Positions 1 to 64,000 of a stretch of DNA of 64,000 nt are shown here, in pieces. The stretch's first letter is position 1; each line of letters begins with the position of its first letter. Position numbers and translations under genes: made by a program. The stretch comes from Dulcicalothrix desertica PCC 7102. GTDB lineage: Bacteria > Cyanobacteriota > Cyanobacteriia > Cyanobacteriales > Nostocaceae. Location: the NCBI RefSeq assembly GCF_003991905.1, contig NZ_RSCL01000001.1:868654-932653 (forward strand), given 5' to 3'. The notes under the pieces are model-generated. The model did not search any database, was not told the origin of the DNA, and was given only the letters and a program-made list of their open reading frames with translations.

Positions 1-195
1 GTTGCTCGAAACAAAAAAACACCCATTAAATGTTTAGAAAAGCTAATGCATGACCAGCATGAAGAAATTCAACTTGCTGTTATTAACAATCCTCATACTC
101 CTATTAGTATCATTAAACTATTAGCTAAAAGTACTAATAAAAGTATTAGCCTTGCTGCAAAAAGTAAAATTACAACTTACGACAAGAAACCGTAA
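1..195 (+). CDS. C-terminal end of a leucine-rich-repeat-variant (LRV/HEAT-like) protein, partial
   Basis: The frame is open from the first base and runs 64 codons to a TAA at 193-195, so the gene begins outside the window. Two units of about 24-26 residues are visible with the pattern (V/L)AxNxxTPxxxLxxL: VARNKKTPIKCLEKL and then LAVINNPHTPISIIKLL. This is the signature of LRV-type helical repeats, which act as protein-binding scaffolds in cyanobacteria. The last residues are basic and low in complexity. The partner and process cannot be told from this fragment. Confidence 0.7.
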   Translation, partial: VARNKKTPIKCLEKLMHDQHEEIQLAVINNPHTPISIIKLLAKSTNKSISLAAKSKITTYDKKP

Positions 196-210
196 TCATC
201 CTGAGATTGT

Positions 211-312
211 GACGGGCAAGGATGCCCGTTCCACAAGCCATTCCACAAGCCATTTCACAAGCCATTCCACAAGCCATTTCACAAGCTATTTCACAAGCCA
301 TTTCACAAGCTA
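211..312. repeat. Dispersed palindrome with a 12-bp tandem expansion of one arm
   Basis: Bases 211-236 hold the dispersed element with the core GGGCAAGGATGCCC followed by the arm GTTCCACAAG. The arm is then repeated as a 12-bp unit (TTCCACAAGCCA, with T/C variants) seven times from 229 to 312. A reading frame crosses it and would encode Thr-Ser-His-Ser/Phe repeats, but nothing supports translation. The array lies between the LRV gene and the convergent COG3650-like gene. Confidence 0.85.
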
Positions 313-348
313 TTTCACAATATGGATAATTAAGTTTTTGGAAGTTCC

Positions 349-777
349 TTATTGTTTGTTAGCGCAACCAGTTTTAACTGTATTGCCAGAAATCAAAGTT
401 GCTGTATAAGGATATTTTGTGTCGGACATGCTATCGCTACAAGAACCATTTACTTTAGTGAGAATGAGAATATGATTCGGTTTAGTACCAAAACGATAAA
501 CTCTAACAACATCTAAAGGTCTTCCTTCTGCTGCAGTCGGCGCCACATAACGAAATTTTTGATTTGTGATATTATCTCTTAAAGAATTATATACAATACC
601 TTTTTGGCTAATGTCTACACCCCAGAAAGGTTCTGTACCAACAACACGGAAACTTTCAACTTTAGATAGTTGTTTAGGTGCAGGTGCAGAGTTTGCAGAA
701 GCAGGTAAAAATGATGTAGCTGCTGTAACTCCTAATCCGAATACTACAAATAGCTTTTTCAAATGTTGTGTAGTCAT
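349..777 (-). CDS. COG3650-like secreted protein
   Basis: 142 residues. The N-terminus (MTTQHLKKLFVVFGLGVTAA, ending at an Ala-Ser-Ala stretch) is a clear signal peptide. The mature part begins with a motif VVGTEPFWGVDI at about residues 45-56 and ends with CSDSMSDTKYPYTATL plus a closing Cys. Both are hallmarks of COG3650-type small envelope proteins of unknown biochemical role. The two remaining cysteines could form a disulfide. It is transcribed alone, divergent from the gene at 986. Function beyond envelope localisation is unknown. Confidence 0.65.
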   Translation of the reverse strand: MTTQHLKKLFVVFGLGVTAATSFLPASANSAPAPKQLSKVESFRVVGTEPFWGVDISQKGIVYNSLRDNITNQKFRYVAPTAAEGRPLDVVRVYRFGTKPNHILILTKVNGSCSDSMSDTKYPYTATLISGNTVKTGCANKQ

Positions 778-985
778 TGTTTTGTTTAAAGTTATAATTT
801 ACTCTTATTTTAGAATTACAAGTCAAAAATCCTTAATTTCGGAAAAGTTTTTTAAAATTCGGAATGTGAAGTTTTATTGTAGTTTATTATATTTTGGGAA
901 CTAAAAATTAGAGTTAAAGTCTTACAAATACTACAAGATTACAATTGTTTTCATTATTCATCTTTATGATTATGGTTTGTATATT

Positions 986-2248
986 ATGAAGTCAAAATTT
1001 ATTACAACTGCATTAACTTGCACTATCGTCGGCGCCTCCTTGGCACAGACTTATAATAATGCATCTGCCGCAACTCCCCAAATAAAGGTTTCACAGTTTC
1101 GCAGTCAGGGACAGCAGGGTTTGGAAAGGTTTATTAGTACGTATGCGAAAGAACTCAGTAATCCTTCACCACAAATGCGCGCTACATTAGATGCAATTTG
1201 TCAGCAAAAAGACTGTCACGCTTCTAAGTTATATTGGTACACCGATATTGAACAAGCAAAAGCTGCTGCAAAAACTAGCGGAAAACCTATTCTTTCGTTA
1301 CGGTTGCTGGGAAGACTCGATGAGGACTTAAGCTGTGCGAATAGTCGTTTCTTTCGTGTAACGTTATATCCGAATGCTGAAATATCTAAGTTTTTACGTC
1401 AAAATTATATACTCCATTGGCAAACTGTACGCTCGGCGCCGAAAGTAACTGTAGATTTTGGTGATGGACGTAAATTAGAACGGACTATTACAGGTAACAG
1501 CATTCACTATATCTTAGATAGTGCTGGGCGCCCTGTTGATGCAATTCCGGGGTTGTACGGGCCTCAAGCTTTTTTAAAGCAGTTGGTAGAAGGTAAAAAA
1601 TTAATCAACTCATATAATAGCCGCCCAAGTGCTGCAAAAGAAAGCTTTTTACGGCAGTATCATGCACAGCGTTTAGTATCTGTTGAGCAGCAATGGAATA
1701 AAGACTTAACTAAACTTGGTATTGCAAATCCTCCACGTTTGGTTGAAATGCCTGCAACTTCTAATTCTCCTAGCGCACCTGTAGCTGGAACAATTGCTGT
1801 AACTAAAATGGCAGTAGAGGCGCCGATGTTAAGAGGAATGTCACCAAGCACTAGTAACCCGGCACCGCTTAGAGAAATTACAGACCAAGCAACATGGCAA
1901 CGCATCGCTCAACTATATATAAATGATGCCAAACTAGATAAGAATAGTATCGCCTTAATAAATTCCAAACGCTTCCCACAAAAATCTAACTCGAATGGTT
2001 TACAGGGCGTTGTTAGTAACTTTGAAACAGCAATGGCGTTAGATACCGTCAGAAACGAGTATATGTTGCATCGACAAATTCATCAATGGTTCACTCAACC
2101 TAATATAACAAGTAATGTAAACACACTAAACGAAAGAGTGTATGCACAACTGTTTTTAACACCAAGTTCTGACCCGTGGTTAGGATTGATGAACAGTGAA
2201 ACTTATAGTGCGATTGAAAATGATGGTGTTCACCTCCAAAAAAGATAG
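986..2248 (+). CDS. Secreted protein with a possible thioredoxin-like region
   Basis: About 420 residues starting at ATG 986; a TTG at 977 adds three residues but breaks the pattern of a signal peptide that starts MKSKFITTALTC and ends near an Ala-rich site. A region near residues 85-180 contains a CQQKDC pair, then YWYTDIEQAKAAAKTSGKPI and later NYILHWQTV and VDFGDG. This reads like the thioredoxin_7/DUF255 pattern (alpha helix, then GKPI on a strand), but without a CXXC redox site. The C-terminal 200 residues look helical and have no recognised domain. Function not assigned; the thioredoxin-like reading is inference. Confidence 0.5.
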   Translation: MKSKFITTALTCTIVGASLAQTYNNASAATPQIKVSQFRSQGQQGLERFISTYAKELSNPSPQMRATLDAICQQKDCHASKLYWYTDIEQAKAAAKTSGKPILSLRLLGRLDEDLSCANSRFFRVTLYPNAEISKFLRQNYILHWQTVRSAPKVTVDFGDGRKLERTITGNSIHYILDSAGRPVDAIPGLYGPQAFLKQLVEGKKLINSYNSRPSAAKESFLRQYHAQRLVSVEQQWNKDLTKLGIANPPRLVEMPATSNSPSAPVAGTIAVTKMAVEAPMLRGMSPSTSNPAPLREITDQATWQRIAQLYINDAKLDKNSIALINSKRFPQKSNSNGLQGVVSNFETAMALDTVRNEYMLHRQIHQWFTQPNITSNVNTLNERVYAQLFLTPSSDPWLGLMNSETYSAIENDGVHLQKR

Positions 2249-2276
2249 CTCAAAAAAGATAGCCAAAAAAAAATAA

Positions 2277-2615
2277 TTAGGAGTTATTTAATCGTAATTC
2301 TAATCTAATCGACTGCGTAATTGCATCTACCAAAGCCAAACGCTGACTAATTGGTAACTGTAAAACAGGAATTATCAAATCTTCTATAGACACGAGTGAA
2401 CTTTGAGCAGAATTTAGTTGAATATCTGAGTTTTGCTTCAACGTTTTTTCTAAATCGTCTCGCAGCGTCTCTAAAAACACATAATCATCACCCATATTAG
2501 CAGCTTCATTGTCATCAAGATTTCCGCTATTTAAACGCTCTTGATATATTTTTATTAAATTACCAATTGCTTCTATAATAAATGTAATGTCTTTAAATGA
2601 TAGCTTCATTGCCAA
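2277..2615 (-). CDS. Hypothetical 112-aa acidic helical protein
   Basis: The protein starts MAMKLSFKDITFII and is rich in Asp, Asn and Leu. Its C-terminal part, VLQLPISQRLALVDAITQSI, resembles the LP(L/I)xxRLxLVxxIxxSI pattern found in small antitoxin-like addiction proteins, but no toxin-like partner lies beside it. Its gene converges on the secreted protein that ends at 2248, leaving 28 bp. No function can be assigned. Confidence 0.5.
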   Translation of the reverse strand: MAMKLSFKDITFIIEAIGNLIKIYQERLNSGNLDDNEAANMGDDYVFLETLRDDLEKTLKQNSDIQLNSAQSSLVSIEDLIIPVLQLPISQRLALVDAITQSIRLELRLNNS

Positions 2616-3431
2616 TTATCCAAGTTATATAGAATTTCAGTTTTAGTCAATTGTATAAGATAACTCTGCTTAATGTCGAATTTGCACAGCAATGTAACAA
2701 AATTTTGGAAACTCTTTCTTCTATAACCTAAATTTTGCCAATTATAGAATTAGCACATTAATAATTTTGAAGTTACTATTGCTGGGTGCGAATAAAAACG
2801 TCTGTTCGTTCTTTTAACTGCTTGCGCTACGGGTGAAGGTTGCCAGGGTACTTACCCAAAATTGTCACGCTAAAGTAATCTTTATAAGTACTTTTACTAT
2901 AATTTTACCACTAAAACCGGGTTTCTATGCATTCACTGTCGCAGACAAATCGTCGTTGTTATTACAATCTCTCAACGAAGAAACCCGTTTCTAGCAGGTT
3001 TAACATAGTATTTGAATAAATTGGTAAAGTCTATTTATGCTTTTCGTCAAAAAAGATGATTTTTATTTAAAGTTATTTAAAACATTTTAAGTAATTTTAC
3101 ATATATTTTATTTAGCAAAAAAATAAAAAAGTACCTCTTAGCTTCTAAAAATAATGGTTTTAGCGTTTATAGCGTGCAATCCGATTGTGTATTTTATGTA
3201 AATATGCTGAGAAAGTATAGCGGCTCAATAGAATAGATAGCTATATTACTTAGGTATCAAAGGAAATTAAAAACATTTGATTTGGCTGTGCAGAAAAGAA
3301 CTGCTTTGAAAATTCAGAATCTGTATATAACTGCACTATTTGAAGATTTGCTTGTATCCAATTATCAAATTGGAATCAGCAAAATTATCAAACCACATTA
3401 ACAACAATTCCAATTAGAAGGTCATTAAATC
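2616..3431. other. 816-bp AT-rich intergenic region with one dispersed inverted repeat
   Basis: No credible gene is seen on either strand. At 2918-2926 the sequence CGGGTTTCT pairs with AGAAACCCG at 2979-2987; this belongs to the dispersed AGAAACCSGGTTTCT family found again near 25.1, 30.1 and 53.1 kb. The last 30 bases contain AGAAGG upstream of the ATG at 3432, a plausible ribosome binding site. The rest is probably the leader and promoter of the PEP-CTERM gene. Confidence 0.6.
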
Positions 3432-4262
3432 ATGAAATTATCTAATGTTGCTCGTCTTGCCATCGCAGCAGTAGCTTGCGGTATTGGTACTTTGGCTGTC
3501 AATTCAAAAGTTGTTGCAGCAACTTTGACACCAGTTGACTTAGAACTTTCTTTGCTTGTAGATGTTTCAGGAAGTGTAAACAACAGCGAGTTTAACTTGC
3601 AAAAGCAAGGTTATGTAGATGTATTTAATAGTTCTGACCTTTTCAATAATTTTATATCTAAAGGTGAATTTGGTAAAATCGCAGTCAATCTAATTTACTG
3701 GTCTAGCAGTGGTCAACAAGCAGAATCTGTTGGCTGGACTTTAATTGATAGTGCTATATCATCACAAAATTTTGCAGCAGCGATTAACTCAACAACACGT
3801 CCTTTCTTTGGTGGTACCGCACCTGGTTCTGCAATCGCTTATGCTACACCAAAATTTTTCAACAATGCATTTGATGGAAAACGTCAAGTAATTGATGTAT
3901 CTGGTGATGGTCCAGAAAATGGTGGATTAAATACTGCTACCGCACGAAATAATGCTTTAGCACAGGGTGTTGATGCGATTAATGGTATTGTAGTGGGTAC
4001 TAATTCTGAAAGAGCAACAACACTTCCGTTCTATCAATCAAGTGTAATTGGTGGTACTAATGCAGATGGAACCTCAGCATTTGTACTCGAAGCTAAAAGC
4101 TTTCAAGAGTTTGGAAGTGTTCTTGAGAAAAAGATTAAAGCAGAAGTCAAACCTCCGTCTGTATCAGTTCCTGAGCCAGCTTCTGTAATAGGTTTACTCG
4201 CTTTCAGTCTTATTGGTGCAAGCTCTGTAAAGCAAAAATTTAATCAGGCTAAACATAATTAG
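3432..4262 (+). CDS. DUF1194/VWA-like PEP-CTERM secreted protein
   Basis: 276 residues with three visible parts. A signal peptide covers about residues 1-30. A von Willebrand A-like DUF1194 domain begins at LSLLVDVSGSVNNSEF, with DxSxS metal-site residues intact, and continues through RQVIDVSGDGPENGG. A PEP-CTERM tail follows: VPEPASVIGLLAFSLIG, then a short basic end. PEP-CTERM proteins are cleaved by an exosortase and released to the envelope or matrix. The gene is alone, with AGAAGG upstream and a hairpin terminator downstream. It is likely a surface or matrix adhesion protein; the ligand is unknown. Confidence 0.85.
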   Translation: MKLSNVARLAIAAVACGIGTLAVNSKVVAATLTPVDLELSLLVDVSGSVNNSEFNLQKQGYVDVFNSSDLFNNFISKGEFGKIAVNLIYWSSSGQQAESVGWTLIDSAISSQNFAAAINSTTRPFFGGTAPGSAIAYATPKFFNNAFDGKRQVIDVSGDGPENGGLNTATARNNALAQGVDAINGIVVGTNSERATTLPFYQSSVIGGTNADGTSAFVLEAKSFQEFGSVLEKKIKAEVKPPSVSVPEPASVIGLLAFSLIGASSVKQKFNQAKHN

Positions 4263-4287
4263 CCAACACTAACCAGGTTTCTTATTT

Positions 4288-4315
4288 GGGATGGGGTTTT
4301 CTCTTGCCCCGTCCC
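4288..4315 (+). terminator. Hairpin terminator after the PEP-CTERM gene
   Basis: GGGATGGGG pairs with CCCCGTCCC (one G-U pair) around a 10-base loop, 25 bp after the stop codon at 4262. There is no long T run after it, so it may also act only as a 3' stabilising hairpin. Confidence 0.5.
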
Positions 4316-4377
4316 TCCACGTTTGGCACAAAAGATTTACGCGGTTGTTCTACGAAGAATAAAATTATAAAAGAAAT

Positions 4378-4560
4378 CTATTCATCAAATTGGGCAAGAA
4401 CAATTTCCTTCTCCGGAAAATTAGCAACTATTTTTAAACTGCCGCCAAGAGCTTTAATATATTCAGAGAGAGTAGAAATATCAATTTCTTCCTGATTTTC
4501 AATCATTGAAATATCAGGCAACACAACGTTGGAGTTTTCTAAATCCTCGTGTGCTTCCAA
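4378..4560 (-). pseudogene. Truncated XRE-family antitoxin remnant
   Basis: The 60 residues match only the second half of small XRE (HigA-like) antitoxins: PDISMIENQEEIDISTLSEY is the end of the recognition helix and the linker, and IKALGGSLKIVANFPEKEI is the usual C-terminal strand pair. The first 30-35 residues of the helix-turn-helix, including the normal start, are missing, and no toxin gene lies upstream. A TTG start at 4560 would give this stub. It is best read as a relic of a lost toxin-antitoxin pair. Confidence 0.55.
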
Positions 4561-4751
4561 GAAATTTTGTAATTAATTTTATACTTCTCTGTGAACTCTG
4601 TGTCTAATAAGGTAAAAATAATGACATTTACTCCACAGGCTTTCCGGCCTGTGCTATAGCCCATCACGTTCAATATCATCCAACAGGGTGAATTGATTTT
4701 GGTACATTCTGATGTAACATACTGTAGCTGCATGTTACTACAGGGTACATT

Positions 4752-5921
4752 ATGCCTTCATTTGAATACGGCAAGGTAAATGATTCAGGGGATGCTAGTA
4801 AGCTTATATCAATTCTCAGTCAGTGCTTTATGATGGCGCCGTCTGACGGTGAAGTTTACATGCAGTCGGTAGGAATAGAGAATTTTCGTGTTATTCGCCA
4901 AAATAAAGAAATTGCAGGTGGGTTAGCAATATTGTCATTTGATCAAAATTATGGTGGTGAATTTGTACCAATGACAGGTATTGCAGCAGTAGGTATTGCA
5001 CCAGAGTATAGAGGAAGTGGCGCCGCGTTAGCACTAATGCAAAGTGCAGTAAAAGAAATTCATGTTGAGGGGGCGCCCTTGACAGCATTATTTCCCGCAG
5101 TGCAACGTTTGTATCGTGCTGCTGGATATGAGCAAGCAGGTAGTTTCTGCAATTGGGAAATAACTACTGCTAGTATTCAAATGGGAAAACCTCAATTACC
5201 GTTGAGGTTAATTACTACCGAAAAAGATATTTTACGGTCACTAAATCAAAAGCAAGCTCGTTTACATAATGGTAATTTAAACAGAAACGAATTTATTTGG
5301 GCTGATATTGGGCGTTCAAAAGATGCTCAACAATACGCTTATTTGATTGGGAGTGCAGATAATCCTCAAGGATACATTATATTTACACAGCATCGTGGTG
5401 ACGATAACGATTATATTAATGTACGAGACTGGGTACTCTTAACACCAGCAGCAATACAAAGCTTTTGGGCATTTCTTGGTGGTCATCGGTCGCAAATTGA
5501 TACGGTTCGTTACAGAAGCGCGCTTGTTGATGCACTAACTTTTATGTTGCCCGAACAAACAGCCAAGTTGAAATCATCGACACGATGGATGTTACGTATT
5601 GTAGATGTAAAGAAAGCGCTAGAAAAGCGGGGGTATCCTCAAAATATCCAAGCATCCCTTCATATAGAAGTACAAGATGATTTATTAGAAAGTAATAATA
5701 GTAAATTTATACTTTCTGTTGCCAATGGACGTGCGGATGTGGCGCCAGGTGGTAAAGGTGATTTGAAGCTTGATATTCGTGCTTTTGCGCCGTTGTATAC
5801 TAGTTTATTCTCTCCGAGTCATTTACAAATGACAGGACAGTTGGAAGCAACAGAAAATGCTATTACTACTGCAACGCAAATATTTGCAGGCGCCGGAGCT
5901 TGGATGGCTGACTTTTTTTAG
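4752..5921 (+). CDS. Eis-like GNAT N-acetyltransferase with SCP2-type C-terminal domain
   Basis: 389 residues. The N-terminal GNAT domain has the acetyl-CoA loop VGIAPEYRGSGAALALMQ at about residues 82-100, matching the V-G-x-x-P-x-x-R-x-x-G pattern. A second degenerate GNAT lobe follows, and the C-terminal 100 residues (SLHIEVQDDLLESNNSKFIL onward) look like the sterol-carrier SCP2 fold. That order is the Eis family, which acetylates amine groups on aminoglycosides or lysines; the natural substrate in cyanobacteria is unknown. It is followed after 8 bp by a DMT transporter, so the two are probably co-transcribed. Confidence 0.85.
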   Translation: MPSFEYGKVNDSGDASKLISILSQCFMMAPSDGEVYMQSVGIENFRVIRQNKEIAGGLAILSFDQNYGGEFVPMTGIAAVGIAPEYRGSGAALALMQSAVKEIHVEGAPLTALFPAVQRLYRAAGYEQAGSFCNWEITTASIQMGKPQLPLRLITTEKDILRSLNQKQARLHNGNLNRNEFIWADIGRSKDAQQYAYLIGSADNPQGYIIFTQHRGDDNDYINVRDWVLLTPAAIQSFWAFLGGHRSQIDTVRYRSALVDALTFMLPEQTAKLKSSTRWMLRIVDVKKALEKRGYPQNIQASLHIEVQDDLLESNNSKFILSVANGRADVAPGGKGDLKLDIRAFAPLYTSLFSPSHLQMTGQLEATENAITTATQIFAGAGAWMADFF

Positions 5922-5929
5922 GGTAAAAA

Positions 5930-6841
5930 ATGCATCATACTACTGGTAAATGGCGCCTTGGGTTGGCACTATCTTTATTAACGATTGTATTGTGGGGAGT
6001 GTTACCGATAGCGCTAACGGTCGCACTCTCTGTTCTCGATGTCTATACTGTAACTTGGTTTAGATTTTTATTATCATTCTCATTACTAGCTATTTATTTA
6101 GCAGCAAGAGGAAAATTACCTACGCTTAAACAGCTACGTGCGACTTCTTGGAAGTTGGTAAGTACCGCGATTATTTTTCTTGCTACGAATTATATTCTGT
6201 TTTTAAAGGGTTTGGCACTAACGTCTCCCGCTAACGCCCAAGTTATCATTCAACTAGCGCCTTTACTAATGAGTTTTGGTGGATTGTTAATTTTTCGTGA
6301 GCGTTACAGCTGGCGCCAATGGTGCGGGGTTGGTATTCTTACGATTGGACTTGTTTTATTTTTTCATGAAAAATTAAATAGCATAATCACTGTACAAACA
6401 AATTATCTACTTGGAACAGGTTTAGTTGTGCTAGGCGCCGTTGCTTGGGCTGTTTATGCTTTGGCACAAAAGCAATTGTTACGAACTTTATCTTCTATGC
6501 ATATCATGGTAATTATTTATGGTGTATGTGCTTTTTTATTCTTACCATTTGCTACACCAAAGTTACTTTTTACACTTAATTATTTTCACTGGGGAACTCT
6601 AATTTTTTGTGGTTTAAATACGCTAATTGCTTATGGTGCTTTTGCTGAATCTCTAGAGCATTGGGAGTCATCACGAGTAAGTGCGGTTGTGGCGGCTGCA
6701 CCAATTGTTACTTTAATATCTGTTCATGCGGTGTCCGTTATTGCACCTAGTTTAATTGTTCCAGAAAATTTGTCAGTTACGGGAATTATAGGTGCCATCT
6801 TAGTCGTAGCTGGCTCTGTGGCTATGGCTCTGGGTAAATAA
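5930..6841 (+). CDS. EamA/DMT-family transporter
   Basis: 303 residues with about ten hydrophobic segments in two homologous halves, as in EamA proteins (each about 130-140 residues). The first half begins LALSLLTIVLWGVLPIAL and the second near GTGLVVLGAVAWAVYALAQK. Family members export small metabolites or amino acids across the inner membrane; the cargo here is unknown. The gene starts 8 bp after the Eis-like gene, which suggests a joint modify-and-export function, though this is inference. Confidence 0.85.
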   Translation: MHHTTGKWRLGLALSLLTIVLWGVLPIALTVALSVLDVYTVTWFRFLLSFSLLAIYLAARGKLPTLKQLRATSWKLVSTAIIFLATNYILFLKGLALTSPANAQVIIQLAPLLMSFGGLLIFRERYSWRQWCGVGILTIGLVLFFHEKLNSIITVQTNYLLGTGLVVLGAVAWAVYALAQKQLLRTLSSMHIMVIIYGVCAFLFLPFATPKLLFTLNYFHWGTLIFCGLNTLIAYGAFAESLEHWESSRVSAVVAAAPIVTLISVHAVSVIAPSLIVPENLSVTGIIGAILVVAGSVAMALGK

Positions 6842-7201
6842 TAGATATTATTTGAATAAAGTTTTATGTTAAGTAATTTTACGGTATCTTTAATCAAAGA
6901 TGCCTCTTCTTCATAGTTGTTTTTTGCATACTGAAGCGTATTATTTTATTATCTGTTATGATGTCATCGTTGGATAAATTATTTTTTCCAAATAGGTAAA
7001 TCAACCTATATTGCCCGATATAGCCCAGTGTCACTACCACAGTTGTTTTTAACATTTTATAGCTAGAAAATCTTCTACTATAATTCATAATTTTGAGGCG
7101 AAATCACCGAATCATTCAGGGCGAATCATTTAGGGTGTCCGCATATACTACCAATTTGACCGAGCCTCATCAAATAACATCCGAATTGTAGACGTTTTGC
7201 G
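6842..7201. other. 360-bp intergenic region
   Basis: AT-rich and without a supported gene. A 64-codon minus-strand frame at 6894-7088 has no ribosome site and no recognisable family. The last 100 bases are likely the promoter and leader of the DUF1400 hydrolase gene. Confidence 0.5.
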
Positions 7202-8899
7202 ATGAAAAGCTTTTTTGGTATCTGGACCAGCACCCTGCGAAGGAATATATTGTTGCTGGTACTCTCAATGCTGCTGCCTACTTTTGAAATGAGTTCGGCA
7301 TATGCAGCACAGAGAGTTTATGCATCTTATTCGGCGTTGGAACGGTCAATTTCCGTGACTGCGTTAGAAGAATTTGTCAGGACAGGCGCCGTAGACTCTA
7401 GTCTAGCGGTTTATGCCGAGTATCTCAAACCAGCACAACTCCAAGAGTTGCGAAGAGTGCTACAAAGTCCGATAAAAGCTAACGCAGTAGCAGTATCACA
7501 GTTTCTCTATACTCCGCAAGGAGAATTTTTGTTGCGAAGGTTAGGAGAAGTAATTAAGACAGAATCACGTCAGGAAAAACCTGGCTTTCATGCTTTGCGG
7601 TCAGCTTTAATACTGGCAGCTGCGGACTCTGGAGGCTTAACTTTACTAGGTTTGTTACGTGAATATCCTGGTGCGAGCATTCATATAGATTTAGCGCGAA
7701 CTCTAGGAATTGCGTCAGAACTAGAAAAAATGGTTAGCGATACCGAAAAAGCCATCACAGCAGTATCTCAAAAAGCTAAAACCGAGGCAGCAATAGAGCA
7801 ACCTTCGTTTCTGAGTGCCAAGCTTCCCGATTTTCGTCGTAAAGGTAAATTTGCCACGTCCAAGCAAACGTATAAATTACTCGATGCTGTTCGCAATCGG
7901 TTTTTACTCACCGATGTTTATATACCTTCAGGAATTGAGAAAGTTCCAGTAATCGTCATTTCCCACGGTGTAGGTACAGACAGCAGCAATTTTGAGTATT
8001 TAGGTTCACATCTTGCTTCTCACGGATTTGCTGTGATAGTTCCCAACCATCCTGGTAGTGATACCAAGCAATTGAGTTCGTTAATGAAGGGTAGTGCGAA
8101 TGAAGTTGCTGAACCAAGCGAATTCTACAATCGTCCTCTTGATATCAAATTTGTTCTAGACGAACTGCAACAGCGTAATAAATCTACGTTTCGTGGGCGC
8201 CTGAATTTTGATGAGGTAGGGGTATTCGGGCAATCGTTTGGTGGATACACTGGATTAGCATTAGCAGGAGCGCAAATTAACTTTGCCCAGCTAGAAAAAG
8301 ACTGCAAACCAAAGGCACTCACAGAAACTTGGAATGTATCTTTACTACTGCAATGTCGTGCTTTGGAACTACGGAAATTTAGTCCATTGATGAGTTATGA
8401 CCTGCACGATAAACGTATCAAAGCGGTAATCGCAGTCAATCCCATCACCAGCAGTATTTTTGGTGAAACCGGATTAAACAATATAAAAATTCCCGTAATG
8501 ATAGTTGCTAGTAGTGATGATACTATTGCACCAGCATTGTACGAGCAGATATTACCTTTCTCATGGATTGGAAATCAGCAAAAATACTTAGCTGTCATGC
8601 AAGGCGCCACCCACTTCTCAGCTATTGGTGAAGGTAAAAATGATGCAAACCAAATTGGACTACCTTCAGATATAGCAGGTGATGACCCTGCACAAGTACG
8701 TAAATACTTAAACTCGCTCTCGTTACCTTTCTTTCAATCTCATGTTGCGGGTATGACCAAATATGCGCCATATTTGAATGCAGCTTACGCCAAAGCTATT
8801 TCAACTCAACCACTAGGGTTAAACTTAATTCAGTCACTAACATCAACTGAACTAGCACAAACCTTTAATGGTGAATTGAAACAAATTAAGCAACCCTAA
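7202..8899 (+). CDS. DUF1400 / PAF-acetylhydrolase-like alpha/beta hydrolase, secreted
   Basis: 565 residues. A signal peptide covers about residues 1-36. The cyanobacterial DUF1400 domain follows (ERSISVTALEEFVRTGAVDS to about residue 180). The rest is an alpha/beta hydrolase like platelet-activating-factor acetylhydrolase: oxyanion strand VIVISHGVGTDSSNFEYL, nucleophile elbow GQSFGG (G-x-S-x-G), an acid near SSDDTIAP and a His in GATHFSAIG. All catalytic parts are present. It is likely a periplasmic lipase or esterase; substrate unknown. It stands alone between repeats. Confidence 0.85.
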   Translation: MKSFFGIWTSTLRRNILLLVLSMLLPTFEMSSAYAAQRVYASYSALERSISVTALEEFVRTGAVDSSLAVYAEYLKPAQLQELRRVLQSPIKANAVAVSQFLYTPQGEFLLRRLGEVIKTESRQEKPGFHALRSALILAAADSGGLTLLGLLREYPGASIHIDLARTLGIASELEKMVSDTEKAITAVSQKAKTEAAIEQPSFLSAKLPDFRRKGKFATSKQTYKLLDAVRNRFLLTDVYIPSGIEKVPVIVISHGVGTDSSNFEYLGSHLASHGFAVIVPNHPGSDTKQLSSLMKGSANEVAEPSEFYNRPLDIKFVLDELQQRNKSTFRGRLNFDEVGVFGQSFGGYTGLALAGAQINFAQLEKDCKPKALTETWNVSLLLQCRALELRKFSPLMSYDLHDKRIKAVIAVNPITSSIFGETGLNNIKIPVMIVASSDDTIAPALYEQILPFSWIGNQQKYLAVMQGATHFSAIGEGKNDANQIGLPSDIAGDDPAQVRKYLNSLSLPFFQSHVAGMTKYAPYLNAAYAKAISTQPLGLNLIQSLTSTELAQTFNGELKQIKQP

Positions 8900-8908
8900 C
8901 TAACAAAT

Positions 8909-9032
8909 CTCTTGTGGAATAAACCTCTTGTGGAATAAACCTCTTGTGGAATAAATTTCTTGTGGGATGGGCATCCTTGCCCGTTCCAATGTTTCAAATA
9001 TAGAGGACGGGCAGGATGCCCACCCCACAAGA
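8909..9032. repeat. Dispersed palindrome pair with a 16-bp tandem expansion of one arm
   Basis: Three copies of a 16-bp unit, CTCTTGTGGAATAAA plus C/T, run from 8909 to 8956. They lead into the palindrome TTGTGGGATGGGCATCC and then an inverted copy ending in CCCCACAAGAA near 9032. The two arms form a long stem. This is the same element family as at 211, 15337, 18191, 18666, 27575, 33905 and 63014. Confidence 0.85.
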
Positions 9033-9115
9033 ATATTTTGAATGTTTTATTACTTGGAAGTCCCTAGATATAATAAAGAAGCCAGGTTTTGTCATGTTTA
9101 ACAAGCAACTAATAT

Positions 9116-9730
9116 ATGACTCGCTCCTGTATACTTCAGCCAGAACAAAGTTATACTTTTTATGAGTACTTTGAGCTTTCGTTCGCAATCCAAGATATTC
9201 TTGCCGAGTTAGGTTGTTCTTATAATTTAGAGTCTTTAACCTTACTTAGTTCAGAAGTTGATGTAAATTTAATCCGCAATTTGAAAAAAAATATACAAAG
9301 TAATCTTCAATACGTTCGGCTTTCCAGCGAATCAGCACGCCAGCAAGTAATTATAGCCCCTATACTTCTAGAAGTTTGTAAAACTACTCAAACTCGATTG
9401 AATGTGGAGTATCCTGTAAGTGTTAGCGAACAATTAAAAGGAAGTTTTGATTACTATATAGATAAAGATAGAGGAATGTTGGTAGTTGAAGCAAAGCAAG
9501 CAGATTTAAACAGAGGGTTTACTCAGCTAGCTGTAGAACTTATTGCTCTTGACCAATGGACTAGTAAAGATACACCAATTTTATACGGCGCCGTTACTAC
9601 AGGTGAGGACTGGCGATTTGGTATTTACAAGCGTGCGGAGAAAATAATTCTAGAAGATATTAAATTATACCGGGTTCCAGAAGAGATTGATTTACTTGTC
9701 AAGACTTTGGTCGGGATTATAAATTATTAA
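9116..9730 (+). CDS. Conserved cyanobacterial protein with PD-(D/E)XK nuclease-like core
   Basis: 204 residues from ATG 9116. The segment GSFDYYIDKDRGMLVVEAKQ has an Asp at the end of one strand and E-A-K at the end of the next, the spacing of PD-(D/E)XK nucleases, followed by a helix with a conserved Gln (AVELIALDQ). Such proteins in cyanobacteria are mostly uncharacterised; some may bind DNA without cutting it. The gene is alone, with a repeat on either side. The nuclease fold is inferred from the motif only. Confidence 0.55.
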   Translation: MTRSCILQPEQSYTFYEYFELSFAIQDILAELGCSYNLESLTLLSSEVDVNLIRNLKKNIQSNLQYVRLSSESARQQVIIAPILLEVCKTTQTRLNVEYPVSVSEQLKGSFDYYIDKDRGMLVVEAKQADLNRGFTQLAVELIALDQWTSKDTPILYGAVTTGEDWRFGIYKRAEKIILEDIKLYRVPEEIDLLVKTLVGIINY

Positions 9731-9772
9731 TTTTTGTATCAGGCGCCTGTGTGTTATTTTATGATGGTTTTG

Positions 9773-9836
9773 GGGGCAGGTTTACAGGATTTTGCATAGT
9801 AACAAATTTTTGGGTTAACCTGCCCCTACGGTAACG
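9773..9836. repeat. GGGGCAGGTT inverted repeat
   Basis: GGGGCAGGTT at 9773-9782 pairs with AACCTGCCCC at 9827-9836 across a 44-base loop. The position, between the PD-(D/E)XK gene and truB, fits a dispersed intergenic palindrome; it is not followed by a T run. Confidence 0.7.
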
Positions 9837-9857
9837 TCAACCTACCTATTTTTTAAT

Positions 9858-10730
9858 TTGCAAGGCTTTTTGAATCTCAACAAACCATTTGGCTGGACTT
9901 CGCACGATTGTGTTGCGAAAGTACGTAAGCTACTACGTCTCAAACGTGTTGGACATGCTGGAACTTTAGACCCTGCTGCAACTGGTGTGTTACCAATTGC
10001 GTTGGGTAAAGCTACACGTTTACTTCAATATCTACCTGGTGATAAAGCTTACAACGCTACGATTCGTTTTGGTATACAAACAACAACAGACGATTTGCAG
10101 GGTGAAGTTATTGCTTCGTGTGCTTGTCCTGAGTTGAAGTTGGAAGATATTAAAGATTTATTGCCGCAATTTCTAGGTAAAGTTAACCAAATACCACCTA
10201 GTTACAGCGCAATTCAAGTTGACGGAAAACGACTTTATGATTTAGCGCGTCAAGGTATTGCTGTTGAGGCGCCTGTAAGAACAGTGGAGATATTTAGTAT
10301 AGAGGTTTTAGATTGGCGCCCAGGTGAGTTTGCGGAGTTAGATGTTGCGATAGCTTGCGGTGCAGGAACTTATATTAGGTCAATTGCCCGTGATTTAGGA
10401 GCAGCTTTAGATGTAGGTGGTACACTAGCAGCACTACAACGCACCGTTAGTAGTGGTTTTAATTTGGCTAACAGTATTAGTATTGAAGCTTTAGAAGCGC
10501 AACTACAAACCTTTCAACCAATGAGTCCTGATGCACCTCTACAATATTTATCGTCGATTAGTTTATTAGAGGAAGATGCTAAAAAATGGCGCCAGGGACA
10601 GCGTATAGCTCAACAAATAAACGAATCTTCCCAATATTTACGAGTTTATACTGATGGATTATTTATAGGTATCAGTGAATTTAAGGATGACTTATTAGTA
10701 CCAGCTATGGTATTTGAGCCTGTAAATTAG
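9858..10730 (+). CDS. truB: tRNA pseudouridine-55 synthase TruB
   Basis: 290 residues. TruB isomerises U55 in the T-loop of tRNAs. The catalytic block [20 protein letters not shown] (about residues 35-55) has the invariant Asp, and the later blocks [20 protein letters not shown] and [15 protein letters not shown] are complete. The start is TTG at 9858: the protein begins [15 protein letters not shown], the normal beginning of the family, and no ATG gives this. The C-terminal part has the usual short substrate-binding extension. Confidence 0.97.
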
Positions 10731-10816
10731 TTATACATTCATTCCTACGGTGTATTATGGACAACCTAAAAATCAGAAGTTAACCTAGTCATATTATTAG
10801 TGTTAAATTTAATATT

Positions 10817-11449
10817 ATGGATACGTCTATATTACAAAATCGAGACTATACAATCATTTTAGCTAAAACTTCTGCAAGCACAGCTAAAGAACCACCAGGA
10901 TATGAACATCGCTGGCAAGATGCATATGAGTCAATAATCAACCTTGTGCGTGCGTGTCAGAAATTTGATAACGATGGTGTAACAATGTATGTTTCGTGTC
11001 GAGACTGTAAGGAAGATAACTTTCAACAGTACAAATATGTAATGCCTGAGAAACTTAGAGAAATTGTTGAGGCACATTATCCACCGTATGAATTAGATTT
11101 ACTAGGGGTTTTGCAAAAAACCCTAGATGACTACTTCGCACGCAAAGCTACCAACCAAGCAAAACCCAACGGTGAAATTATTATCATATTAATAGATGGC
11201 GAACCATTGGACAGAATGCAAGTTGCCAAAGTCATTGTAGAAGCTACACATAAATTAGAGAACCATAGGGAATTGGGTATTGGCTTTGTACAAGTTGGTG
11301 ATGACTTACTTGCACGCGGTTTTTTAAAAGCTTTAGACGAAGACTTAACGCACGCAGGCGCCAAATTTGATATCGTTGACACAAAGATGATAGGACAATT
11401 AGAAGCAAACTCACTATTACAGTTTTTGTTAGGTACACTCGATGACTAA
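10817..11449 (+). CDS. VWA-like protein with degraded MIDAS site
   Basis: 210 residues. The C-terminal two thirds match cyanobacterial VWA proteins: EIIIILIDGEPLDR, then ELGIGFVQVGDD and GAKFDIVDT. The metal-site strand, normally xIIDKSGSM, here reads IILAKTSAS at residues 13-21, so the DxSxS aspartate is Ala16 and the two serines are Thr18 and Ala20. It should therefore not bind Mg in the usual way. Relatives often work with MoxR-type ATPases or kinases; none is next door. Its TAA lies at the first base of a 59-bp direct repeat. Confidence 0.75.
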   Translation: MDTSILQNRDYTIILAKTSASTAKEPPGYEHRWQDAYESIINLVRACQKFDNDGVTMYVSCRDCKEDNFQQYKYVMPEKLREIVEAHYPPYELDLLGVLQKTLDDYFARKATNQAKPNGEIIIILIDGEPLDRMQVAKVIVEATHKLENHRELGIGFVQVGDDLLARGFLKALDEDLTHAGAKFDIVDTKMIGQLEANSLLQFLLGTLDD

Positions 11450-11564
11450 TTGTCATGAGTCCCGCAGTGAAGCATCTGTACAACCTTCAAGTTAATTAAA
11501 ATTATTAATTGTCATGAGTCCCGCAGTGAAGCATCTATAATAAACTTCAAGTTAATTAAGATTC
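11447..11564. repeat. 59-bp direct repeat, two tandem copies
   Basis: Copies at 11447-11505 and 11506-11564 begin TAATTGTCATGAG and include CCCGCAGTGAAGCATCT. This arm is related to the TGTCATNCTGANCGNAG element found at 57.8 kb and, inside a coding region, at 23.3 kb. The stop codon of the VWA-like gene is part of copy 1. Confidence 0.85.
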
Positions 11565-11601
11565 TTCACTACGCGAGTAATGGCATGTTGCATATTAAAT
11601 T

Positions 11602-11934
11602 TTATTCAAATTCCAAGCCAATAAAAAGTTTTAAACCAATACCAGAGGAATTATCCAGCCACCAGTCATCATCAAACTGCGATAGTTTATCATAAGCTTC
11701 ATCTGAATTGTTGGCATCTACATATATAAAAATTTCAAGTCTTTCCCACTCTGTATGCTCATATTCTGGTGAGACATTAAGAGTAAGCTTCCCTTGTGGA
11801 AAATAGGTTCTAATTTGCTTTTGACATTCTAACAGCAAGGATACAATTTCCTGATTGTTAACTATAAATTGAGTTAATTTTTCTTTGTCTTCAATCAAGT
11901 ATGCTTTCGATATTCGCTGTATATGGTCTGACAT
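11602..11934 (-). CDS. Hypothetical 110-aa protein
   Basis: Begins MSDHIQRISKAYLIEDK and is acidic, with many Trp and Asp residues near the C-terminus (FDDDWWLDNSSGIG). There is no signal peptide or membrane segment. The compact alpha-then-beta composition and final strand LKLFIGLEFE look like a folded small protein. I do not recognise the family. It sits alone between the direct repeats and the divergent aspartic protease gene. Confidence 0.5.
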   Translation of the reverse strand: MSDHIQRISKAYLIEDKEKLTQFIVNNQEIVSLLLECQKQIRTYFPQGKLTLNVSPEYEHTEWERLEIFIYVDANNSDEAYDKLSQFDDDWWLDNSSGIGLKLFIGLEFE

Positions 11935-12089
11935 TTGTAAAATTTTTACTTTTTATTCATTAAAATCTTATGACTGTAATTTTTTCATTATAGCCAATGC
12001 GTGATTTTTTATATGCAAATTGCGTGAGTCGTAAATTAATCTGGGTATCCTAAGCTTATAGATGTGTCAGGTTAGGAGAACCATATAAT

Positions 12090-12614
12090 ATGAAAGGTGT
12101 GCGTAAGCTTTGGATTACAATTGTGGGTACGATTGTATTGACGGCGTTACCTACAGGGGTAAAAGCAGATTCTGGTATCTGTTATATGGTTACATCATCT
12201 GGTCAAACTGTTAGTTTAGGAAAATTATGCGGCGCCACACAAGATAATGGGGTTTTTCGGGTACCTATCAAGCGTCGTAGTGGTAAGACTCCTGTTATTG
12301 ATGTTACGTTTAATGGTAATCAGGTGTATGAAATGATTCTTGATACTGGCGCCACTGGTACTTTGATTACACAAGAAATGGCTCGTGCTATGAATCTTAA
12401 GCCTTCAGGAACGATTAATGCCAGTATTGCTGATGGTAGTGAAGTTGAGTTTAAAACCAGTGTTGTTAATTCGATTGGTGTAGCTGGCGCCGTAGTTAGT
12501 AATGTTGAAGTTGCGATAGCACCAAAAGCTGAGATTGGGTTATTAGGTCATGACTTCTTTGAAAAGTACGATGTAAAGATTCTTGAAAAGCAAGTTGAAT
12601 TTCATCGTCGCTAG
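12090..12614 (+). CDS. Retropepsin-like (clan AA) aspartic protease, secreted
   Basis: 174 residues with a signal peptide ending at about residue 26. The core has the active motif MILDTGATGTLITQ (D-T-G-A), the flap region and a second hydrophobic-Gly block IGLLGHDFFEKYDV, the layout of single-domain retropepsin-like enzymes that work as homodimers (TIGR02281 type). Expected place: periplasm. A ribosome site GGAGAA precedes the ATG at 12090, and a strong terminator follows the stop. Confidence 0.85.
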   Translation: MKGVRKLWITIVGTIVLTALPTGVKADSGICYMVTSSGQTVSLGKLCGATQDNGVFRVPIKRRSGKTPVIDVTFNGNQVYEMILDTGATGTLITQEMARAMNLKPSGTINASIADGSEVEFKTSVVNSIGVAGAVVSNVEVAIAPKAEIGLLGHDFFEKYDVKILEKQVEFHRR

Positions 12615-12621
12615 ACGAAAT

Positions 12622-12655
12622 AACCGGGTTCAAGTCGGTGTACCCGGTTTTTGAA
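12622..12655 (+). terminator. Rho-independent terminator after the aspartic protease gene
   Basis: AACCGGGT at 12622-12629 pairs with ACCCGGTT at 12642-12649, followed by a T-rich run. It starts 8 bp after the stop codon at 12614. Confidence 0.85.
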
Positions 12656-12749
12656 AGTTTTTTCCTGATGTATAATATATGCTTTTGAAAATATTTGTAA
12701 TCTTTTAGTCTAGTATACGAGTTTTAGAATTTTTTGAAGAGGTGTAAAT

Positions 12750-13157
12750 ATGTTAAAAAGTCTACAATCATTTTTGGGTGTACTATCTCAGCCAGAATCT
12801 CATCAAGATGAGCGCGAAGCGACGATAGAATTAATGATTATGACTATGTATGTAGATAAGTCGTTAAAACTTGCGGAAGATGATGTAATAAACCAATATT
12901 TGAGCCATATTACCTGGGAATCACCGCTGACTATTGAGCAGTATTTAGGTAAAGCAACAGCTAGAGTTAGAGCAAGTTTATCGGATGCGGAAAAAAGAAA
13001 AACTCTGCTTGAAGAAATTAATACTAAATTCAGCAGCAGAGAAGTTAAGCAGCAAGCATTAAAAGCTTGTCATAATTTGGCAGCAGCTGATGGTGATTTG
13101 ATATCTGAAGAAAAAGAATTTTTAGATACTGTTGCTCAAGTATTCCAAGTTGGATAA
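12750..13157 (+). CDS. TerB-like protein
   Basis: 135 residues, all helical. It matches the TerB/DjlA-N domain: an acidic helix with a metal-type Asp pair near MYVDKSLKLAEDDV and a second half ending ACHNLAAADGDLISEEKEFL, the A-x-A-D-G-x-x-x-x-x-E signature. TerB domains bind divalent metal and are found in stress and envelope proteins. No other tellurite-cluster genes are nearby, so the name does not imply tellurite resistance. GAGG precedes the ATG. Confidence 0.75.
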   Translation: MLKSLQSFLGVLSQPESHQDEREATIELMIMTMYVDKSLKLAEDDVINQYLSHITWESPLTIEQYLGKATARVRASLSDAEKRKTLLEEINTKFSSREVKQQALKACHNLAAADGDLISEEKEFLDTVAQVFQVG

Positions 13158-13175
13158 TTAGTTAGTAGGATATAT

Positions 13176-13200
13176 GTTGGGTCTTGTTCCTTGACCCAAC
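13176..13200. terminator. Bidirectional hairpin between terB-like gene and response regulator
   Basis: GTTGGGTC (13176-13183) pairs exactly with GACCCAAC (13193-13200). It lies between two convergent genes. Related GTTGGGT hairpins occur at 21983 and 56735. Confidence 0.7.
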
Positions 13201-13207
13201 CTACGAA

Positions 13208-13849
13208 TTAAGTGTTGGCAAAGGCGCCGTTGGCATAAATAGCTAACTGCGCGCGATTTTTTAGGTTTAAGCGGTTAAAAATACTATTAATATGAGTTTT
13301 TACGGTACATTCTGAAATAAATAGTTTGGTTGCAATTTCTTGATTTGTCGCGCCTATTGCTACTAACTTTGCTACATCTAATTCTCTCGGTGTTAATTTT
13401 GATAATTCTTTATTATTTGTTTCGGTGGTATTCGTAAGTTTTGGATTTATTACTCTTTCTAAAAGACCTGGCGCCAGTTGAGCATATCCTGAATTAATAC
13501 AGCGAATAGCGTTTACAAGTTCGTCCGAAGGCATATCTTTCAGCAAATAACCTTTGGCGCCAGCACGAATAGCATCACTAACATCACGGTCTTCATCGTA
13601 AGTGCTTAAAACTAAAACTTTGGCGTTAGGAAATTTTTCGCAAATTTGGCGAGTTGCAGTGCTGCCGTTCATTACAGGCATTCGCACATCCATTAACACA
13701 ACATCCGGTTGAAGTGTTTCAAATAAAGAAACTGCTTCTTCTCCATTCTCTGCCATACCAATAATTTCTAGGTCAGGCTCTATGCTTAACATTGCCTTTA
13801 AACCCTGACGGACTAAACTTTGGTCGTCTACTAGTAATAAGCGAATCAT
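13208..13849 (-). CDS. NarL/FixJ-family response regulator
   Basis: 213 residues. The receiver has the acidic pair LLVDDQ at the start, phosphoacceptor Asp54 in VLMDVRMP and the Lys in GYLLKDMP. The C-terminal LuxR-type helix-turn-helix runs from about residue 145: LTPRELDVAKLVAIGATNQE and KLFISECTVKTHINSIF. It should bind DNA as a phosphorylated dimer. It is the last gene of the HK, small DHp-like and RR group on the minus strand; the small gene ends 8 bp upstream of it. Confidence 0.93.
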   Translation of the reverse strand: MIRLLLVDDQSLVRQGLKAMLSIEPDLEIIGMAENGEEAVSLFETLQPDVVLMDVRMPVMNGSTATRQICEKFPNAKVLVLSTYDEDRDVSDAIRAGAKGYLLKDMPSDELVNAIRCINSGYAQLAPGLLERVINPKLTNTTETNNKELSKLTPRELDVAKLVAIGATNQEIATKLFISECTVKTHINSIFNRLNLKNRAQLAIYANGAFANT

Positions 13850-13857
13850 AATTAAAC

Positions 13858-14235
13858 CTAAGATTTCATTTCATTAACTTGATTTAATGATTTAACAGTG
13901 CGTCTAACCTCATACATTAAGCTACCACTTAATTGATAAGCTTCTGAAAGAGATTGCTGTGCTTGAGTTGGGTTAAGTTGCCAAAGTTTTTGTGCTACCT
14001 GTATCTGTATATGTAAAGCAGCAAGCGATTGTCCTATTCCATTATACGTATTTTGTAAATCTCGATTTTGAGCTAGTATATGAGCGTAATTGTCAGCCTC
14101 TAATACATAGCTTTGTAAATATTCTTGTACAGTCATTTCACAGGACTTTTGATGATTTGTGCGTACAATCTTCACCAAATACCATAACGTTAATAGCAAA
14201 ATTATCGACAACAGAACAGGTAGCATATCTTTCAC
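13858..14235 (-). CDS. Small membrane-anchored protein resembling a HisKA_3 dimerisation domain without its histidine
   Basis: 125 residues. One membrane helix (residues 4-22) is followed by a helical region. Residues 50-118 align with the DHp (HisKA_3) domain of the adjacent kinase: IGQSLAALHIQIQVAQK against VGHALTALNFQLQTAMK, and SLMYEVRRTVKSL against IATKEVRQSVKAL. The phosphoacceptor position is Tyr64 in place of His42 of the kinase, and the next Asp is Asn65. There is no ATPase domain. It could dimerise with the kinase and modulate it, or be a relic. The comparison is by eye. Confidence 0.6.
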   Translation of the reverse strand: MKDMLPVLLSIILLLTLWYLVKIVRTNHQKSCEMTVQEYLQSYVLEADNYAHILAQNRDLQNTYNGIGQSLAALHIQIQVAQKLWQLNPTQAQQSLSEAYQLSGSLMYEVRRTVKSLNQVNEMKS

Positions 14236-14345
14236 TCAGTAGTAACAGCAATAGGCGTGAAGATATTATAATTTTATAATTTTCCCTCTTTCACCTCCCT
14301 TATTAATAACTCAATTCCAGAAACTTGTGAATGAGTTTTTAAATA

Positions 14346-14365
14346 TTTCCAACTTTAGTTGGAAA
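14346..14365 (-). promoter_or_regulatory. Perfect 9-bp hairpin between kinase gene and the small DHp-like gene
   Basis: TTTCCAACT, a TT loop and AGTTGGAAA form a perfect inverted repeat in the 183-bp gap between the kinase stop and the next gene. AAAGTTGGAA recurs at 14410-14419, at the kinase stop. It may be an attenuator or a regulator site; no T run follows on the minus strand. Confidence 0.4.
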
Positions 14366-14418
14366 GGATAATTCTAAATTTTGATGTATATATATGGTAA
14401 GTAGTACTAAAGTTGGAA

Positions 14419-15273
14419 TCAATCGCTTAAATTAAGAGGTTGCCACTCTCCTATGTCAACTGCTGGGCGCCTTGTAATTTCTTGCGTCGTAGAATATTGT
14501 AAATCTATCTGACTAATGTCATTTTTTGTATTATATGGAATATCTGTAATATCAGGTGAAGGTGTTTGGTTAAACCCAGAAGACACCTTAGATATAAATA
14601 GGGGAATTCCTACACTAATACAACAACCCTCTCCAGGTTGTGAGTCAACACTAAAACGACCTTGTAAAACAGTGACTCGTTCCTGCATTCCTTGAAGTCC
14701 ATAACCACCACATATTTTCTCAACGTCAAATCCACGACCGTTGTCTTTGACAATTAAATATGCTCCTGTTGAAGTTGTACAAATGTGTATTTGAACTGCT
14801 GTAGCTTTTGCGTATTTACGTATGTTATTAAGCGCTTCTTGGGTAATTCTATAAATTGGCGCCACTAAATGTAAAGGCAATTGAACAGATAAATCGATAT
14901 GAACTTCTGGCAAAATCCCCGTAGTCCTTTCAAAATCTTTAACTAATGACTCAACAAGTTCTTCTATCGACTGAGTTTCAAGCGCATCGCTGCGTAATGC
15001 TTTGACTGACTGACGTACTTCTTTAGTAGCAATTTTAACTAGTTCATGCGCTTCAGTCAGAAGTTGAGCTTGGTTGGCATTAGCTTTGCATTTCATAGCA
15101 GTTTGTAGCTGAAAGTTGAGTGCTGTCAGCGCATGTCCTACAGAGTCGTGCAAATCACGCGCGATGCGGTTGCGTTCTTGTGCTGCTGAGACATTAGCAA
15201 ACTGTAAAACGCACTGCCACAGCGAGTCATGCATTTGAGCAAGTTGTTCGGGTGTATAAAGCTCTTCAACCAC
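14419..15273 (-). CDS. NarL-type sensor histidine kinase lacking a sensor domain
   Basis: 284 residues. Only about 30 residues precede the HisKA_3 box ERNRIARDLHDSVGHALTAL, with phosphoacceptor His42. The HATPase region has the N box EALNNIRKYAKA, the G1 box VKDNGRGFD and the G2 GYGLQGMQERV. About 60 low-complexity residues end the protein. There is no transmembrane segment and no PAS or GAF domain, so it is cytosolic and must take its input from a partner. The membrane-anchored DHp-like protein downstream is a natural candidate; this is inference. Confidence 0.9.
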   Translation of the reverse strand: MVEELYTPEQLAQMHDSLWQCVLQFANVSAAQERNRIARDLHDSVGHALTALNFQLQTAMKCKANANQAQLLTEAHELVKIATKEVRQSVKALRSDALETQSIEELVESLVKDFERTTGILPEVHIDLSVQLPLHLVAPIYRITQEALNNIRKYAKATAVQIHICTTSTGAYLIVKDNGRGFDVEKICGGYGLQGMQERVTVLQGRFSVDSQPGEGCCISVGIPLFISKVSSGFNQTPSPDITDIPYNTKNDISQIDLQYSTTQEITRRPAVDIGEWQPLNLSD

Positions 15274-15336
15274 AGTTATCGTCTCCGTATCCTTCTAATG
15301 TCTTATATTTCTAGAGCAAAGAAACTTATGCATCTT

Positions 15337-15401
15337 GTGGGGTAGGCATCCTTGCCTGCCGTCAGTATAGGACGGGCAAGGATGCCCATCCCACAAGAAA
15401 A
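15337..15401. repeat. Dispersed palindrome, two arms
   Basis: CTTGTGGGGTAGGCATCC and the inverted GGATGCCCATCCCACAAG flank a short loop, forming a long stem. This is the same family as at 211 and 8909. It lies between the CHAT gene stop and the kinase gene start. Confidence 0.85.
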
Positions 15402-15406
15402 TTCCC

Positions 15407-18079
15407 TTATGTCCAGTTGCCTAAGAGGACGTATGCTGACCAGTAATAGGGTGATTTATAAGCGGGGGTTTTTAAGATTGTTACTTGTGCGCGTCTTAGT
15501 GCTTCGGCTTTGGAGATTCCTGTTTTGTTGGCTTGAACGAGTTCATCGTAAAATTTACTTATTAGTTTGGCTGAGGCTTCATCGTTAACTTGCCACAGTG
15601 TTGCTATTGTACTACGGGCGCCACTTCGCACTGCAACACCAGCAAGTCCCAGTGCCGATTTTGTGTCACCTGCTGCTGTTTCACATGCACTAAGTACTAG
15701 AAGTTCGAGGGAATTATCGCGCGATAGTTCAACTGTTTTTAATACTCCGCTTAGGTCGTTAACTTTGATTTTGTCATCCCAAGTGACAATAAAAGTTTCA
15801 TCTGCGTTTGAACTAAATTGACCGTGTGTTGCTAAATGCACGATGGGGTAAGGTGCGGTTGAAACTCGGCTTTTAAATGCGGAGTTTGTAAAGTTTTTAT
15901 TGATTAATACCTGAGAAGGCATTTCTGATTGTATGCTACTTACTTCTTTAGCGACGTTTGGTAATGGCTCAAAGTTTTGTCGAGCTTCACTTAACCCTGC
16001 TATTAATGCTCCTAAACGCTCTTGTCGTAGTGAACGCGGCGCCAGTAATTGCAGTCCTGGTGTAAGGGCTACGCTATACTTTTCTACAAGGAACTGCTTA
16101 CCGTCATGTAATGCTGACATTGGGATATTCCGCAAAACACCATCTAAGACGAATACTAGTGTTTCGACTTTACTAGTTGCTATATCATCAGCAGCAGGAC
16201 GTATTACTAAATCATACATTTGTTGCAGCTTAGGCAGCATTAAATCAATGATTCCATCTGTTTGCTGTCTCAGGTCGTCATTTAAACGCGCTGCTAGTTG
16301 TTCAAATTCTTTTGTATTGATTTTGGTTTTGTAGTAACGGAAGTCACGGTTATCTTTTGAGTCGGGATTGGCGCCTAATGAAGGTAAGCTGGTAATAATG
16401 GCAAGTTGGTCTTTAAGAATAATTGGGTAAATAACTGCTGCTTTAGCATCAACTCTATCTACCTGCTCAGGTTTAGCAGTCAAGCAAGCTTCGCGGAAAA
16501 AGTTATCGAGTTCAACTAACTGTAACCCTTCAATGACATCACGCGCGGTTCTAAGATTATTTACATTTTCTGAACTTACAAGCAGTTCTACAAGTTCGCG
16601 GTGAATAGGTTCCACAGCATTACGGAAAGAAAACTGCACATCAGGACTTGCAGCCGCTAAATCTGCTCGTAATGATTTAATAGTTCCTACGGCTTCTTTA
16701 TAGGCAGCAATTGCAGTATCATTCTTATTCTGTGCTTTTGTTACCCTTCCTAACTGCCACTGCCAAAGATATGCAATGTCACCAGCATTAACTTGTTGCG
16801 CGAGTTGAAGCGCTTGAGAAGTAAGCTTTTCTGCTTCTTTCCACTGCTTCGTTTGTTCGTAAACACTGCCTAGACTACCTTGTGCATAAGCGAGGGTACG
16901 GGGGTTGCCTAACTCCTGCGCTTGTTTTATTGCAACCGCCAAAATATTTGCAGTATCACGCATATAATCATTGGAACCCATCCGCATCATAGTTTGAGCA
17001 AGATTTATACGCGCATCTATAGCAGTTTGACTTTGCGGTAATACTTCAACTTCTTTTCTTACCTCTGGTAGCAAGCTTTTAACAGCATCTTCTTGCTTAC
17101 TATCTACTAGTAAACTAAGTTGGTTAAGCTGTGCTTGAACTTTAATTGCGGGTGCGGATGTTGCAGCTTGCTTGTAAAAATTGAGTGCAGCTTGTGTATC
17201 AACTTGTATACGCTCTGTGTCTTCTACAGTAGCATCGAAGTTTATTTGTGCGCGTGATGTATTTCCTAAGCTAAGTTGTGTCAGCGCGATGATTTCAGGT
17301 AACTTTAACTCTTGGGCAATTACTAAAGTTCTTTGTAAAACAAGCTTGGCTTGAGGTAAATTACCAATTACCCGTAACGAATCACCCAAAGTTCTTAATG
17401 CTGCTGCTGTTTCAGGAGATGCAGGGACTTTTTGTAAAGCTGTTTTCAAGTCTTCTTGTTTAGTAATGTTAGATAAATTTAATCTTGATGCTAATAACTC
17501 AACTGCACGGCGATATAATCCTAAGTTTTGTAACGCTCTTGCTTGTTTGACTTGACTTACCAATACTTGTTTAGAATTATTTTGCTGCTTATATAAAGAT
17601 TCTGTACGTTCCCAGGTTTTTAACGCTGCCTCAGCTTGTCCACGTGCTAGTTGTAACTCACCTTGAATATCATAACTTTGTGTTAATGCTGATATTTGTC
17701 CTGGTTGTGAACTGCTGGTTAATAGCTTGATACTTTCGGTAATTGCACTATCTGCATTGTTCCATTGTCCCAATTGTTGGTAAGATAAAGCTAAATTGCT
17801 GAGACTAAGCGCTTGTTTAATTGGGTCTTTACCTACTTGGTAAGCTTTCGCTGCTTGTTGAAATAAACTTGCCGCTTCAGAATATTTTCCTTCACTATAT
17901 AGTGCGCGCGCGGTTTGTTCTTTGGAGGCGCCGGACTGTTGTGTTATAGATACAGTAGACGTAGTGGGTTGAGCAAAAACTGGTGATGTCACACATAACA
18001 ATGCCGTCGTCAGCATCGGCAGCATGAAACGCATTAAACGCTTATTGTATTTTGTTATACGTTTTATAGTACTTTTCAT
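15407..18079 (-). CDS. CHAT-domain protein with TPR repeats, secreted or membrane-proximal
   Basis: 890 residues when started at ATG 18079; an ATG at 18115 adds 12 residues. A signal peptide (RFMLPMLTTALLCVTSPVFA) is followed by TPR helices from about residue 50 to 480: KEQTARALYSEGKYSEAASL, then several YQQLGQW-like units. The C-terminal CHAT domain (caspase-like, HetF-associated with TPRs) has both catalytic residues: His in HLATHGQF (about 752) and Cys in LSACETAAGD (about 799). CHAT proteases cleave partner proteins; in cyanobacteria HetF is one such protein. The partner here is unknown and the gene is alone. Confidence 0.92.
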   Translation of the reverse strand: MKSTIKRITKYNKRLMRFMLPMLTTALLCVTSPVFAQPTTSTVSITQQSGASKEQTARALYSEGKYSEAASLFQQAAKAYQVGKDPIKQALSLSNLALSYQQLGQWNNADSAITESIKLLTSSSQPGQISALTQSYDIQGELQLARGQAEAALKTWERTESLYKQQNNSKQVLVSQVKQARALQNLGLYRRAVELLASRLNLSNITKQEDLKTALQKVPASPETAAALRTLGDSLRVIGNLPQAKLVLQRTLVIAQELKLPEIIALTQLSLGNTSRAQINFDATVEDTERIQVDTQAALNFYKQAATSAPAIKVQAQLNQLSLLVDSKQEDAVKSLLPEVRKEVEVLPQSQTAIDARINLAQTMMRMGSNDYMRDTANILAVAIKQAQELGNPRTLAYAQGSLGSVYEQTKQWKEAEKLTSQALQLAQQVNAGDIAYLWQWQLGRVTKAQNKNDTAIAAYKEAVGTIKSLRADLAAASPDVQFSFRNAVEPIHRELVELLVSSENVNNLRTARDVIEGLQLVELDNFFREACLTAKPEQVDRVDAKAAVIYPIILKDQLAIITSLPSLGANPDSKDNRDFRYYKTKINTKEFEQLAARLNDDLRQQTDGIIDLMLPKLQQMYDLVIRPAADDIATSKVETLVFVLDGVLRNIPMSALHDGKQFLVEKYSVALTPGLQLLAPRSLRQERLGALIAGLSEARQNFEPLPNVAKEVSSIQSEMPSQVLINKNFTNSAFKSRVSTAPYPIVHLATHGQFSSNADETFIVTWDDKIKVNDLSGVLKTVELSRDNSLELLVLSACETAAGDTKSALGLAGVAVRSGARSTIATLWQVNDEASAKLISKFYDELVQANKTGISKAEALRRAQVTILKTPAYKSPYYWSAYVLLGNWT

Positions 18080-18190
18080 TTCAAATCTACAATCTAAGTA
18101 GCTAAATCGAAACATACCAGTTTTAGAACCATTCGGTTACAAATTTATACATAATTAATATTTCCACCCACAGTTAACATATGCACTCAC

Positions 18191-18277
18191 TCTTGTGGAA
18201 CATCTCTTGTGGAACATCTCTTGTGGAACATCTCTTGTGGAACATCTCTTGTGGAACGGGCATCCCTGCCCGTCATC
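18191..18277. repeat. Dispersed palindrome with a 14-bp tandem expansion of one arm
   Basis: Four perfect copies of TCTTGTGGAACATC (18191-18246) are followed by the full element TCTTGTGGAACGGGCATCCC. The unit is 14 bp here, 12 bp at 229 and 16 bp at 8909, so the arrays arose independently from the same arm. Confidence 0.9.
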
Positions 18278-18300
18278 TATAAATCAATATAAAATTAAAA

Positions 18301-18483
18301 ATGCAGCATAGTCCCCCATTGCCTGTGCAGCAATACAGTTTTATTTACCACACAGACAGTAGAGAAGAGCATGTAAATATCTGGTCAAATAATAATTCTT
18401 GGAATATAACTGATATAGCAAAATTAAACTGTGGACAACAAAATATTTTATTTTCACAAACAACAAGTTTTTCAATACATTAA
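18301..18483 (+). other. Short frame with lectin-propeller-like residues, doubtful
   Basis: A 60-codon frame from ATG 18301. Residues around REEHVNIWSNNNSWNITDI have the H-V, W and D-(I/L) spacing of one blade of PLL/AAL-type beta-propeller lectins. One blade cannot fold alone, so it would be a fragment if real. There is no clear ribosome binding site. Confidence 0.2.
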
Positions 18484-18665
18484 AGCTACCAGCAAACATT
18501 AATTAGGGTGAATCCATGTACAGACCAATCAAAGGATATGCGAATTGGTTGAACATAATGGAAATGTTTGCATAAATAGTTCAACGTTGTGAAATAATTC
18601 CTTATAAACATCAGCATAATTGTTTGTTATTGCAAAAATTATAGTTAATAAATAATTTTGCATTT

Positions 18666-18705
18666 GGGACGGGCAGGGATGCCCGTTCCACAAGACATGT
18701 CACAA
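18666..18705. repeat. Dispersed palindrome, single copy
   Basis: GGGACGGGCAGGGATGCCC followed by GTTCCACAAG, then a partial second arm TGTCACAAGAG. It belongs to the same family as the neighbouring tandem array and lies 390 bp from it. Confidence 0.8.
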
Positions 18706-18738
18706 GAGTAGTAAAATATATAACAGGCGCCGACTTAC

Positions 18739-18873
18739 TTAATCATCTGTAATATTAATAACAATAACGGTAGCATAAGAGTCAATTACAGATTCTGGTA
18801 CAGTAATTGTTAACTCTCCTGTGGGGTTAGGGTTGAAAGCAGTGTTAAACCAATTATCAATTTTCTCTGACAT
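18739..18873 (-). CDS. Small 44-residue ORF, unknown
   Basis: ATG at 18871-18873, stop TAA at 18739-18741. GGAG lies 11 bases upstream of the ATG, a good ribosome binding site. The product starts MSEKIDNWFNTAFNPNPTGE and continues LTITVPESVIDSYATVIVIN, ending ITDD. It is acidic, with a beta-prone, Val/Ile-rich second half. No family is recognised. The palindrome ACAGGCGCCTGT lies 21 bp upstream. It could be a real small protein or a precursor peptide; codon quality and the ribosome site favour real. Confidence 0.45.
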   Translation of the reverse strand: MSEKIDNWFNTAFNPNPTGELTITVPESVIDSYATVIVINITDD

Positions 18874-19202
18874 TATCACTAACTCCATTTGAAACAGGCG
18901 CCTGTCATATAATTACCGAATAGTGCGACATTATTACCTACGGTGAGCGCGCTGTGTAATCTTTATAAGAAAGAAGAAAGGCACCGTCCATGCTTGTTAC
19001 AAAAGGCGCCTATTTAACGCTTCATGTTCTAGATTATTTAGCTGAGTAGTTTTTCTCGACGAATAATTTCACTTAGAACAGCTTGACAAGCTACGGGGAG
19101 GGGTACCAATTGCGACGTTAAGTGCGTTGGCAATTGCCCCCAAAGAAAGTACCAATACCAAAACTCGTAGCGCGCGCGAGCCTCGGTAATTTGAATTTGA
19201 TA
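18874..19202. other. Intergenic region, possible decayed gene
   Basis: No intact gene is seen. The minus strand near 19080-19160 reads LGAIANALNV in one frame, like the end of an XRE domain, but the frames are broken. Two GGCGCC sites lie at 18897 and 19005. Confidence 0.35.
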
Positions 19203-19412
19203 TCAAGCTTGATTACGCTGCCGTTCCAACCGTTCGCGGAGTGCTGTTGCAACTTCGGGGTCATCAAACCCTTGCTCCGGCAGGTATACCTTAGCGTTTG
19301 GGTCACGAAATCTTTCTGCATAAATTGATACAGCTTCGTCATCCTCCCTGTGTTCAAGGATGTATTGCCGAAGCTCTGGGCGGGTCATTGTTGCGAAGTC
19401 TGGTTTGCTCAT
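19203..19412 (-). CDS. DUF6887-type small protein, second gene of a pair
   Basis: 69 residues: MSKPDFATMTRPELRQYILE, then HREDDEAVSIYAERF. This is the K-P-x-F-x-x-M-x-x-x-E-L-(R/K)-x-Y-(V/I)-L-x-H-R-x-D-x-E-A pattern of a widespread cyanobacterial small family, recalled as DUF6887. Its start codon overlaps the stop of the DUF6888-like gene by 4 bases (ATGA at 19409-19412), the arrangement of a toxin-antitoxin pair. Function is unproven. Confidence 0.75.
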   Translation of the reverse strand: MSKPDFATMTRPELRQYILEHREDDEAVSIYAERFRDPNAKVYLPEQGFDDPEVATALRERLERQRNQA

Positions 19413-19582
19413 AGAAATCTCCAGTGTCCGTTGGGGTAAATCTCAATTTCTATTTCTTGCCCTGCCAGGATAATTACATTACCTGTACGCGGGTCAAAAG
19501 TTCCTAAATTTATCGGTACATACATTTTAGTCAGATATATAGTCCGATTAAAATAGATTTTTAACTGTTCAGAAGTTGGCAT
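19409..19582 (-). CDS. DUF6888-type small protein, first gene of a pair
   Basis: 57 residues, ATG at 19580-19582 and TGA at 19409-19411. It begins MPTSEQLKIYFNRTIYLTKM and continues YVPINLGTFDPRTGNVIILA then GQEIEIEIYPNGHWRF. This matches a short cyanobacterial family, recalled as DUF6888, that habitually precedes DUF6887. The FDPRTGN and (E)IEIxPxGxW blocks are the conserved core. The overlap ATGA with the next gene shows translational coupling. It is easily missed because it is short. Confidence 0.75.
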   Translation of the reverse strand: MPTSEQLKIYFNRTIYLTKMYVPINLGTFDPRTGNVIILAGQEIEIEIYPNGHWRFL

Positions 19583-19693
19583 CCTTACCTACACCCCTCA
19601 CTAATTCCTTAACACGTATGTTTTACTCTTCTCGAATGCGCCCTACATCCATGCTTATAGTTGACTTACAGCCAAATTGGGGAATTAAGGCAA

Positions 19694-19757
19694 CTGTATT
19701 TATTGTATCGCATAATCAATACATGTCAATACAATACCAAATACAATGATCAATACA
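19694..19757 (+). promoter_or_regulatory. Cluster of CAATACA/TGTATT operator-like motifs before the RHH gene
   Basis: CAATACA occurs at 19717-19723, 19727-19733 and 19751-19757, with CTGTATT at 19694 and TTGTAT at 19703 in the opposite sense. Ribbon-helix-helix repressors bind short tandem or inverted sites like these. A matching site lies behind the gene at 20183-20206. Operator role is inferred from position and repetition. Confidence 0.55.
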
Positions 19758-19800
19758 GGTGAAATAAAATAGAAGTAATCAAGTTAGGTAGTAGATAACG

Positions 19801-20070
19801 ATGAGTGCAAAAAAAAGAACCTTTGTATCAATTGCAATACCCGAAGACAAGAAAGAGGTTTTCAAAAGCAAGGCTGACAGCGAGGGCAGAAGCATTACTG
19901 ACATAATCCTGGAAATGATAGATGTGTACATTGCTACTCCTGGTCAGTCCCAAAAACTTCAGGAAATAGACGAGCTAAAATTACAAGTTCAAAAAATGCA
20001 GGAAGTTCTTGAAAAGCATAATCAGAAATTCCAGCAGTACGAGCAAGCGCTGGGGGAGTTCGCCGCCTAA
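19801..20070 (+). CDS. Ribbon-helix-helix (CopG/ParG-like) DNA-binding protein
   Basis: 89 residues. The N-terminus is basic, then RTFVSIAIPEDKKEVFKSKA forms the beta strand and first helix, and SEGRSITDIILEMIDVYI the second helix, the MetJ/Arc/CopG fold. Residues 52-85 are a predicted coiled coil (LQEIDELKLQVQKMQEVLEK). It probably dimerises and binds the CAATACA sites around it. A small repressor of this kind can come from a plasmid partition or a toxin-antitoxin module; no partner is seen. Confidence 0.75.
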   Translation: MSAKKRTFVSIAIPEDKKEVFKSKADSEGRSITDIILEMIDVYIATPGQSQKLQEIDELKLQVQKMQEVLEKHNQKFQQYEQALGEFAA

Positions 20071-20130
20071 GAGAAGAAAATGAGCATCTTAGGCAAATTC
20101 ATAACTCTCTTTTAGAGACCCTAAAGAAAA

Positions 20131-20162
20131 AACCCGCCAATGACTAGGCGGGTTAAGTTTTT
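20131..20162 (+). terminator. Rho-independent terminator after the RHH gene
   Basis: AACCCGCC at 20131-20138 pairs with GGCGGGTT at 20147-20154, then AAG and seven T residues. It is a strong canonical terminator. Confidence 0.9.
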
Positions 20163-20182
20163 TAAAACACATTTGTATTATA

Positions 20183-20206
20183 ACTGTATTTAATTGTCAA
20201 TACAGT
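20183..20206. promoter_or_regulatory. Perfect 8-bp inverted repeat, probable RHH operator
   Basis: ACTGTATT, an 8-base spacer and AATACAGT. The half sites match the CAATACA motifs upstream of the RHH gene. It sits between the RHH terminator and the convergent amidohydrolase gene. Confidence 0.5.
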
Positions 20207-20287
20207 TTGTGATGTTCGGAGTTAATGCAGAAAGGCGCTCTTCAAGCTCGTTAAAAGAGGCGCCTCGAAAATTAGTGTATGGAGTTG

Positions 20288-21754
20288 TTACAATTGAGCG
20301 TCTTTATTAGGTCGTAACTCAGCGTCGATTCTATCAGCAATGGAAGTAGCTTCAAGACGAATCCGCTCTGGATCAAGGGTCAGCATCTTACGTTTTTGCA
20401 TGAGAACTTTTCCATCCACGATAACAGTATCAACATCTTGGGCATTTGCTGCGTAAACTAGATGGGAGATTATATTGTAAATAGGGATTAAATGTGGTTC
20501 GTTAAGCTCAACTTGAATCAAATCTGCTTGAAGCCCCACCTTAATAGCACCAATTTTATCTGCCAAGCCGAGTGCTTCTGCACCACCAACTGTTGCCATA
20601 CGCAACACAGTGTTAGCTGGTACAGCAGTGGGATCAAGAGTTGTGCCTTTATGGATGAGGGCAGTGAGACGAATTGCTTTCCACATATCAAGAACGTTGT
20701 TTGAGGCAGCTCCATCCGTACCCAGACCAACTTTTATTCCCGCTTTCAACATCGCTGGAATTGGCGCAAAGGCAGAAGCTAGTTTTAAATTCGAGTCAGG
20801 ATTGTGGATAACACCAATACCACGTTTCGCCATCAAGGCTATTTCACTTTCGTTAGGCCATACTACGTGCGCGGCAAAAACACGCGGTTCTAAGAAGCCG
20901 AGATTTTCTAAGTGTTGCACTGGGGTCGCGTTATAGCGCTTTTGAACATCTTCTACTTCGGTTTTTGTCTCTGCTAGGTGAATTGTCAGAGGGACATCGT
21001 ATTGACGTGCAGCCTCAATAGCCTGCTTTAAATTCTCTGGCGAGACGGTATAGGGAGCATGTGCAGCAATGGCTGGTATAATACGTGGGTTCTTGCCCTT
21101 CGAGCGTTTTACAAAATCTACAGCTGCGGCAAACGCATCATCCCATCCTTGAAAACCAGGGCTAGGAAAATCTATTGACGATGGTGCAATAATGGCGCGC
21201 AAACCGCATTCATTCACCACTTGACTAGCAACATCTGGTTTAAAGTACATATCAACAAAAGTCGTTGTTCCACCCCGTATCATCTCCCAACAAGCTAACT
21301 GTTCACCGACGCGAACAAAATTATCGTCAACAAACTTTGCTTCCGCAGGAAAGATATAATTTTGAAGCCAATCTTGCAACGCTAAATCATCTGCTAGACC
21401 GCGAAACAGTACCATTGCCGAATGAGAATGACCGTTGACAAGACCGGGCATTAGCACCATGCCCTCGCCTGGAATCATTCTGTTAGCTTTGTAAGATGAC
21501 TGAATTTTGCCTATTTTGTCTACCGCAATAATTTTACCGTTCTTGATTGCAACTGCACCATTCTTGATAACAGATTGTGCATCGTTCATAGTCACGACGT
21601 AATCGCCACCTACAATCAAGTCTACATTCCGTCCTCTTCCACCCTCCGGATTGCTATTGCTCCATGCAATGACTACCTGACTGGAAAAGACAAAAAACAA
21701 TGTGCAAACAAAAACAATCAATACCTTATAATATTTTGGAGGCTCTCTTTTCAC
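20288..21754 (-). CDS. Amidohydrolase of the AtzA/MtaD family with an N-terminal membrane or signal segment
   Basis: 488 residues. The TIM-barrel amidohydrolase has metal ligands H109 and H111 in GLVNGHSHSAM, further His in IAAHAPYTVS and AAHVVW, HLAET, and the Asp of GLGTDGAASNN. The stretch RGLADDLALQDWL identifies the chlorohydrolase/methylthioadenosine deaminase group, which deaminates or hydrolyses N-heterocycles. Residues 10-30 form a hydrophobic segment, unusual for this cytosolic family, so the enzyme may be exported. It has no GGCGCC site in its 1.5 kb, unlike most neighbours. The exact substrate is unknown. Confidence 0.88.
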   Translation of the reverse strand: MKREPPKYYKVLIVFVCTLFFVFSSQVVIAWSNSNPEGGRGRNVDLIVGGDYVVTMNDAQSVIKNGAVAIKNGKIIAVDKIGKIQSSYKANRMIPGEGMVLMPGLVNGHSHSAMVLFRGLADDLALQDWLQNYIFPAEAKFVDDNFVRVGEQLACWEMIRGGTTTFVDMYFKPDVASQVVNECGLRAIIAPSSIDFPSPGFQGWDDAFAAAVDFVKRSKGKNPRIIPAIAAHAPYTVSPENLKQAIEAARQYDVPLTIHLAETKTEVEDVQKRYNATPVQHLENLGFLEPRVFAAHVVWPNESEIALMAKRGIGVIHNPDSNLKLASAFAPIPAMLKAGIKVGLGTDGAASNNVLDMWKAIRLTALIHKGTTLDPTAVPANTVLRMATVGGAEALGLADKIGAIKVGLQADLIQVELNEPHLIPIYNIISHLVYAANAQDVDTVIVDGKVLMQKRKMLTLDPERIRLEATSIADRIDAELRPNKDAQL

Positions 21755-21982
21755 TTTATTACTCTCTTTTTACGCTTTGCTTTTACCATCAGTTATTGCA
21801 AATAATAAAACACTTTTGCCTCTAATAAAACTTTTTATGCAATTTATTGTCTTAAAAATATAAGTTTATGGTAACTTTTTCTTTACAAAAATTTATATAA
21901 TTTAATTTAATGCTAGCATAATTATCATTAACTAATTTTTAACCTGCAATTTTCCATATATAACCCAATATATAAAAAGAAT

Positions 21983-22010
21983 GTTGGGTTGCGCGACAGC
22001 GCAACCCAAC
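21983..22010 (-). terminator. Perfect 12-bp hairpin, terminator or REP
   Basis: GTTGGGTTGCGC, loop GACA, GCGCAACCCAAC. On the minus strand it is followed by a T-rich stretch, 27 bp after the stop of the gene at 22037-22414. Confidence 0.75.
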
Positions 22011-22036
22011 CTACATCATGTTATTATGTTTAAAAA

Positions 22037-22414
22037 TTAATCTACTAAGGTTCCTTGTTCTTGAAGTATTAATTTTCCGCTTTTAAAAACTTGTAGTTTA
22101 TTGTCTGCTGTGACTCGGTAGAGATATTGACTGTTGCGGAATTCGTAGCCAAGGAAACGACCTGGTGTACGACCATCGGCGCCTTTTGTATGAATTGTTT
22201 TGCCATTTAAACGAATTGATTTACCTGTCTTTAAATCTTTGCCTACGTATGTTAGCTTATTACAAGTCACATTCCCTTCAGCACAGTTTCTTGTAATTTT
22301 TACACTAAAGTTCTTTGTTTTTATTGTTTCTGCATTTGCTAGTCCAGCGAATAAAGTTGCACTAATAACTGGTAGTAAAACGAAATATTTAGCGTTATTT
22401 TTGAGGTTTAACAT
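22037..22414 (-). CDS. Secreted hypothetical protein, 125 aa
   Basis: A signal peptide (KYFVLLPVISATLFAGLANA) precedes a basic beta-rich mature domain with two cysteines (CAEGNVTC). Repeated Gly-Lys turns (GKDLKTGKSIRLNGKTIH) suggest a small beta barrel. No family is recognised. The hairpin at 21983 probably ends the transcript. Confidence 0.55.
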   Translation of the reverse strand: MLNLKNNAKYFVLLPVISATLFAGLANAETIKTKNFSVKITRNCAEGNVTCNKLTYVGKDLKTGKSIRLNGKTIHTKGADGRTPGRFLGYEFRNSQYLYRVTADNKLQVFKSGKLILQEQGTLVD

Positions 22415-22464
22415 ATTGTTTACTGTGCTTGTAAGATTATATTTATAGATACAAAGCTGCTAAT

Positions 22465-24900
22465 TCAATTTCGTAAAATTGCTTTTTGAAATTTTGAAAC
22501 TCGTTCTACTTGTTTCGGCGCCTGCATTTGTGTAAATATCTCAATCGCTAGGTCAAAAGCTTCTTTACTTGTTGGTAATTGCAGCTTTTGGTACGTTAGA
22601 CCTAGTTGAAAGTAAGTAACGGCTAAATCACACTTGGCGCCGATTTTTTCTAATAATTCTATTGCTTGTTCGTGGTGTGTAAGCGCGAGTTCAAATTGTG
22701 ATTTGTGATGGTATATTTGTGCTAACCCACTTAGGGATTTTGCTTGGACTTGTGTGTAATGGCTTTTTTCGGCAAAGTTTAATGCGGTGGTAAACATTTG
22801 GTTGGCTTGAGCATAATCACCTAAGTTTAGATATGTTTGACCAAGCATTTGAATAAAGTATGCGTGTCTTCCTGTATTTTCGTTTAGTTCTTGGGTGATG
22901 ATTTGAGATGCTGATATTGCTGCACGTGCTTTTTCGTAATATCCTGAGTATGAATTTACTAATGCTAGACAAACTGATGCTTTTTCTGCCCAGCGATGAT
23001 GGTCGGTGTTTTGCGCTTTGTCTATAACTTGTTGGAATAGTTGTGATGATGCTTCGAGTTCCCATAAGTCGAGTTGATATAACCCGATACTTAATAGTGA
23101 ATCAACTTCTAGCATTCGTAGGTAGTATGCTTTGTGTTTGTTTTCTTGTTGGGGTATTAGTGATTTGAGGTTTTGCGTTGCTTGTTGTATGGTTTCTTGT
23201 TGGCACGTAATTGCTAAGTTGATTTTTCCTGTTATCCAGTATAGGTCTCCTAGGATGTTGTAAAGTTCGCTGAGGTTGTAAGATTCTTCGCTGCGCTCAG
23301 AATGACAGGTTTTGCGCTCGGAATGACAGTTTGCAATATTAATGTTTTGGATAATTTGATTAATTAGGGAAATTAGGGGTTGTATGTAGCCGATTCTGTA
23401 TAATGTACTGCCTAATGGTAAATATTGGCGCCATTGATTGTTTCTGCTTTTGAGAATGACTTTGCCTGCTAGCTCAAATTGGTTGATTTCAATGTAGTGA
23501 TAGTAAGCTTCTAATGCTTGTATGGCATCTTTGAATGCTGTTATTTGCTGTATGCTGTCTGTCCAAAATTCTGCTGCTTTTTGGTTGGTTATTTCCCAGT
23601 CTGTACTTGCACGTAAGCGTGATATAGCTTCTGCACGAATTACTGGATGTAACCAATATTCTCCTTGATGACATTCTATTAATGAACGGTTTCTTAATGA
23701 AGTGATTATTTGACGGTGTTCTGTTGCTGGTATATCCCAAAGTAAACTATAAAGTCCAGAGGTGGAAATTTTTGCTACGTCTTGATAGCGATAGCAGCCT
23801 AAACGACATAATAAACGATAAGCTGATAAATCAAGAGATTGTAAACGGTTAATTTGACTGACTGTTAAATTCTTCAAATCTATGACAGCAAGGGGGTCTG
23901 CGCGGTTTTCTTGCCAATACTTTGCCATGTTACCTGCAAAGTCTTCTTGAATTGTACCGCAGAGTATACCCATTGCTTTGGCATTTCCACCATAGGCGCG
24001 CTGCATGTCTTCTAAGGTTGGTAAGTCTATTTCTACTCCTCGGTTCTGAAAAAATTGTAGCCATGCGGGTTTTTCTAAACCTGGAAGACGGTAATGTTCG
24101 ACGTTTAAACTTGGTTCACATAACCTGTCGCGACTCGTTACTAAAGTAATAGATTCTACGCGCGTATCACTCAATACTCTTAATAGCTCAACATAATTTC
24201 TGTGTGCCTCAATAAATCTACCTTGTCCATCAAGTGCTGATTCTATATTGTCTATTAATACACCAATTTTACGTCCGTGTAATTGACGCTTTAATCTTAA
24301 AAGCGATACGCCAAATTCTACACCTGGTTCTTCATTAAAGTCTTGTTTGAGCCATTCTTCAACTACATGTTCTGCTGCTGTAATATTCTGCGTTTCTTTC
24401 GCCATCAAAAGTTCTAGCACCAAATCAAACTCACCATGCAGGTACTCAGTAGCGAGAGTTGTTTTGCCTAAACCACCTTCACCTTGAATGACTATGACTT
24501 TTGCACCCTGATTTTTAAGCGTGTGCAGGTGCGTTATTGCTTCTCCCCTTCCTAGAAAGTTAATATTTCCAATATCTATATTATTTTCTACAGGCGCCAC
24601 AGCAACACAAACAGGTCGGAAACCAGATATAGTAGCAGCTTTACGACAACACCGTTCTAAAATTGAACGACAGTTACCCTTAGTAATTTTCTGTTTGAGT
24701 GCTTTTGATAGCAACTTCCACAACTGCGAACCAACATCTTTAGCATGTCCTTCCGTACATCCGTATTGATTTGCTATCTCTAAATACTTTCTACCCAACC
24801 AAACTTGCTGAAGAATAATTCTTTCCAGTTCGCTCAAAGTTTCTCCGGTGTGCGCTGGAACAAAAGTATCTAACCATGCCAAAACTGCTTCAGCGTTCAT
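22465..24900 (-). CDS. NB-ARC (STAND) ATPase with TPR repeats and N-terminal HTH-like region
   Basis: 811 residues. Residues 1-95 resemble the vWA-MoxR-associated N-terminal helix-turn-helix region (RIILQQVWLGRKYLEIANQY). The NB-ARC core has the P-loop GEGGLGKTT (140-148), Walker B IGVLIDNI and the sensor SITLVTSRDR. A winged-helix ARC part and about ten TPR-like helices follow to the end (QAKSLSGLAQIYHHKSQFEL). STAND ATPases act as ligand-gated switches; the TPRs sense a partner or ligand. Residues about 523-540 contain a repeat-derived insert (CHSERSEES). Target unknown. Confidence 0.88.
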   Translation of the reverse strand: MNAEAVLAWLDTFVPAHTGETLSELERIILQQVWLGRKYLEIANQYGCTEGHAKDVGSQLWKLLSKALKQKITKGNCRSILERCCRKAATISGFRPVCVAVAPVENNIDIGNINFLGRGEAITHLHTLKNQGAKVIVIQGEGGLGKTTLATEYLHGEFDLVLELLMAKETQNITAAEHVVEEWLKQDFNEEPGVEFGVSLLRLKRQLHGRKIGVLIDNIESALDGQGRFIEAHRNYVELLRVLSDTRVESITLVTSRDRLCEPSLNVEHYRLPGLEKPAWLQFFQNRGVEIDLPTLEDMQRAYGGNAKAMGILCGTIQEDFAGNMAKYWQENRADPLAVIDLKNLTVSQINRLQSLDLSAYRLLCRLGCYRYQDVAKISTSGLYSLLWDIPATEHRQIITSLRNRSLIECHQGEYWLHPVIRAEAISRLRASTDWEITNQKAAEFWTDSIQQITAFKDAIQALEAYYHYIEINQFELAGKVILKSRNNQWRQYLPLGSTLYRIGYIQPLISLINQIIQNINIANCHSERKTCHSERSEESYNLSELYNILGDLYWITGKINLAITCQQETIQQATQNLKSLIPQQENKHKAYYLRMLEVDSLLSIGLYQLDLWELEASSQLFQQVIDKAQNTDHHRWAEKASVCLALVNSYSGYYEKARAAISASQIITQELNENTGRHAYFIQMLGQTYLNLGDYAQANQMFTTALNFAEKSHYTQVQAKSLSGLAQIYHHKSQFELALTHHEQAIELLEKIGAKCDLAVTYFQLGLTYQKLQLPTSKEAFDLAIEIFTQMQAPKQVERVSKFQKAILRN
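23281..23330. repeat. Dispersed repeat inserted in frame in the NB-ARC gene
   Basis: AGATTCTTCGCTGCGCTCAG followed by AATGACAG matches one arm of the element at 57.8 kb. On the minus strand it encodes CHSERKTCHSERSEES without breaking the frame, at the start of the TPR region. Confidence 0.85.
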
Positions 24901-25123
24901 CGCCTCACTTTGCTGACTATATAGATATGCTCATTAGTCCCAGTTTAAGCTGTAAATTCAGGAATTTTTAACAAGATTCTGTAAATCCTACTTTTTCTCC
25001 GACTTTCTCCGACTGACAAAAATAGCTGGCGCCAATTAAGCTGTGGTAACGGTCGCAATAATATTGGCAACGGATGATTCTAGGATGTAACGGATAAGTT
25101 ATCTCACATCTTGCACCAGGGTT

Positions 25124-25190
25124 AGAAACCGGGCTTCTTGACAAAAATATCACTAGAAACCCTAATTTATCGTAAAGAAGCCCGGTTTCT
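25124..25190. repeat. Perfect 16-bp inverted repeat, AGAAACCGGGCTTCTT
   Basis: The left arm at 25124-25139 pairs exactly with the right arm at 25175-25190 across a 35-base loop. It belongs to the AGAAACC-type family. Just downstream, near 25264-25290, are three 9-bp units of the ATCCGTTAC type. The rest of the 418 bases from 24901 to 25318 shows no gene. Confidence 0.85.
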
Positions 25191-25318
25191 TTTGGCTTGT
25201 TGAGAATGCTGCAAGATGTAAGTTATTGTTTGCGAACAGAATTTAGCAATTTAAAACTACCTATCCGTTACATCCGTTGTATCCGTTGCAAACTAACCCG
25301 TCACATTTAAATAAAACC

Positions 25319-26242
25319 ATGCTTAACACCCTAAATTTATTACAAACCAATCAAAAATCTAACTTCTGGCAAATTCAACGCCGAATTCGCGCGTTACTCA
25401 ACAATTATCTTACACTCGACCAATTAAACGAACGCTTACAAGACTTACCAGTACAATTTACCAATCCTCAATCACGTCCTTGGAAACAAATTGACTGGCA
25501 AGCAATAAACCGTGACCAAATAATTGGTATAGATATTGACGTATTCTTAGCAATCCTCAAAGGTAGTCTAGATACCGAGGCGCCTATTCGAGGATACACA
25601 CAAACAAGCCGTCAATACTTGCAAACTTTACATCCATCTCTAGCTAGATTTGTTGGAGGTAAAGTTAATGAATACAACGAATTAATAGAACTTGGACTGT
25701 GGGAAAAAGAAGAACGTCAACACACTCCAGCACTACAAAAAATCTATCACCAACTTACAGGCGAAAAAATAACACCGACTTTACGAACGGTTCGAGGTTA
25801 TCTACCAACCGACAACCCACACGAAGATTTATATCGTCACGGGTTACACCGAGTTGCAACTGAATACGGCGCCACCTGTTTATATATATGGATGATGGCA
25901 CATACAACAGGCGCCTTATATTCTGTACTTGAACAGCTTGCTATAGACGAAATTAACCACATGACAAAGTTTTGGGGTTTTGGAGTTTGGGTATACCCCA
26001 ATACATCTTTACAGAGAGTTATCAGTATCTTCATCAAAACTCGTCGTCAAAGTGAAGTGCGTAACAATTTATTCCGCACCCTCAGCCGTATGATGAAAGC
26101 GCTCAAATGGGAAGCGTGGACGCTAAATAATAAAATCACTTTGATTTTAGTGTCTATTTATACAATATTCCGGCTATTGAAATGGAATAACACCCTGACA
26201 CCACAGTACTTGAACGAATTATTTGGAATGGACGCTCACTAA
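25319..26242 (+). CDS. Ferritin-like / acyl-ACP desaturase-like di-iron protein
   Basis: 307 residues from ATG 25319; a TTG at 25277 would add residues made of the ATCCGT repeat, so it is rejected. Two blocks have di-iron ligand patterns: ELGLWEKEERQHTPALQ and, after a helix, YSVLEQLAIDEINHMTKFWG (E...DE..H). This is the ferritin-like or stearoyl-ACP desaturase fold. The C-terminus has a hydrophobic segment (ITLILVSIYTIFRLL). The substrate is unknown. It is 15 bp upstream of uppS and probably in one transcript with it. Confidence 0.7.
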   Translation: MLNTLNLLQTNQKSNFWQIQRRIRALLNNYLTLDQLNERLQDLPVQFTNPQSRPWKQIDWQAINRDQIIGIDIDVFLAILKGSLDTEAPIRGYTQTSRQYLQTLHPSLARFVGGKVNEYNELIELGLWEKEERQHTPALQKIYHQLTGEKITPTLRTVRGYLPTDNPHEDLYRHGLHRVATEYGATCLYIWMMAHTTGALYSVLEQLAIDEINHMTKFWGFGVWVYPNTSLQRVISIFIKTRRQSEVRNNLFRTLSRMMKALKWEAWTLNNKITLILVSIYTIFRLLKWNNTLTPQYLNELFGMDAH

Positions 26243-26257
26243 TTAGATATAAACCCT

Positions 26258-27016
26258 ATGAATAACACCATTACTCAATTACCTATCGATTTAGACTCAC
26301 AGCGTTTACCCCAACATGTCGCTTTAATCATGGATGGAAACGGTCGCTGGGCAAAAAAGCGTGGACTACCACGTATTGCAGGACATCGCCAAGGTGTAAG
26401 GATGTTGAAAGATATACTACGGTGCTGTAAAGATTGGGGAATTAAAGCATTAACTGTATATGCTTTCTCTACAGAAAATTGGGGTAGACCGTTCGAGGAA
26501 GTTGAATTTTTGATGCGGTTGTTTGAGCGTGCATTGAAAAAAGAGTTAGACGCAATGCACTCAGAAGGTGTGCAAATTAGATTTATTGGTGATTTATCAG
26601 CTTTACCTCAGTCACTTGTTCAACTTATTGACCTTGCCACTGAAAAAACACAGCACAATCAAACGCTTCAATTCAATATCGCCGTTAACTATGGTGGGCG
26701 CGATGAAATAATTAACGCATGTCGTCAAATAGGAGAGCTTGTACAAACAGGCAAACTTGACGCATCAGATATAAACGAACAGTTATTTTCGCTTAAGCTA
26801 TACACAACAAATTCACTAGAACCCGATTTACTAATTCGTACTAGCGGTGAAATGCGGTTGAGTAACTTCTTACTCTGGCAAATGGCTTATACAGAAATGT
26901 ATTTTACAGATGTACTCTTCCCCGACTTTGATAGAACAGCTTTTCATCAAGCTTTACTAAGTTACCAAAAACGTGACCGTAGATTTGGCACAATCAAAAC
27001 ATCTTTGTCCGCATGA
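26258..27016 (+). CDS. uppS: Isoprenyl transferase (undecaprenyl diphosphate synthase)
   Basis: 252 residues. It makes the C55 lipid carrier used in peptidoglycan and glycan synthesis by cis-prenyl addition. The catalytic motif [19 protein letters not shown] (Asp26) is near the N-terminus, followed by [20 protein letters not shown] and the C-terminal [20 protein letters not shown]. All are intact and length is normal. In several cyanobacteria this gene follows other envelope genes; here it follows a ferritin-like gene. Confidence 0.97.
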
Positions 27017-27057
27017 GGATAAAATGCACTATGTAGAGTTCAGGACAAATAACACTT

Positions 27058-27525
27058 ATGCGAGTACTAGTTAGTGGAATGATAATCACTCTTGGATTAT
27101 CTTCGCTTCCAGCATTAGCACAACAGCCAAAAGTCTCAGAATCTCAAGTAGCTGCAATGGTTGAAGCACTACGAATTTCGGCGCCTAAAAATACCCCAAA
27201 TGACGGATTATATAGCGATTGGCAAGTAAAGCCAGGAACCGTTAAACTATGGACAAAAAATTGTTTGAAAAAAGAATTAACACCAGCACAATTTCAAAAT
27301 GACCCAGCAACCGCACGTCAAGTAGTATCATGCGTAATTAACCGTGAATTAACCAAACAGTTTCGCGCCATTCCCAACAACGAAACCGCCGCTGTAGGCA
27401 GTGTAGCCTGCTGGTGGATGACTGGTAACTACACAGGCTGCAACAGTGGATTCACCGCTGATTTTGTTAAAAATGTAACAAAACTCTATCAGCAACAGCG
27501 CTCAAAACCAAAACCACAACCCTAA
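27058..27525 (+). CDS. Secreted hypothetical protein, 155 aa
   Basis: The signal peptide ends at ALA (residue 21). The mature part has four cysteines (NCLKKELTP, VSCVINREL, SVACWWMTGNYTGC), likely two disulfides, and a basic, proline-rich tail. It starts 41 bp after uppS. Function is not recognised. Confidence 0.6.
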   Translation: MRVLVSGMIITLGLSSLPALAQQPKVSESQVAAMVEALRISAPKNTPNDGLYSDWQVKPGTVKLWTKNCLKKELTPAQFQNDPATARQVVSCVINRELTKQFRAIPNNETAAVGSVACWWMTGNYTGCNSGFTADFVKNVTKLYQQQRSKPKPQP

Positions 27526-27574
27526 CACTTTAGTCTTAATACTTTCTTGTAAAAAGTTGTTTCTTATAGAAACT

Positions 27575-27601
27575 TCTTGTGGAACGGGCATCCTTGCCCG
27601 T
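27575..27601. repeat. Dispersed palindrome, single arm form
   Basis: TCTTGTGGAACGGGCATCCT followed by TGCCCGT. Single copy of the family without tandem expansion, 50 bp after the stop of the secreted protein gene. Confidence 0.8.
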
Positions 27602-27843
27602 CTACTCACTATCAGAAGTAAATATTTTGACCACAGAGACACAGAGTCCACAGAGAGGAAAGTGCTTATCAACTTTTTGCAATGCTCAAGGCAGAATGGC
27701 TTTTATACTTTGAACGGGTAAAATCTAGACTTTTGTCATGAGTCGGGCACGAAGGGCGCAGTTTTCCCGCTTTCGCGCGCATCTGAAAGATTTTCACTTG
27801 CTTTAAAAGTAAAGTTTTAACCCGTGTGTAGTATGTAACAACA

Positions 27844-28236
27844 TCATGGAATGAAAAGCCGACCGACACCCATATAATTTTCAATGTCTAATGCAATTTC
27901 AATTAAACGGTCAACACATCGTTCTCGATAGTCGAACTCATCAAGACGGGTAAGGTCGCTAATTGTTACCACAGGAAACGAGTCTTCTGTATTTTCCTCA
28001 CGCATTACCTGTTCAAGTGAATCATCGCCCTTCATATTTCGGTTTGCTGTGAGTATTATCATACCGTTTGACTGAGCGTAACGCCAGACAATGCGGTCGC
28101 TACTATTCATCAATAAACCAACTTCTCTAAAAGTAACAAAACGTATAAGTACTAATTCAAGCCAACCCAACTTCGTTAAGATGCCAAGAAAAACAAGAGC
28201 ATACCCGTCGAGATTATAATCAACCAGAAAAATCAT
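27844..28236 (-). CDS. PIN-like toxin of a DUF433-linked pair
   Basis: 130 residues. It begins MIFLVDYNLDGYALVFLGIL with the early Asp of PIN-like nucleases, then LLMNSSDRIVWRYAQSNGMI and ILTANRNMKGDDSLEQVMRE. This is a conserved cyanobacterial family that pairs with DUF433 antitoxins. Its start overlaps the antitoxin stop by 4 bases (28233-28236), so the two are translationally coupled. The expected action is RNA cleavage held in check by the antitoxin; not demonstrated here. Confidence 0.78.
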   Translation of the reverse strand: MIFLVDYNLDGYALVFLGILTKLGWLELVLIRFVTFREVGLLMNSSDRIVWRYAQSNGMIILTANRNMKGDDSLEQVMREENTEDSFPVVTISDLTRLDEFDYRERCVDRLIEIALDIENYMGVGRLFIP

Positions 28237-28619
28237 ACTCGTCCAAAATTCCGTTCGGCTTTTTGCTTTTCTAGTTTTGCCCAGAGGGCTTCAGTTCCAG
28301 GTTTATGAAGTGTACTAGCAATTCGAGCAAAGTGTTCGTGATTTTTTTCTTCCCAATATTGACGAATTTCTTCTCTAGTTTGTAGAACTTCTTGATATTC
28401 AGCTTCTAGCTGAGTAGAATTTGCCGAAATATAAGACATAGCTGCGTTAATTTGTTCGTCTGTAAGATCAAACTTATCACGAATTAATTTTGGTGGGTAA
28501 CTAGCTTTCAGAAAATCCATAACATCGTAGATAGTAATACGACTGCCCGCTATACTTAACCCACGTTCTGTACGAATTATTAATGGTTGACCAGTGGATG
28601 CTAATGACATAATCAGCAC
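28233..28619 (-). CDS. DUF433 antitoxin-like protein
   Basis: 128 residues. The DUF433 winged HTH is clear: TERGLSIAGSRITIYDVMDF then PKLIRDKFDLTDEQINAAMS. The remaining C-terminal part is an acidic and basic coiled helix that should wrap the toxin. It is upstream of and overlaps the PIN-like gene, the normal antitoxin-first order. Start could be 28619 or the in-frame ATG 9 bases later. Confidence 0.8.
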   Translation of the reverse strand: MLIMSLASTGQPLIIRTERGLSIAGSRITIYDVMDFLKASYPPKLIRDKFDLTDEQINAAMSYISANSTQLEAEYQEVLQTREEIRQYWEEKNHEHFARIASTLHKPGTEALWAKLEKQKAERNFGRV

Positions 28620-28917
28620 GTTCTATTATGGTTTCCTACTATATTAACAAAAGACAAGACTTTATAGTACAAATAATGTAAGTTATTCACTGCAGGTTTC
28701 ACCACAAATGCCCAAGTAACGGTCAAACGAACTAATAACAACATACGTGAGTATGCTAATTGCTCGTCATAATTCTATATTAATTTTTTAATCTCAGAGT
28801 TTATCGAGCTACTTACATTCATAGTACACTTGTTTTATTCACTCCTCAAAGTAACGATTTGTTGCAATCTTTCTCAGTAGTTGCTAAACAAACTCATAAC
28901 GACTATAGATAAGCGCG
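28620..28917. other. 298-bp intergenic region between TA pair and catalase remnant
   Basis: AT-rich, with no gene. It holds the divergent promoters of the antitoxin and of the catalase remnant. No clear regulator site was found. Confidence 0.5.
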
Positions 28918-30048
28918 ATGACAGACCATAACACGTTGACTACTGCTAGTGGTATTCCTGTTTCGGACAACCAAAATTCGTTGACGGCAGGTTCAAGAGG
29001 CCCTGTTGTAATACAAGATTTCCATTTATTAGAGAAGCTTGCTCACTTCAACCGCGAAAGGGTTCCAGAGCGGGTAGTTCATGCTAAAGGCGCCGCTGCG
29101 TTTGGTACTTTTACGGTAATAAATGATATTACTCAATATAGTAGAGCGAAGTTATTTTCTGAGGTTGGTAAGAAAACCGAAGTTTTGCTGCGTTTCTCAA
29201 CAGTTGGTGGTGAGAGCGGTTCTGCTGATGCAGAACGTGACCCCAGAGGTTTCGCTGTGAAATTCTACACTGAGGAAGGTAACTGGGATTTGACGGGTAA
29301 TAATACACCTGTTTTCTTTATTCGTGACCCGCTTAAGTTCCCTGATTTTATTCATACTCAAAAACGTAATCCGCAAACGCATACTAAAGATGCGAATGCT
29401 AAATGGGATTTTTAGTCACTTAGTCCAGAGTCTTTACACCAGGTAACAATATTGTTTTCTGACCGTGGTACTCCAAAGACCAATCGACACATGGATGGTT
29501 TTGGTAGCCATACTTTTAGCCTTATTAATGGTGAAGGTAAGCGGGTTTGGTGTAAATTCCATTTTAAAACTTTGCAAGGTATTCAAAATTTTACGGCAGA
29601 AGAAGCTACTCGAAATCCGGGTGAAGACCCTAACCATTCTACTCGTGATTTGTTTGAAGCAATTAAACGTGGTGAATATCCAAAATGGCGCCTATGCATT
29701 CAAGTAATGACCGAGGAGCAAGCGGCAAATCATCCTGATGACCCATTTGATATTACAAAGGTTTGGAAGCACAAAGATTATCCATTAATTGAAGTGGGGA
29801 TTTTAGAGTTAAACCGTAACCCCGAAAATTACTTTGCCCAAGTCGAGCAAGCTCCTGATGAACAGGAACGTTTAGTTAAAAATATTGTTGATAGTCTTAG
29901 CGAAGCACGCTAAGATATTCAAATGCGGCAGTTGTGTCACTTCTTCCGCGCAGATGTTTCTTATGGTATGCGAATTGCTAAGGGGTTGGGAATAAATATT
30001 GACCCTGCAATGAAAACGGCGCCTGTTCAGCAATCAGTAGGCGTATAA
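28918..30048 (+). pseudogene. Catalase (KatA/clade 3 type), inactivated
   Basis: In one reading frame the whole stretch is a clade 3 monofunctional catalase: catalytic His55 in [12 protein letters not shown], heme-side [36 protein letters not shown], and the C-terminal tail after [12 protein letters not shown]. Three faults are seen. An in-frame TAG at 29413-29415 cuts FLSLSPES. A junction near 29851 skips about 100-130 residues, including the heme-ligand Tyr region. An in-frame TAA at 29911-29913 falls just before IQMRQLCHFF. The gene cannot give an active enzyme. The frame is unbroken, so decay is recent or readthrough occurs. Confidence 0.92.
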
Positions 30049-30052
30049 AATG

Positions 30053-30084
30053 AAACCGGGCTTCTTACGAGAAGCCCGGTTTTT
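30053..30084 (+). terminator. Strong hairpin terminator behind the catalase remnant
   Basis: AAACCGGGCTTCT, loop TACG, AGAAGCCCGGTTT followed by T residues. Stem of 13 bp. It belongs to the same AGAAGCCCGGTTT family as the repeat at 25124. Confidence 0.85.
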
Positions 30085-30215
30085 ATCTATCTTGCGGTTG
30101 AATTGACATTAATCCCTTGGCTAGTAGACAAAATAATTATTCCGATGGCATGATGAAAATTAATTATATTTAATTAGCTTTATTATTTAATTGGCGAATA
30201 TATTAATTTTTAACA

Positions 30216-33200
30216 ATGTTTAGAAAAATTAAAATTGGTACAAAGATTGGCGCCGGATTCGGAGTAATATTAGCTGTTGTAAGTGGGATTGGCTTTATTA
30301 CATATCAAACTACGAATAATTTAGTTTTAAATGCTGGGTGGCAAGCTCATAGCTATGAAGTGCTAGGTGAGTTGAAAAATTTAAACTTACATTTACAATC
30401 AGCAGAAGCATCGCAGCGTGCTTTTATTGTTACAGGTGAACAGCGTTTTTTACAACCTTTTGATGGTGCCATAAGTAGTTTAGAAAAAAGCTTAATCAGA
30501 ATACGTAAATTAACATCCGATAATTCTGAGCAGCAAAGCCTTATTAGCAAGCTTGAAGTATTAATACCTCAAAGAGTAGATATAATTAGAAATCGAATTT
30601 CATTACGTCAAAATCAAGGATTTGAAGTTGCAAGACAGGAAGTTGCCTCAGATAAAGGTCGAGAGCTTACAAACCAAATTAGAAGTGCAATATCTGAAAT
30701 TGAAAAAGATGAAAGAGCTTTGTTATATTTGCGTTCTCAAAATACTAAAAAATCTACCGAGCAAGCATTCAATGCTATTTCACTTGGTGTACCTTTTATC
30801 ATTTTACTACTAATTTTAATTGTTATTTATCTAAATCGAGAAATTTCTCATCCTTTACGCGAACTTTCTAATAAAACAGTTGCACTTGCCGATGGAGATT
30901 TATCGGTAAGTATTCACGATAAAAAACGTGAAGATGAAGTAGGTATGCTGGTAAAAGCATTCAACCGCATGGTTGCTAATTTACGCGATAAATCAGAATA
31001 TAGTCAACAACAAACTTGGTTAAAATCTAATTTAGCTAAGTTTTCTCAAATGCTGCAAGGACAGCGTAATTTACCCATTGTTGCCAAAATTATCCTCAGC
31101 GAACTGGCGCCGCTTGTAAATGCCCAGCAAGGTGTATTATATCTTAAAGATGCTGATAGTGAACCACCTGTACTAATTTTACTTGGTAGCTATGCATACC
31201 AACAACGCAAAAATCTGTCGAATAGGTATCAGTTAGGGGAAGGGTTAGTAGGACAATGTGCTTTAGAAAAGCAAAAAATAGTACTAACAAATGTTCCTGA
31301 TGATTATATTCAAATTAGTTCAGGGTTAGGTGAAGCAAAACCAAAAAATATTATAGTATTGCCAATATTATTTGAGTCAGAAATTACGGCAGTAATTGAA
31401 TTAGCATCGTTTCAGGAATTTGAAACACTACACATAACACTATTAGATGAATTGTGCGAGACTTTAGGTGCAGTGCTAAATGCTATAGCATCAGATATTC
31501 GTACAGTCGAGTTGCTCAAACAGTCGCAAGCATTAGCAGAATTACTGCAAAACCAACAAGAAGAACTTCAAGAAAGTAATGAAAGATTAGCAGAACAAGC
31601 AGAAACACTACAAGCATCTGAAGAACTTTTACAACAACAACAGCAAGAATTACAGCAGTCAAATGAAGAATTACAAGAGCTTAATAAAGAGCTAGAGAAA
31701 AAAGCCGAATTGCTAGAATTGCAAAAACAAGAAGTTGAAACAAAAAATAACCAACTTGAAGAAGCACGGCAATCATTAGAAACACAAGCTAGTGAGTTAG
31801 AGCTTTCTTCAAAATATAAATCTCAATTTCTTGCTAACATGTCACATGAATTGCGAACCCCTCTTAATAGCTTACTAATTCTAGCTAAACTTTTATCTGA
31901 AAATAGCGAAGGTAATCTCACATCGAGACAAATAGAGTATAGTAGTACTATTTACGGTGCTGGAAACGATTTGCTAGGGTTAATCAATGATATATTAGAC
32001 TTAGCAAAAATCGAATCTGGCACAATGTCATTCGATTATTACCCGTTACCATTGGTCGAACTCAAGCATTACTTAGAACGTACCTTTAAACAGCTTGCCC
32101 ACAGTAAAGGTTTAAACTTTATACTTGATTTTGCGGCAAATCTCCCATCAAGTATTGATACCGACGCAAAGCGTTTACAACAAGTTCTCAAAAACTTACT
32201 AGCAAATGCCTTTAAATTCACAGAACAAGGAGAAGTACGACTCACGGTAAACTTTGCTTCACATGGTTGGAGTCCTAACAATCAAACCTTAAATCAATCT
32301 AGTTCAGTTATCGCTTTCAGCGTCAGTGATACAGGTATCGGGATAGCACCCGAAAAGCAAAAGATAATTTTTGAAGCATTTCAACAAGCTGATGGTAGCA
32401 CTAATCGTAAACACGGAGGTACAGGTTTAGGTTTATCAATCAGTCGCGAAATTGCGCGCTTATTTGGTGGTGAAATTACTTTATCCAGCCATCCCGGTGA
32501 AGGAAGCACATTTACACTATATCTTCCAATTAATAGTGCTGAGTCTAAGAATAGTGCTGAGTTGAAAGTGCTGAGTGCTGAGTTACATAAAAGTGCCAAA
32601 TCAAACTCAGCACTCACTACTCAGCAATCAGCACTCAATACTTCTTACTCAGCACTCAGCACTCAGCACTCTTCACTATTTGATGACCGAAAAAATATTC
32701 AACCTGGCGAACATGTATTATTAATAATTGAAGATGATATAACTTTTGCGCGTATTTTATACGACATGGCGCAACAGCAAGGTTTTAAATGTGTTATTGC
32801 TCAAAATGGTAATAGCGGAATATTACAAGCACGTCAAATTAAACCTTCAGCAATTTTATTAGATATTGATTTACCAGGAATCGATGGTTGGATGGTGTTG
32901 GATAGATTGAAGCACGATGTAAACACACGTCATATTCCTGTACATGTAATGACGGTAGAAGACGGGAAACAGCGGAGTTTACAGCAAGGTGCAATGGCAT
33001 ATTTACAAAAACCTGTTACCAGAGAAGAAATTAGCGATGCTTTAAATAGAATAAAAGTATTTATAGAGCGACCACTGAAATATTTACTTGTTGCCGAAGA
33101 CGACGAAATACAGCGTCAAAGTATTATCGAACTTATTGGTGGTGATGATGGTGATGTTAATATTACTGGTGTAGGGACAGCCGAACAAGCTTTATTCTCA

Positions 33201-33887
33201 ATTCGTTCGCGACGCTTTGATTGTATGGTTCTCGATTTGGGACTGCCAGATATGGATGGCTTTGAGCTAATTGAACTAATTAAGAAGGAAAAAAATGGTG
33301 AATCCTTACCTGTTATTATTTATACAGGTAAGGAAATTACCAAAGCACAAGAATTTGAATTACGGCGAATCGCAGAAACAATCATTATTAAAGACGTAAA
33401 CTCTCCGGAACGACTGCTCGCCGAAACGTCATTATTCTTGCATAGAGTTCAAGCCGAACTACCTGCTACTCAGCAAAAAATACTTGAAAAATTACAATCA
33501 AGCGACAGTATTCTTACAAATAAAAAAGTTTTAATTGTAGATGACGATGTTCGTAATATTTTTGCCCTAACTGGTTTACTCGAAAAATACAGTATGCAAG
33601 TAATATACGCTGAAAATGGTAAAGAAGGTATCGAAGTTTTACAACAAAATCCCGATACCAATGTCATACTTATGGATATAATGATGCCTGAAATGGATGG
33701 TTACGAAACTACCCGTCAAATTCGTCAAAATCATCAATTTAAATCTTTACCCATTATTGCCCTTACTGCTAAAGCCATGCAAGGCGACCGTGAAAAATGC
33801 ATCGAAGCAGGCGCCTCAGATTACATTACTAAACCCGTTGACACTGAACAGCTACTTTCGCTTTTAAGAGTATGGTTGTACGATTAA
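30216..33887 (+). CDS. Large hybrid sensor histidine kinase (CHASE3-HAMP-GAF-HisKA-HATPase-REC-REC-REC)
   Basis: 1223 residues. Order: membrane helix (about 10-30), CHASE3-like helical sensor, second membrane helix (about 188-208), HAMP (about 210-262), GAF (about 285-420), long Gln/Glu coiled coil (about 430-530), HisKA with His544 in NMSHELRTPLNSL, HATPase (about 650-770), then three receivers. REC1 has LLDIDLPGIDG, REC2 LDLGLPDMDG and REC3 ILMDIMMPEMDGYETT. Between HATPase and REC1 (about 773-819) a Ser/Ala-rich stretch derives from a heptamer repeat in the DNA. The three receivers suggest a branched or cascaded phosphorelay. The gene is alone. Confidence 0.93.
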   Translation: MFRKIKIGTKIGAGFGVILAVVSGIGFITYQTTNNLVLNAGWQAHSYEVLGELKNLNLHLQSAEASQRAFIVTGEQRFLQPFDGAISSLEKSLIRIRKLTSDNSEQQSLISKLEVLIPQRVDIIRNRISLRQNQGFEVARQEVASDKGRELTNQIRSAISEIEKDERALLYLRSQNTKKSTEQAFNAISLGVPFIILLLILIVIYLNREISHPLRELSNKTVALADGDLSVSIHDKKREDEVGMLVKAFNRMVANLRDKSEYSQQQTWLKSNLAKFSQMLQGQRNLPIVAKIILSELAPLVNAQQGVLYLKDADSEPPVLILLGSYAYQQRKNLSNRYQLGEGLVGQCALEKQKIVLTNVPDDYIQISSGLGEAKPKNIIVLPILFESEITAVIELASFQEFETLHITLLDELCETLGAVLNAIASDIRTVELLKQSQALAELLQNQQEELQESNERLAEQAETLQASEELLQQQQQELQQSNEELQELNKELEKKAELLELQKQEVETKNNQLEEARQSLETQASELELSSKYKSQFLANMSHELRTPLNSLLILAKLLSENSEGNLTSRQIEYSSTIYGAGNDLLGLINDILDLAKIESGTMSFDYYPLPLVELKHYLERTFKQLAHSKGLNFILDFAANLPSSIDTDAKRLQQVLKNLLANAFKFTEQGEVRLTVNFASHGWSPNNQTLNQSSSVIAFSVSDTGIGIAPEKQKIIFEAFQQADGSTNRKHGGTGLGLSISREIARLFGGEITLSSHPGEGSTFTLYLPINSAESKNSAELKVLSAELHKSAKSNSALTTQQSALNTSYSALSTQHSSLFDDRKNIQPGEHVLLIIEDDITFARILYDMAQQQGFKCVIAQNGNSGILQARQIKPSAILLDIDLPGIDGWMVLDRLKHDVNTRHIPVHVMTVEDGKQRSLQQGAMAYLQKPVTREEISDALNRIKVFIERPLKYLLVAEDDEIQRQSIIELIGGDDGDVNITGVGTAEQALFSIRSRRFDCMVLDLGLPDMDGFELIELIKKEKNGESLPVIIYTGKEITKAQEFELRRIAETIIIKDVNSPERLLAETSLFLHRVQAELPATQQKILEKLQSSDSILTNKKVLIVDDDVRNIFALTGLLEKYSMQVIYAENGKEGIEVLQQNPDTNVILMDIMMPEMDGYETTRQIRQNHQFKSLPIIALTAKAMQGDREKCIEAGASDYITKPVDTEQLLSLLRVWLYD
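32533..32672. repeat. Heptamer repeat (AGTGCTG/CAGCACT) inside the hybrid kinase gene
   Basis: Copies of GTGCTGA on the left and CAGCACTCAG on the right face each other, forming an inverted array of about 140 bp. The sequence is in frame and encodes Ser/Ala/Glu/Thr/Gln-rich linker. GTGCTGAGTGCTGAG also occurs at 57763, so it is a mobile or amplifying short repeat. Confidence 0.8.
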
Positions 33888-33904
33888 CTGTTCTCAATAT
33901 AATC

Positions 33905-33935
33905 AGAGGCGGGCAAGGATGCCCGCTCCACAAGA
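33905..33935. repeat. Dispersed palindrome, single copy
   Basis: GGCGGGCAAGGATGCCC followed by the GCTCCACAAG arm; family as at 211. It lies between the kinase stop (33887) and the convergent glycan operon end (33945). Confidence 0.8.
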
Positions 33936-33944
33936 TAGATGAAG

Positions 33945-34886
33945 TTACAGTTTTGCTTTGATTTGCCGAAGTTGGTTTTTGAGATTATCTACTGTTTTTT
34001 GCCACTGACTTTTTTGGATAGGCGCCGGGAAGTAAGCAGGTGGTAATTCTGGGTTAAGATGACGGTAGTATTCCCAAGTTTCCCAGTAAGGACAACCGGG
34101 TTGAATACGAATACCTGCCCAGTGTAAATATTGGAGTGGTTGATTTACAGTTGGGTCGATTAGTACACTAGCTTGCTCCTGTTTTGATTGAAAGTGCGGT
34201 GTACCTGCCCAGTTACCAGGCGCCTGACCTTCACGACGTACAATGTTAAAGCGGTTTTTGATACGCTTCAATAACATATAGTTAATTATTGGTTGGTCGG
34301 AAGTTTTTTCACTAAAATCAAAGTATTCGGGATGTTGTGTACACTCGGTAAATACTTCGTACAAATCTTGTTCGGAGACGAGATTTTTCTTGGAACCCCA
34401 AAATCCACCGTTGAATATATCTTTGACTTCTTCTTGTGTAAATACTCCGTCGTCAAAAACTTTGGCAGAAAATACGTTTTTTATACCACCTAAATGTTGG
34501 TAATCACAGTTAATAAAATCTGTGTTTGCTAGGTAATTAAGGTTATCGGCAATTTTTTCAAAGACAACTATATCTGTGTCAATGTATAAAAACTCATCAA
34601 AGGGGCCAAACCAACAAGCTTGTTTACGAAACTGGTTTGGACGTGCAAAAAACTTACCACCAAATGTTTCGTGTAATTTCTTTGATAAACGGTCGATAAA
34701 TTCTAAATCTTCATAAACCTTTACACCATAATAGCGATTGAGTGTATCGGCTATATTGTGATAATTATCATCATATGGAATCATCACAATAGGTGTTTCT
34801 TTATCATACAATCTAATGCTGTTGAGCAAAGCTATTGCATGGTCTGTAACTTTATCGTTAGCTATAATATATATTCCGCGCGTCAT
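33945..34886 (-). CDS. Npun_R2821/Npun_R2823-family GT-A glycosyltransferase
   Basis: 313 residues. The N-terminal GT-A-type fold has a Rossmann start RGIYIIANDKVTDHAIALLN and the metal motif DEFLYIDTDIVVF (D-T-D). The mid region FNGGFWGSKKNL and late LQYLHWAGI match the family found in Nostoc punctiforme glycan clusters. It is paralogous to the next gene upstream, which ends 4 bp before it. Likely adds a sugar to an exported glycan; donor and acceptor are unknown. Last gene of the operon. Confidence 0.78.
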   Translation of the reverse strand: MTRGIYIIANDKVTDHAIALLNSIRLYDKETPIVMIPYDDNYHNIADTLNRYYGVKVYEDLEFIDRLSKKLHETFGGKFFARPNQFRKQACWFGPFDEFLYIDTDIVVFEKIADNLNYLANTDFINCDYQHLGGIKNVFSAKVFDDGVFTQEEVKDIFNGGFWGSKKNLVSEQDLYEVFTECTQHPEYFDFSEKTSDQPIINYMLLKRIKNRFNIVRREGQAPGNWAGTPHFQSKQEQASVLIDPTVNQPLQYLHWAGIRIQPGCPYWETWEYYRHLNPELPPAYFPAPIQKSQWQKTVDNLKNQLRQIKAKL

Positions 34887-34890
34887 TGTA

Positions 34891-35895
34891 TTAAACCTCC
34901 ATTGGAATTCCTAATTTTCGTAAAACTCTTGTTGCAAAACTCGGTGGTTCATTGTAAGCTTTAGGCTTAGTCTTAAACTGCGGGCGCCGTGTTGGTTCAT
35001 TTAAATAACGGTAGTGTAAAAAAATATCCCTGTAAGGAAACCCAACATTTTCACCCGCACATACACGGGCAAATAGTTTTGATGATAAACCAATATAATG
35101 CAGGTAGGTAAGACGACTTTGTTTGTCGTAAAGAAGATTATCTTTTTCCTGAAAGTGTGGAGAAGTCACACAACAACCAGTTACTTTATCCTCACTTAGG
35201 TAATGGGCAAAGTTGCACATCGAAACACCCGCACGCATCACCATATAATTAAGAATAGTTTGGTCGGGTGCATTCATATACAGCACTTCACCATCACAGG
35301 AGCGTAGTTGTGATAATAGGTAATCTCTTTTTTCTTGATTAAATAAACCTTTTTTGGTTGCGTACATACCCGAACAAAAGATTTCGCTATCAATACGTGC
35401 TTGTGAAAATATATTTAATAGCTGTTTGGACTTGATGTCATAAACGTGCGTCGGGTCTTTGTGCTGAAAGTCATAAACCACAAAATCATTATGATCTAAC
35501 TGCTGGAAAATGTAATCGAGCGAGTTTAGTACTAAAGTATCAGCATCAAGATAAATAAACCTATCAAACCGACCATCAAAAGCGCAAAACCTTCGATGTG
35601 TACCCATGCGGTATATACCTGATATACCTCGTTCTGACCATGTTTTGAATGCGTTTGGGTGTGTCTGCCATACATCGTAAACAAAATTATCCCAAAGTTC
35701 GATAATTGATTTATCGTCAAATATTTCTAAATTACTGCGTTTGGCAGCTTCTTCTTTGACTCGTTCTAATTTATCGTCGTATGGCAAAATGCAAATTGGG
35801 TAATTTTTACCAGCATGAACTTCAATACTGTTTAACAGCGCTATCAACTGGTCATAAACTACATCATTTGCAAGAATATAAATACCATCAGTCAT
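34891..35895 (-). CDS. Npun_R2821/Npun_R2823-family GT-A glycosyltransferase, paralog
   Basis: 334 residues: DGIYILANDVVYDQLIALLN at the start, the DXD motif in DRFIYLDADTLVL, then FCSGMYATKKGLF and LTYLHYIGLSSKLF. It is clearly homologous to the downstream gene, with about 20 extra residues in the middle. Tandem duplication and divergence likely gave the two distinct acceptor specificities. It is fused into the operon with 28 bp to the GT10 gene. Confidence 0.78.
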   Translation of the reverse strand: MTDGIYILANDVVYDQLIALLNSIEVHAGKNYPICILPYDDKLERVKEEAAKRSNLEIFDDKSIIELWDNFVYDVWQTHPNAFKTWSERGISGIYRMGTHRRFCAFDGRFDRFIYLDADTLVLNSLDYIFQQLDHNDFVVYDFQHKDPTHVYDIKSKQLLNIFSQARIDSEIFCSGMYATKKGLFNQEKRDYLLSQLRSCDGEVLYMNAPDQTILNYMVMRAGVSMCNFAHYLSEDKVTGCCVTSPHFQEKDNLLYDKQSRLTYLHYIGLSSKLFARVCAGENVGFPYRDIFLHYRYLNEPTRRPQFKTKPKAYNEPPSFATRVLRKLGIPMEV

Positions 35896-35923
35896 ATATA
35901 ACCCCTACCAAATTTAAATTTGA

Positions 35924-36883
35924 TTAAAAATTCTTTGTGTAATTACTCGTCCATTCTAGTAAGTTAAGTTTGTGTAATATAATTTGTCTTGCTTCTGCGA
36001 TTGCTTCAGAGGCTTCGTACCAAGCATCGGGTGTTGCTGTTACTTCTTGGATGTACTTTAAACCTTTTTCGTCTAAGCTTGGTAAACGTAAAAAGCTACC
36101 TGGTGGTAATAGCTTATCTGCGGCGCCTCCTCCGTAATATATTGGTAAGCACCATGCTAACAGTGAATCCCACATTTTTTCGCTGACGTATAAATCATTG
36201 CTAGCATAGTTTTCAATTGCTAAATTGTATCGGTAAGGCGCCATTGCGTGCCATTTGTTGGCAAGTTCTCCCCCAGATGCTACCCAAGTTGGTAAATTAC
36301 GTCCGTAAAAATCACAATCAATTTGATGATTCTGTAATAACCGTAAAAATTCTAATCGCTGACGATGGTTTGCTGTGCGGCTTATTCCTGATGTTATCCA
36401 ACTGCATGTGCGAGTTTTTTCTGGTACTGGCATTTCGTTGAGTTCGCGGAACGAGTTACTGTGATACCAAATTGCAGGCATGTATTCGGGTGTTGGCGCC
36501 GCGTTATCAGATGCGGATACATAACCGCAGTATTTAGTTGCCCATTCGTAACATGCTAAATTTGTTTCGTTAACTTCTTCAAGGGGTGGTTCGCGCCAAA
36601 GAAAGATAATTCGTTCTTTAGGGACTCCACGCAATAAAGGTTGCATTTCTTCTTCGCTAAACGAGGCGTAATGAAGTTCGGGTCTGAAGAATAAATATTT
36701 GTTTTTAAATACTGGGCGAATGCCTGCAAAATTGTACAGAAGTAAGAAGTCGGGTTTTTCAGCTTTGGCAAGCATTTGAATATTGCCCCACACACCAAAT
36801 TGGTAGGGGGTTTGTTGCCATAACCAATCGCTTTGATTAACTCCTGGATACTCAGTTAGCATTCCAACGATTTTTTTACTCAT
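35924..36883 (-). CDS. GT10-like (fucosyltransferase-type) glycosyltransferase
   Basis: 319 residues. The C-terminal half has the GT10 signature: YRYNLAIENYASNDLYVSEK then MWDSLLAWCLPIYYGGGAAD, where the E-x-Y-V-(S/T)-E-K-x-W motif binds GDP-sugar. The N-terminal half is GT-B-like. Family members move fucose or a related sugar from GDP-fucose. The presence of such an enzyme suggests a deoxy-hexose in the glycan. Donor is inferred. Confidence 0.8.
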   Translation of the reverse strand: MSKKIVGMLTEYPGVNQSDWLWQQTPYQFGVWGNIQMLAKAEKPDFLLLYNFAGIRPVFKNKYLFFRPELHYASFSEEEMQPLLRGVPKERIIFLWREPPLEEVNETNLACYEWATKYCGYVSASDNAAPTPEYMPAIWYHSNSFRELNEMPVPEKTRTCSWITSGISRTANHRQRLEFLRLLQNHQIDCDFYGRNLPTWVASGGELANKWHAMAPYRYNLAIENYASNDLYVSEKMWDSLLAWCLPIYYGGGAADKLLPPGSFLRLPSLDEKGLKYIQEVTATPDAWYEASEAIAEARQIILHKLNLLEWTSNYTKNF

Positions 36884-36905
36884 AGTTTTTAGTTCTCCCC
36901 TATAT

Positions 36906-38120
36906 TTAATTAATTACCTGCGGACGCATTGATTCTTCAACATAATTTAAAATATTGAGAATTCTGCTTTCCCATGAAAATTGCTGCGCGTAGTTAATAC
37001 TGTCTATATATCCTTCTGTTTGACGTGGGTATTTATCTAGCGCGTATTTTATTGCGTCAGCAAATTTGTGCGGGTTATCTGGTTCACACCAACATGCTAT
37101 TAAGGGGGAATCTTTGAATGGCATTAAGGGTAATATTTCTGTGGTTACTATAGGAGTTCCAGATGCCATGTATTGGAAAAATTTTACTGGGTTGGTATAG
37201 TCGGCTTCTTTTCCTGATAGGTGAGGATGTAATAGTAAGTCGGCGCCTTGAAATAAGCTAACTAACCGTTCGCGTGGCATTACCCAACCTAAGAAACTGA
37301 TGTTTGAGATATTTTTCTCTTTGGCTATTTGTCTATATGTTTCGACTTGGGCATCTTTTCCTCCGGTAACGACAAATTGGATATGAGGCATTTGTTCTGC
37401 TACTTCGATAAGTAGGTCGATACCTTTAAATTTATATAAAGCACCTGAGTAAACAACTAATATTTGTCTGCCATCTTGAAGTAGTTCTTGGCGCCAGTTT
37501 TGTGCAAGTTCTGGTTGACGTTCTAAAAACGATTGCTCAAAACCGTTATATACCCATGCTACTTTTTCTGGTGGCATTCCTTGCTCAATTAAGCTTTGAC
37601 GTACTGGTTCAGATTGAGTGATGGCAATTTGAAAGTAGCGACTATTTATAATTTCGGGTTCAAATGGTATTGTTTGAAAGTGATGTTTTTCAAATATCAC
37701 GGGAATTTGGTTTTTTACTGATGCTTTGACAAAATTCCAATCGCGTGTGTGTACTAACTTGGTGTGGCGCCGTAAATGAAATGGAAAGTAGTATTTTGTG
37801 GCAATGGTGCTAGAGTTTGTGAGTTTGCCTGGTACTCTGTCTATAGGATATGGCATTGGTAACGGCGCCACTTTTAGATGTTCTTGGGTATTATAAAAAG
37901 CTACAAATTTAGCGTCTGGTTTTTGTAGTTTAAAAGGATTAAATAACCAAGATAGATTTAATGGGTTAGCCTTTTTATTGTGGTAAGCTAACACAGAAGA
38001 GTAACCCAAGTTTGCAGCAGCATTCGCACAAAGTACATCGTGTATTTCATGTGCTGTATCAGGTTTGAGCGAAAGTTCTCCTGTATAAAACAGGTATTTG
38101 TTTTGATTTTTAGAAGACAT
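36906..38120 (-). CDS. GT4-family glycosyltransferase
   Basis: 404 residues. The GT-B fold's C-terminal domain has VYSGALYKFKGIDLLIEVAE, FVVTGGKDAQVETYRQIAK and the E-x7-E region GADLLLHPHLSGKEADYTNP, VKFFQYMASGTPIV. It belongs to GT4, which uses NDP-sugars with retention. It starts 7 bp after the ABC exporter stop. Confidence 0.88.
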   Translation of the reverse strand: MSSKNQNKYLFYTGELSLKPDTAHEIHDVLCANAAANLGYSSVLAYHNKKANPLNLSWLFNPFKLQKPDAKFVAFYNTQEHLKVAPLPMPYPIDRVPGKLTNSSTIATKYYFPFHLRRHTKLVHTRDWNFVKASVKNQIPVIFEKHHFQTIPFEPEIINSRYFQIAITQSEPVRQSLIEQGMPPEKVAWVYNGFEQSFLERQPELAQNWRQELLQDGRQILVVYSGALYKFKGIDLLIEVAEQMPHIQFVVTGGKDAQVETYRQIAKEKNISNISFLGWVMPRERLVSLFQGADLLLHPHLSGKEADYTNPVKFFQYMASGTPIVTTEILPLMPFKDSPLIACWCEPDNPHKFADAIKYALDKYPRQTEGYIDSINYAQQFSWESRILNILNYVEESMRPQVIN

Positions 38121-38127
38121 GTTGCTA

Positions 38128-40479
38128 TTACAATCCTATTTTTATTTTAGAATTTCCGTTTTGTTGATATTCAAGTCCATTACTGGAACTAGTAGAATTT
38201 AAAGATTTAGATTTTAAAAAATCTTCTAATTCTTGAATCGTATCCAGTAAATGAATTGCCGCATAATAAATATTTTTAATAATTTCCTTTTGCTCAGATG
38301 TTTGAACCTGATCATCTACAATTAGCGGCAACGAATGTAACATAAAATTTAAATGAGTACGTAACTTCTTAACAAGACGGTCAAGGTCATCTCGATATAC
38401 TTTATACGTATCATTTACTGATGTAATAAAGGTGGTTTGCAGTTTGACAATATCCTCAAATACTTCAATAATATTCTCGACGCGCGCTGTAGATTTACGT
38501 ATTTCTTCAATAAGTTCTTCCCTCTCCTGCGAGTTTTCTGCTTCGTCGAGTAATAATTGCAAAAACCCAATCGTTGGATTTAGTCGTGTCCGTAATTCGT
38601 GGGGTATGCGAACTAAATTCTGATTGTGAGTTAGTACTTCTGTATTTTGTCCATTCGTTAATTTAACTTCTGCAAATTGCTTTTCAGAATCTTCGGCGCC
38701 AAATTGCATCGTGTAAAGTCGTGTATAATAGCCACCTTTCTGTAAAAGTGAGTTGTGAGTTCCGACTTCTACAACTTTTCCTTGGTCTAAAACCGCTATT
38801 TGGTCAGCAGCTTGAACTGTAGATAAACGGTGGGCAATAACTAAAGTTGTTCTGTCTTTACTCAAGTCATCGATAGCTGCTTGCACAACTCGTTCAGATA
38901 CAGTATCAAGCGCACTAGTTGCTTCATCGAGAATTAAAATCTCTGGGTTTTGTAATAATGCACGTGCTATAGCTAATCTTTGTCGTTGTCCCCCCGATAG
39001 CATTACACCTCTATCACCTATTAGCGTATCAAAACCTTGTGATAGCTTTGTGACAAACTCATAAGCATTCGCGCGTTGGGTAGCAGCTATTATTTCTTCT
39101 TCGGTTGCGTCGGGTTTTCCGTATGCAATGTTATATCGTACTGTGTCGTTAAACAAAAATGTATCTTGACTAACAATACCCATTGCACGACGTAATGACT
39201 GAATATCAAATTCTTTCAAATCTACGCCATCTAATAAAATACTACCAGAAATTACATCATAAAAGCGCGGTAACAAGTCCGCCATTGTTGATTTTCCGGC
39301 GCCTGAACTACCAACTAAAGCTAAAGTAGTACCCTTCGGCAAAAACAAATCGACTTCTTTTAATACTAATTTGTCGCTACCTGGGTAAGCAAAAGAAATC
39401 TTATTAAAATGAATTCCTTTTTCAAGCGCTTTGTAAATCTTTGCTCCCCGACTCATAAACGGCTTATTGTCACGTCTCAGAAAATCGTTAGCAATAGATA
39501 CACTTGTTGAAGCGTTCGCAAAGCTACTACGAATTGCATTTAGCTGAGATATAAAAGGCAGTAAACGCAGAAGTACTAATAAATATGTAAAGATTACAGT
39601 CGAAAGTGAGGAAATTTGAGATGCGAATAAATACTTACTAAGCAGTATAATCATTACCAATGCTGTAATTCCCATTACCTCACTAACGGGTGTGATTGCC
39701 TCAGAATTTGCTTGCGATTTAAAATCAGCTTGTTCGCGGTTGCGAATTAATTTGACAATTTTTGTATATTCGCGGTCTTCATTAGCTGTTGCGCGTACTA
39801 AACGCATTCCGTTCATTACTTCCAAAACGGTTATCGAATATGCTCTTGACATATCCGAAAGCAATTTACCATAATCTTTCGACCGAGAAATTGCATATTG
39901 GTTGACTAATGTTACAAGTGATAGTAAAAATGTTGCTGCTATCGTTAACTGCCACGAAATAGAGAGCAATACACCAATAAATACGAAAATTGTAATAACT
40001 AAAATTGAGACCCGAATGACAGTATTAACAGAACTCGCTGCTTTTCCTAACTCTGCACTCAAGCTATTAATCGCATCACCAACTTTGGTTTTGACGAAGT
40101 AATCTAAATCGACTTCTAACAAGTTTTTTAAACCTGCTTCCCGCATGTCAGTAGTCAATGTGCGTGCAAGTGAACTTGATGTTAAAGTGCTTGCATAGCT
40201 GGCAAGATTTTTTAATATAATAGTTAATATAATTGCTATTGCCATGACCAAAGTACGATAATCTTCTGGTACTCGGTCGAAAGGTCGCATTACAATTTTT
40301 AATATATCTGGTGCGTTATTTAGTTCAATATCTAGCCCAATAATTTTTAAAACAACTGGTACAATTAGCGTAGTACCAACTCCATTAAATAAGGCGCCAG
40401 AAAATCCTAGTAGGAATGTCAGAAGCATCCAACCAGGATAAGGTTTAGCAAATCTAATTAAAAGTTTAAAAGTGGACAT
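38128..40479 (-). CDS. ABC exporter (MsbA/HepA-like) fused to two tandem histidine-kinase DHp-like domains
   Basis: 783 residues from ATG 40479; an upstream ATG at 40608 would overlap the previous gene by 118 bases and adds non-homologous residues. Residues 1-340 are six membrane helices (RFAKPYPGWMLLTFLLGFSG onward). Residues about 360-590 are the ABC ATPase with Walker A LVGSSGAGKST (about 390), signature LSGGQRQR (about 495) and Walker B LILDEATSALD. After that, where family members end, residues 624-685 read PHELRTRLNPTIGFLQLLLD with His627, a HisKA box, and a second copy reads KLRTHLNFMLHSLPLIVDD about 80 residues later, with Lys at the His site. No HATPase follows. Probable role: glycan export with regulated activity. 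Confidence 0.85.
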   Translation of the reverse strand: MSTFKLLIRFAKPYPGWMLLTFLLGFSGALFNGVGTTLIVPVVLKIIGLDIELNNAPDILKIVMRPFDRVPEDYRTLVMAIAIILTIILKNLASYASTLTSSSLARTLTTDMREAGLKNLLEVDLDYFVKTKVGDAINSLSAELGKAASSVNTVIRVSILVITIFVFIGVLLSISWQLTIAATFLLSLVTLVNQYAISRSKDYGKLLSDMSRAYSITVLEVMNGMRLVRATANEDREYTKIVKLIRNREQADFKSQANSEAITPVSEVMGITALVMIILLSKYLFASQISSLSTVIFTYLLVLLRLLPFISQLNAIRSSFANASTSVSIANDFLRRDNKPFMSRGAKIYKALEKGIHFNKISFAYPGSDKLVLKEVDLFLPKGTTLALVGSSGAGKSTMADLLPRFYDVISGSILLDGVDLKEFDIQSLRRAMGIVSQDTFLFNDTVRYNIAYGKPDATEEEIIAATQRANAYEFVTKLSQGFDTLIGDRGVMLSGGQRQRLAIARALLQNPEILILDEATSALDTVSERVVQAAIDDLSKDRTTLVIAHRLSTVQAADQIAVLDQGKVVEVGTHNSLLQKGGYYTRLYTMQFGAEDSEKQFAEVKLTNGQNTEVLTHNQNLVRIPHELRTRLNPTIGFLQLLLDEAENSQEREELIEEIRKSTARVENIIEVFEDIVKLQTTFITSVNDTYKVYRDDLDRLVKKLRTHLNFMLHSLPLIVDDQVQTSEQKEIIKNIYYAAIHLLDTIQELEDFLKSKSLNSTSSSNGLEYQQNGNSKIKIGL

Positions 40480-40489
40480 TGGTAATATA

Positions 40490-41659
40490 TTATTTATATA
40501 ACTTATTGATAACACTTGCGAGCGTTGTAGCCATAGTGGAAGTACTATATTTTTCAATACAGCGGGTTCTGGCTTTACGTCCTTTAACGGTTGCGGTATC
40601 AAAATCATTGAATATGACTTCGATTTGTGCAGCTATTTGTTCGGGTGCTGATGGTTCAACTAAATAACCTGTATCAGCTAATATCTCAGGTATATCACCT
40701 ACACAGGTAGAAATCACAGGTTTACCCATTGCCATTCCGTCTGTTAACTTTAGAGGAAACTGTGCGCGTGCGACTACGGTATCGCGCTGTGGTACAACAA
40801 CAACATGCGCTGCTGCCACAATTTCTGGCATCGCTTCTACTGGCTTTTTTGGTAATTTAATAATCCAACGTCCCCATTTACTAATTAATTGCTCATCGTA
40901 ATTATCATATGGACTGCCACCGACAATTACTAACCGCAAATCATCACGATTAAGTTTATCGAGTGCTATCAATACGTCTTCAACACCTTTATGTGGACGC
41001 GGGGCGCCGGGAAACATCAAAATGCGATAATTTGAAAGTCCATACTTAGAGCGACTTGCTTCAGGGTCGTATTTATCTGGGTTAAACATTTCGGTATCTT
41101 TACCATTTGGTACATAAACACCCCCAAATCTATCCTGAAGAAATTCTGTATCAATAGTTATGCCATCTGCCCACTTAACCAAACTTTCCATCCAATTAAT
41201 ATAAACTGGATGGTCAGGAAATCTAAGGGCGCCGTTCGATTTGAGAATATCACGGGCAAATTGTTTAATTCCTGGTTGGTACTTCCAATCAAAACCACCA
41301 TGCCAACTTAGTTCCCAGTCATCCATATCAACCAAAACCGGACGATGACGACTTAATTTATCAAGCAATGCCACACCAAAGCTAGTTGGTTTTGGCTTAA
41401 CTGCGTAAATTACATCACCCGATAGCTTTTGCCGTAATTGTCGCGCTGACCCAAAAAACTGAGGATAATTGCTACCAGCTATAGAAATAACTGGAATTCC
41501 ATCAGGGGGTATGGCATATAAATCTTTGCCGAAATTAAAACCGACAACTTCGACGTCATAATTAAGTTGCTTGAGGACTTGAGCTAGTAAATAAGCTCTA
41601 ACCGTCCCTCCTCCAGAGAGGTCGCTAACAACTAATGAAAACTTTAATTGATTTGCCAT
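40490..41659 (-). CDS. GT4-family glycosyltransferase
   Basis: 389 residues from ATG 41659; a TTG at 41668 would add three residues. GT-B fold: N-terminal LKFSLVVSDLSGGGTVRAYL, C-terminal FPGAPRPHKGVEDVLIALDK, LVIVGGSPYDNYDEQL and the nucleotide loop HVVVVPQRDTVVARAQFPLK, LTDGMAMGKPVIS. Probably adds an early sugar to the glycan. The ABC exporter starts 10 bp after it. Confidence 0.88.
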   Translation of the reverse strand: MANQLKFSLVVSDLSGGGTVRAYLLAQVLKQLNYDVEVVGFNFGKDLYAIPPDGIPVISIAGSNYPQFFGSARQLRQKLSGDVIYAVKPKPTSFGVALLDKLSRHRPVLVDMDDWELSWHGGFDWKYQPGIKQFARDILKSNGALRFPDHPVYINWMESLVKWADGITIDTEFLQDRFGGVYVPNGKDTEMFNPDKYDPEASRSKYGLSNYRILMFPGAPRPHKGVEDVLIALDKLNRDDLRLVIVGGSPYDNYDEQLISKWGRWIIKLPKKPVEAMPEIVAAAHVVVVPQRDTVVARAQFPLKLTDGMAMGKPVISTCVGDIPEILADTGYLVEPSAPEQIAAQIEVIFNDFDTATVKGRKARTRCIEKYSTSTMATTLASVINKLYK

Positions 41660-41674
41660 TACTCCCAACGTGCC

Positions 41675-42709
41675 TTACTGCGATTTATCTGGACTAAGTT
41701 TACCAAGGCGCAAAATTTTAGTAGAAATAAAGTTAATTATTTTTTGGCTTCGTGACCCACGTAAGTTTTCATATAATAAAGACTGCGGTAAAACCATTCG
41801 TAGTAAGTAAGCTATAAACAAACTAAACCTACTATTTACTTTAAACTTTCCATTAAACAGTTGAACCGGATAATTTACAATTTTTCCTAATTTAAAAAAG
41901 TTATTTGTATCTTTTTCAATTAAAGTTTGTTCTAAAAAATACTTTATTCCTGGCTGAGAATAATGTCTTAACTCATCACTTTTACCGGCTTCAATTTCGT
42001 ATAGTAAAACATAGTAGTTTTTCATATACTCCCAATTGTTGGTTCTATTGGTTTCGTGTTTGGTGTAAAAAGTACCAACAATCGGTGTATATATATAATC
42101 TATGCCTAATGCTAATAAACTGAGTGCAAAATCTCTATCTTGTAAAGCCTTAAGACGGCTATCAAAAGATGCAGCTTGCAAAACTTCTTTTTTAATCAAC
42201 ATGCACTGCTGCAACACTGGGAACGGTGATTTAGCAAGAAAATCAGGTAAAAGTAAACGCTGTTTTAACTCTTCACGATTTAACGAACCGATAATATTTT
42301 GCTCACGACTGATAATATTTTGGTTACTGTCAAGGAATACGCGCTCATAGTCACAGTAAAGTACAACGTTTTGGTTTTCTAACTTTTCTAAACAACTCAA
42401 CTGAAACCGCGTTTTATCTTCGTGAATCCAATCATCTGGGTCTAAACACTGAATCCATTCACCCAAAGCTTTTTCAATACCCAAATTACGCGCAGTAGAT
42501 ACACCACCATTTTCTTTATAAAAATATTGTACTCGCTCGTCAGTAGCCATTAACCGTTCTGCTACTTCGCGAGTATTATCTGTTGACCCATCATCAACTA
42601 AAATACATTCTATATTAGTGTAAGTTTGTGCTAAAACGCTTTTAACACATTTTTCTAGATAGCTAGCTCGGTTGTAGCATGGTAAAATAATTGAGACTAA
42701 AGGAGTCAT
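41675..42709 (-). CDS. GT2-family glycosyltransferase
   Basis: 344 residues. GT-A fold with VSIILPCYNRASYLEKCVKS, the nucleotide strand ECILVDDGSTDNTREV and the DXD-type WIQCLDPDDWI. It also has a long C-terminal tail without a recognised domain. It is the first gene of the seven-gene operon, so the promoter is expected in the 280 bases upstream. Confidence 0.9.
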   Translation of the reverse strand: MTPLVSIILPCYNRASYLEKCVKSVLAQTYTNIECILVDDGSTDNTREVAERLMATDERVQYFYKENGGVSTARNLGIEKALGEWIQCLDPDDWIHEDKTRFQLSCLEKLENQNVVLYCDYERVFLDSNQNIISREQNIIGSLNREELKQRLLLPDFLAKSPFPVLQQCMLIKKEVLQAASFDSRLKALQDRDFALSLLALGIDYIYTPIVGTFYTKHETNRTNNWEYMKNYYVLLYEIEAGKSDELRHYSQPGIKYFLEQTLIEKDTNNFFKLGKIVNYPVQLFNGKFKVNSRFSLFIAYLLRMVLPQSLLYENLRGSRSQKIINFISTKILRLGKLSPDKSQ

Positions 42710-42988
42710 GGCTAAACCAATCCTAAATCATTAATATTACAGTGGGACTCAGAATTAAATTCATACAAATACATAAAAAATGTAACCTATTTTACCCTGA
42801 ACCCCTACCGAGAATGTACCGATAAATTCATCAATATCAGTACTACTAGCTCCTGTAACAAGTAATATCACAGATTGTAACCAGTATATTTGATTTATTT
42901 TTTGCTATCTAGTGGTTTACCGTTCAGTTATTCCCTGCCGCGTATACGACAGGGCGCCGAACCGTCACGCACTGGCTTATAATTGTGA

Positions 42989-43216
42989 TTACCAGCCAAT
43001 AAGTCTTAATTGACCTGTTTGAATATAGTCAAATATACGATAGATTTGGCGACGTTCTCCGTCACTAACATCGCTATGATTTAAAATAATTTCTGTGAGT
43101 AAGCTGTGGTCATTACGGCTATATACTCTAGAAAAAATAATTTTATCTACAATTTTTTTTACAGCTACTTCTGATTGATAATCATTTGATTTCATCATTG
43201 AAAGTTTGTGTAGCAT
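42989..43216 (-). CDS. Conserved small cyanobacterial protein, unknown
   Basis: 75 residues: start MLHKLSMMKSNDYQSEVAVK, then RNDHSLLTEIILNHSDVSDG and ERRQIYRIFDYIQTGQLRLI. The block ERRQI-x-RIFD-x-(I/L)Q-x-G-(Q/R)-L is recalled from a cyanobacterial small-protein family found near heterocyst-related genes, but I cannot name it. No DNA-binding motif is seen. GGAG lies upstream (plus-strand CTCC at 43222). Confidence 0.55.
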   Translation of the reverse strand: MLHKLSMMKSNDYQSEVAVKKIVDKIIFSRVYSRNDHSLLTEIILNHSDVSDGERRQIYRIFDYIQTGQLRLIGW

Positions 43217-43611
43217 AGCTCTCCTGATTATTAATTATTAAAAAAATAGCAAAATTTGCCCCGCTTATAGTTAAACAGCGTGCGTATAAAAATTTATTAA
43301 ATTTAAGTTAAGGCGGTAAACAAATTTTATCGTTTATAAAGTTTATGCTTTGGAATGCCTTTGTGGTATCTTTACAACATAAACTAATAAATCAATCTTG
43401 CTTTATATTTACATGATCACCCAGAGAATTTTTACTGATATCTAGATTTAAAGAACAAACCGTATAGTCAAAAATACGTGTAAATACTATTGCTTTTACC
43501 AAAAGGTTGTAAATTATAGGTGTTTCCGGTGAAGTCAATATAGATTTTTAGGAAAATCTTACAATTAATAAGCACTCACGGGCATATTCATAACAAACAA
43601 GAGTAAACAAG
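43217..43611. other. 395-bp intergenic region upstream of gloB
   Basis: AT-rich; no gene seen. It contains the divergent promoters of the small protein gene and gloB. Confidence 0.5.
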
Positions 43612-44385
43612 ATGCAGATAATTCGTATACCAGTACTTTCTGACAATTACATTTTCTTGCTTTGGGATAGTGTGCGTAAAATAGCCGCAGTAGTTGACCC
43701 TGCCGTAGCAAAACCAGTTTTAACAAAACTTCATGAACTCAACGCTGAATTGGTAGCTATTTTCAACACACACCACCATAGCGACCATGTAGGAGGAAAC
43801 CGTGAATTAATGACCCATTATCCCAACGTAACAGTCTACGGTGGAGAGTCAGACTCTGGACGTATTCCGGGGCAAAAAGTCTTTCTTCGTGAAGGGGACT
43901 CTGTAGAATTTGGCGACCGAACTGGCGCCGTGTTCTTTGTTCCTGGACACACACGCGCTCACATCGCTTATTATTTCCCACCTGTCACCCCAGAAGAAAC
44001 AGGCGAACTATTCTGTGGTGACACACTATTTGCAGGTGGATGCGGGCGCCTATTTGAGGGAACACCAGCGCAAATGGTAGATTCTCTCAGCAAAATACGG
44101 ACACTACCCGATAATACTCGTGTGTGGTGTGCCCATGAGTACACTCTCAAAAATCTTCAGTTTGCCCTTAGTGTCGATGGTAACAACCAAGATTTACAAC
44201 AAAGGTATACAAAAGTACAAGCTTCCCGCAATCAAGGAGAAGCCACAGTACCTTCACTATTAGGAATAGAAAAACTTACTAATCCATTTTTAAGATGGGA
44301 TATACCCGCATTACAAACAGCCGTAAAAACTAGCGAGCCAGTACAAGCATTCGCACGCCTACGCGGAATGAAAGACACATGGTAG
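43612..44385 (+). CDS. gloB: Hydroxyacylglutathione hydrolase (glyoxalase II)
   Basis: 257 residues. A metallo-beta-lactamase-fold enzyme that releases D-lactate from S-lactoylglutathione in methylglyoxal detoxification. The metal-binding motif [11 protein letters not shown] (residues 56-66) is intact, along with GHTRAHIAY, the bridging Asp in [17 protein letters not shown] and the C-terminal FLRWD block with arginine-rich glutathione site. Length and start are normal for the family. Confidence 0.97.
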
Positions 44386-44398
44386 TAATAAGCACTTT

Positions 44399-44480
44399 AG
44401 TGCTTTCTTAGTGCTTTCTTAGTGCTTTCTTAGTGCTTTCTTAGTGCTTTCTTAGTGCTTGTCAAGAAAGCACGAAAGTG
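44399..44480. repeat. 11-bp tandem repeat between convergent genes
   Basis: AGTGCTTTCTT repeats five times from 44399 to 44453, then a partial copy, and an inverted segment AAGAAAGCACGAAAGTGCTT ends the region. It folds into a long hairpin and probably terminates both gloB and the GT8 gene that converge here. Unit differs from those of the other tandem arrays. Confidence 0.9.
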
Positions 44481-44481
44481 C

Positions 44482-45441
44482 TTAATACGACGAAACCTTA
44501 ATCAAAGACTTAAATTGCTTCTTAAACGACCCATACATATTTTGAAATACACCTATTTGTTTCTGCCGGCGCCTTTTAGCAGCTTGTTCTACAGACCAGT
44601 TCGACCATATCGAGTTATCGAGATATTCGTAAAATAATTCCTTCTGCGGGTGGTTACAATTATCGTTCCAAGGTTTTTCGCGCGTTGAGTAATGGATAAT
44701 ATATGGATGGTTGAGCAGGTTATTATATTCTTCTTCACTGAATGGACTTTCTTGCCATGAACCAAACCGGAATAAATAAGGCATTTGATTCCAACGCGCG
44801 TCAAGTTCTCCCCATTTTCCTGCCAAAACTGCGTTTAACCCGTCTTGGTCGTGCCAACGCACCTGTTGTTTATAATCGTTGAGATATTTAATTACTTCCG
44901 AACTTGTGTTATTTTGGCGCCATTTTTTTAAATTAAATACTAGTACACCAGAATTGAAATATTTATAATCAGCAGGGATACTGAGTTCTTGATAGTTTAT
45001 TAAACCGCGCGGAGAAGAAACTAGCGGGGCGCCCATATCTTGCACTGCCAATAAATAATTGTCGCCCACATCTTGCTTCCAGAGCGACTCAATGTCACTA
45101 CGAACTATTACATCGCTATCTATATATATTGCTTTTTCGGTTTCGCTAGGTAAAAACTCTGGAATTAAAAGTCGATAATAAGCAGCAATTGTTATTGTTG
45201 ATGAAATTTGCATGTTCTTGAACTGCGATATGGGCGCTTTTATCCAAGTAACTTTGACTTGCTCTGATTTCAGATTTTCAGTTATCCGCTTTTTGTTGGC
45301 GCCCAAGACACCACCATCAATTATATACAAAGACAAATTCTGCGGATTTTGCATACTCGCAACAACCGAACGAGTGGTTGCTGCCAAAGGCATAGAGTAG
45401 TTATCATCTGTAGCACATACTAAAACTATAGAGTTATCCAT
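44482..45441 (-). CDS. GT8-family glycosyltransferase
   Basis: 319 residues. GT-A fold: VLVCATDDNYSMPLAATTRS, the DXD motif KAIYIDSDVIVRSDIESLW, then YFNSGVLVFNLKKWR and the C-terminal HYSTREKPWND with the usual His for the second metal ligand. It is a retaining galactosyl- or glucosyltransferase of the LPS or glycogenin type. It is not part of the 34-42 kb operon but may act on the same surface glycans. Confidence 0.9.
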   Translation of the reverse strand: MDNSIVLVCATDDNYSMPLAATTRSVVASMQNPQNLSLYIIDGGVLGANKKRITENLKSEQVKVTWIKAPISQFKNMQISSTITIAAYYRLLIPEFLPSETEKAIYIDSDVIVRSDIESLWKQDVGDNYLLAVQDMGAPLVSSPRGLINYQELSIPADYKYFNSGVLVFNLKKWRQNNTSSEVIKYLNDYKQQVRWHDQDGLNAVLAGKWGELDARWNQMPYLFRFGSWQESPFSEEEYNNLLNHPYIIHYSTREKPWNDNCNHPQKELFYEYLDNSIWSNWSVEQAAKRRRQKQIGVFQNMYGSFKKQFKSLIKVSSY

Positions 45442-46037
45442 AGATGCTTATTTTTTAAATTTCAACTGATTTAATTCATGTACTGACAAAATAAACGTAA
45501 AAATTACATGGCTATACTTAATTTGTTTAAAAATGTGATACTAAGTTAAATATTAACAGTTTATACACCTGCGAAAAAGTTTTGAAGTTTTTGTATCTAC
45601 CTTTACACTATCTGTTAACATATAGTTGCTTCCCAGGTAAGAGGAAAACCTACAATTACCAAGGTAAGTTACTAATGAATGAGTTGATTAGTAGCTGCAC
45701 CAAAAACTACGGTAGATAGAGGTGTATATGATATCATAGTACTTGTACAAACGATTCAGACGCTAACTTGACTTATTTTTTGGTGCTTTCTCAACATTCT
45801 TGGATACCAATTATACTTGCCTTGGAGCGGTACGGCGTTACTTTTATACTCAAGCTTATTTTTAATTTTTGAATCGCGCATTGCATTAATAGGGGTAAAT
45901 CATGAAATGGATTTTGTCAAAGACATAAAAAAATAATTCTTCAGGTTTAAAAAGTTTTAATTAAACCGAAGTGCCAAAATTAACCTAAACAATTAATAAT
46001 AAGACAAAGATAATAAACGTTAGTAACAAAAATTCAA
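45442..46037. other. 596-bp intergenic region
   Basis: No gene seen. It holds the promoters for the GT8 gene (minus) and the PAS-CRP gene (plus). No clear regulator site found. Confidence 0.5.
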
Positions 46038-47234
46038 ATGGAAAATAAAATGGACATTAATCAAGTAGATATTGAAAAATTTGTTTATCGTACAGAGAGA
46101 ATGTACCAACGCTGGTCAGACTTGCTGCATGGAAGCGTTAGTCTGTCACCAAGCAAAGCAGAAGTTTTACCCCAAGCTTTAATGGAACTTGGTTCTGCGT
46201 CACAAACATTACAAGTAGCTACTGAGGAATTACGTCAGCAGAATGAAGAACTGACAGAAACACGCAATTTACTTGAGATAGAACGTCAACGCTACAAAGA
46301 CCTTTTTGATTTTGCACCCGATGGTTACTTAGTAACTGACTTAAATGGCAAAATTCAAGAAGCTAATCGTGCTTGTTCTCAACTTTTTGATATTCCACAG
46401 CAAAATTTAACAGGTAAACTAATTATTAACTTTGTTACGTTAGATGACCGTCATAAACTACGGTGTCAAATTGCAAAATTATCCAAAATGCAAAAAGTCG
46501 GCGAAATTATTATATGTTGCCAGAAAAAAGACGGTGGATTTTTTCATGCAGCTTTAACTGCTACCAGTGTTTGTAACCATCAAGGTAAAGTAACAGGGTT
46601 ACGCTGGCTAATACGTGATATCACAGAACAGCAAAGAGTAAAATCAACACAACAGAGTTGCGATTTAGATTTGTCAAAAAATCGTCCTTTACATAAGTAC
46701 TGTAGACGCGAAGCAGTACCTCTTGGAAATGATATAATTTGGTATGTTAATAGCGGTTTAGTCAAACTAAGTTCACTGTGTGAAGCTGGAACAGAAATAT
46801 TACTAGGGTTAATAGGTGAAGGAATGGTTTTTGGTGCCAGTCTGACATCTCAACAAATTTATCAAGTGACAGCGATTTCGGATGTTGAACTAGTGCCAGT
46901 TATGCAAACAGAAATAGCCGCTTCTCCAGGTTTGAGTCATGTGATTTTACCCAAAATTAAACAGCGACTACAACAAACTGAATACTTTTTAGCAATTGCA
47001 GGTAGACTTAAAGTAGAAGACCGATTGTGGAATTTATTAGAATATTTGAAGCAAGATTTTGGACAATATACTCCAATGGGAACTCGAATTAATATTCGTT
47101 TTACCCATGAGGAACTTGCTAGTGCCTGCTGTACTACTCGCGTTACAATTACAAGGCTAGTTCAATGTTTCCAACAAAAAGGATTAATTAGCTTTGATAA
47201 CAGGCGCCATATAATAATACACGATGCAGTGTAA
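46038..47234 (+). CDS. PAS-domain regulator fused to a CRP-family DNA-binding region
   Basis: 398 residues. Residues 50-95 form a coiled coil (LRQQNEELTETRNLLEIERQ). A PAS domain follows (FDFAPDGYLVTDLNGKIQEA to about 210). The C-terminal 160 residues are a CRP/FNR-type module: a shortened beta-roll IIWYVNSGLVKLSSLCEAG, IGEGMVFG, then the dimer helix and HTH THEELASACCTTRVTITRLV. The phosphate-binding loop of cAMP receptors (R-x-A) is absent, so it probably does not bind cyclic nucleotides in the usual way; PAS may supply the input. A related start is the ATG at 46050. Confidence 0.85.
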   Translation: MENKMDINQVDIEKFVYRTERMYQRWSDLLHGSVSLSPSKAEVLPQALMELGSASQTLQVATEELRQQNEELTETRNLLEIERQRYKDLFDFAPDGYLVTDLNGKIQEANRACSQLFDIPQQNLTGKLIINFVTLDDRHKLRCQIAKLSKMQKVGEIIICCQKKDGGFFHAALTATSVCNHQGKVTGLRWLIRDITEQQRVKSTQQSCDLDLSKNRPLHKYCRREAVPLGNDIIWYVNSGLVKLSSLCEAGTEILLGLIGEGMVFGASLTSQQIYQVTAISDVELVPVMQTEIAASPGLSHVILPKIKQRLQQTEYFLAIAGRLKVEDRLWNLLEYLKQDFGQYTPMGTRINIRFTHEELASACCTTRVTITRLVQCFQQKGLISFDNRRHIIIHDAV

Positions 47235-47252
47235 GGTGGGCTTCAGCCCACC
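47235..47252. terminator. Bidirectional hairpin between convergent genes
   Basis: GGTGGGCT, TC loop and AGCCCACC form an 8-bp perfect hairpin between the PAS-CRP stop and the phosphorylase stop at 47258. Confidence 0.6.
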
Positions 47253-47257
47253 AAAAT

Positions 47258-50155
47258 TTACGAAGGTTGTAAAATTAAATCGGTTAACTTAGCTTGCAAG
47301 TCTTGCCAGTGAACATTTTCAAGACTGGGTAAAACAATATCAGCTTCTCCTACCCTTTCAGAAGGACCCAAACCAACAGCTATAATTTTCCCTGCTTTTG
47401 CTGCTTCAATACCTGCTGCTGCATCTTCAACTACAATACATTCATTTGGCGCCAACCCAAGTTCTTTTGCGGCAAACAAAAATAAATCAGGTGCCGGTTT
47501 TGGTTGTTGAACACTGTAACCATCAGCTATTACATCTATATGTTTGGCTATTCCCAATTTTTCAACTACCGGACGCGCGTTTTTACTGGCAGAACCAAGG
47601 GCTATTTTAATACCCGCAGCGCGCAATTCTTCGAGCAAATCTAGCGCTCCTGGTAATAAATCTTTGGGTGAAATATTTTCGATAGATTCTACGTAGTAAC
47701 GGTTCTTACGCTCCATCATTTCTAGAATTTGCTCTTCAGAATAATGCTTGTCACCAATAATTTTAAGCAATGATTCACGGCGAGATACTCCCCGCAGTTC
47801 TTCGTTGGCTTCGCGGTTAAATGGTAATCCTTCTTCGTCAGCGAGTCTTTGCCAACCTAAATAATGGTATTCAGCAGTATCTGTTAATACACCATCCAAG
47901 TCAAAAATCACGCCTTTAATATTCGAGTTGGAATTATGTAGTGTTTCCATATTTGTTCCTTCTGCTTTTAAGTCAAATTCGTGCCAGTCACCGCGCCAAT
48001 TAATTTTGAACTGTAAGCGTTTCCAACCTTGAGGTAAATGTGCTGTTGCAACGGGGCCGTTTTCGGTGAGTTTAATACCACCAAAACCAAAGACTACAGC
48101 TTGCCATATTCCACCCGCACTGGCGCCATGTATACCTTCATGCGCGTTACCACGTACATCTTCGATATCAACCATTGCCGCTTGCATGAAGTTATGATAC
48201 GCTTCATCAGTTTTTCCTAAGTCGGATGCTAATATCGCGTGAATTGCTGGGCCAAGTGAGGAACCGTAGGTAATATCGGTACGAGGTGCGTAGTAGTCCC
48301 AGTTTTTCTCTAATATTTCTAACGTGTAAGGAAACTCTTGTGATTCGCGCATTAAGTAAAGTAGCATCAAGACATCGGGTTGTTTTAATACCTGACGTTT
48401 ATTGGCGCCTTCGATAGTCAAAATCGTTTGCATCGACTTAGTACGCGGTTCGTAATCAGCCAGATTGATATCTTCGAGTTTAAAAAATCCATCTTGCTGT
48501 TCGATGAGTTTCGTATTGGGGTCGTAAGGAATTGCTAAATTCGCGATAATATCTTGCCAACGTAGGCGCCGACTTAGTGTAAGCTGTAGTCTCGTTTCGA
48601 GTTCTTTAGCTTTTTCAGGATATTTTTCGCGTAACCAGTCTTGAGTCGCGATAGCTTTTTCTAAATGCCACTGCACCATCCGGTTAGTAAAGGCATTATT
48701 ATTTGCTAACTCGTGATACTCATCGGCGCCTATTACACCGCGAATTTCGTATTGTTCGTACTTAGTGCTATACTCAACGCGACTTCCCCAAAATACTGCT
48801 GTGTCCAGAATAATTTCCGCGCCGTAATCACGCATCCAATCATCATCACCCGAAACCAACCAATAAGACCATACAGCGTAAACTACATCAGCGCTAATAT
48901 GTATCTCACGGTCACGGCACCATATACGAATATCTTCTCCATATGGGTCATTCGGTGGCAACCAACGCGGTGTCACCTCATCCCCTGTATCCGCACTTTC
49001 CCACGAATACATTGCTCCTTTATATCCATAGTGAACTGCTTTTCGTCGGGCGCCACCAATGGTGTGATAACGATATGTAAGCAAGTTACGTGCTAATTCT
49101 GGTTGTGTGTAGATAAAGAACGGCAGAATAAATATTTCTGTATCCCAGAACACATGTCCGCGATATCCAAACCCTGATAGAGTTTTAGCAGCAATACTTA
49201 CACGGTCATCGTTTGTAGGCGCCGCAATTAATAATTGAAACAAATTGTAGCGAACTGCGAGCGCTGCGCGAACATCTCCTTCAATCGCAATATCGCTTTT
49301 ATCCCATGCTTGCTCCCATGCCAAAGAATGTTCCTTTAACAAGGTAGAGTATTGAGGTAAATCAGCTAACTCCTGCTGTGCCGCTTGAACCGGGTTTTCT
49401 ACATCCCTAGACGTAAAAAATGTTACTAATTTATCAACAGTAACAGCTTGCCCAGAAGTCGCTTGAAACGAAGTTATGACAGTGGGGTATCCGGGTGGAT
49501 TTGTCACAATAACCGATGCTTCGGCGCCTGAGACATTCATTCCCAGACCCATACCCAGAGTAATACGCGAGTTACGAGTTCTAAGATTCAACCAGGCAGC
49601 TTTAGAAATACTCCCCTGGTCGATTAATTCCCAATGGTTAAACCCTTGGTTTTCTGGGTATCCGCTGATACTCGCTTGTACTTCAACTAACCCATCAAAA
49701 TCAACAGGTTTTATTTGACAGCGCAACGCGGTTACATGCTCAGAAGCTAAACTAGCAAACCGTTCAAATTGTAAATCTACAGTTTTTCCACCAGTAGAAC
49801 GCCATCGTATAAACCGACTTAAAATACCGCGTCGCAAATCAAGCTTTCGTTCATAGCTAATTATCTCACCCCTATCCATCCGAAACCGTTCTCCATCAAT
49901 TGTGATAGATAGCGGCAACCAGTCAGGACAATTAGCAAGTTCAGTGTAAACAATTGGTACATCATCAAACACACCGTGAAGTAAAGTTGCAGGTGTCGCG
50001 CGTGAATAACCTTCTTCAAATGTGCCGCGCGTACCTAAATAACCATTACCAATTGTAAATACAGTTTCACGGTGGTGAATTTTATCTGGGTCAAATCGAG
50101 TTTCGATTAATGACCAGTCAGTATAAATAAAATCAACATTATTATTTAAATCCAT
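47258..50155 (-). CDS. GH65 disaccharide phosphorylase fused to beta-phosphoglucomutase
   Basis: 965 residues from ATG 50155; an earlier in-frame start at 50215 precedes a poor match, and AAGGAAA lies upstream of 50155. Residues 1-740 are a GH65 phosphorylase (trehalose/kojibiose/maltose type): N-terminal TVFTIGNGYLGTRGTFEEGY, MYSWESADTGDE, and the general acid Glu in VIGADEYHELANNNAF. Residues about 745-965 are a HAD beta-phosphoglucomutase: nucleophile IFDLDGVLTDT, GSASKNARPVVEKLG and VVEDAAAGIEAAKA. The two reactions are consecutive: phosphorolysis gives beta-glucose-1-phosphate, which the mutase converts to glucose-6-phosphate. The gene follows sucrose synthase by 74 bp. Confidence 0.95.
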   Translation of the reverse strand: MDLNNNVDFIYTDWSLIETRFDPDKIHHRETVFTIGNGYLGTRGTFEEGYSRATPATLLHGVFDDVPIVYTELANCPDWLPLSITIDGERFRMDRGEIISYERKLDLRRGILSRFIRWRSTGGKTVDLQFERFASLASEHVTALRCQIKPVDFDGLVEVQASISGYPENQGFNHWELIDQGSISKAAWLNLRTRNSRITLGMGLGMNVSGAEASVIVTNPPGYPTVITSFQATSGQAVTVDKLVTFFTSRDVENPVQAAQQELADLPQYSTLLKEHSLAWEQAWDKSDIAIEGDVRAALAVRYNLFQLLIAAPTNDDRVSIAAKTLSGFGYRGHVFWDTEIFILPFFIYTQPELARNLLTYRYHTIGGARRKAVHYGYKGAMYSWESADTGDEVTPRWLPPNDPYGEDIRIWCRDREIHISADVVYAVWSYWLVSGDDDWMRDYGAEIILDTAVFWGSRVEYSTKYEQYEIRGVIGADEYHELANNNAFTNRMVQWHLEKAIATQDWLREKYPEKAKELETRLQLTLSRRLRWQDIIANLAIPYDPNTKLIEQQDGFFKLEDINLADYEPRTKSMQTILTIEGANKRQVLKQPDVLMLLYLMRESQEFPYTLEILEKNWDYYAPRTDITYGSSLGPAIHAILASDLGKTDEAYHNFMQAAMVDIEDVRGNAHEGIHGASAGGIWQAVVFGFGGIKLTENGPVATAHLPQGWKRLQFKINWRGDWHEFDLKAEGTNMETLHNSNSNIKGVIFDLDGVLTDTAEYHYLGWQRLADEEGLPFNREANEELRGVSRRESLLKIIGDKHYSEEQILEMMERKNRYYVESIENISPKDLLPGALDLLEELRAAGIKIALGSASKNARPVVEKLGIAKHIDVIADGYSVQQPKPAPDLFLFAAKELGLAPNECIVVEDAAAGIEAAKAGKIIAVGLGPSERVGEADIVLPSLENVHWQDLQAKLTDLILQPS

Positions 50156-50229
50156 CGGCAGTGCTTTCCTTATATATAGGGGGAATGTGGGGTGCGGGTT
50201 GAAAATTCCCCACACCCTCTTTATAGTCC

Positions 50230-52638
50230 TTACCTTTGCATATGCTGTTCCAGAATTTTTTCGGCTCTGGGTTTGAAGACTAGGTAGTATAAAGTTTCGA
50301 GGTAGCGCGCCCTGGCTTCACGGTTTTCTGGGGTGACATAATCCCAGAAACGGTATATTTTCGAGATTAGCAGTAATTGCTTTGAGTGTAGACTCCAGTT
50401 ATATTTGTTACGCACCCTGTCGATTGCCCGCGTAGAAATTTCATGCCAGTATTGTGGATTTGCATCACATTCGTCAAGAAAATGTAATACTTTCTTCGCA
50501 GTTCCTTCGTAGTCGGTTGGGTTAATTTGGAACTTATCTACATCTTCGATTATTTCAGAGGCGCCGCCGAATTGGGTGGCAAAGGTGGGTAGTCCTGAAA
50601 TCATCGCTTCGAGTAAAGTTCGTCCAAAGGCTTCAAAGCGGGCAAAGTGTATAAAAATTCCTCGACAATCTGCTACTGCTCGATATGCTTCACCTAATTC
50701 CATATTAGAAAGGCGAATACCTACCCAGCGAATATGACTATGCAATTCGTACTGGTTAATGATGGAATGCAGTTTCTCAATTTCTGCTGCTTCTTCGGGA
50801 TGAGTTGCTTGCTCTGGGCTAAATTTGCTCGTGAGCAATATTAAGTTACAGTGTTCTTGCAGTTCTTTACTTTTTCCAAAGCATTCTGCTAACCCTGTCA
50901 GATTTTTAGTTGAGTTGATGGGGGCAACTGCTAGTAGAGGTGTCTTTTTGGGATTTTCCAAATTACCCATTATGCTAGGGTCTTCGCGCAAAAACATTAG
51001 TTCGTGAATTTTTGAGCGCGCTTCTTTATCCCGGTCTTCGCTTTGGTTGTAAGGAAAGAAGATGTTCTCGTTTACCCCTGGTGGCACCATGTTAAATTTG
51101 GGGTTAAATAAATCTATCCCATCGACAACGTGGTACAAATTCGGCATTGTAAAACATTTGTACGATTCGTACTGTCCCATGTTATCGGGAGTTCCAACTA
51201 TTTCTTGGTATGACGAACTAACAATAAAGTCCGCTGCGTTCATACTAATTAAGTCGGCAGTAAACTGAGCGCTGAAATGATATCTATCTTCTAAATCTTG
51301 CCAGTACAAGTTACTAAACAGGTATTTAGGCTTTTCTAGCGAGTGGGCAATATTGCAATGTGCTGCTTTTAGGCGCCGTGACAGCAGAAACGCGACTAAA
51401 TTACCATCACTGTAGTTACCAATTATTAAGTTAGGGTTGCCCCTAAATTCTGCTACTAACTCACGTTCAGCTTCGAGAGCAAACGATTCTAAGTACGGCC
51501 AAATTTCAAACTTAGAAATCCAGTTTTGTGTAACGTTGGGATTGAAATCAGCAAATGGAACTCGTAATATCCACGCATTTTCTGTTCCTTGCAGTTTTTC
51601 TAATCTTAAATTACAAGCGGTTCCTTCGCAGTTAGGAATCAACCGAGTTAGAATTATTACCTTGGGCTGAATTCCAAGTACCTCAAGTCCAGCAAGCTTT
51701 ATATCTTCGCGTAACTTAGCTTCTAAACTGCGCGCCTGTTCCAAAACATACATAACTTGACCAGCAGTTTCTGGGCGCCCAACCACACCTTCTTGACCAA
51801 CCCATCCGTGAATAGATACTAAAACTACACGGAATATAGCCGGAACGCGCGTCACAAAAGCTTCTAATATCGCTGGTTCTGGGTCGCTAACCAAACGGTT
51901 AAACATTTCGAGAGTTTCTCTAACTCGACCTGCTGTATTACCCCAACCAGGTTCAAAGCCAAGCGACTGTAAATCAAAGCGGAACTTCTCAAACGGTTCT
52001 ATAGGAGAAAGTTCGCTCACAAATTGCAGCGCTTTTTTGACTGCAAGAGCAAGTTCATCCCCAGAGTGGAGACGGTCGCTAATCATTAGTGGTGTACCAC
52101 CATGCTGCAACTTATGCAAAGCTTGGAACAATTCTTCTAACCAACGTTTGGGGTCGTTTTCGAGTTGGTTACATAAATAACGATTTAAAAAAGTTAACCC
52201 CTGCCCAATATTACGGGGGTCATCTATTGTTGGAGCACCTTGATAGAAAGGTTTGAGGTCTATTTCCAAAATTTGAGGTTGGTAGCGGTTAACCAAACGG
52301 TCGCGCACATCCAACAACGCTTTTGGTGTCAGTTTTTCAAAGTGCGTCATATCCGCACCCAGGCGCCAAACTTCCTGGTTAGCTATCCAGGGACGTAACA
52401 TAAACCAAGTGCTTTCCTCTTCCAAAATGATTTCGTGCGTTAGGCTGATTAATGTGCCTAAAGATGAGGAATGGTAGAAATAAGCAGGTTTATGAGAGCG
52501 CTGGCAATAGTCGGCAAACACCTGTAAAATCTCATTTCGTAGTAGGTAGGGTTTACCGGCGGCGTTTAGAGCCGAGACAAACTGACGTAAAGCAGTTTTC
52601 TCATCGCTGTTTAAAACATTTTGAACCAGGTCATGCAT
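50230..52638 (-). CDS. susA: Sucrose synthase
   Basis: 802 residues. It interconverts sucrose plus NDP with fructose plus NDP-glucose. The N-terminal sucrose synthase domain starts MHDLVQNVLNSDEKTALRQF; the GT4 catalytic domain has MVPPGVNENIFFPY, VAPINSTKNLTGLAECFGKS and the E-x7-E motif FARFEAFGRTLLEAMISGLP. Length matches Anabaena sucrose synthase (about 806). It is the first gene of a two-gene unit with the GH65-mutase fusion. Confidence 0.96.
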   Translation of the reverse strand: MHDLVQNVLNSDEKTALRQFVSALNAAGKPYLLRNEILQVFADYCQRSHKPAYFYHSSSLGTLISLTHEIILEEESTWFMLRPWIANQEVWRLGADMTHFEKLTPKALLDVRDRLVNRYQPQILEIDLKPFYQGAPTIDDPRNIGQGLTFLNRYLCNQLENDPKRWLEELFQALHKLQHGGTPLMISDRLHSGDELALAVKKALQFVSELSPIEPFEKFRFDLQSLGFEPGWGNTAGRVRETLEMFNRLVSDPEPAILEAFVTRVPAIFRVVLVSIHGWVGQEGVVGRPETAGQVMYVLEQARSLEAKLREDIKLAGLEVLGIQPKVIILTRLIPNCEGTACNLRLEKLQGTENAWILRVPFADFNPNVTQNWISKFEIWPYLESFALEAERELVAEFRGNPNLIIGNYSDGNLVAFLLSRRLKAAHCNIAHSLEKPKYLFSNLYWQDLEDRYHFSAQFTADLISMNAADFIVSSSYQEIVGTPDNMGQYESYKCFTMPNLYHVVDGIDLFNPKFNMVPPGVNENIFFPYNQSEDRDKEARSKIHELMFLREDPSIMGNLENPKKTPLLAVAPINSTKNLTGLAECFGKSKELQEHCNLILLTSKFSPEQATHPEEAAEIEKLHSIINQYELHSHIRWVGIRLSNMELGEAYRAVADCRGIFIHFARFEAFGRTLLEAMISGLPTFATQFGGASEIIEDVDKFQINPTDYEGTAKKVLHFLDECDANPQYWHEISTRAIDRVRNKYNWSLHSKQLLLISKIYRFWDYVTPENREARARYLETLYYLVFKPRAEKILEQHMQR

Positions 52639-53547
52639 AGTAATATCCTGAACTCTAGTTCGACAATTTATCGCTCTTCATAGTCTATAACTATCATTTA
52701 AATACTATGTTGTAGCCTAAATAGCCGAGCATTACAAAAGAACGTAAAAATAAAGTAGCTTCTAAGAACGCACCCGTTTTTTATTAACCATTTTTTTACA
52801 TTCACACTACTTACGTTAGCGTAAATATTCGTTAAAGGATTGATTTTTAACACGACTTTACGGAGGTTATGCCTTAATGGGTACCCCGATATTTAGGCTG
52901 ATTTTATACATTGCTCATCATAGTAAGCACTGTTAACTATAGTCCAAACTCAGCTAATTGAACAACCATTAGTTTGAAAAAATTTTAATACTATAAGGTA
53001 TTTGCTTTCTGAAGCTTTTAACATAAACAAAAAACTTATCTCAGCTAAATATACTACTTTTGGTAGACGAATTTCATCATAAACCTCAGAAACCCGGTTT
53101 CTTGTTGAAGTATTGTAATCAAAACGACTATTTTGCGTAGAAACCGGGTTTCTAGTATTTTATAATACTTTTGATAGATGCTAAAATTTATATATTAAAT
53201 TAGCCAATATACTTTTGTCATAGAAAAGCCCCATACCAAGACCATACTTTATAAAGAATAAAAATTTTACGATCAAGTTGTTTTTAATCGAAATTAGAGT
53301 TAATCTCTAGAATATCAGACTATAACAGCCTTTACGCGAGGTGTTGCACAATTATATCAGTACAGCAAAAGTAAATATTGTTGCTATATTACCACTTAAT
53401 TTTTATTAGCTTCATCGAAAATCAAAATCAAATGTAAAGTTTTGTTAAGTGAAGCAACAATCTGCCGAAAAGGAAACTCTTTACACAGAGTAATAAGGAA
53501 AAGTATCCGTCGATATCACCTTATCTAGATGAATCAGGGTGTTGATT
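52639..53547. repeat. Long intergenic region with AGAAACC-type repeat
   Basis: About 900 bases without a gene. AGAAACCCGGTTTCT near 53089 and its reverse complement AGAAACCGGGTTTCT near 53140 form a paired inverted repeat, the same family as at 2918, 25124 and 30053. The left part is the susA promoter region. Confidence 0.7.
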
Positions 53548-53799
53548 ATGGTATTAATTCGCGATGTAGTTGAACAAGCTCTAAATACTGGCTATTTAAC
53601 ACTAGCCCAAGAAAATATTTTACGTGCTTTATTGCGAGATAAGTACGACATAGAAGATTTAAATGCTTTTATGAGTTTGCAGGAAGCCGCAATGGATGGT
53701 TTGGTTAAACAGGAATCGCGGGAATTATGTATGTTTGAAAGGGGTCGAGATATCCATTATGGTATTTCAACTGAGCTTGCGGTTCATGCTTGTGTTTAA
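53548..53799 (+). CDS. Conserved small cyanobacterial protein, unknown
   Basis: 83 residues from ATG 53548, preceded by AGGGTG; a GTG at 53539 is a weaker start. Sequence begins MVLIRDVVEQALNTGYLTLA, then EDLNAFMSLQEAAMDGLVKQ and ESRELCMFE. It is mainly helical and acidic, and follows the L-x-x-A-L-x-T-G-x-L-T pattern of a small cyanobacterial family of unknown function. It is alone, with a terminator behind. Confidence 0.6.
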   Translation: MVLIRDVVEQALNTGYLTLAQENILRALLRDKYDIEDLNAFMSLQEAAMDGLVKQESRELCMFERGRDIHYGISTELAVHACV

Positions 53800-53834
53800 T
53801 AATTCCAACCACGGCGCCATTCGTCCGTAAATAA

Positions 53835-53861
53835 TCCCCCCTTAATAAAGGAGGGCTTTTT
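53835..53861 (+). terminator. Rho-independent terminator
   Basis: CCCCCCTT and AAGGAGGG (one mismatch) with a 4-base loop, then CTTTTT. It is 36 bp after the stop of the small gene at 53548. Confidence 0.8.
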
Positions 53862-53879
53862 GATCTAAGTTAATTTGTA

Positions 53880-54557
53880 CTAAATTGGTCGCGGATGGTT
53901 GTCTCCCAATTCAAATGCAGGAATAGTTTCTTGCTCGTTTTTCGCAGCTTCGAGCCATTGTTGCATACCAGGAAGCTCTAACACAGCTTCGGAATAATCT
54001 TGACATATCGAATTTAACTGCACTCCATAAGTCTTGAAGCGTAATATTACAGGTGCATACATCGCATCGGCAATTGTAAATTTACCAAATAACATATTTC
54101 CTTCCTTAGAAAATTGCTCTCGGAGTTGGCGCCAAATATTTGTAATGCGTTCAATATCTTTTTGCACATCGGGTGTCATTCCTTTACCAGGTAACACCGC
54201 ACAGCAGTTCATCGGCATATTTTGCCGTAAATGTTGAAAACCAGAATGCATTTCCGCATTAATTGAACGTGCAAGCGCGCGAGCATTTTTATCTTGAGGA
54301 TAAAGATTTAAATTCGGAAAAGTCTCAACAAGATATTCACAAATTGCGAGTGAGTCCCATATTGTTTGTTTCTCGTGAATTAAAACAGGTACTTTACCAG
54401 AGGGAGAGTATTGACTAAGTTTAGATTGTGTCTCTGGTTGATAAAGTGGTATACAAATTTCATTAAACTCTATACCAAATTGTTTCATTAGTAACCACGG
54501 ACGTAGTGACCATGAAGAGTAATTTTTGTTACCTATTACTAGTGTAAATTGTGACAT
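53880..54557 (-). CDS. Glutathione S-transferase family protein
   Basis: 225 residues. The N-terminal thioredoxin-like domain has LVIGNKNYSSWSLRPWLLMK with the Ser-x-x-x-x-Pro site and VPVLIHEKQTIWDSLAICEY. The C-terminal domain is all helical. It likely adds or removes glutathione from small electrophiles; substrate unknown. It lies 21 bp after the DinB-family gene on the same strand, probably in one operon. Confidence 0.9.
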   Translation of the reverse strand: MSQFTLVIGNKNYSSWSLRPWLLMKQFGIEFNEICIPLYQPETQSKLSQYSPSGKVPVLIHEKQTIWDSLAICEYLVETFPNLNLYPQDKNARALARSINAEMHSGFQHLRQNMPMNCCAVLPGKGMTPDVQKDIERITNIWRQLREQFSKEGNMLFGKFTIADAMYAPVILRFKTYGVQLNSICQDYSEAVLELPGMQQWLEAAKNEQETIPAFELGDNHPRPI

Positions 54558-54578
54558 TGCTTTGTATGAAGGGTTATT

Positions 54579-55079
54579 TTATGAGATAGTATTTAACCAA
54601 GGCAAGAAAGGTAAATCAGTAACACCTGGATTGTATTCAAGCTGACTAAGAAGAGTTGTTAATTGTCCACGGTGATGAGTTTGATGATTAAACATGTGTG
54701 TTACCAAAACCCAAGCAGGTAGTATACGTGTTTTTCCATCAACTCCACTTGTATATTTAAAGTCTTGATGTAACCACTCAGACGAAAGCTTTTGTGACCA
54801 TTCGATAATTTGCAAATCGGTGACTTCTCTTTGAACAACCAATTCGTTAAAATCTTCGTACAACTCATCACCAATTTTTGCAGCAAAAGGTTCACCAATA
54901 AAGCGTCCTATCCAAGCTCTGTCACCGTACAGTAGATGATTTAAAGTCCCGTGAATTGATTTAAAAAATGCTCCTAAATCTTCCTTTCGCTTAGAATCTG
55001 GAATTTCTGCACAAATAGCATACAATTTTTGATTCATCCAACGGTTGTACTGTGCCATTACCTCATAATTACTGTGCAT
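54579..55079 (-). CDS. DinB-family metal-dependent protein
   Basis: 166 residues. Four-helix DinB fold: MAQYNRWMNQKLYAICAEI, then HGTLNHLLYGDRAWIGRFIG and the metal-binding HMFNHQTHHRGQLTTLLSQL with three His. In bacteria such proteins act as thiol-linked or metal-dependent transferases; substrate unknown. It is the first gene of the pair with the GST gene and divergent from the LysR gene. Confidence 0.88.
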   Translation of the reverse strand: MHSNYEVMAQYNRWMNQKLYAICAEIPDSKRKEDLGAFFKSIHGTLNHLLYGDRAWIGRFIGEPFAAKIGDELYEDFNELVVQREVTDLQIIEWSQKLSSEWLHQDFKYTSGVDGKTRILPAWVLVTHMFNHQTHHRGQLTTLLSQLEYNPGVTDLPFLPWLNTIS

Positions 55080-55262
55080 TCTTTATACCTATGATAATTA
55101 ATATCAAACCTTTGATCTGAGCTTGGCGCCGTTTCCTGTTCTACCAACTCTAGCGGTATACCAATCAACAATCAAAAAGTAACCTGAATAGTTTCTATAA
55201 ACGGCATTTATATATAGATAAAACTATTAGTATAATTTTTCTACAATAATCTAATCAGTTTT

Positions 55263-55365
55263 TATAGCAATCCTAAATCATTCGTAAAATCCGCGTGTTG
55301 TAGAGACGCGATTAATCGCGTCTCTACGTAGATATAATTTTTACAACTCATATAGGATTGCTATA
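55263..55365. mobile_element. MITE-like element, 103 bp with nested palindrome
   Basis: The ends are a perfect 13-bp inverted repeat: TATAGCAATCCTA at 55263-55275 and TAGGATTGCTATA at 55353-55365. In the middle is a perfect 28-bp palindrome, GTAGAGACGCGATT and its complement (55300-55327). It has no coding capacity. It lies 15 bp upstream of the LysR ATG and probably carries or alters the promoter. Similar ends and the AGAGACG palindrome are common in cyanobacterial genomes; the second copy of the palindrome core is at 60838. Confidence 0.8.
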
Positions 55366-55379
55366 TATAAGATATACAT

Positions 55380-56270
55380 ATGAAAATTTTTCAGCTTCGA
55401 GCAGTTGTAGCGGTTGCTGATTGCGGTAACTTTAGTGAAGCCGCATTGACACTCGATTTATCACAACCTGCTATTAGTCATGCAATTTCAACTTTAGAAG
55501 AAGAATTAGGAGTACCTTTGTTTGTGCGTGGTAGACACGGCGCCTTATTAACACCAGCAGGAGAGCGCATTTTATACCATGCACGCCAAGCACTAGAACA
55601 TATAGAAATGATGGAACATGAGGCAAATATACACAAAGGTTTGCGTGGTAGCCATGTGCGAATTGCCGCATTCCGGAGTGTAGCAACGCATTTATTACCG
55701 AAAGCAATCTCGCAGTTTCACGCCTCATTCCCTGAAGTTGCGGTTACTATTATTGAGTGTCATGCTTTTTTAGATGTCGAAGACGCTTTGCGTCAAGGAC
55801 GTGCTGATATTGGAATAACCTGTTTGCCCACCAGTGAAGAATTTGAAGTTTGGGAAGTTGTGCGTGATGAGTATATTGCACTGCTTCCACCTAATGCTAT
55901 AGATATTTCACAGCTTACATGGGATTTTCTCAATAAATACTCACCTGTAATGATTCCTTGTACTCCATGTGGGCGCATTCTACACAATCATCTTAAAATA
56001 GTGGCGCCGTCTTTAAATACAACTACCGATATTCAAGAAGACTCGACAATTGTTAGTATGGTTAATCAAGGACTGCGTGCAGCAATTTTACCTCGTTTAG
56101 CTGCTGTTCCAATACCATCACAGGTACAATTGTATAGTTTACCCGTACCTCTTGACCGTGTAATTGGTATTGCAGAGCATAAAAATGCGCTTCATGTACC
56201 TGCAGTTTTCACGTTTTTAGAAATGCTCAAAAAATTTGATTTTTTAACTTTAGTACAGAACACTTATTAA
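55380..56270 (+). CDS. LysR-family transcriptional regulator
   Basis: 296 residues. N-terminal winged HTH MKIFQLRAVVAVADCGNFSE then LTLDLSQPAISHAISTLEEE is intact. The effector-binding domain follows from about residue 90 (VAVTIIECHAFLDVEDALRQ). Target genes are likely neighbours such as the divergent DinB/GST pair, by usual LysR practice, but no binding site (T-N11-A) was verified. A MITE-like element lies just upstream. Confidence 0.92.
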   Translation: MKIFQLRAVVAVADCGNFSEAALTLDLSQPAISHAISTLEEELGVPLFVRGRHGALLTPAGERILYHARQALEHIEMMEHEANIHKGLRGSHVRIAAFRSVATHLLPKAISQFHASFPEVAVTIIECHAFLDVEDALRQGRADIGITCLPTSEEFEVWEVVRDEYIALLPPNAIDISQLTWDFLNKYSPVMIPCTPCGRILHNHLKIVAPSLNTTTDIQEDSTIVSMVNQGLRAAILPRLAAVPIPSQVQLYSLPVPLDRVIGIAEHKNALHVPAVFTFLEMLKKFDFLTLVQNTY

Positions 56271-56284
56271 TTGCTTTTTAATTT

Positions 56285-56749
56285 ATGTCGAAACAAAATT
56301 TTGAAGAGATATATAATTATTTACAAATATCTGATGGAATCGCAACTTCTGGACAGCCGACAGTAGAACAATTTGATGCAATTAAGCAAGCTGGGTATGA
56401 AGTCGTGGTTAATTTAGCGCTAGTTGATTCTCTTAATGCTTTACCGAATCAAAAAGAAATCATTGAAGCGCAAGAGATGCAGTATATACATATTCCTGTT
56501 ATATGGGATAATCCTACATTAGAGAATTTACATTCTTTTTTTGAGGTGATGAAGGCAAATCAAAATAAGAAAGTCTTTGTTCATTGTGCTGCGAATAAAA
56601 GAGTATCTGTTTTTGTTTACCTTTATAGAAGAATTTGTTTAGGCGCCAGTGAAGAAGAGGCAAAATTAGACTTAAATAAGCTTTGGGCGCCTAACGAGGT
56701 TTGGCAAAGGTTGATTAATGAAGCTTTTGATAATGTTGGGTTACGCTGA
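56285..56749 (+). CDS. DSP-like protein tyrosine phosphatase-family protein with altered signature
   Basis: 154 residues. It follows the DSP-like pattern: SGIATSGQPTVEQFD-like start (DGIATSGQPTVEQFDAIKQA), then FVHCAANKRVSVFVYLYRR at the active site. The Cys-Arg spacing is CX4R in the order C-A-A-N-K-R, whereas true PTPs have CX5R; known cyanobacterial relatives share the shorter form, so activity is uncertain. It begins 14 bp after the LysR gene and is probably co-transcribed. Confidence 0.75.
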   Translation: MSKQNFEEIYNYLQISDGIATSGQPTVEQFDAIKQAGYEVVVNLALVDSLNALPNQKEIIEAQEMQYIHIPVIWDNPTLENLHSFFEVMKANQNKKVFVHCAANKRVSVFVYLYRRICLGASEEEAKLDLNKLWAPNEVWQRLINEAFDNVGLR

Positions 56750-56763
56750 CCGCTCCACCCAAC
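56735..56763 (+). terminator. GTTGGGT hairpin overlapping the phosphatase-like stop
   Basis: GTTGGGT at 56735-56741 pairs with ACCCAAC at 56757-56763. It is the same palindrome family as at 13176 and 21983, here overlapping the last codons of the gene. Confidence 0.5.
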
Positions 56764-56864
56764 CTACAATGTAAAGAAATATGTGTTTAGTCAATAGCTT
56801 TGAATTGGAAGGCTAATATTTTTTCCTGTTGCCCCTTTGGGAAAGTAACTATTTTATTTAACTT

Positions 56865-57773
56865 ATGGCTTCATTAACAATTGAGAGTATATACACAGAC
56901 GGCGCCTGTACAGGGAACCCCGGGCCAGGAGGTTGGGGTGTAGTGGTTTATTTTGATGATGGTTCGGTTCATGAACTTGGAGATGGATCTCGTCAAACAA
57001 CGAATAACAGAATGGAAATGCAAGCTGCCATTGCAGCACTTCAATATTTGGAAGCATCAGGACAAAGTTACCCGATAACGCTTTACACCGATAGTGAGTA
57101 TTTAATTAATTGCGTTACGAAGTGGGTAAAAAGCTGGAAAAAGAAGGGTTGGAAGAAAGCTGATGGCAAACCAGTTCAGAATCAAGATTTACTCGAAATT
57201 CTTGACGGACTTAACAGCCGTAAGGTTAGATGGGAACATGTTCGAGGTCATGCTGGTAATATAGGTAACGAAAGGTGCGATACCATTGCGCGAGCTTATG
57301 CGGCTGGAAAAGTGCCAGCATTAAAGCAAAGCCAAGATGCAGAAGCTATTGCTTTCGATGTAAAAACGAAAGTTTATGTAGCAAATGCATCTGAAATAAA
57401 GGCAAACTCGACCATAATTAACGAAATGACTATTGATGTCGATATTGCCCCCGATAACACCATGATAGATGCTTCTATCTCAAGCACGAGCAACAATACT
57501 AACGAAGAGATACCACGCGAAATGCGGGTAACGCAACTTCGCAACCTCGTTGATACCCTCCGTATCGCCGATGAAATTGCTGAAAAAGGTTATTTAATAA
57601 CCAGTTCTGAACTAGCTGATTTAATGGATGTTCATGCCAGCGCTGTTACCAGTCGTGGAGATCAGTGGCGCTGGCGAAATTGGGTTGTCTCCCGTGTTCG
57701 TAGAGAAGGTAATCAAATTCTTTGGGAACTTGAACGTGGAGATAAAATTGAAGAAGAGAGTGCTGAGTGCTGA
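56865..57773 (+). CDS. rnhA: Ribonuclease HI with cyanobacterial C-terminal extension
   Basis: 302 residues, about twice the usual 155. Residues 1-150 are RNase HI with the four catalytic acids: Asp12 (IYTDGACTGN), Glu51 (NRMEM), Asp76 (YTDSEYLI) and Asp139, plus His129 in VRGHAGNIGNERCD. A linker of about 65 residues follows. Residues 225-295 (LRNLVDTLRIADEIAEKGYL, ITSSELADLMDV, WRWRNWVVSRVRREGNQ) look like a small winged-helix domain. It removes RNA from RNA-DNA hybrids; the extra domain may direct it to DNA or a partner. Confidence 0.93.
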   Translation: MASLTIESIYTDGACTGNPGPGGWGVVVYFDDGSVHELGDGSRQTTNNRMEMQAAIAALQYLEASGQSYPITLYTDSEYLINCVTKWVKSWKKKGWKKADGKPVQNQDLLEILDGLNSRKVRWEHVRGHAGNIGNERCDTIARAYAAGKVPALKQSQDAEAIAFDVKTKVYVANASEIKANSTIINEMTIDVDIAPDNTMIDASISSTSNNTNEEIPREMRVTQLRNLVDTLRIADEIAEKGYLITSSELADLMDVHASAVTSRGDQWRWRNWVVSRVRREGNQILWELERGDKIEEESAEC

Positions 57774-58042
57774 GTGCTGAGTTATGAGTTATAAATGTCA
57801 TGCTGAACGTAGTGAAGCATCTTTATAATCTATAATCTATTTAAAATATAAAGATTCGGAGATTCTTCGCTACGCTCAGAATGACAATTTGTACGTTCTC
57901 TAACTTTTAACACTTAGATATAAAGATTCTTCGCTACGCTCAGAATGACAATTTGTATCTTCTCTAACTCCTAATTCCTAATTCCTAATTCCTAATTCCT
58001 AATTCCTAATTCCTAACTCCTAATTCCTAACTCCTAACTCTT
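57763..58042. repeat. Composite repeat region: GTGCTGA heptamers, stem-loop element and TAATTCC heptamers
   Basis: 57763-57785 carries GTGCTGAGTGCTGAG. From 57797 an element TGTCATGCTGAACGTAGTGA pairs with GATTCTTCGCTACGCTCAGA and AATGACA, with a second copy of the right arm near 57925-57950. From 57965 to 58042 a 7-bp unit (TAATTCC/TAACTCC) repeats about 11 times and ends within the stop codon of the cruG gene. The three repeats are adjacent but of different families. Confidence 0.9.
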
Positions 58043-59273
58043 AACTTTCATAACTTCTTCCACGCCATTTTTTTGGTTTTTGTAAGGCTGATAGAATTAT
58101 GCGTAAGACTGCTAAGGGGTCAGCTAGGGGTGATAACCAAAATAACCAATTTCCTTTTGCTTGACTGCGGTCGTATGAAGGTGCTATTGCAAACAGCATT
58201 CCAAATCTAATTACTATCAACAATAAATTCAACAACAGCAAAAGTGTAATTGAATAATTTTCAATTAAGTTATTTTGGATGTAACTGCTTAGGGAGGCGC
58301 CTCTACCAAATAATGTACCATTAGCGAGAAATAAAGGAAGAATCAAAATTGGTAAACCTTGTACGGAAGCAAGTAACCAAATATCACCCCAAGTTTGTGC
58401 GCGGTTTGAAGCATCTTTAAGGTCAATACTACGACCCCATTCATTCCATGTTTCAACGGCGCCTTCGTACATTCGCACCTTCAAAACTTTGGCGCCATCC
58501 ATAAAACCAACTTTGAAACCAGAAGCAGCAATATGACGTGCTAAAGTCACATCGTCACAAAAAGAACTTCGCGAGCTAGTATAACCACCGACTGCTTCTA
58601 ACACTGCTCGACGACACAAAAAACACTGCCCATTTGCCATCACTCGCTCTGGCTGGTCTGTTGTGATTCCAGCAGGGTCAAAGCGATAAAGTAATGTCAT
58701 TAATAATGCTGGTTGTAACCAACATTCACCAGGATACTTAAGAATAAATTGCGGTGAGAGTGATATTAAGTCATATTCTTGAGCAATAGCAGTGTGAACT
58801 AAACTAGCAATTAAACCAGGATGGGGTTGTGTATCAGCGTCCATACCCAGAAACCAAGTACTAGAATTAGATGTTTGCTCCCAACCGCTATGTAATGCCC
58901 ACGGACGACCAACCCAACCAGTAGGTAAAGGGTCATCTGTTATAACACGAAACCTAGGGTCTAGTTTTTGCGCTGCTTGAACTAGCTCACGAGTTCCGTC
59001 TTTTGAATTACTATCAACTACAATAACTTCTCGAAGTTCATAACTTTGCCGACTTAAACCAGCAAGTAGTGGACTAATACGTTCAGCTTCATTAAGTGTA
59101 GGGACTACCACGCTAACGCTACCCAAAATATCTAGCGTGGGTTTTTGTGGCGCCAAAGGAGGGGTACGACGGGGACCTTTAAGTAAACGCGATAGTAGAA
59201 TAGCAAACGCTGGTAATTGAATTAACAGCAATAAAAGCGCAACAGCACTTACTATTGGTAAAAAATTGGGCAT
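58041..59273 (-). CDS. cruG: Carotenoid 2'-O-glycosyltransferase CruG
   Basis: 410 residues, GT2-type with a signal-anchor helix at the start and two or three membrane helices at the C-terminus. The catalytic block has VVVPTLNEAERISPLLAGLS, EVIVVDSNSKDGT, the D-A-D metal site in WFLGMDADTQPHPG and the Q-x-x-R-W-like late region. Position beside the CruF gene and this layout match CruG, which attaches a sugar to the 2'-hydroxyl of myxol in myxoxanthophyll synthesis. The stop codon abuts a heptamer repeat array. Confidence 0.85.
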   Translation of the reverse strand: MPNFLPIVSAVALLLLLIQLPAFAILLSRLLKGPRRTPPLAPQKPTLDILGSVSVVVPTLNEAERISPLLAGLSRQSYELREVIVVDSNSKDGTRELVQAAQKLDPRFRVITDDPLPTGWVGRPWALHSGWEQTSNSSTWFLGMDADTQPHPGLIASLVHTAIAQEYDLISLSPQFILKYPGECWLQPALLMTLLYRFDPAGITTDQPERVMANGQCFLCRRAVLEAVGGYTSSRSSFCDDVTLARHIAASGFKVGFMDGAKVLKVRMYEGAVETWNEWGRSIDLKDASNRAQTWGDIWLLASVQGLPILILPLFLANGTLFGRGASLSSYIQNNLIENYSITLLLLLNLLLIVIRFGMLFAIAPSYDRSQAKGNWLFWLSPLADPLAVLRIILSALQKPKKWRGRSYES

Positions 59274-59307
59274 TGATAAGGAAGTTATGAGAACAGTATA
59301 GCTTTCG

Positions 59308-59324
59308 GGTGGGCAGTGCCCACC
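59308..59324. terminator. GGTGGGCA hairpin between cruF and cruG
   Basis: GGTGGGCA pairs with TGCCCACC around one base. It lies between the cruF stop and the cruG start on the minus strand, so it may partly terminate the cruF transcript or stabilise it. Confidence 0.5.
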
Positions 59325-59331
59325 TTACTTA

Positions 59332-60234
59332 TTATTTGGCGCCGACAGCGGTAGCAACTTTAGTGACTTCGGTTGCAGCAGATGGTGTTTCGTCTTGTGT
59401 AACAGCTTTCCACCACAGTAGTACTGCTGGTATAACTCCTGTAATAAAACCTAACGATACAGGAACAACAAATCCTGCACCTAAGCTAAGTCCAGCGGCA
59501 AAAGCATAGTTACTCAAGTAAACTATCATTGGAACGTTGAGTTGCTTAGGCTCTAATTTTACAGGATTATTACGCCATAACAGTGCTGCGACTGTCATAA
59601 AGACTGTGCTAGTACCAAACCAACCTGCATAATTTTGGTAGGGAGTTCCATAAAATGCTCCCGCTTGATCCCAAAACCAAAACGGTAGGGATGTTTGACT
59701 CATAGCTGGTTCCAGTGCAAAGTCCCAGCTTGTAAATAGCACTGCTCCTAATAATACGGCGCCAACTTGACGTAAAATAGTAGGATTTTTGGCAACTCCT
59801 AACCCTGCACGGGCAACAAGATACGCTGATAATCCCACATAGAACCACGACAGAGGAATCGTAAAGGGCACAAGTTCAGCAATTTTATAACCCAAGCCAT
59901 TCAAATAATGATAGTCACCGAAAGGAAACCCAGTTCCCGTTCCCAGTAACTCACTGCTGACTGATATCAATACTGCTGGCACCATGAATGAAAGCCAAGT
60001 TTGCCATCCCAAAGTCCTAAATGCAAAAATCGAGACAGCTACAGTACCAAAAATAATATCAACTACGCCGCCATTAGCCATGCTCAGTTGCATAGCTGTT
60101 TGACCAACGTCGCCAAAATTCAAAATCTTCTCGGCGTGTGGTATAACCAGCAAAATGCCTGCTAGCCCAAAAGCTTTAGACAGTATATGACCCGTTAAAC
60201 ATACGCGCTCGGCGATAACAAGCTGTTTCATCAT
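59332..60234 (-). CDS. cruF: Carotenoid 1',2'-hydratase CruF
   Basis: 300 residues with about seven membrane helices, for example FGLAGILLVIPHAEKILNF, LSFMVPAVLISVSSELLGTG and VLFTSWDFALEPAMSQ. The conserved acidic and aromatic residues (GTGFPFGDYHY, SWDFALEPAM, FWFWDQAGAFYGTPYQNYAG) are those of CruF, which hydrates the 1',2' double bond of gamma-carotene-type carotenoids. With cruG it forms the two-gene myxol-glycoside unit. Start at 60234 is MMKQLVIAERV. Confidence 0.88.
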   Translation of the reverse strand: MMKQLVIAERVCLTGHILSKAFGLAGILLVIPHAEKILNFGDVGQTAMQLSMANGGVVDIIFGTVAVSIFAFRTLGWQTWLSFMVPAVLISVSSELLGTGTGFPFGDYHYLNGLGYKIAELVPFTIPLSWFYVGLSAYLVARAGLGVAKNPTILRQVGAVLLGAVLFTSWDFALEPAMSQTSLPFWFWDQAGAFYGTPYQNYAGWFGTSTVFMTVAALLWRNNPVKLEPKQLNVPMIVYLSNYAFAAGLSLGAGFVVPVSLGFITGVIPAVLLWWKAVTQDETPSAATEVTKVATAVGAK

Positions 60235-60409
60235 ATCCCTTAAAAGATGTAACTCGCGTTACTTAGCTGCTAACAGTTTACAAATGTTTAAGAAAATATT
60301 TAACTACTTTACAAGAAAATTTTTGCTATTTTACCGAATCGTGTATATTCTGGACGCGAATTAAGGTCGATAATTGAAGAGTAGTAGCCTAACCGGTTGG
60401 ATAATTATT

Positions 60410-60841
60410 ATGATGTCAGTCATCAAAAGAATTCCGTGGGTTTCCCTGACGTTAGCGTTACTTACCTACTGTTCTCTAGGTTGGGTAATCTCACAAGAGC
60501 GTCTACCCCCCATTGCTTGGTTTGCAATTATACCTATAATCACTTTAGTCATCGGCGCCCTAGCGACTCCTTGGACAAAGATTAATTTTTACTCTAATTT
60601 TATATTTAAATCTAACACCCGTACTTTCGGCATTTCAGTTTTGGGTGCATTTGCACTATTTTTGATGATTTCCTGGTTTAGATTATTTCTCGATTCCTTA
60701 CTTGTAGCATCTGCTACCATTTTGGTGCGAATCGACTTTCAAATGGCTGGGTTTCGTTATATAGACACGTTTGCAGTCTTGTTCTTCATCGCCATGACGG
60801 GTTTAGCGATGGGTGTATTTATTAATCGATTTATATTGTAG
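60410..60841 (+). CDS. Integral membrane protein, unknown
   Basis: 143 residues from ATG 60410 (a TTG at 60374 adds 12). Four hydrophobic segments: WVSLTLALLTYCSLGWVI, WFAIIPIITLVIGAL, FGISVLGAFALFLMISWF and YIDTFAVLFFIAMTGLAMGV. No family named. It is divergent from cruF and convergent with rpmA. Confidence 0.6.
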   Translation: MMSVIKRIPWVSLTLALLTYCSLGWVISQERLPPIAWFAIIPIITLVIGALATPWTKINFYSNFIFKSNTRTFGISVLGAFALFLMISWFRLFLDSLLVASATILVRIDFQMAGFRYIDTFAVLFFIAMTGLAMGVFINRFIL

Positions 60842-60865
60842 AGACGTTACATGTAACGTCTCTAC
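60838..60865. repeat. Perfect 28-bp palindrome
   Basis: GTAGAGACGTTACA and its exact complement. The GTAGAGACG ends match those of the palindrome inside the MITE-like element at 55300, so both come from one dispersed family. It overlaps the stop of the membrane protein gene. Confidence 0.85.
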
Positions 60866-60879
60866 GTGGGCTATTTTAA

Positions 60880-61149
60880 TTAGCAACCAGCAGTAGCAGC
60901 AGGATAAATGCTGACTTTCTTGCGGGTTTTGCCTTTTCTCTCGAATGTTACAACGCCATCAATTAAGGCAAATAAAGTATCATCACTACCGATACCTACA
61001 TTGTTACCAGGGTGAAATTTTGTACCACGCTGACGAACTAAAATATTGCCTGCGCGCACAGTTTGACCACCGAAGCGTTTTACACCTAGTCGCTGGGCAT
61101 TAGAGTCGCGTCCGTTCCGAGTACTACCAGTACCTTTCTTACTAGCCAT
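60880..61149 (-). CDS. rpmA: 50S ribosomal protein L27
   Basis: 89 residues: [40 protein letters not shown] and [21 protein letters not shown]27 sits at the peptidyl transferase site with its N-terminal tail. Second gene of the rplU-rpmA operon, 33 bp after rplU. Confidence 0.98.
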
Positions 61150-61182
61150 GATGTCCTCTTTTTCTGTATTATCTCTCTTTAA

Positions 61183-61593
61183 TTATTCTGCAACAGGCGC
61201 CTCGGTTTCGGGCACAGCATCAGTTGAAGCTTCTTCTGTGGGAGCAGCTTGTGCTTGTGCTGCTGCTAATACCGACCCATTCATACTAATCGAATCAATC
61301 ATCAGACGAGTAACTTCCTGACGGTGACCGCGTTTTTTACGGGTTTTCTTCTTAGGCTTCATTTTATAGACAAGCACTTTGCGGTCACGAAAATGCCGCA
61401 TCACAGTGCCTTCGACAACGGCGCCTTCAACAGTAGGCTGTCCTACAGTCACATTACCATCGTGTTGTACTAATAAAACCGCATCAATACTAATTTTCTC
61501 ATCAGGTTGAGCAGTAAGCAGTTCGATATCGTAAAAACGACCTGGCTCAACACGCACTTGCTTGCCACCAGTTTCTATAATTGCGTAAGTCAT
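61183..61593 (-). CDS. rplU: 50S ribosomal protein L21
   Basis: 136 residues. The core ([20 protein letters not shown], then [20 protein letters not shown]) is typical L21; an acidic tail ([18 protein letters not shown]) extends it beyond the usual 103 or so. L21 binds 23S rRNA. It is first in the operon with rpmA. Confidence 0.98.
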
Positions 61594-61916
61594 GAAATTG
61601 TCCTATGTGTTGCCGTACAGGTAGCTGGCGCCGTTAATCAAATAGACTAATTTGTAGCCAGCTTTTATCATGTCTACCTGTTCCGAGCGGGAATTAGACA
61701 GACAATCTCTCATAATATTTTGTAGTCAAGGCAATGTCAATAAATATTTTAAAAAAATATTTTAAATTATTTTTGGACAGTTGGCGTAATTGTTGTGATT
61801 AGGGGTGTATTTATATATGACACAGAACAGCACCAAACCGTCTGAGCAGCTTTTATTTAGGCTTGCTCGGATTTTTTTTATATAATTGTAGTGTGGTATA
61901 ATGTAATATATGTATT
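61594..61916. other. 323-bp region with rplU leader and a possible hairpin
   Basis: On the minus strand, upstream of rplU, AGCTGGC and GCCAGCT (61623-61629 and 61658-61664) can pair and might act as an autoregulatory leader, by analogy with other ribosomal operons; this is inference. On the plus side CTGAGCA and TGCTCGG near 61841-61880 with a following T run look like a terminator, though no gene ends there. Confidence 0.4.
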
Positions 61917-63011
61917 ATGAAGCGTATCGAAGTTGAAAAGCGTAGTATATTTATAGGTTTGGCAGGGAGTCACGGTTATGGGTTAAACCGTCCGGACTCA
62001 GATTTGGATTACCGAGGTGTATTTATTGCACCAAAAGAATATTACCTAGGATTTAGCACTGTTGAGCAAAAAGAAAACGGTTGGGACACAGAACCCGGAA
62101 TATTTCCCTTTTTAGATGGAAACAAAGATACTGTTATTTATGAATTGCGGAAAATTATTCAGTTACTATCAGGCGCCAATCCCAATGTATTAGAGTTATT
62201 ATGGCTCAAACAATATCCATATATAACAGAAGTCGGGCAACACTTAATCAAACACAGAAAGCTATTTTTGAGTAAAAAAGTCAAACATACTTACTCAGGA
62301 TATGCATTTGCCCAAATAAAGAAAATGGAAAGTCACCGCAAGTGGTTATTGAACCCACCCAAAAGCAAACCACTTCCTAGTGACTTCAAAATAGAAAGCG
62401 AAGAACCATTATCAAAAGAAGAACTTAACGCATTTTTAGAATACTTGTATTTAATAATACGCGGTAAAATAGAATTTTTAGAAGAATCAGAGCAATTATA
62501 TAAACTTTTAACAGCCGATATAGACTTTAAAGGCGTTTTGAAACAATACACTTTACCTGATGATACATTAGAAACAACTCAAAAATTCACAAACAGCCGT
62601 AAAGACTTTATTAGGCTATTACAAAGAAGCCAAAGTTATCAAGTTGCCCTACGTGAATGGAAAGCTTATTTATCTTGGCAAGAAAATCGTAACCCAGACC
62701 GCGCCGAAATGGAGCGCAAATCTGGTTTTGACCTCAAACATGGAATGCACTGTATACGTTTATTACGTAGTGGTCTAGAAATATTACGGTCAGAAGAAAT
62801 TACTGTAGACAGAAGAGACGCAGGAGATAGTGAAGATTTAAGAGCAATATTGCAAGGTCAATATAGCTATGAAGAAGTAATGAAAATGGCAGAAGATTTA
62901 GTAGCAGAAATGGATAAAGTCTATCAAGTCTCAACTTTACCACACCGACCTGATGTAGAGCAAATTAATCAACTATGTATTGAATTGGTGGAAATGCAAG
63001 GCTGGAATTAA
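61917..63011 (+). CDS. RlaP-type (COG3541) predicted nucleotidyltransferase
   Basis: 364 residues. The minimal nucleotidyltransferase motif SHGYGLNRPDSDLDYRGVFI (G-S-x-x-x-G then D-x-D) is at about residues 18-38, followed by a YGFST-type block YLGFSTVEQKENGWD and the acidic DTVIYELRKIIQLL. The C-terminal 200 residues are helical. This matches the RlaP family, named for RNA-ligase-linked repair genes, although no RNA ligase is beside it here. Substrate unknown. Confidence 0.85.
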   Translation: MKRIEVEKRSIFIGLAGSHGYGLNRPDSDLDYRGVFIAPKEYYLGFSTVEQKENGWDTEPGIFPFLDGNKDTVIYELRKIIQLLSGANPNVLELLWLKQYPYITEVGQHLIKHRKLFLSKKVKHTYSGYAFAQIKKMESHRKWLLNPPKSKPLPSDFKIESEEPLSKEELNAFLEYLYLIIRGKIEFLEESEQLYKLLTADIDFKGVLKQYTLPDDTLETTQKFTNSRKDFIRLLQRSQSYQVALREWKAYLSWQENRNPDRAEMERKSGFDLKHGMHCIRLLRSGLEILRSEEITVDRRDAGDSEDLRAILQGQYSYEEVMKMAEDLVAEMDKVYQVSTLPHRPDVEQINQLCIELVEMQGWN

Positions 63012-63012
63012 A

Positions 63013-63085
63013 TTCTTGTGGAACAGGCATCCCTGCCTGTTGCAGATACAGGGCAGGCAAGGATGCCTGCTCCACAAGAACACAA
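63013..63085. repeat. Dispersed palindrome, two arms
   Basis: TCTTGTGGAACAGGCATCCC and the inverted GGATGCCTGCTCCACAAGAA form a long stem around a short loop. It is intergenic between the convergent RlaP-type and GNAT genes; same family as at 211 and 15337. Confidence 0.85.
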
Positions 63086-63102
63086 GAAAATTTTATAACT
63101 AC

Positions 63103-63945
63103 CTAATTAATAAAACTATATTCTTGCCATTCACCGATAGCTTGATAACCGATTTCTTGATAAATATGATTAGAAGTAGAATTAGCTAAATCAGCAAATA
63201 AAAAGCAATACTTATAACCTTGATTAAGTAATTCTTGACTTAAAGCAGCAACACAATTAGAAGCATAGCCTTGGCGCCGATATTCTGGTGGAGTATAAAC
63301 CATACTAATTGCAACACCATTGGGCGTAGAACGGGTACGGCAAGCCATTGAAACGTAACTTTTATTGTACCATAAATAGGCACTATTTTGGCTCAATTGC
63401 CTTTCAACCCATATGTCAGAAGGAACATTTATTTCTTCTAACGCTTCACGACAAAATTCTTCATACCAACTTTTGAGTAGCTCTCTTTCTTTAGCTGTGG
63501 CAAGACGCAAATCTCCTGGGGTTGAGTTTTGTTGCTGCACTTTTTCAAGTTGAAATACACGAGTTGCCAATTTCAACTTATATTTATTACCTGTATAATC
63601 ACACCAAGCTTGAGCAAATGCTTTAGATTCCTTAACTGGTGCATTAACCTCAGATAAAGATTTATAAAAATCATGCACATCACTAACTATTAAAGGCATA
63701 ACGTCATCAATAGTTGACATTACAGATAGTAATAAAGCAAAAGGAGGATTACGGATGACAACTCCGATAATTTCGCTTTTATTTTCAACTATGGCGAGAT
63801 AATTTTGCTCCTGGTAATGGTCAGGACTCTGGACAAGTCGGTTGCATATTCCTAAATTTAGATTATGCATAGCTTCTTGTTGCAACAAGTAATCTTTAAC
63901 TTGTTCGTAAAATTGGCGCGCGTCTGCAAATCGTTGAATTTTCAT
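63103..63945 (-). CDS. GNAT-family N-acetyltransferase
   Basis: 280 residues from ATG 63945; an upstream start at 63996 would add a hydrophobic stretch not typical of the family. The C-terminal GNAT domain has MVYTPPEYRRQGYASNCVAA (acetyl-CoA loop R-x-x-G-x-A) and LFADLANSTSNHIYQEIGYQ. The N-terminal half is a degenerate GNAT lobe. Substrate unknown. Nothing else is coded in the final 55 bases. Confidence 0.8.
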   Translation of the reverse strand: MKIQRFADARQFYEQVKDYLLQQEAMHNLNLGICNRLVQSPDHYQEQNYLAIVENKSEIIGVVIRNPPFALLLSVMSTIDDVMPLIVSDVHDFYKSLSEVNAPVKESKAFAQAWCDYTGNKYKLKLATRVFQLEKVQQQNSTPGDLRLATAKERELLKSWYEEFCREALEEINVPSDIWVERQLSQNSAYLWYNKSYVSMACRTRSTPNGVAISMVYTPPEYRRQGYASNCVAALSQELLNQGYKYCFLFADLANSTSNHIYQEIGYQAIGEWQEYSFIN

Positions 63946-64000
63946 AATTTGATTTTGGATGAAAAAGTAAATAACAATTAAAATTTTAAAATACACATAT

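Follow-up and report, generated by a model that had tools for sequence, protein, structure and literature searches.

A duplicated HisKA-like tail on a glycan-locus ABC exporter of cyanobacteria, with histidine and tyrosine alternating at its acceptor position

Introduction

The dimerisation domain of a kinase is usually taken to be a carrier of phosphate. One described counterpart of the protein reported here is DivL of Caulobacter, which passages of PMC4211667 present as a pseudokinase with Tyr550 at the His position that docks the response regulator DivK~P; R553, at +3, is required for this docking, and the Y550H substitution leaves docking unchanged but harms the cell. Fusions between transporters and kinases are also known, and are described in the consulted parts of PMC5715377 for the SLC5/STAC kinases such as CrbS and in those of PMC5764959 for an ammonium transporter with a fused kinase. 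For the homodimeric exporter BmrA, the C-terminal helix is reported, in the part of PMC11774805 consulted, to matter for activity.

Here we analyse a window of 64,000 nucleotides from Dulcicalothrix desertica PCC 7102 (the whole stretch under study), which encodes an ABC exporter that continues past its ATPase domain into a HisKA-derived tail. The resemblance to DivL lies in a DHp domain that, in most of the exporter family, has Tyr at the His position and an Arg three residues on. DivL, however, has a PAS-DHp-CA layout, whereas here the DHp part stands alone, joined to an ABC exporter and, in two families, present in duplicate; the window protein itself bears His. The CrbS-type and ammonium transporter fusions likewise combine a membrane transporter and a two-component domain in one chain; as far as the excerpted accounts go, they hold a histidine kinase, whereas the window exporter has a HisKA-derived tail lacking the ATPase. 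BmrA, a homodimeric exporter, likewise continues beyond its ATPase in a helical segment, but in the excerpt its helix comes in two short parts with no HisKA-derived bundle. Among the open-licence literature matches listed, neither titles nor abstract openings described an ABC exporter with a HisKA-only tail, and a term search of the main text of a phylum-wide study of EPS (PMC4594306) returned none of HisKA, histidine kinase, MsbA or HepA. What appears new is that an exporter carries a DHp domain which has been repurposed and tolerates different acceptor residues; fusions of transporters to histidine kinases were already known.

Results

Domain layout of the exporter

The exporter gene lies on the minus strand at 38128–40479 and encodes 783 aa beginning MSTFKLL. 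A longer in-frame ORF on the same strand (38128–40608, 826 aa from an ATG at 40608) is uninterrupted over its whole length and would overlap the preceding gene; the likely start is the MSTFKLL at 40479, directly after the end (40490) of the upstream glycosyltransferase ORF, and with this start the residue number His627 given in the first-pass annotation holds. The product is a half-size ABC exporter with about 190 extra residues at its C-terminus. An ABC transmembrane region (PF00664, ABC_membrane; 39568–40305, minus strand; residues 102–347 of the 826-aa ORF, E = 4.7e-21) and an ABC ATPase (PF00005, ABC_tran; 38914–39363, minus strand; residues 416–565 of the 826-aa ORF, E = 3e-32) occur together in one half-transporter, as in type I (MsbA-like) exporters, and PDB MsbA chains match residues 89–637 of the 826-aa ORF. 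The best NCBIfam match is HepA (NF045513), an exporter of heterocyst formation, with 536 bits over residues 47–636 of the 826-aa ORF against a curated equivalog cut-off of 725. Both HepA and MsbA (TIGR02203) have the exporter core in common with the window protein, which differs in scoring below the HepA cut-off and in extending, as the tail, past the end of the HepA model (610 positions).

The tail holds two HisKA-derived copies

The first copy (38437–38604, minus strand; residues 626–681 of 783, or 669–724 of 826) matches Pfam HisKA (PF00512) with 37.0 bits (E = 3.5e-9) in a search with the whole protein and with 41.2 bits (E = 1.7e-10) when the 190-aa tail is isolated, above the cut-off of 26.9, in agreement with the first-pass claim of a HisKA-like tail on an ABC exporter. 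Its phosphoacceptor position is occupied by His627 (codon 38599–38601, minus strand), Tyr in most relatives. The acceptor box had been called a nearly exact HisKA match; it reads HELRTRL, against HELRTPL in a typical kinase of the same genome, and lacks Pro at +5, as do all 102 exporter tails collected below. A second, diverged copy had been placed about 80 residues on with Lys at the His position, and we find it at 38212–38400 on the minus strand (residues 694–756 of 783), at a spacing of 77 residues and with Lys704 at the acceptor position. As had also been noted, the kinase ATPase is missing: the whole exporter protein gave no Pfam HATPase_c match at E ≤ 1, so that it does not qualify as a histidine kinase.

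Comparison of profiles of the two copies from 57 two-copy rows (L161 and L162 were excluded from the copy-2 counts) gave a probability of 99.7% (E = 2.8e-26, 64 columns); none of 20 controls with shuffled columns exceeded 2.1%. Against a profile of 30 kinase HisKA domains from the same genome, copy 1 scored 98.9% and copy 2 scored 95.9%. The stretch after copy 1 in the window also matches a profile of the one-copy tails of relatives (E = 3.2e-15). Applied to the 59 two-copy rows, this profile recovers a second copy in 58 at E ≤ 0.001 and in the 59th (L162) at E = 0.067; it found no second copy in L082. Because profiles match between the copies and to one-copy tails, copy 2 is a decayed duplicate of copy 1. 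When the window protein was compared with 47 rows from other genera of its own family, mean identity was 63.2% for the membrane part, 79.4% for the ATPase, 51.3% for copy 1 and 26.3% for copy 2. Ten tails of relatives were scanned with Pfam HisKA, and all ten match at E = 0.002 or better while three pass the cut-off. Six of the ten have Tyr in copy 1 and five of these six score under the cut-off, so routine annotation is likely to overlook many such tails.

Distribution among cyanobacteria

In the survey of cyanobacterial exporters that the first-pass annotation had suggested, the window protein has a match at E ≤ 1e-100 in 54 of 60 genomes of relatives, a count that includes more distant HepA-like paralogues, and at E ≤ 1e-125 in 76 of 386 genomes sampled evenly across the phylum, all within the window's class. 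The 164 ORFs at E ≤ 1e-100 were reduced to 111 rows by dropping those with identical last 220 residues; a second match of G098, a split match of G029 and further HepA-like matches were left out. The tail is present in 102 of the 111 rows, spread over 23 family groups of one class, with 59 two-copy and 43 one-copy tails as assigned by tail length (L082 was assigned by hand as one-copy); some genomes (G024, G087, G120, G179) give two rows, and L054 is nearly the same as L101, both being counted within the 102. Two-copy tails occur in the window's family (f1, 54 rows) and in f31 (5 rows), and one-copy tails in the remaining families. Because the tail occurs in 102 of 111 rows and the glycan locus described below is stable, the fusion is not a sequencing error or a local accident. 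A frameshift or mis-join of two genes, a caveat raised at first pass, is ruled out as its origin; the ORF is open here, and many genomes carry this fusion in an equally uninterrupted frame.

The nine tailless rows comprise two distant paralogues used as outgroup (L164 and L172, the latter the window genome's own more distant paralogue), the truncated or split ORF L088, and six others. Since these six are non-truncated ingroup rows, the exporter can do without the tail. A search for leftover tail DNA behind tailless copies gave hits at E 0.05–0.8 in two related rows, which are not convincing.

Two arrangements among the tailed rows depart from the rest. In family f31, L161 and L162 are second exporter paralogues that have diverged further; their tails run to about 265 residues and have Tyr in copy 1. 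At L091, two tailed exporters lie close together. In one of them the usual order is inverted, with Asp in copy 1 and, in copy 2, the only His of the copy-2 alignment.

Histidine and tyrosine at the acceptor position

The acceptor position of copy 1 is occupied by Tyr in 62 of the 102 tails, by His in 34, by Asp in two and by Val, Gly, Phe and Arg in one each. Within the window's family (n = 54) the counts are His 32, Tyr 19, Asp 2 and Val 1; outside it (n = 48) they are Tyr 43, His 2 and other 3, and all seven rows of the window's genus have His. The DivL-like replacement of His by Tyr is thus seen in 62 of 102 tails, the window protein being among those with His. On a quick tree of all 111 rows built from the exporter core without the tail, a tree with long branches and warnings, the fewest changes among His, Tyr and other states was 16. 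A careful tree of 60 rows required 11 such changes against a mean of 21.3 in 200 label shuffles, which never gave fewer than 16, and for this reason the acceptor state is inherited yet flips repeatedly, and is not fully free to drift. Well-supported flips on the careful tree separate L025 (His) from its neighbours L122 and L123 (Tyr), and L126 (His) from L127 and four Tyr relatives of L127. Parsimony places Tyr, by one step, at the base of the ingroup (tied there with 'other') and of the window's family, with 5–6 gains of His and 4–5 reversions to Tyr; a Tyr ancestor is preferred by this single step only and is not firm.

Conserved positions and control domains

As a control we counted by eye 50 of the at least 150 HisKA matches of the same genome, namely the 30 top-scoring ones and 20 out of the 22 weakest; the underlying scan scored 150 of 250 candidates, with the window's own tail not listed, and puts the genome at 150 HisKA domains or more. 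His is present in 49 of the 50 controls and Pro+5 in 43. Because the other seven also lack Pro+5, its absence from the exporter tails (0 of 102 have it) does not by itself prove inactivity. Several other positions are nearly invariant among the 102 tails: Arg+3 (101), Leu+6 (99), Leu+15 (99), Leu+13 (98), Glu+25 (97), Glu+1 (95, with Asp in 4), Gly+11 (93), Asn+7 (89) and Asp+18 (88), while position 0 is Tyr or His in 96. Five positions are at least 95% identical over the 102 tails of 23 families. Conservation is about equal in the 62 Tyr tails and the 34 His tails, with Arg+3 in 62 of 62 and 34 of 34, Asn+7 in 53 and 31, and Gly+11 in 56 and 33, respectively. Positions 3, 7, 11 and 15 form one stripe (an i+4 series) along the first helix, which we take to overlap the face where receiver domains dock in kinase–regulator complexes. 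A motif pattern search in the same genome proved useless, since the backward control gave more hits (61) than the motif itself (42).

Structure prediction

The isolated tail, modelled from a 4-row alignment, is predicted with moderate confidence to fold as a four-helix bundle within one chain (mean pLDDT 59). Foldseek with this model gave no match at E ≤ 0.001, and the top rows from VIA-align were designed and unrelated four-helix bundles, which indicates a common arrangement only; no DHp domain was named among the 50 rows listed for either search. The model of ATPase plus tail reached pLDDT 38.

Gene neighbourhood

We compared 14 window proteins with 676 ORFs, each at least 100 aa long, from 47 neighbourhoods (48 loci over 10 kb minus that of the paralogue L172, the other 63 of the 111 rows being short loci). 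A glycosyltransferase group 1 gene (Glyco_trans_1_4/Glycos_transf_1; 40490–41668, minus strand) lies directly upstream of the exporter on the same strand in 42 of the 47. The further glycan genes, also on the minus strand in the window, recur less often: a glycosyltransferase family 2 gene of the same cluster (41675–42709) in 7 neighbourhoods, a downstream glycosyltransferase group 1 gene (36906–38120) in 15, a glycosyltransferase family 10 gene (35924–36883) in 18, and two putative mannosyltransferase (PF11051) genes (33945–35895) in 18–19. A glyoxalase-II-like gene lies inside the locus in 34 of 47. By these counts, the exporter sits in a stable glycan locus.

Convergent with the glycan cluster, the window also encodes a hybrid histidine kinase of CHASE3-HAMP-GAF layout at 30216–33887, which has three receiver domains. 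In none of the 47 neighbourhoods did a close relative of this kinase turn up next to the exporter. A dedicated kinase or regulator in cis is not supported, as the hybrid kinase is the best match, among the 14 window proteins, of some ORF in only 8 of 47 neighbourhoods, in a comparison that is blind to kinases of unrelated families and in which some contigs end near the exporter gene. In four loci (L080, L088, L146, L163) a response regulator, presumably resembling RpaA, is encoded near the exporter on the opposite strand and is 87–93% identical among the four families. Two of these four exporter rows lack a tail, one of them the split ORF L088.

Discussion

Because the acceptor is Tyr in most relatives, the tail is probably a docking or assembly part rather than a phosphate carrier. 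The explanation that we rank first, and consider reasonably probable, is that the tail forms a bundle of kinase origin which acts without phosphorylation, either by docking a partner or by tuning the ATPase domains. The DHp/HisKA dimerisation domain of a histidine kinase would have been captured by an MsbA/HepA-like exporter of a glycan locus; tandem duplication would have followed in f31 and in the window's family. The tail would retain the helical bundle and the one conserved surface stripe of helix 1, with phosphotransfer not required and His and Tyr interchangeable. In the one-copy form, the bundle would be built jointly by the two subunits of a putatively homodimeric exporter, and in the two-copy form each subunit could make its own from copy 1 and the decayed copy 2. 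Such a bundle would lie under the ATPase domains, where it might dock a partner protein or tune ATPase closing, and might in this way affect transport; the dimerisation clamp envisaged at first pass stays a valid option. Several observations fit this explanation less well. The bundle model has a pLDDT of 59 and no Foldseek match at E ≤ 0.001, and the model with the ATPase one of 38; six non-truncated ingroup rows have no tail; and every row of the window's genus (7 of 7) has His, the acceptor label being clearly inherited.

One special case of this explanation is a port of the DivL kind, in which the pseudo-acceptor bundle would bind the receiver of a response regulator, perhaps only when phosphorylated, and gate export without transcription. 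By analogy, the tails share the DivL pattern, with Tyr or His at position 0 in 96 of 102 and Arg+3 in 101 of 102; the +3/+7/+11/+15 series is conserved, and at least 150 HisKA domains are encoded in the genome, with a three-receiver hybrid kinase in the window itself. Arg+3 is, however, also normal in active HisKA domains (most controls have it) and could be inherited or structural, and the Tyr of DivL, as portrayed in passages of PMC4211667, is not freely exchangeable, Y550H harming the cell despite docking. In addition, the exporter has no conserved regulator gene as a neighbour (any match in 8 of 47 loci), and although a regulator recurs in four loci, two of those exporter rows are tailless. 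We regard this special case as unlikely. Its furthest extension would be a direct two-component output across the whole lineage, with the Tyr/His-tolerant DHp bundle as a receiver docking port through which a regulator would switch glycan export post-translationally, leaving DNA untouched, and with the tandem copy having made, out of a bundle shared between subunits, a port that is autonomous within one chain; this we also consider unlikely.

The first-pass annotation had suggested that a kinase in trans could phosphorylate the tail, at His627, and so couple export to a signal; alternatively, a receiver might pass phosphate back. His is present in 34 of 102 tails, 32 of 54 in the window's family and 7 of 7 in its genus, the acidic residue after the acceptor is kept (Glu 95, Asp 4 of 102), and relatives without His could have lost the function. 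Yet Tyr is the majority and the narrowly preferred ancestral state, Pro+5 is missing in all 102 tails (as it is, though, in 7 of the 50 control HisKA domains), the neighbourhood has no conserved kinase, Tyr and His tails keep the other motif residues about equally well, and the Tyr-bearing domain of DivL serves without kinase activity according to the consulted parts of PMC4211667. We find a phosphoacceptor role improbable overall: phosphorylation of His627 is possible in the window's genus, since all seven rows there have His, but, given His in 34 of the 102 tails and Tyr in 62, this hardly seems to be the conserved role. If the tail were instead a captured piece of kinase that drifts with no present function, its lack in six non-truncated ingroup rows and the mean identity of only 26.3% for copy 2 (window against 47 own-family rows) would be readily accommodated. 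Copy 1, however, stands at 51.3% in the same comparison, and drift would not leave five positions at least 95% identical across 102 tails of 23 families; because of these near-invariant positions, a functionless relic is very unlikely.

The exporter tails, from 23 family groups of one cyanobacterial class and with Tyr in 62 of 102, offer a natural test set for the role of a DHp domain without phosphate. The tail is also a candidate means by which the export of cell-surface glycans could be controlled directly and post-translationally.

Two further proteins of the same genome carry HisKA stretches outside a complete kinase. The protein at L224:2275-4317 (contig C10, 680 residues) has two receiver domains, PAS domains and two HisKA stretches, in the latter of which Leu takes the place of His (by eye), and gave no HATPase match; it is a second, unrelated instance of tandem HisKA without a kinase ATPase. 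The protein at L223:1317-2249 (contig C23, 310 residues) has a His-bearing HisKA and no Pfam HATPase match, and its helix linker looks, by eye, like that of the exporter tails.
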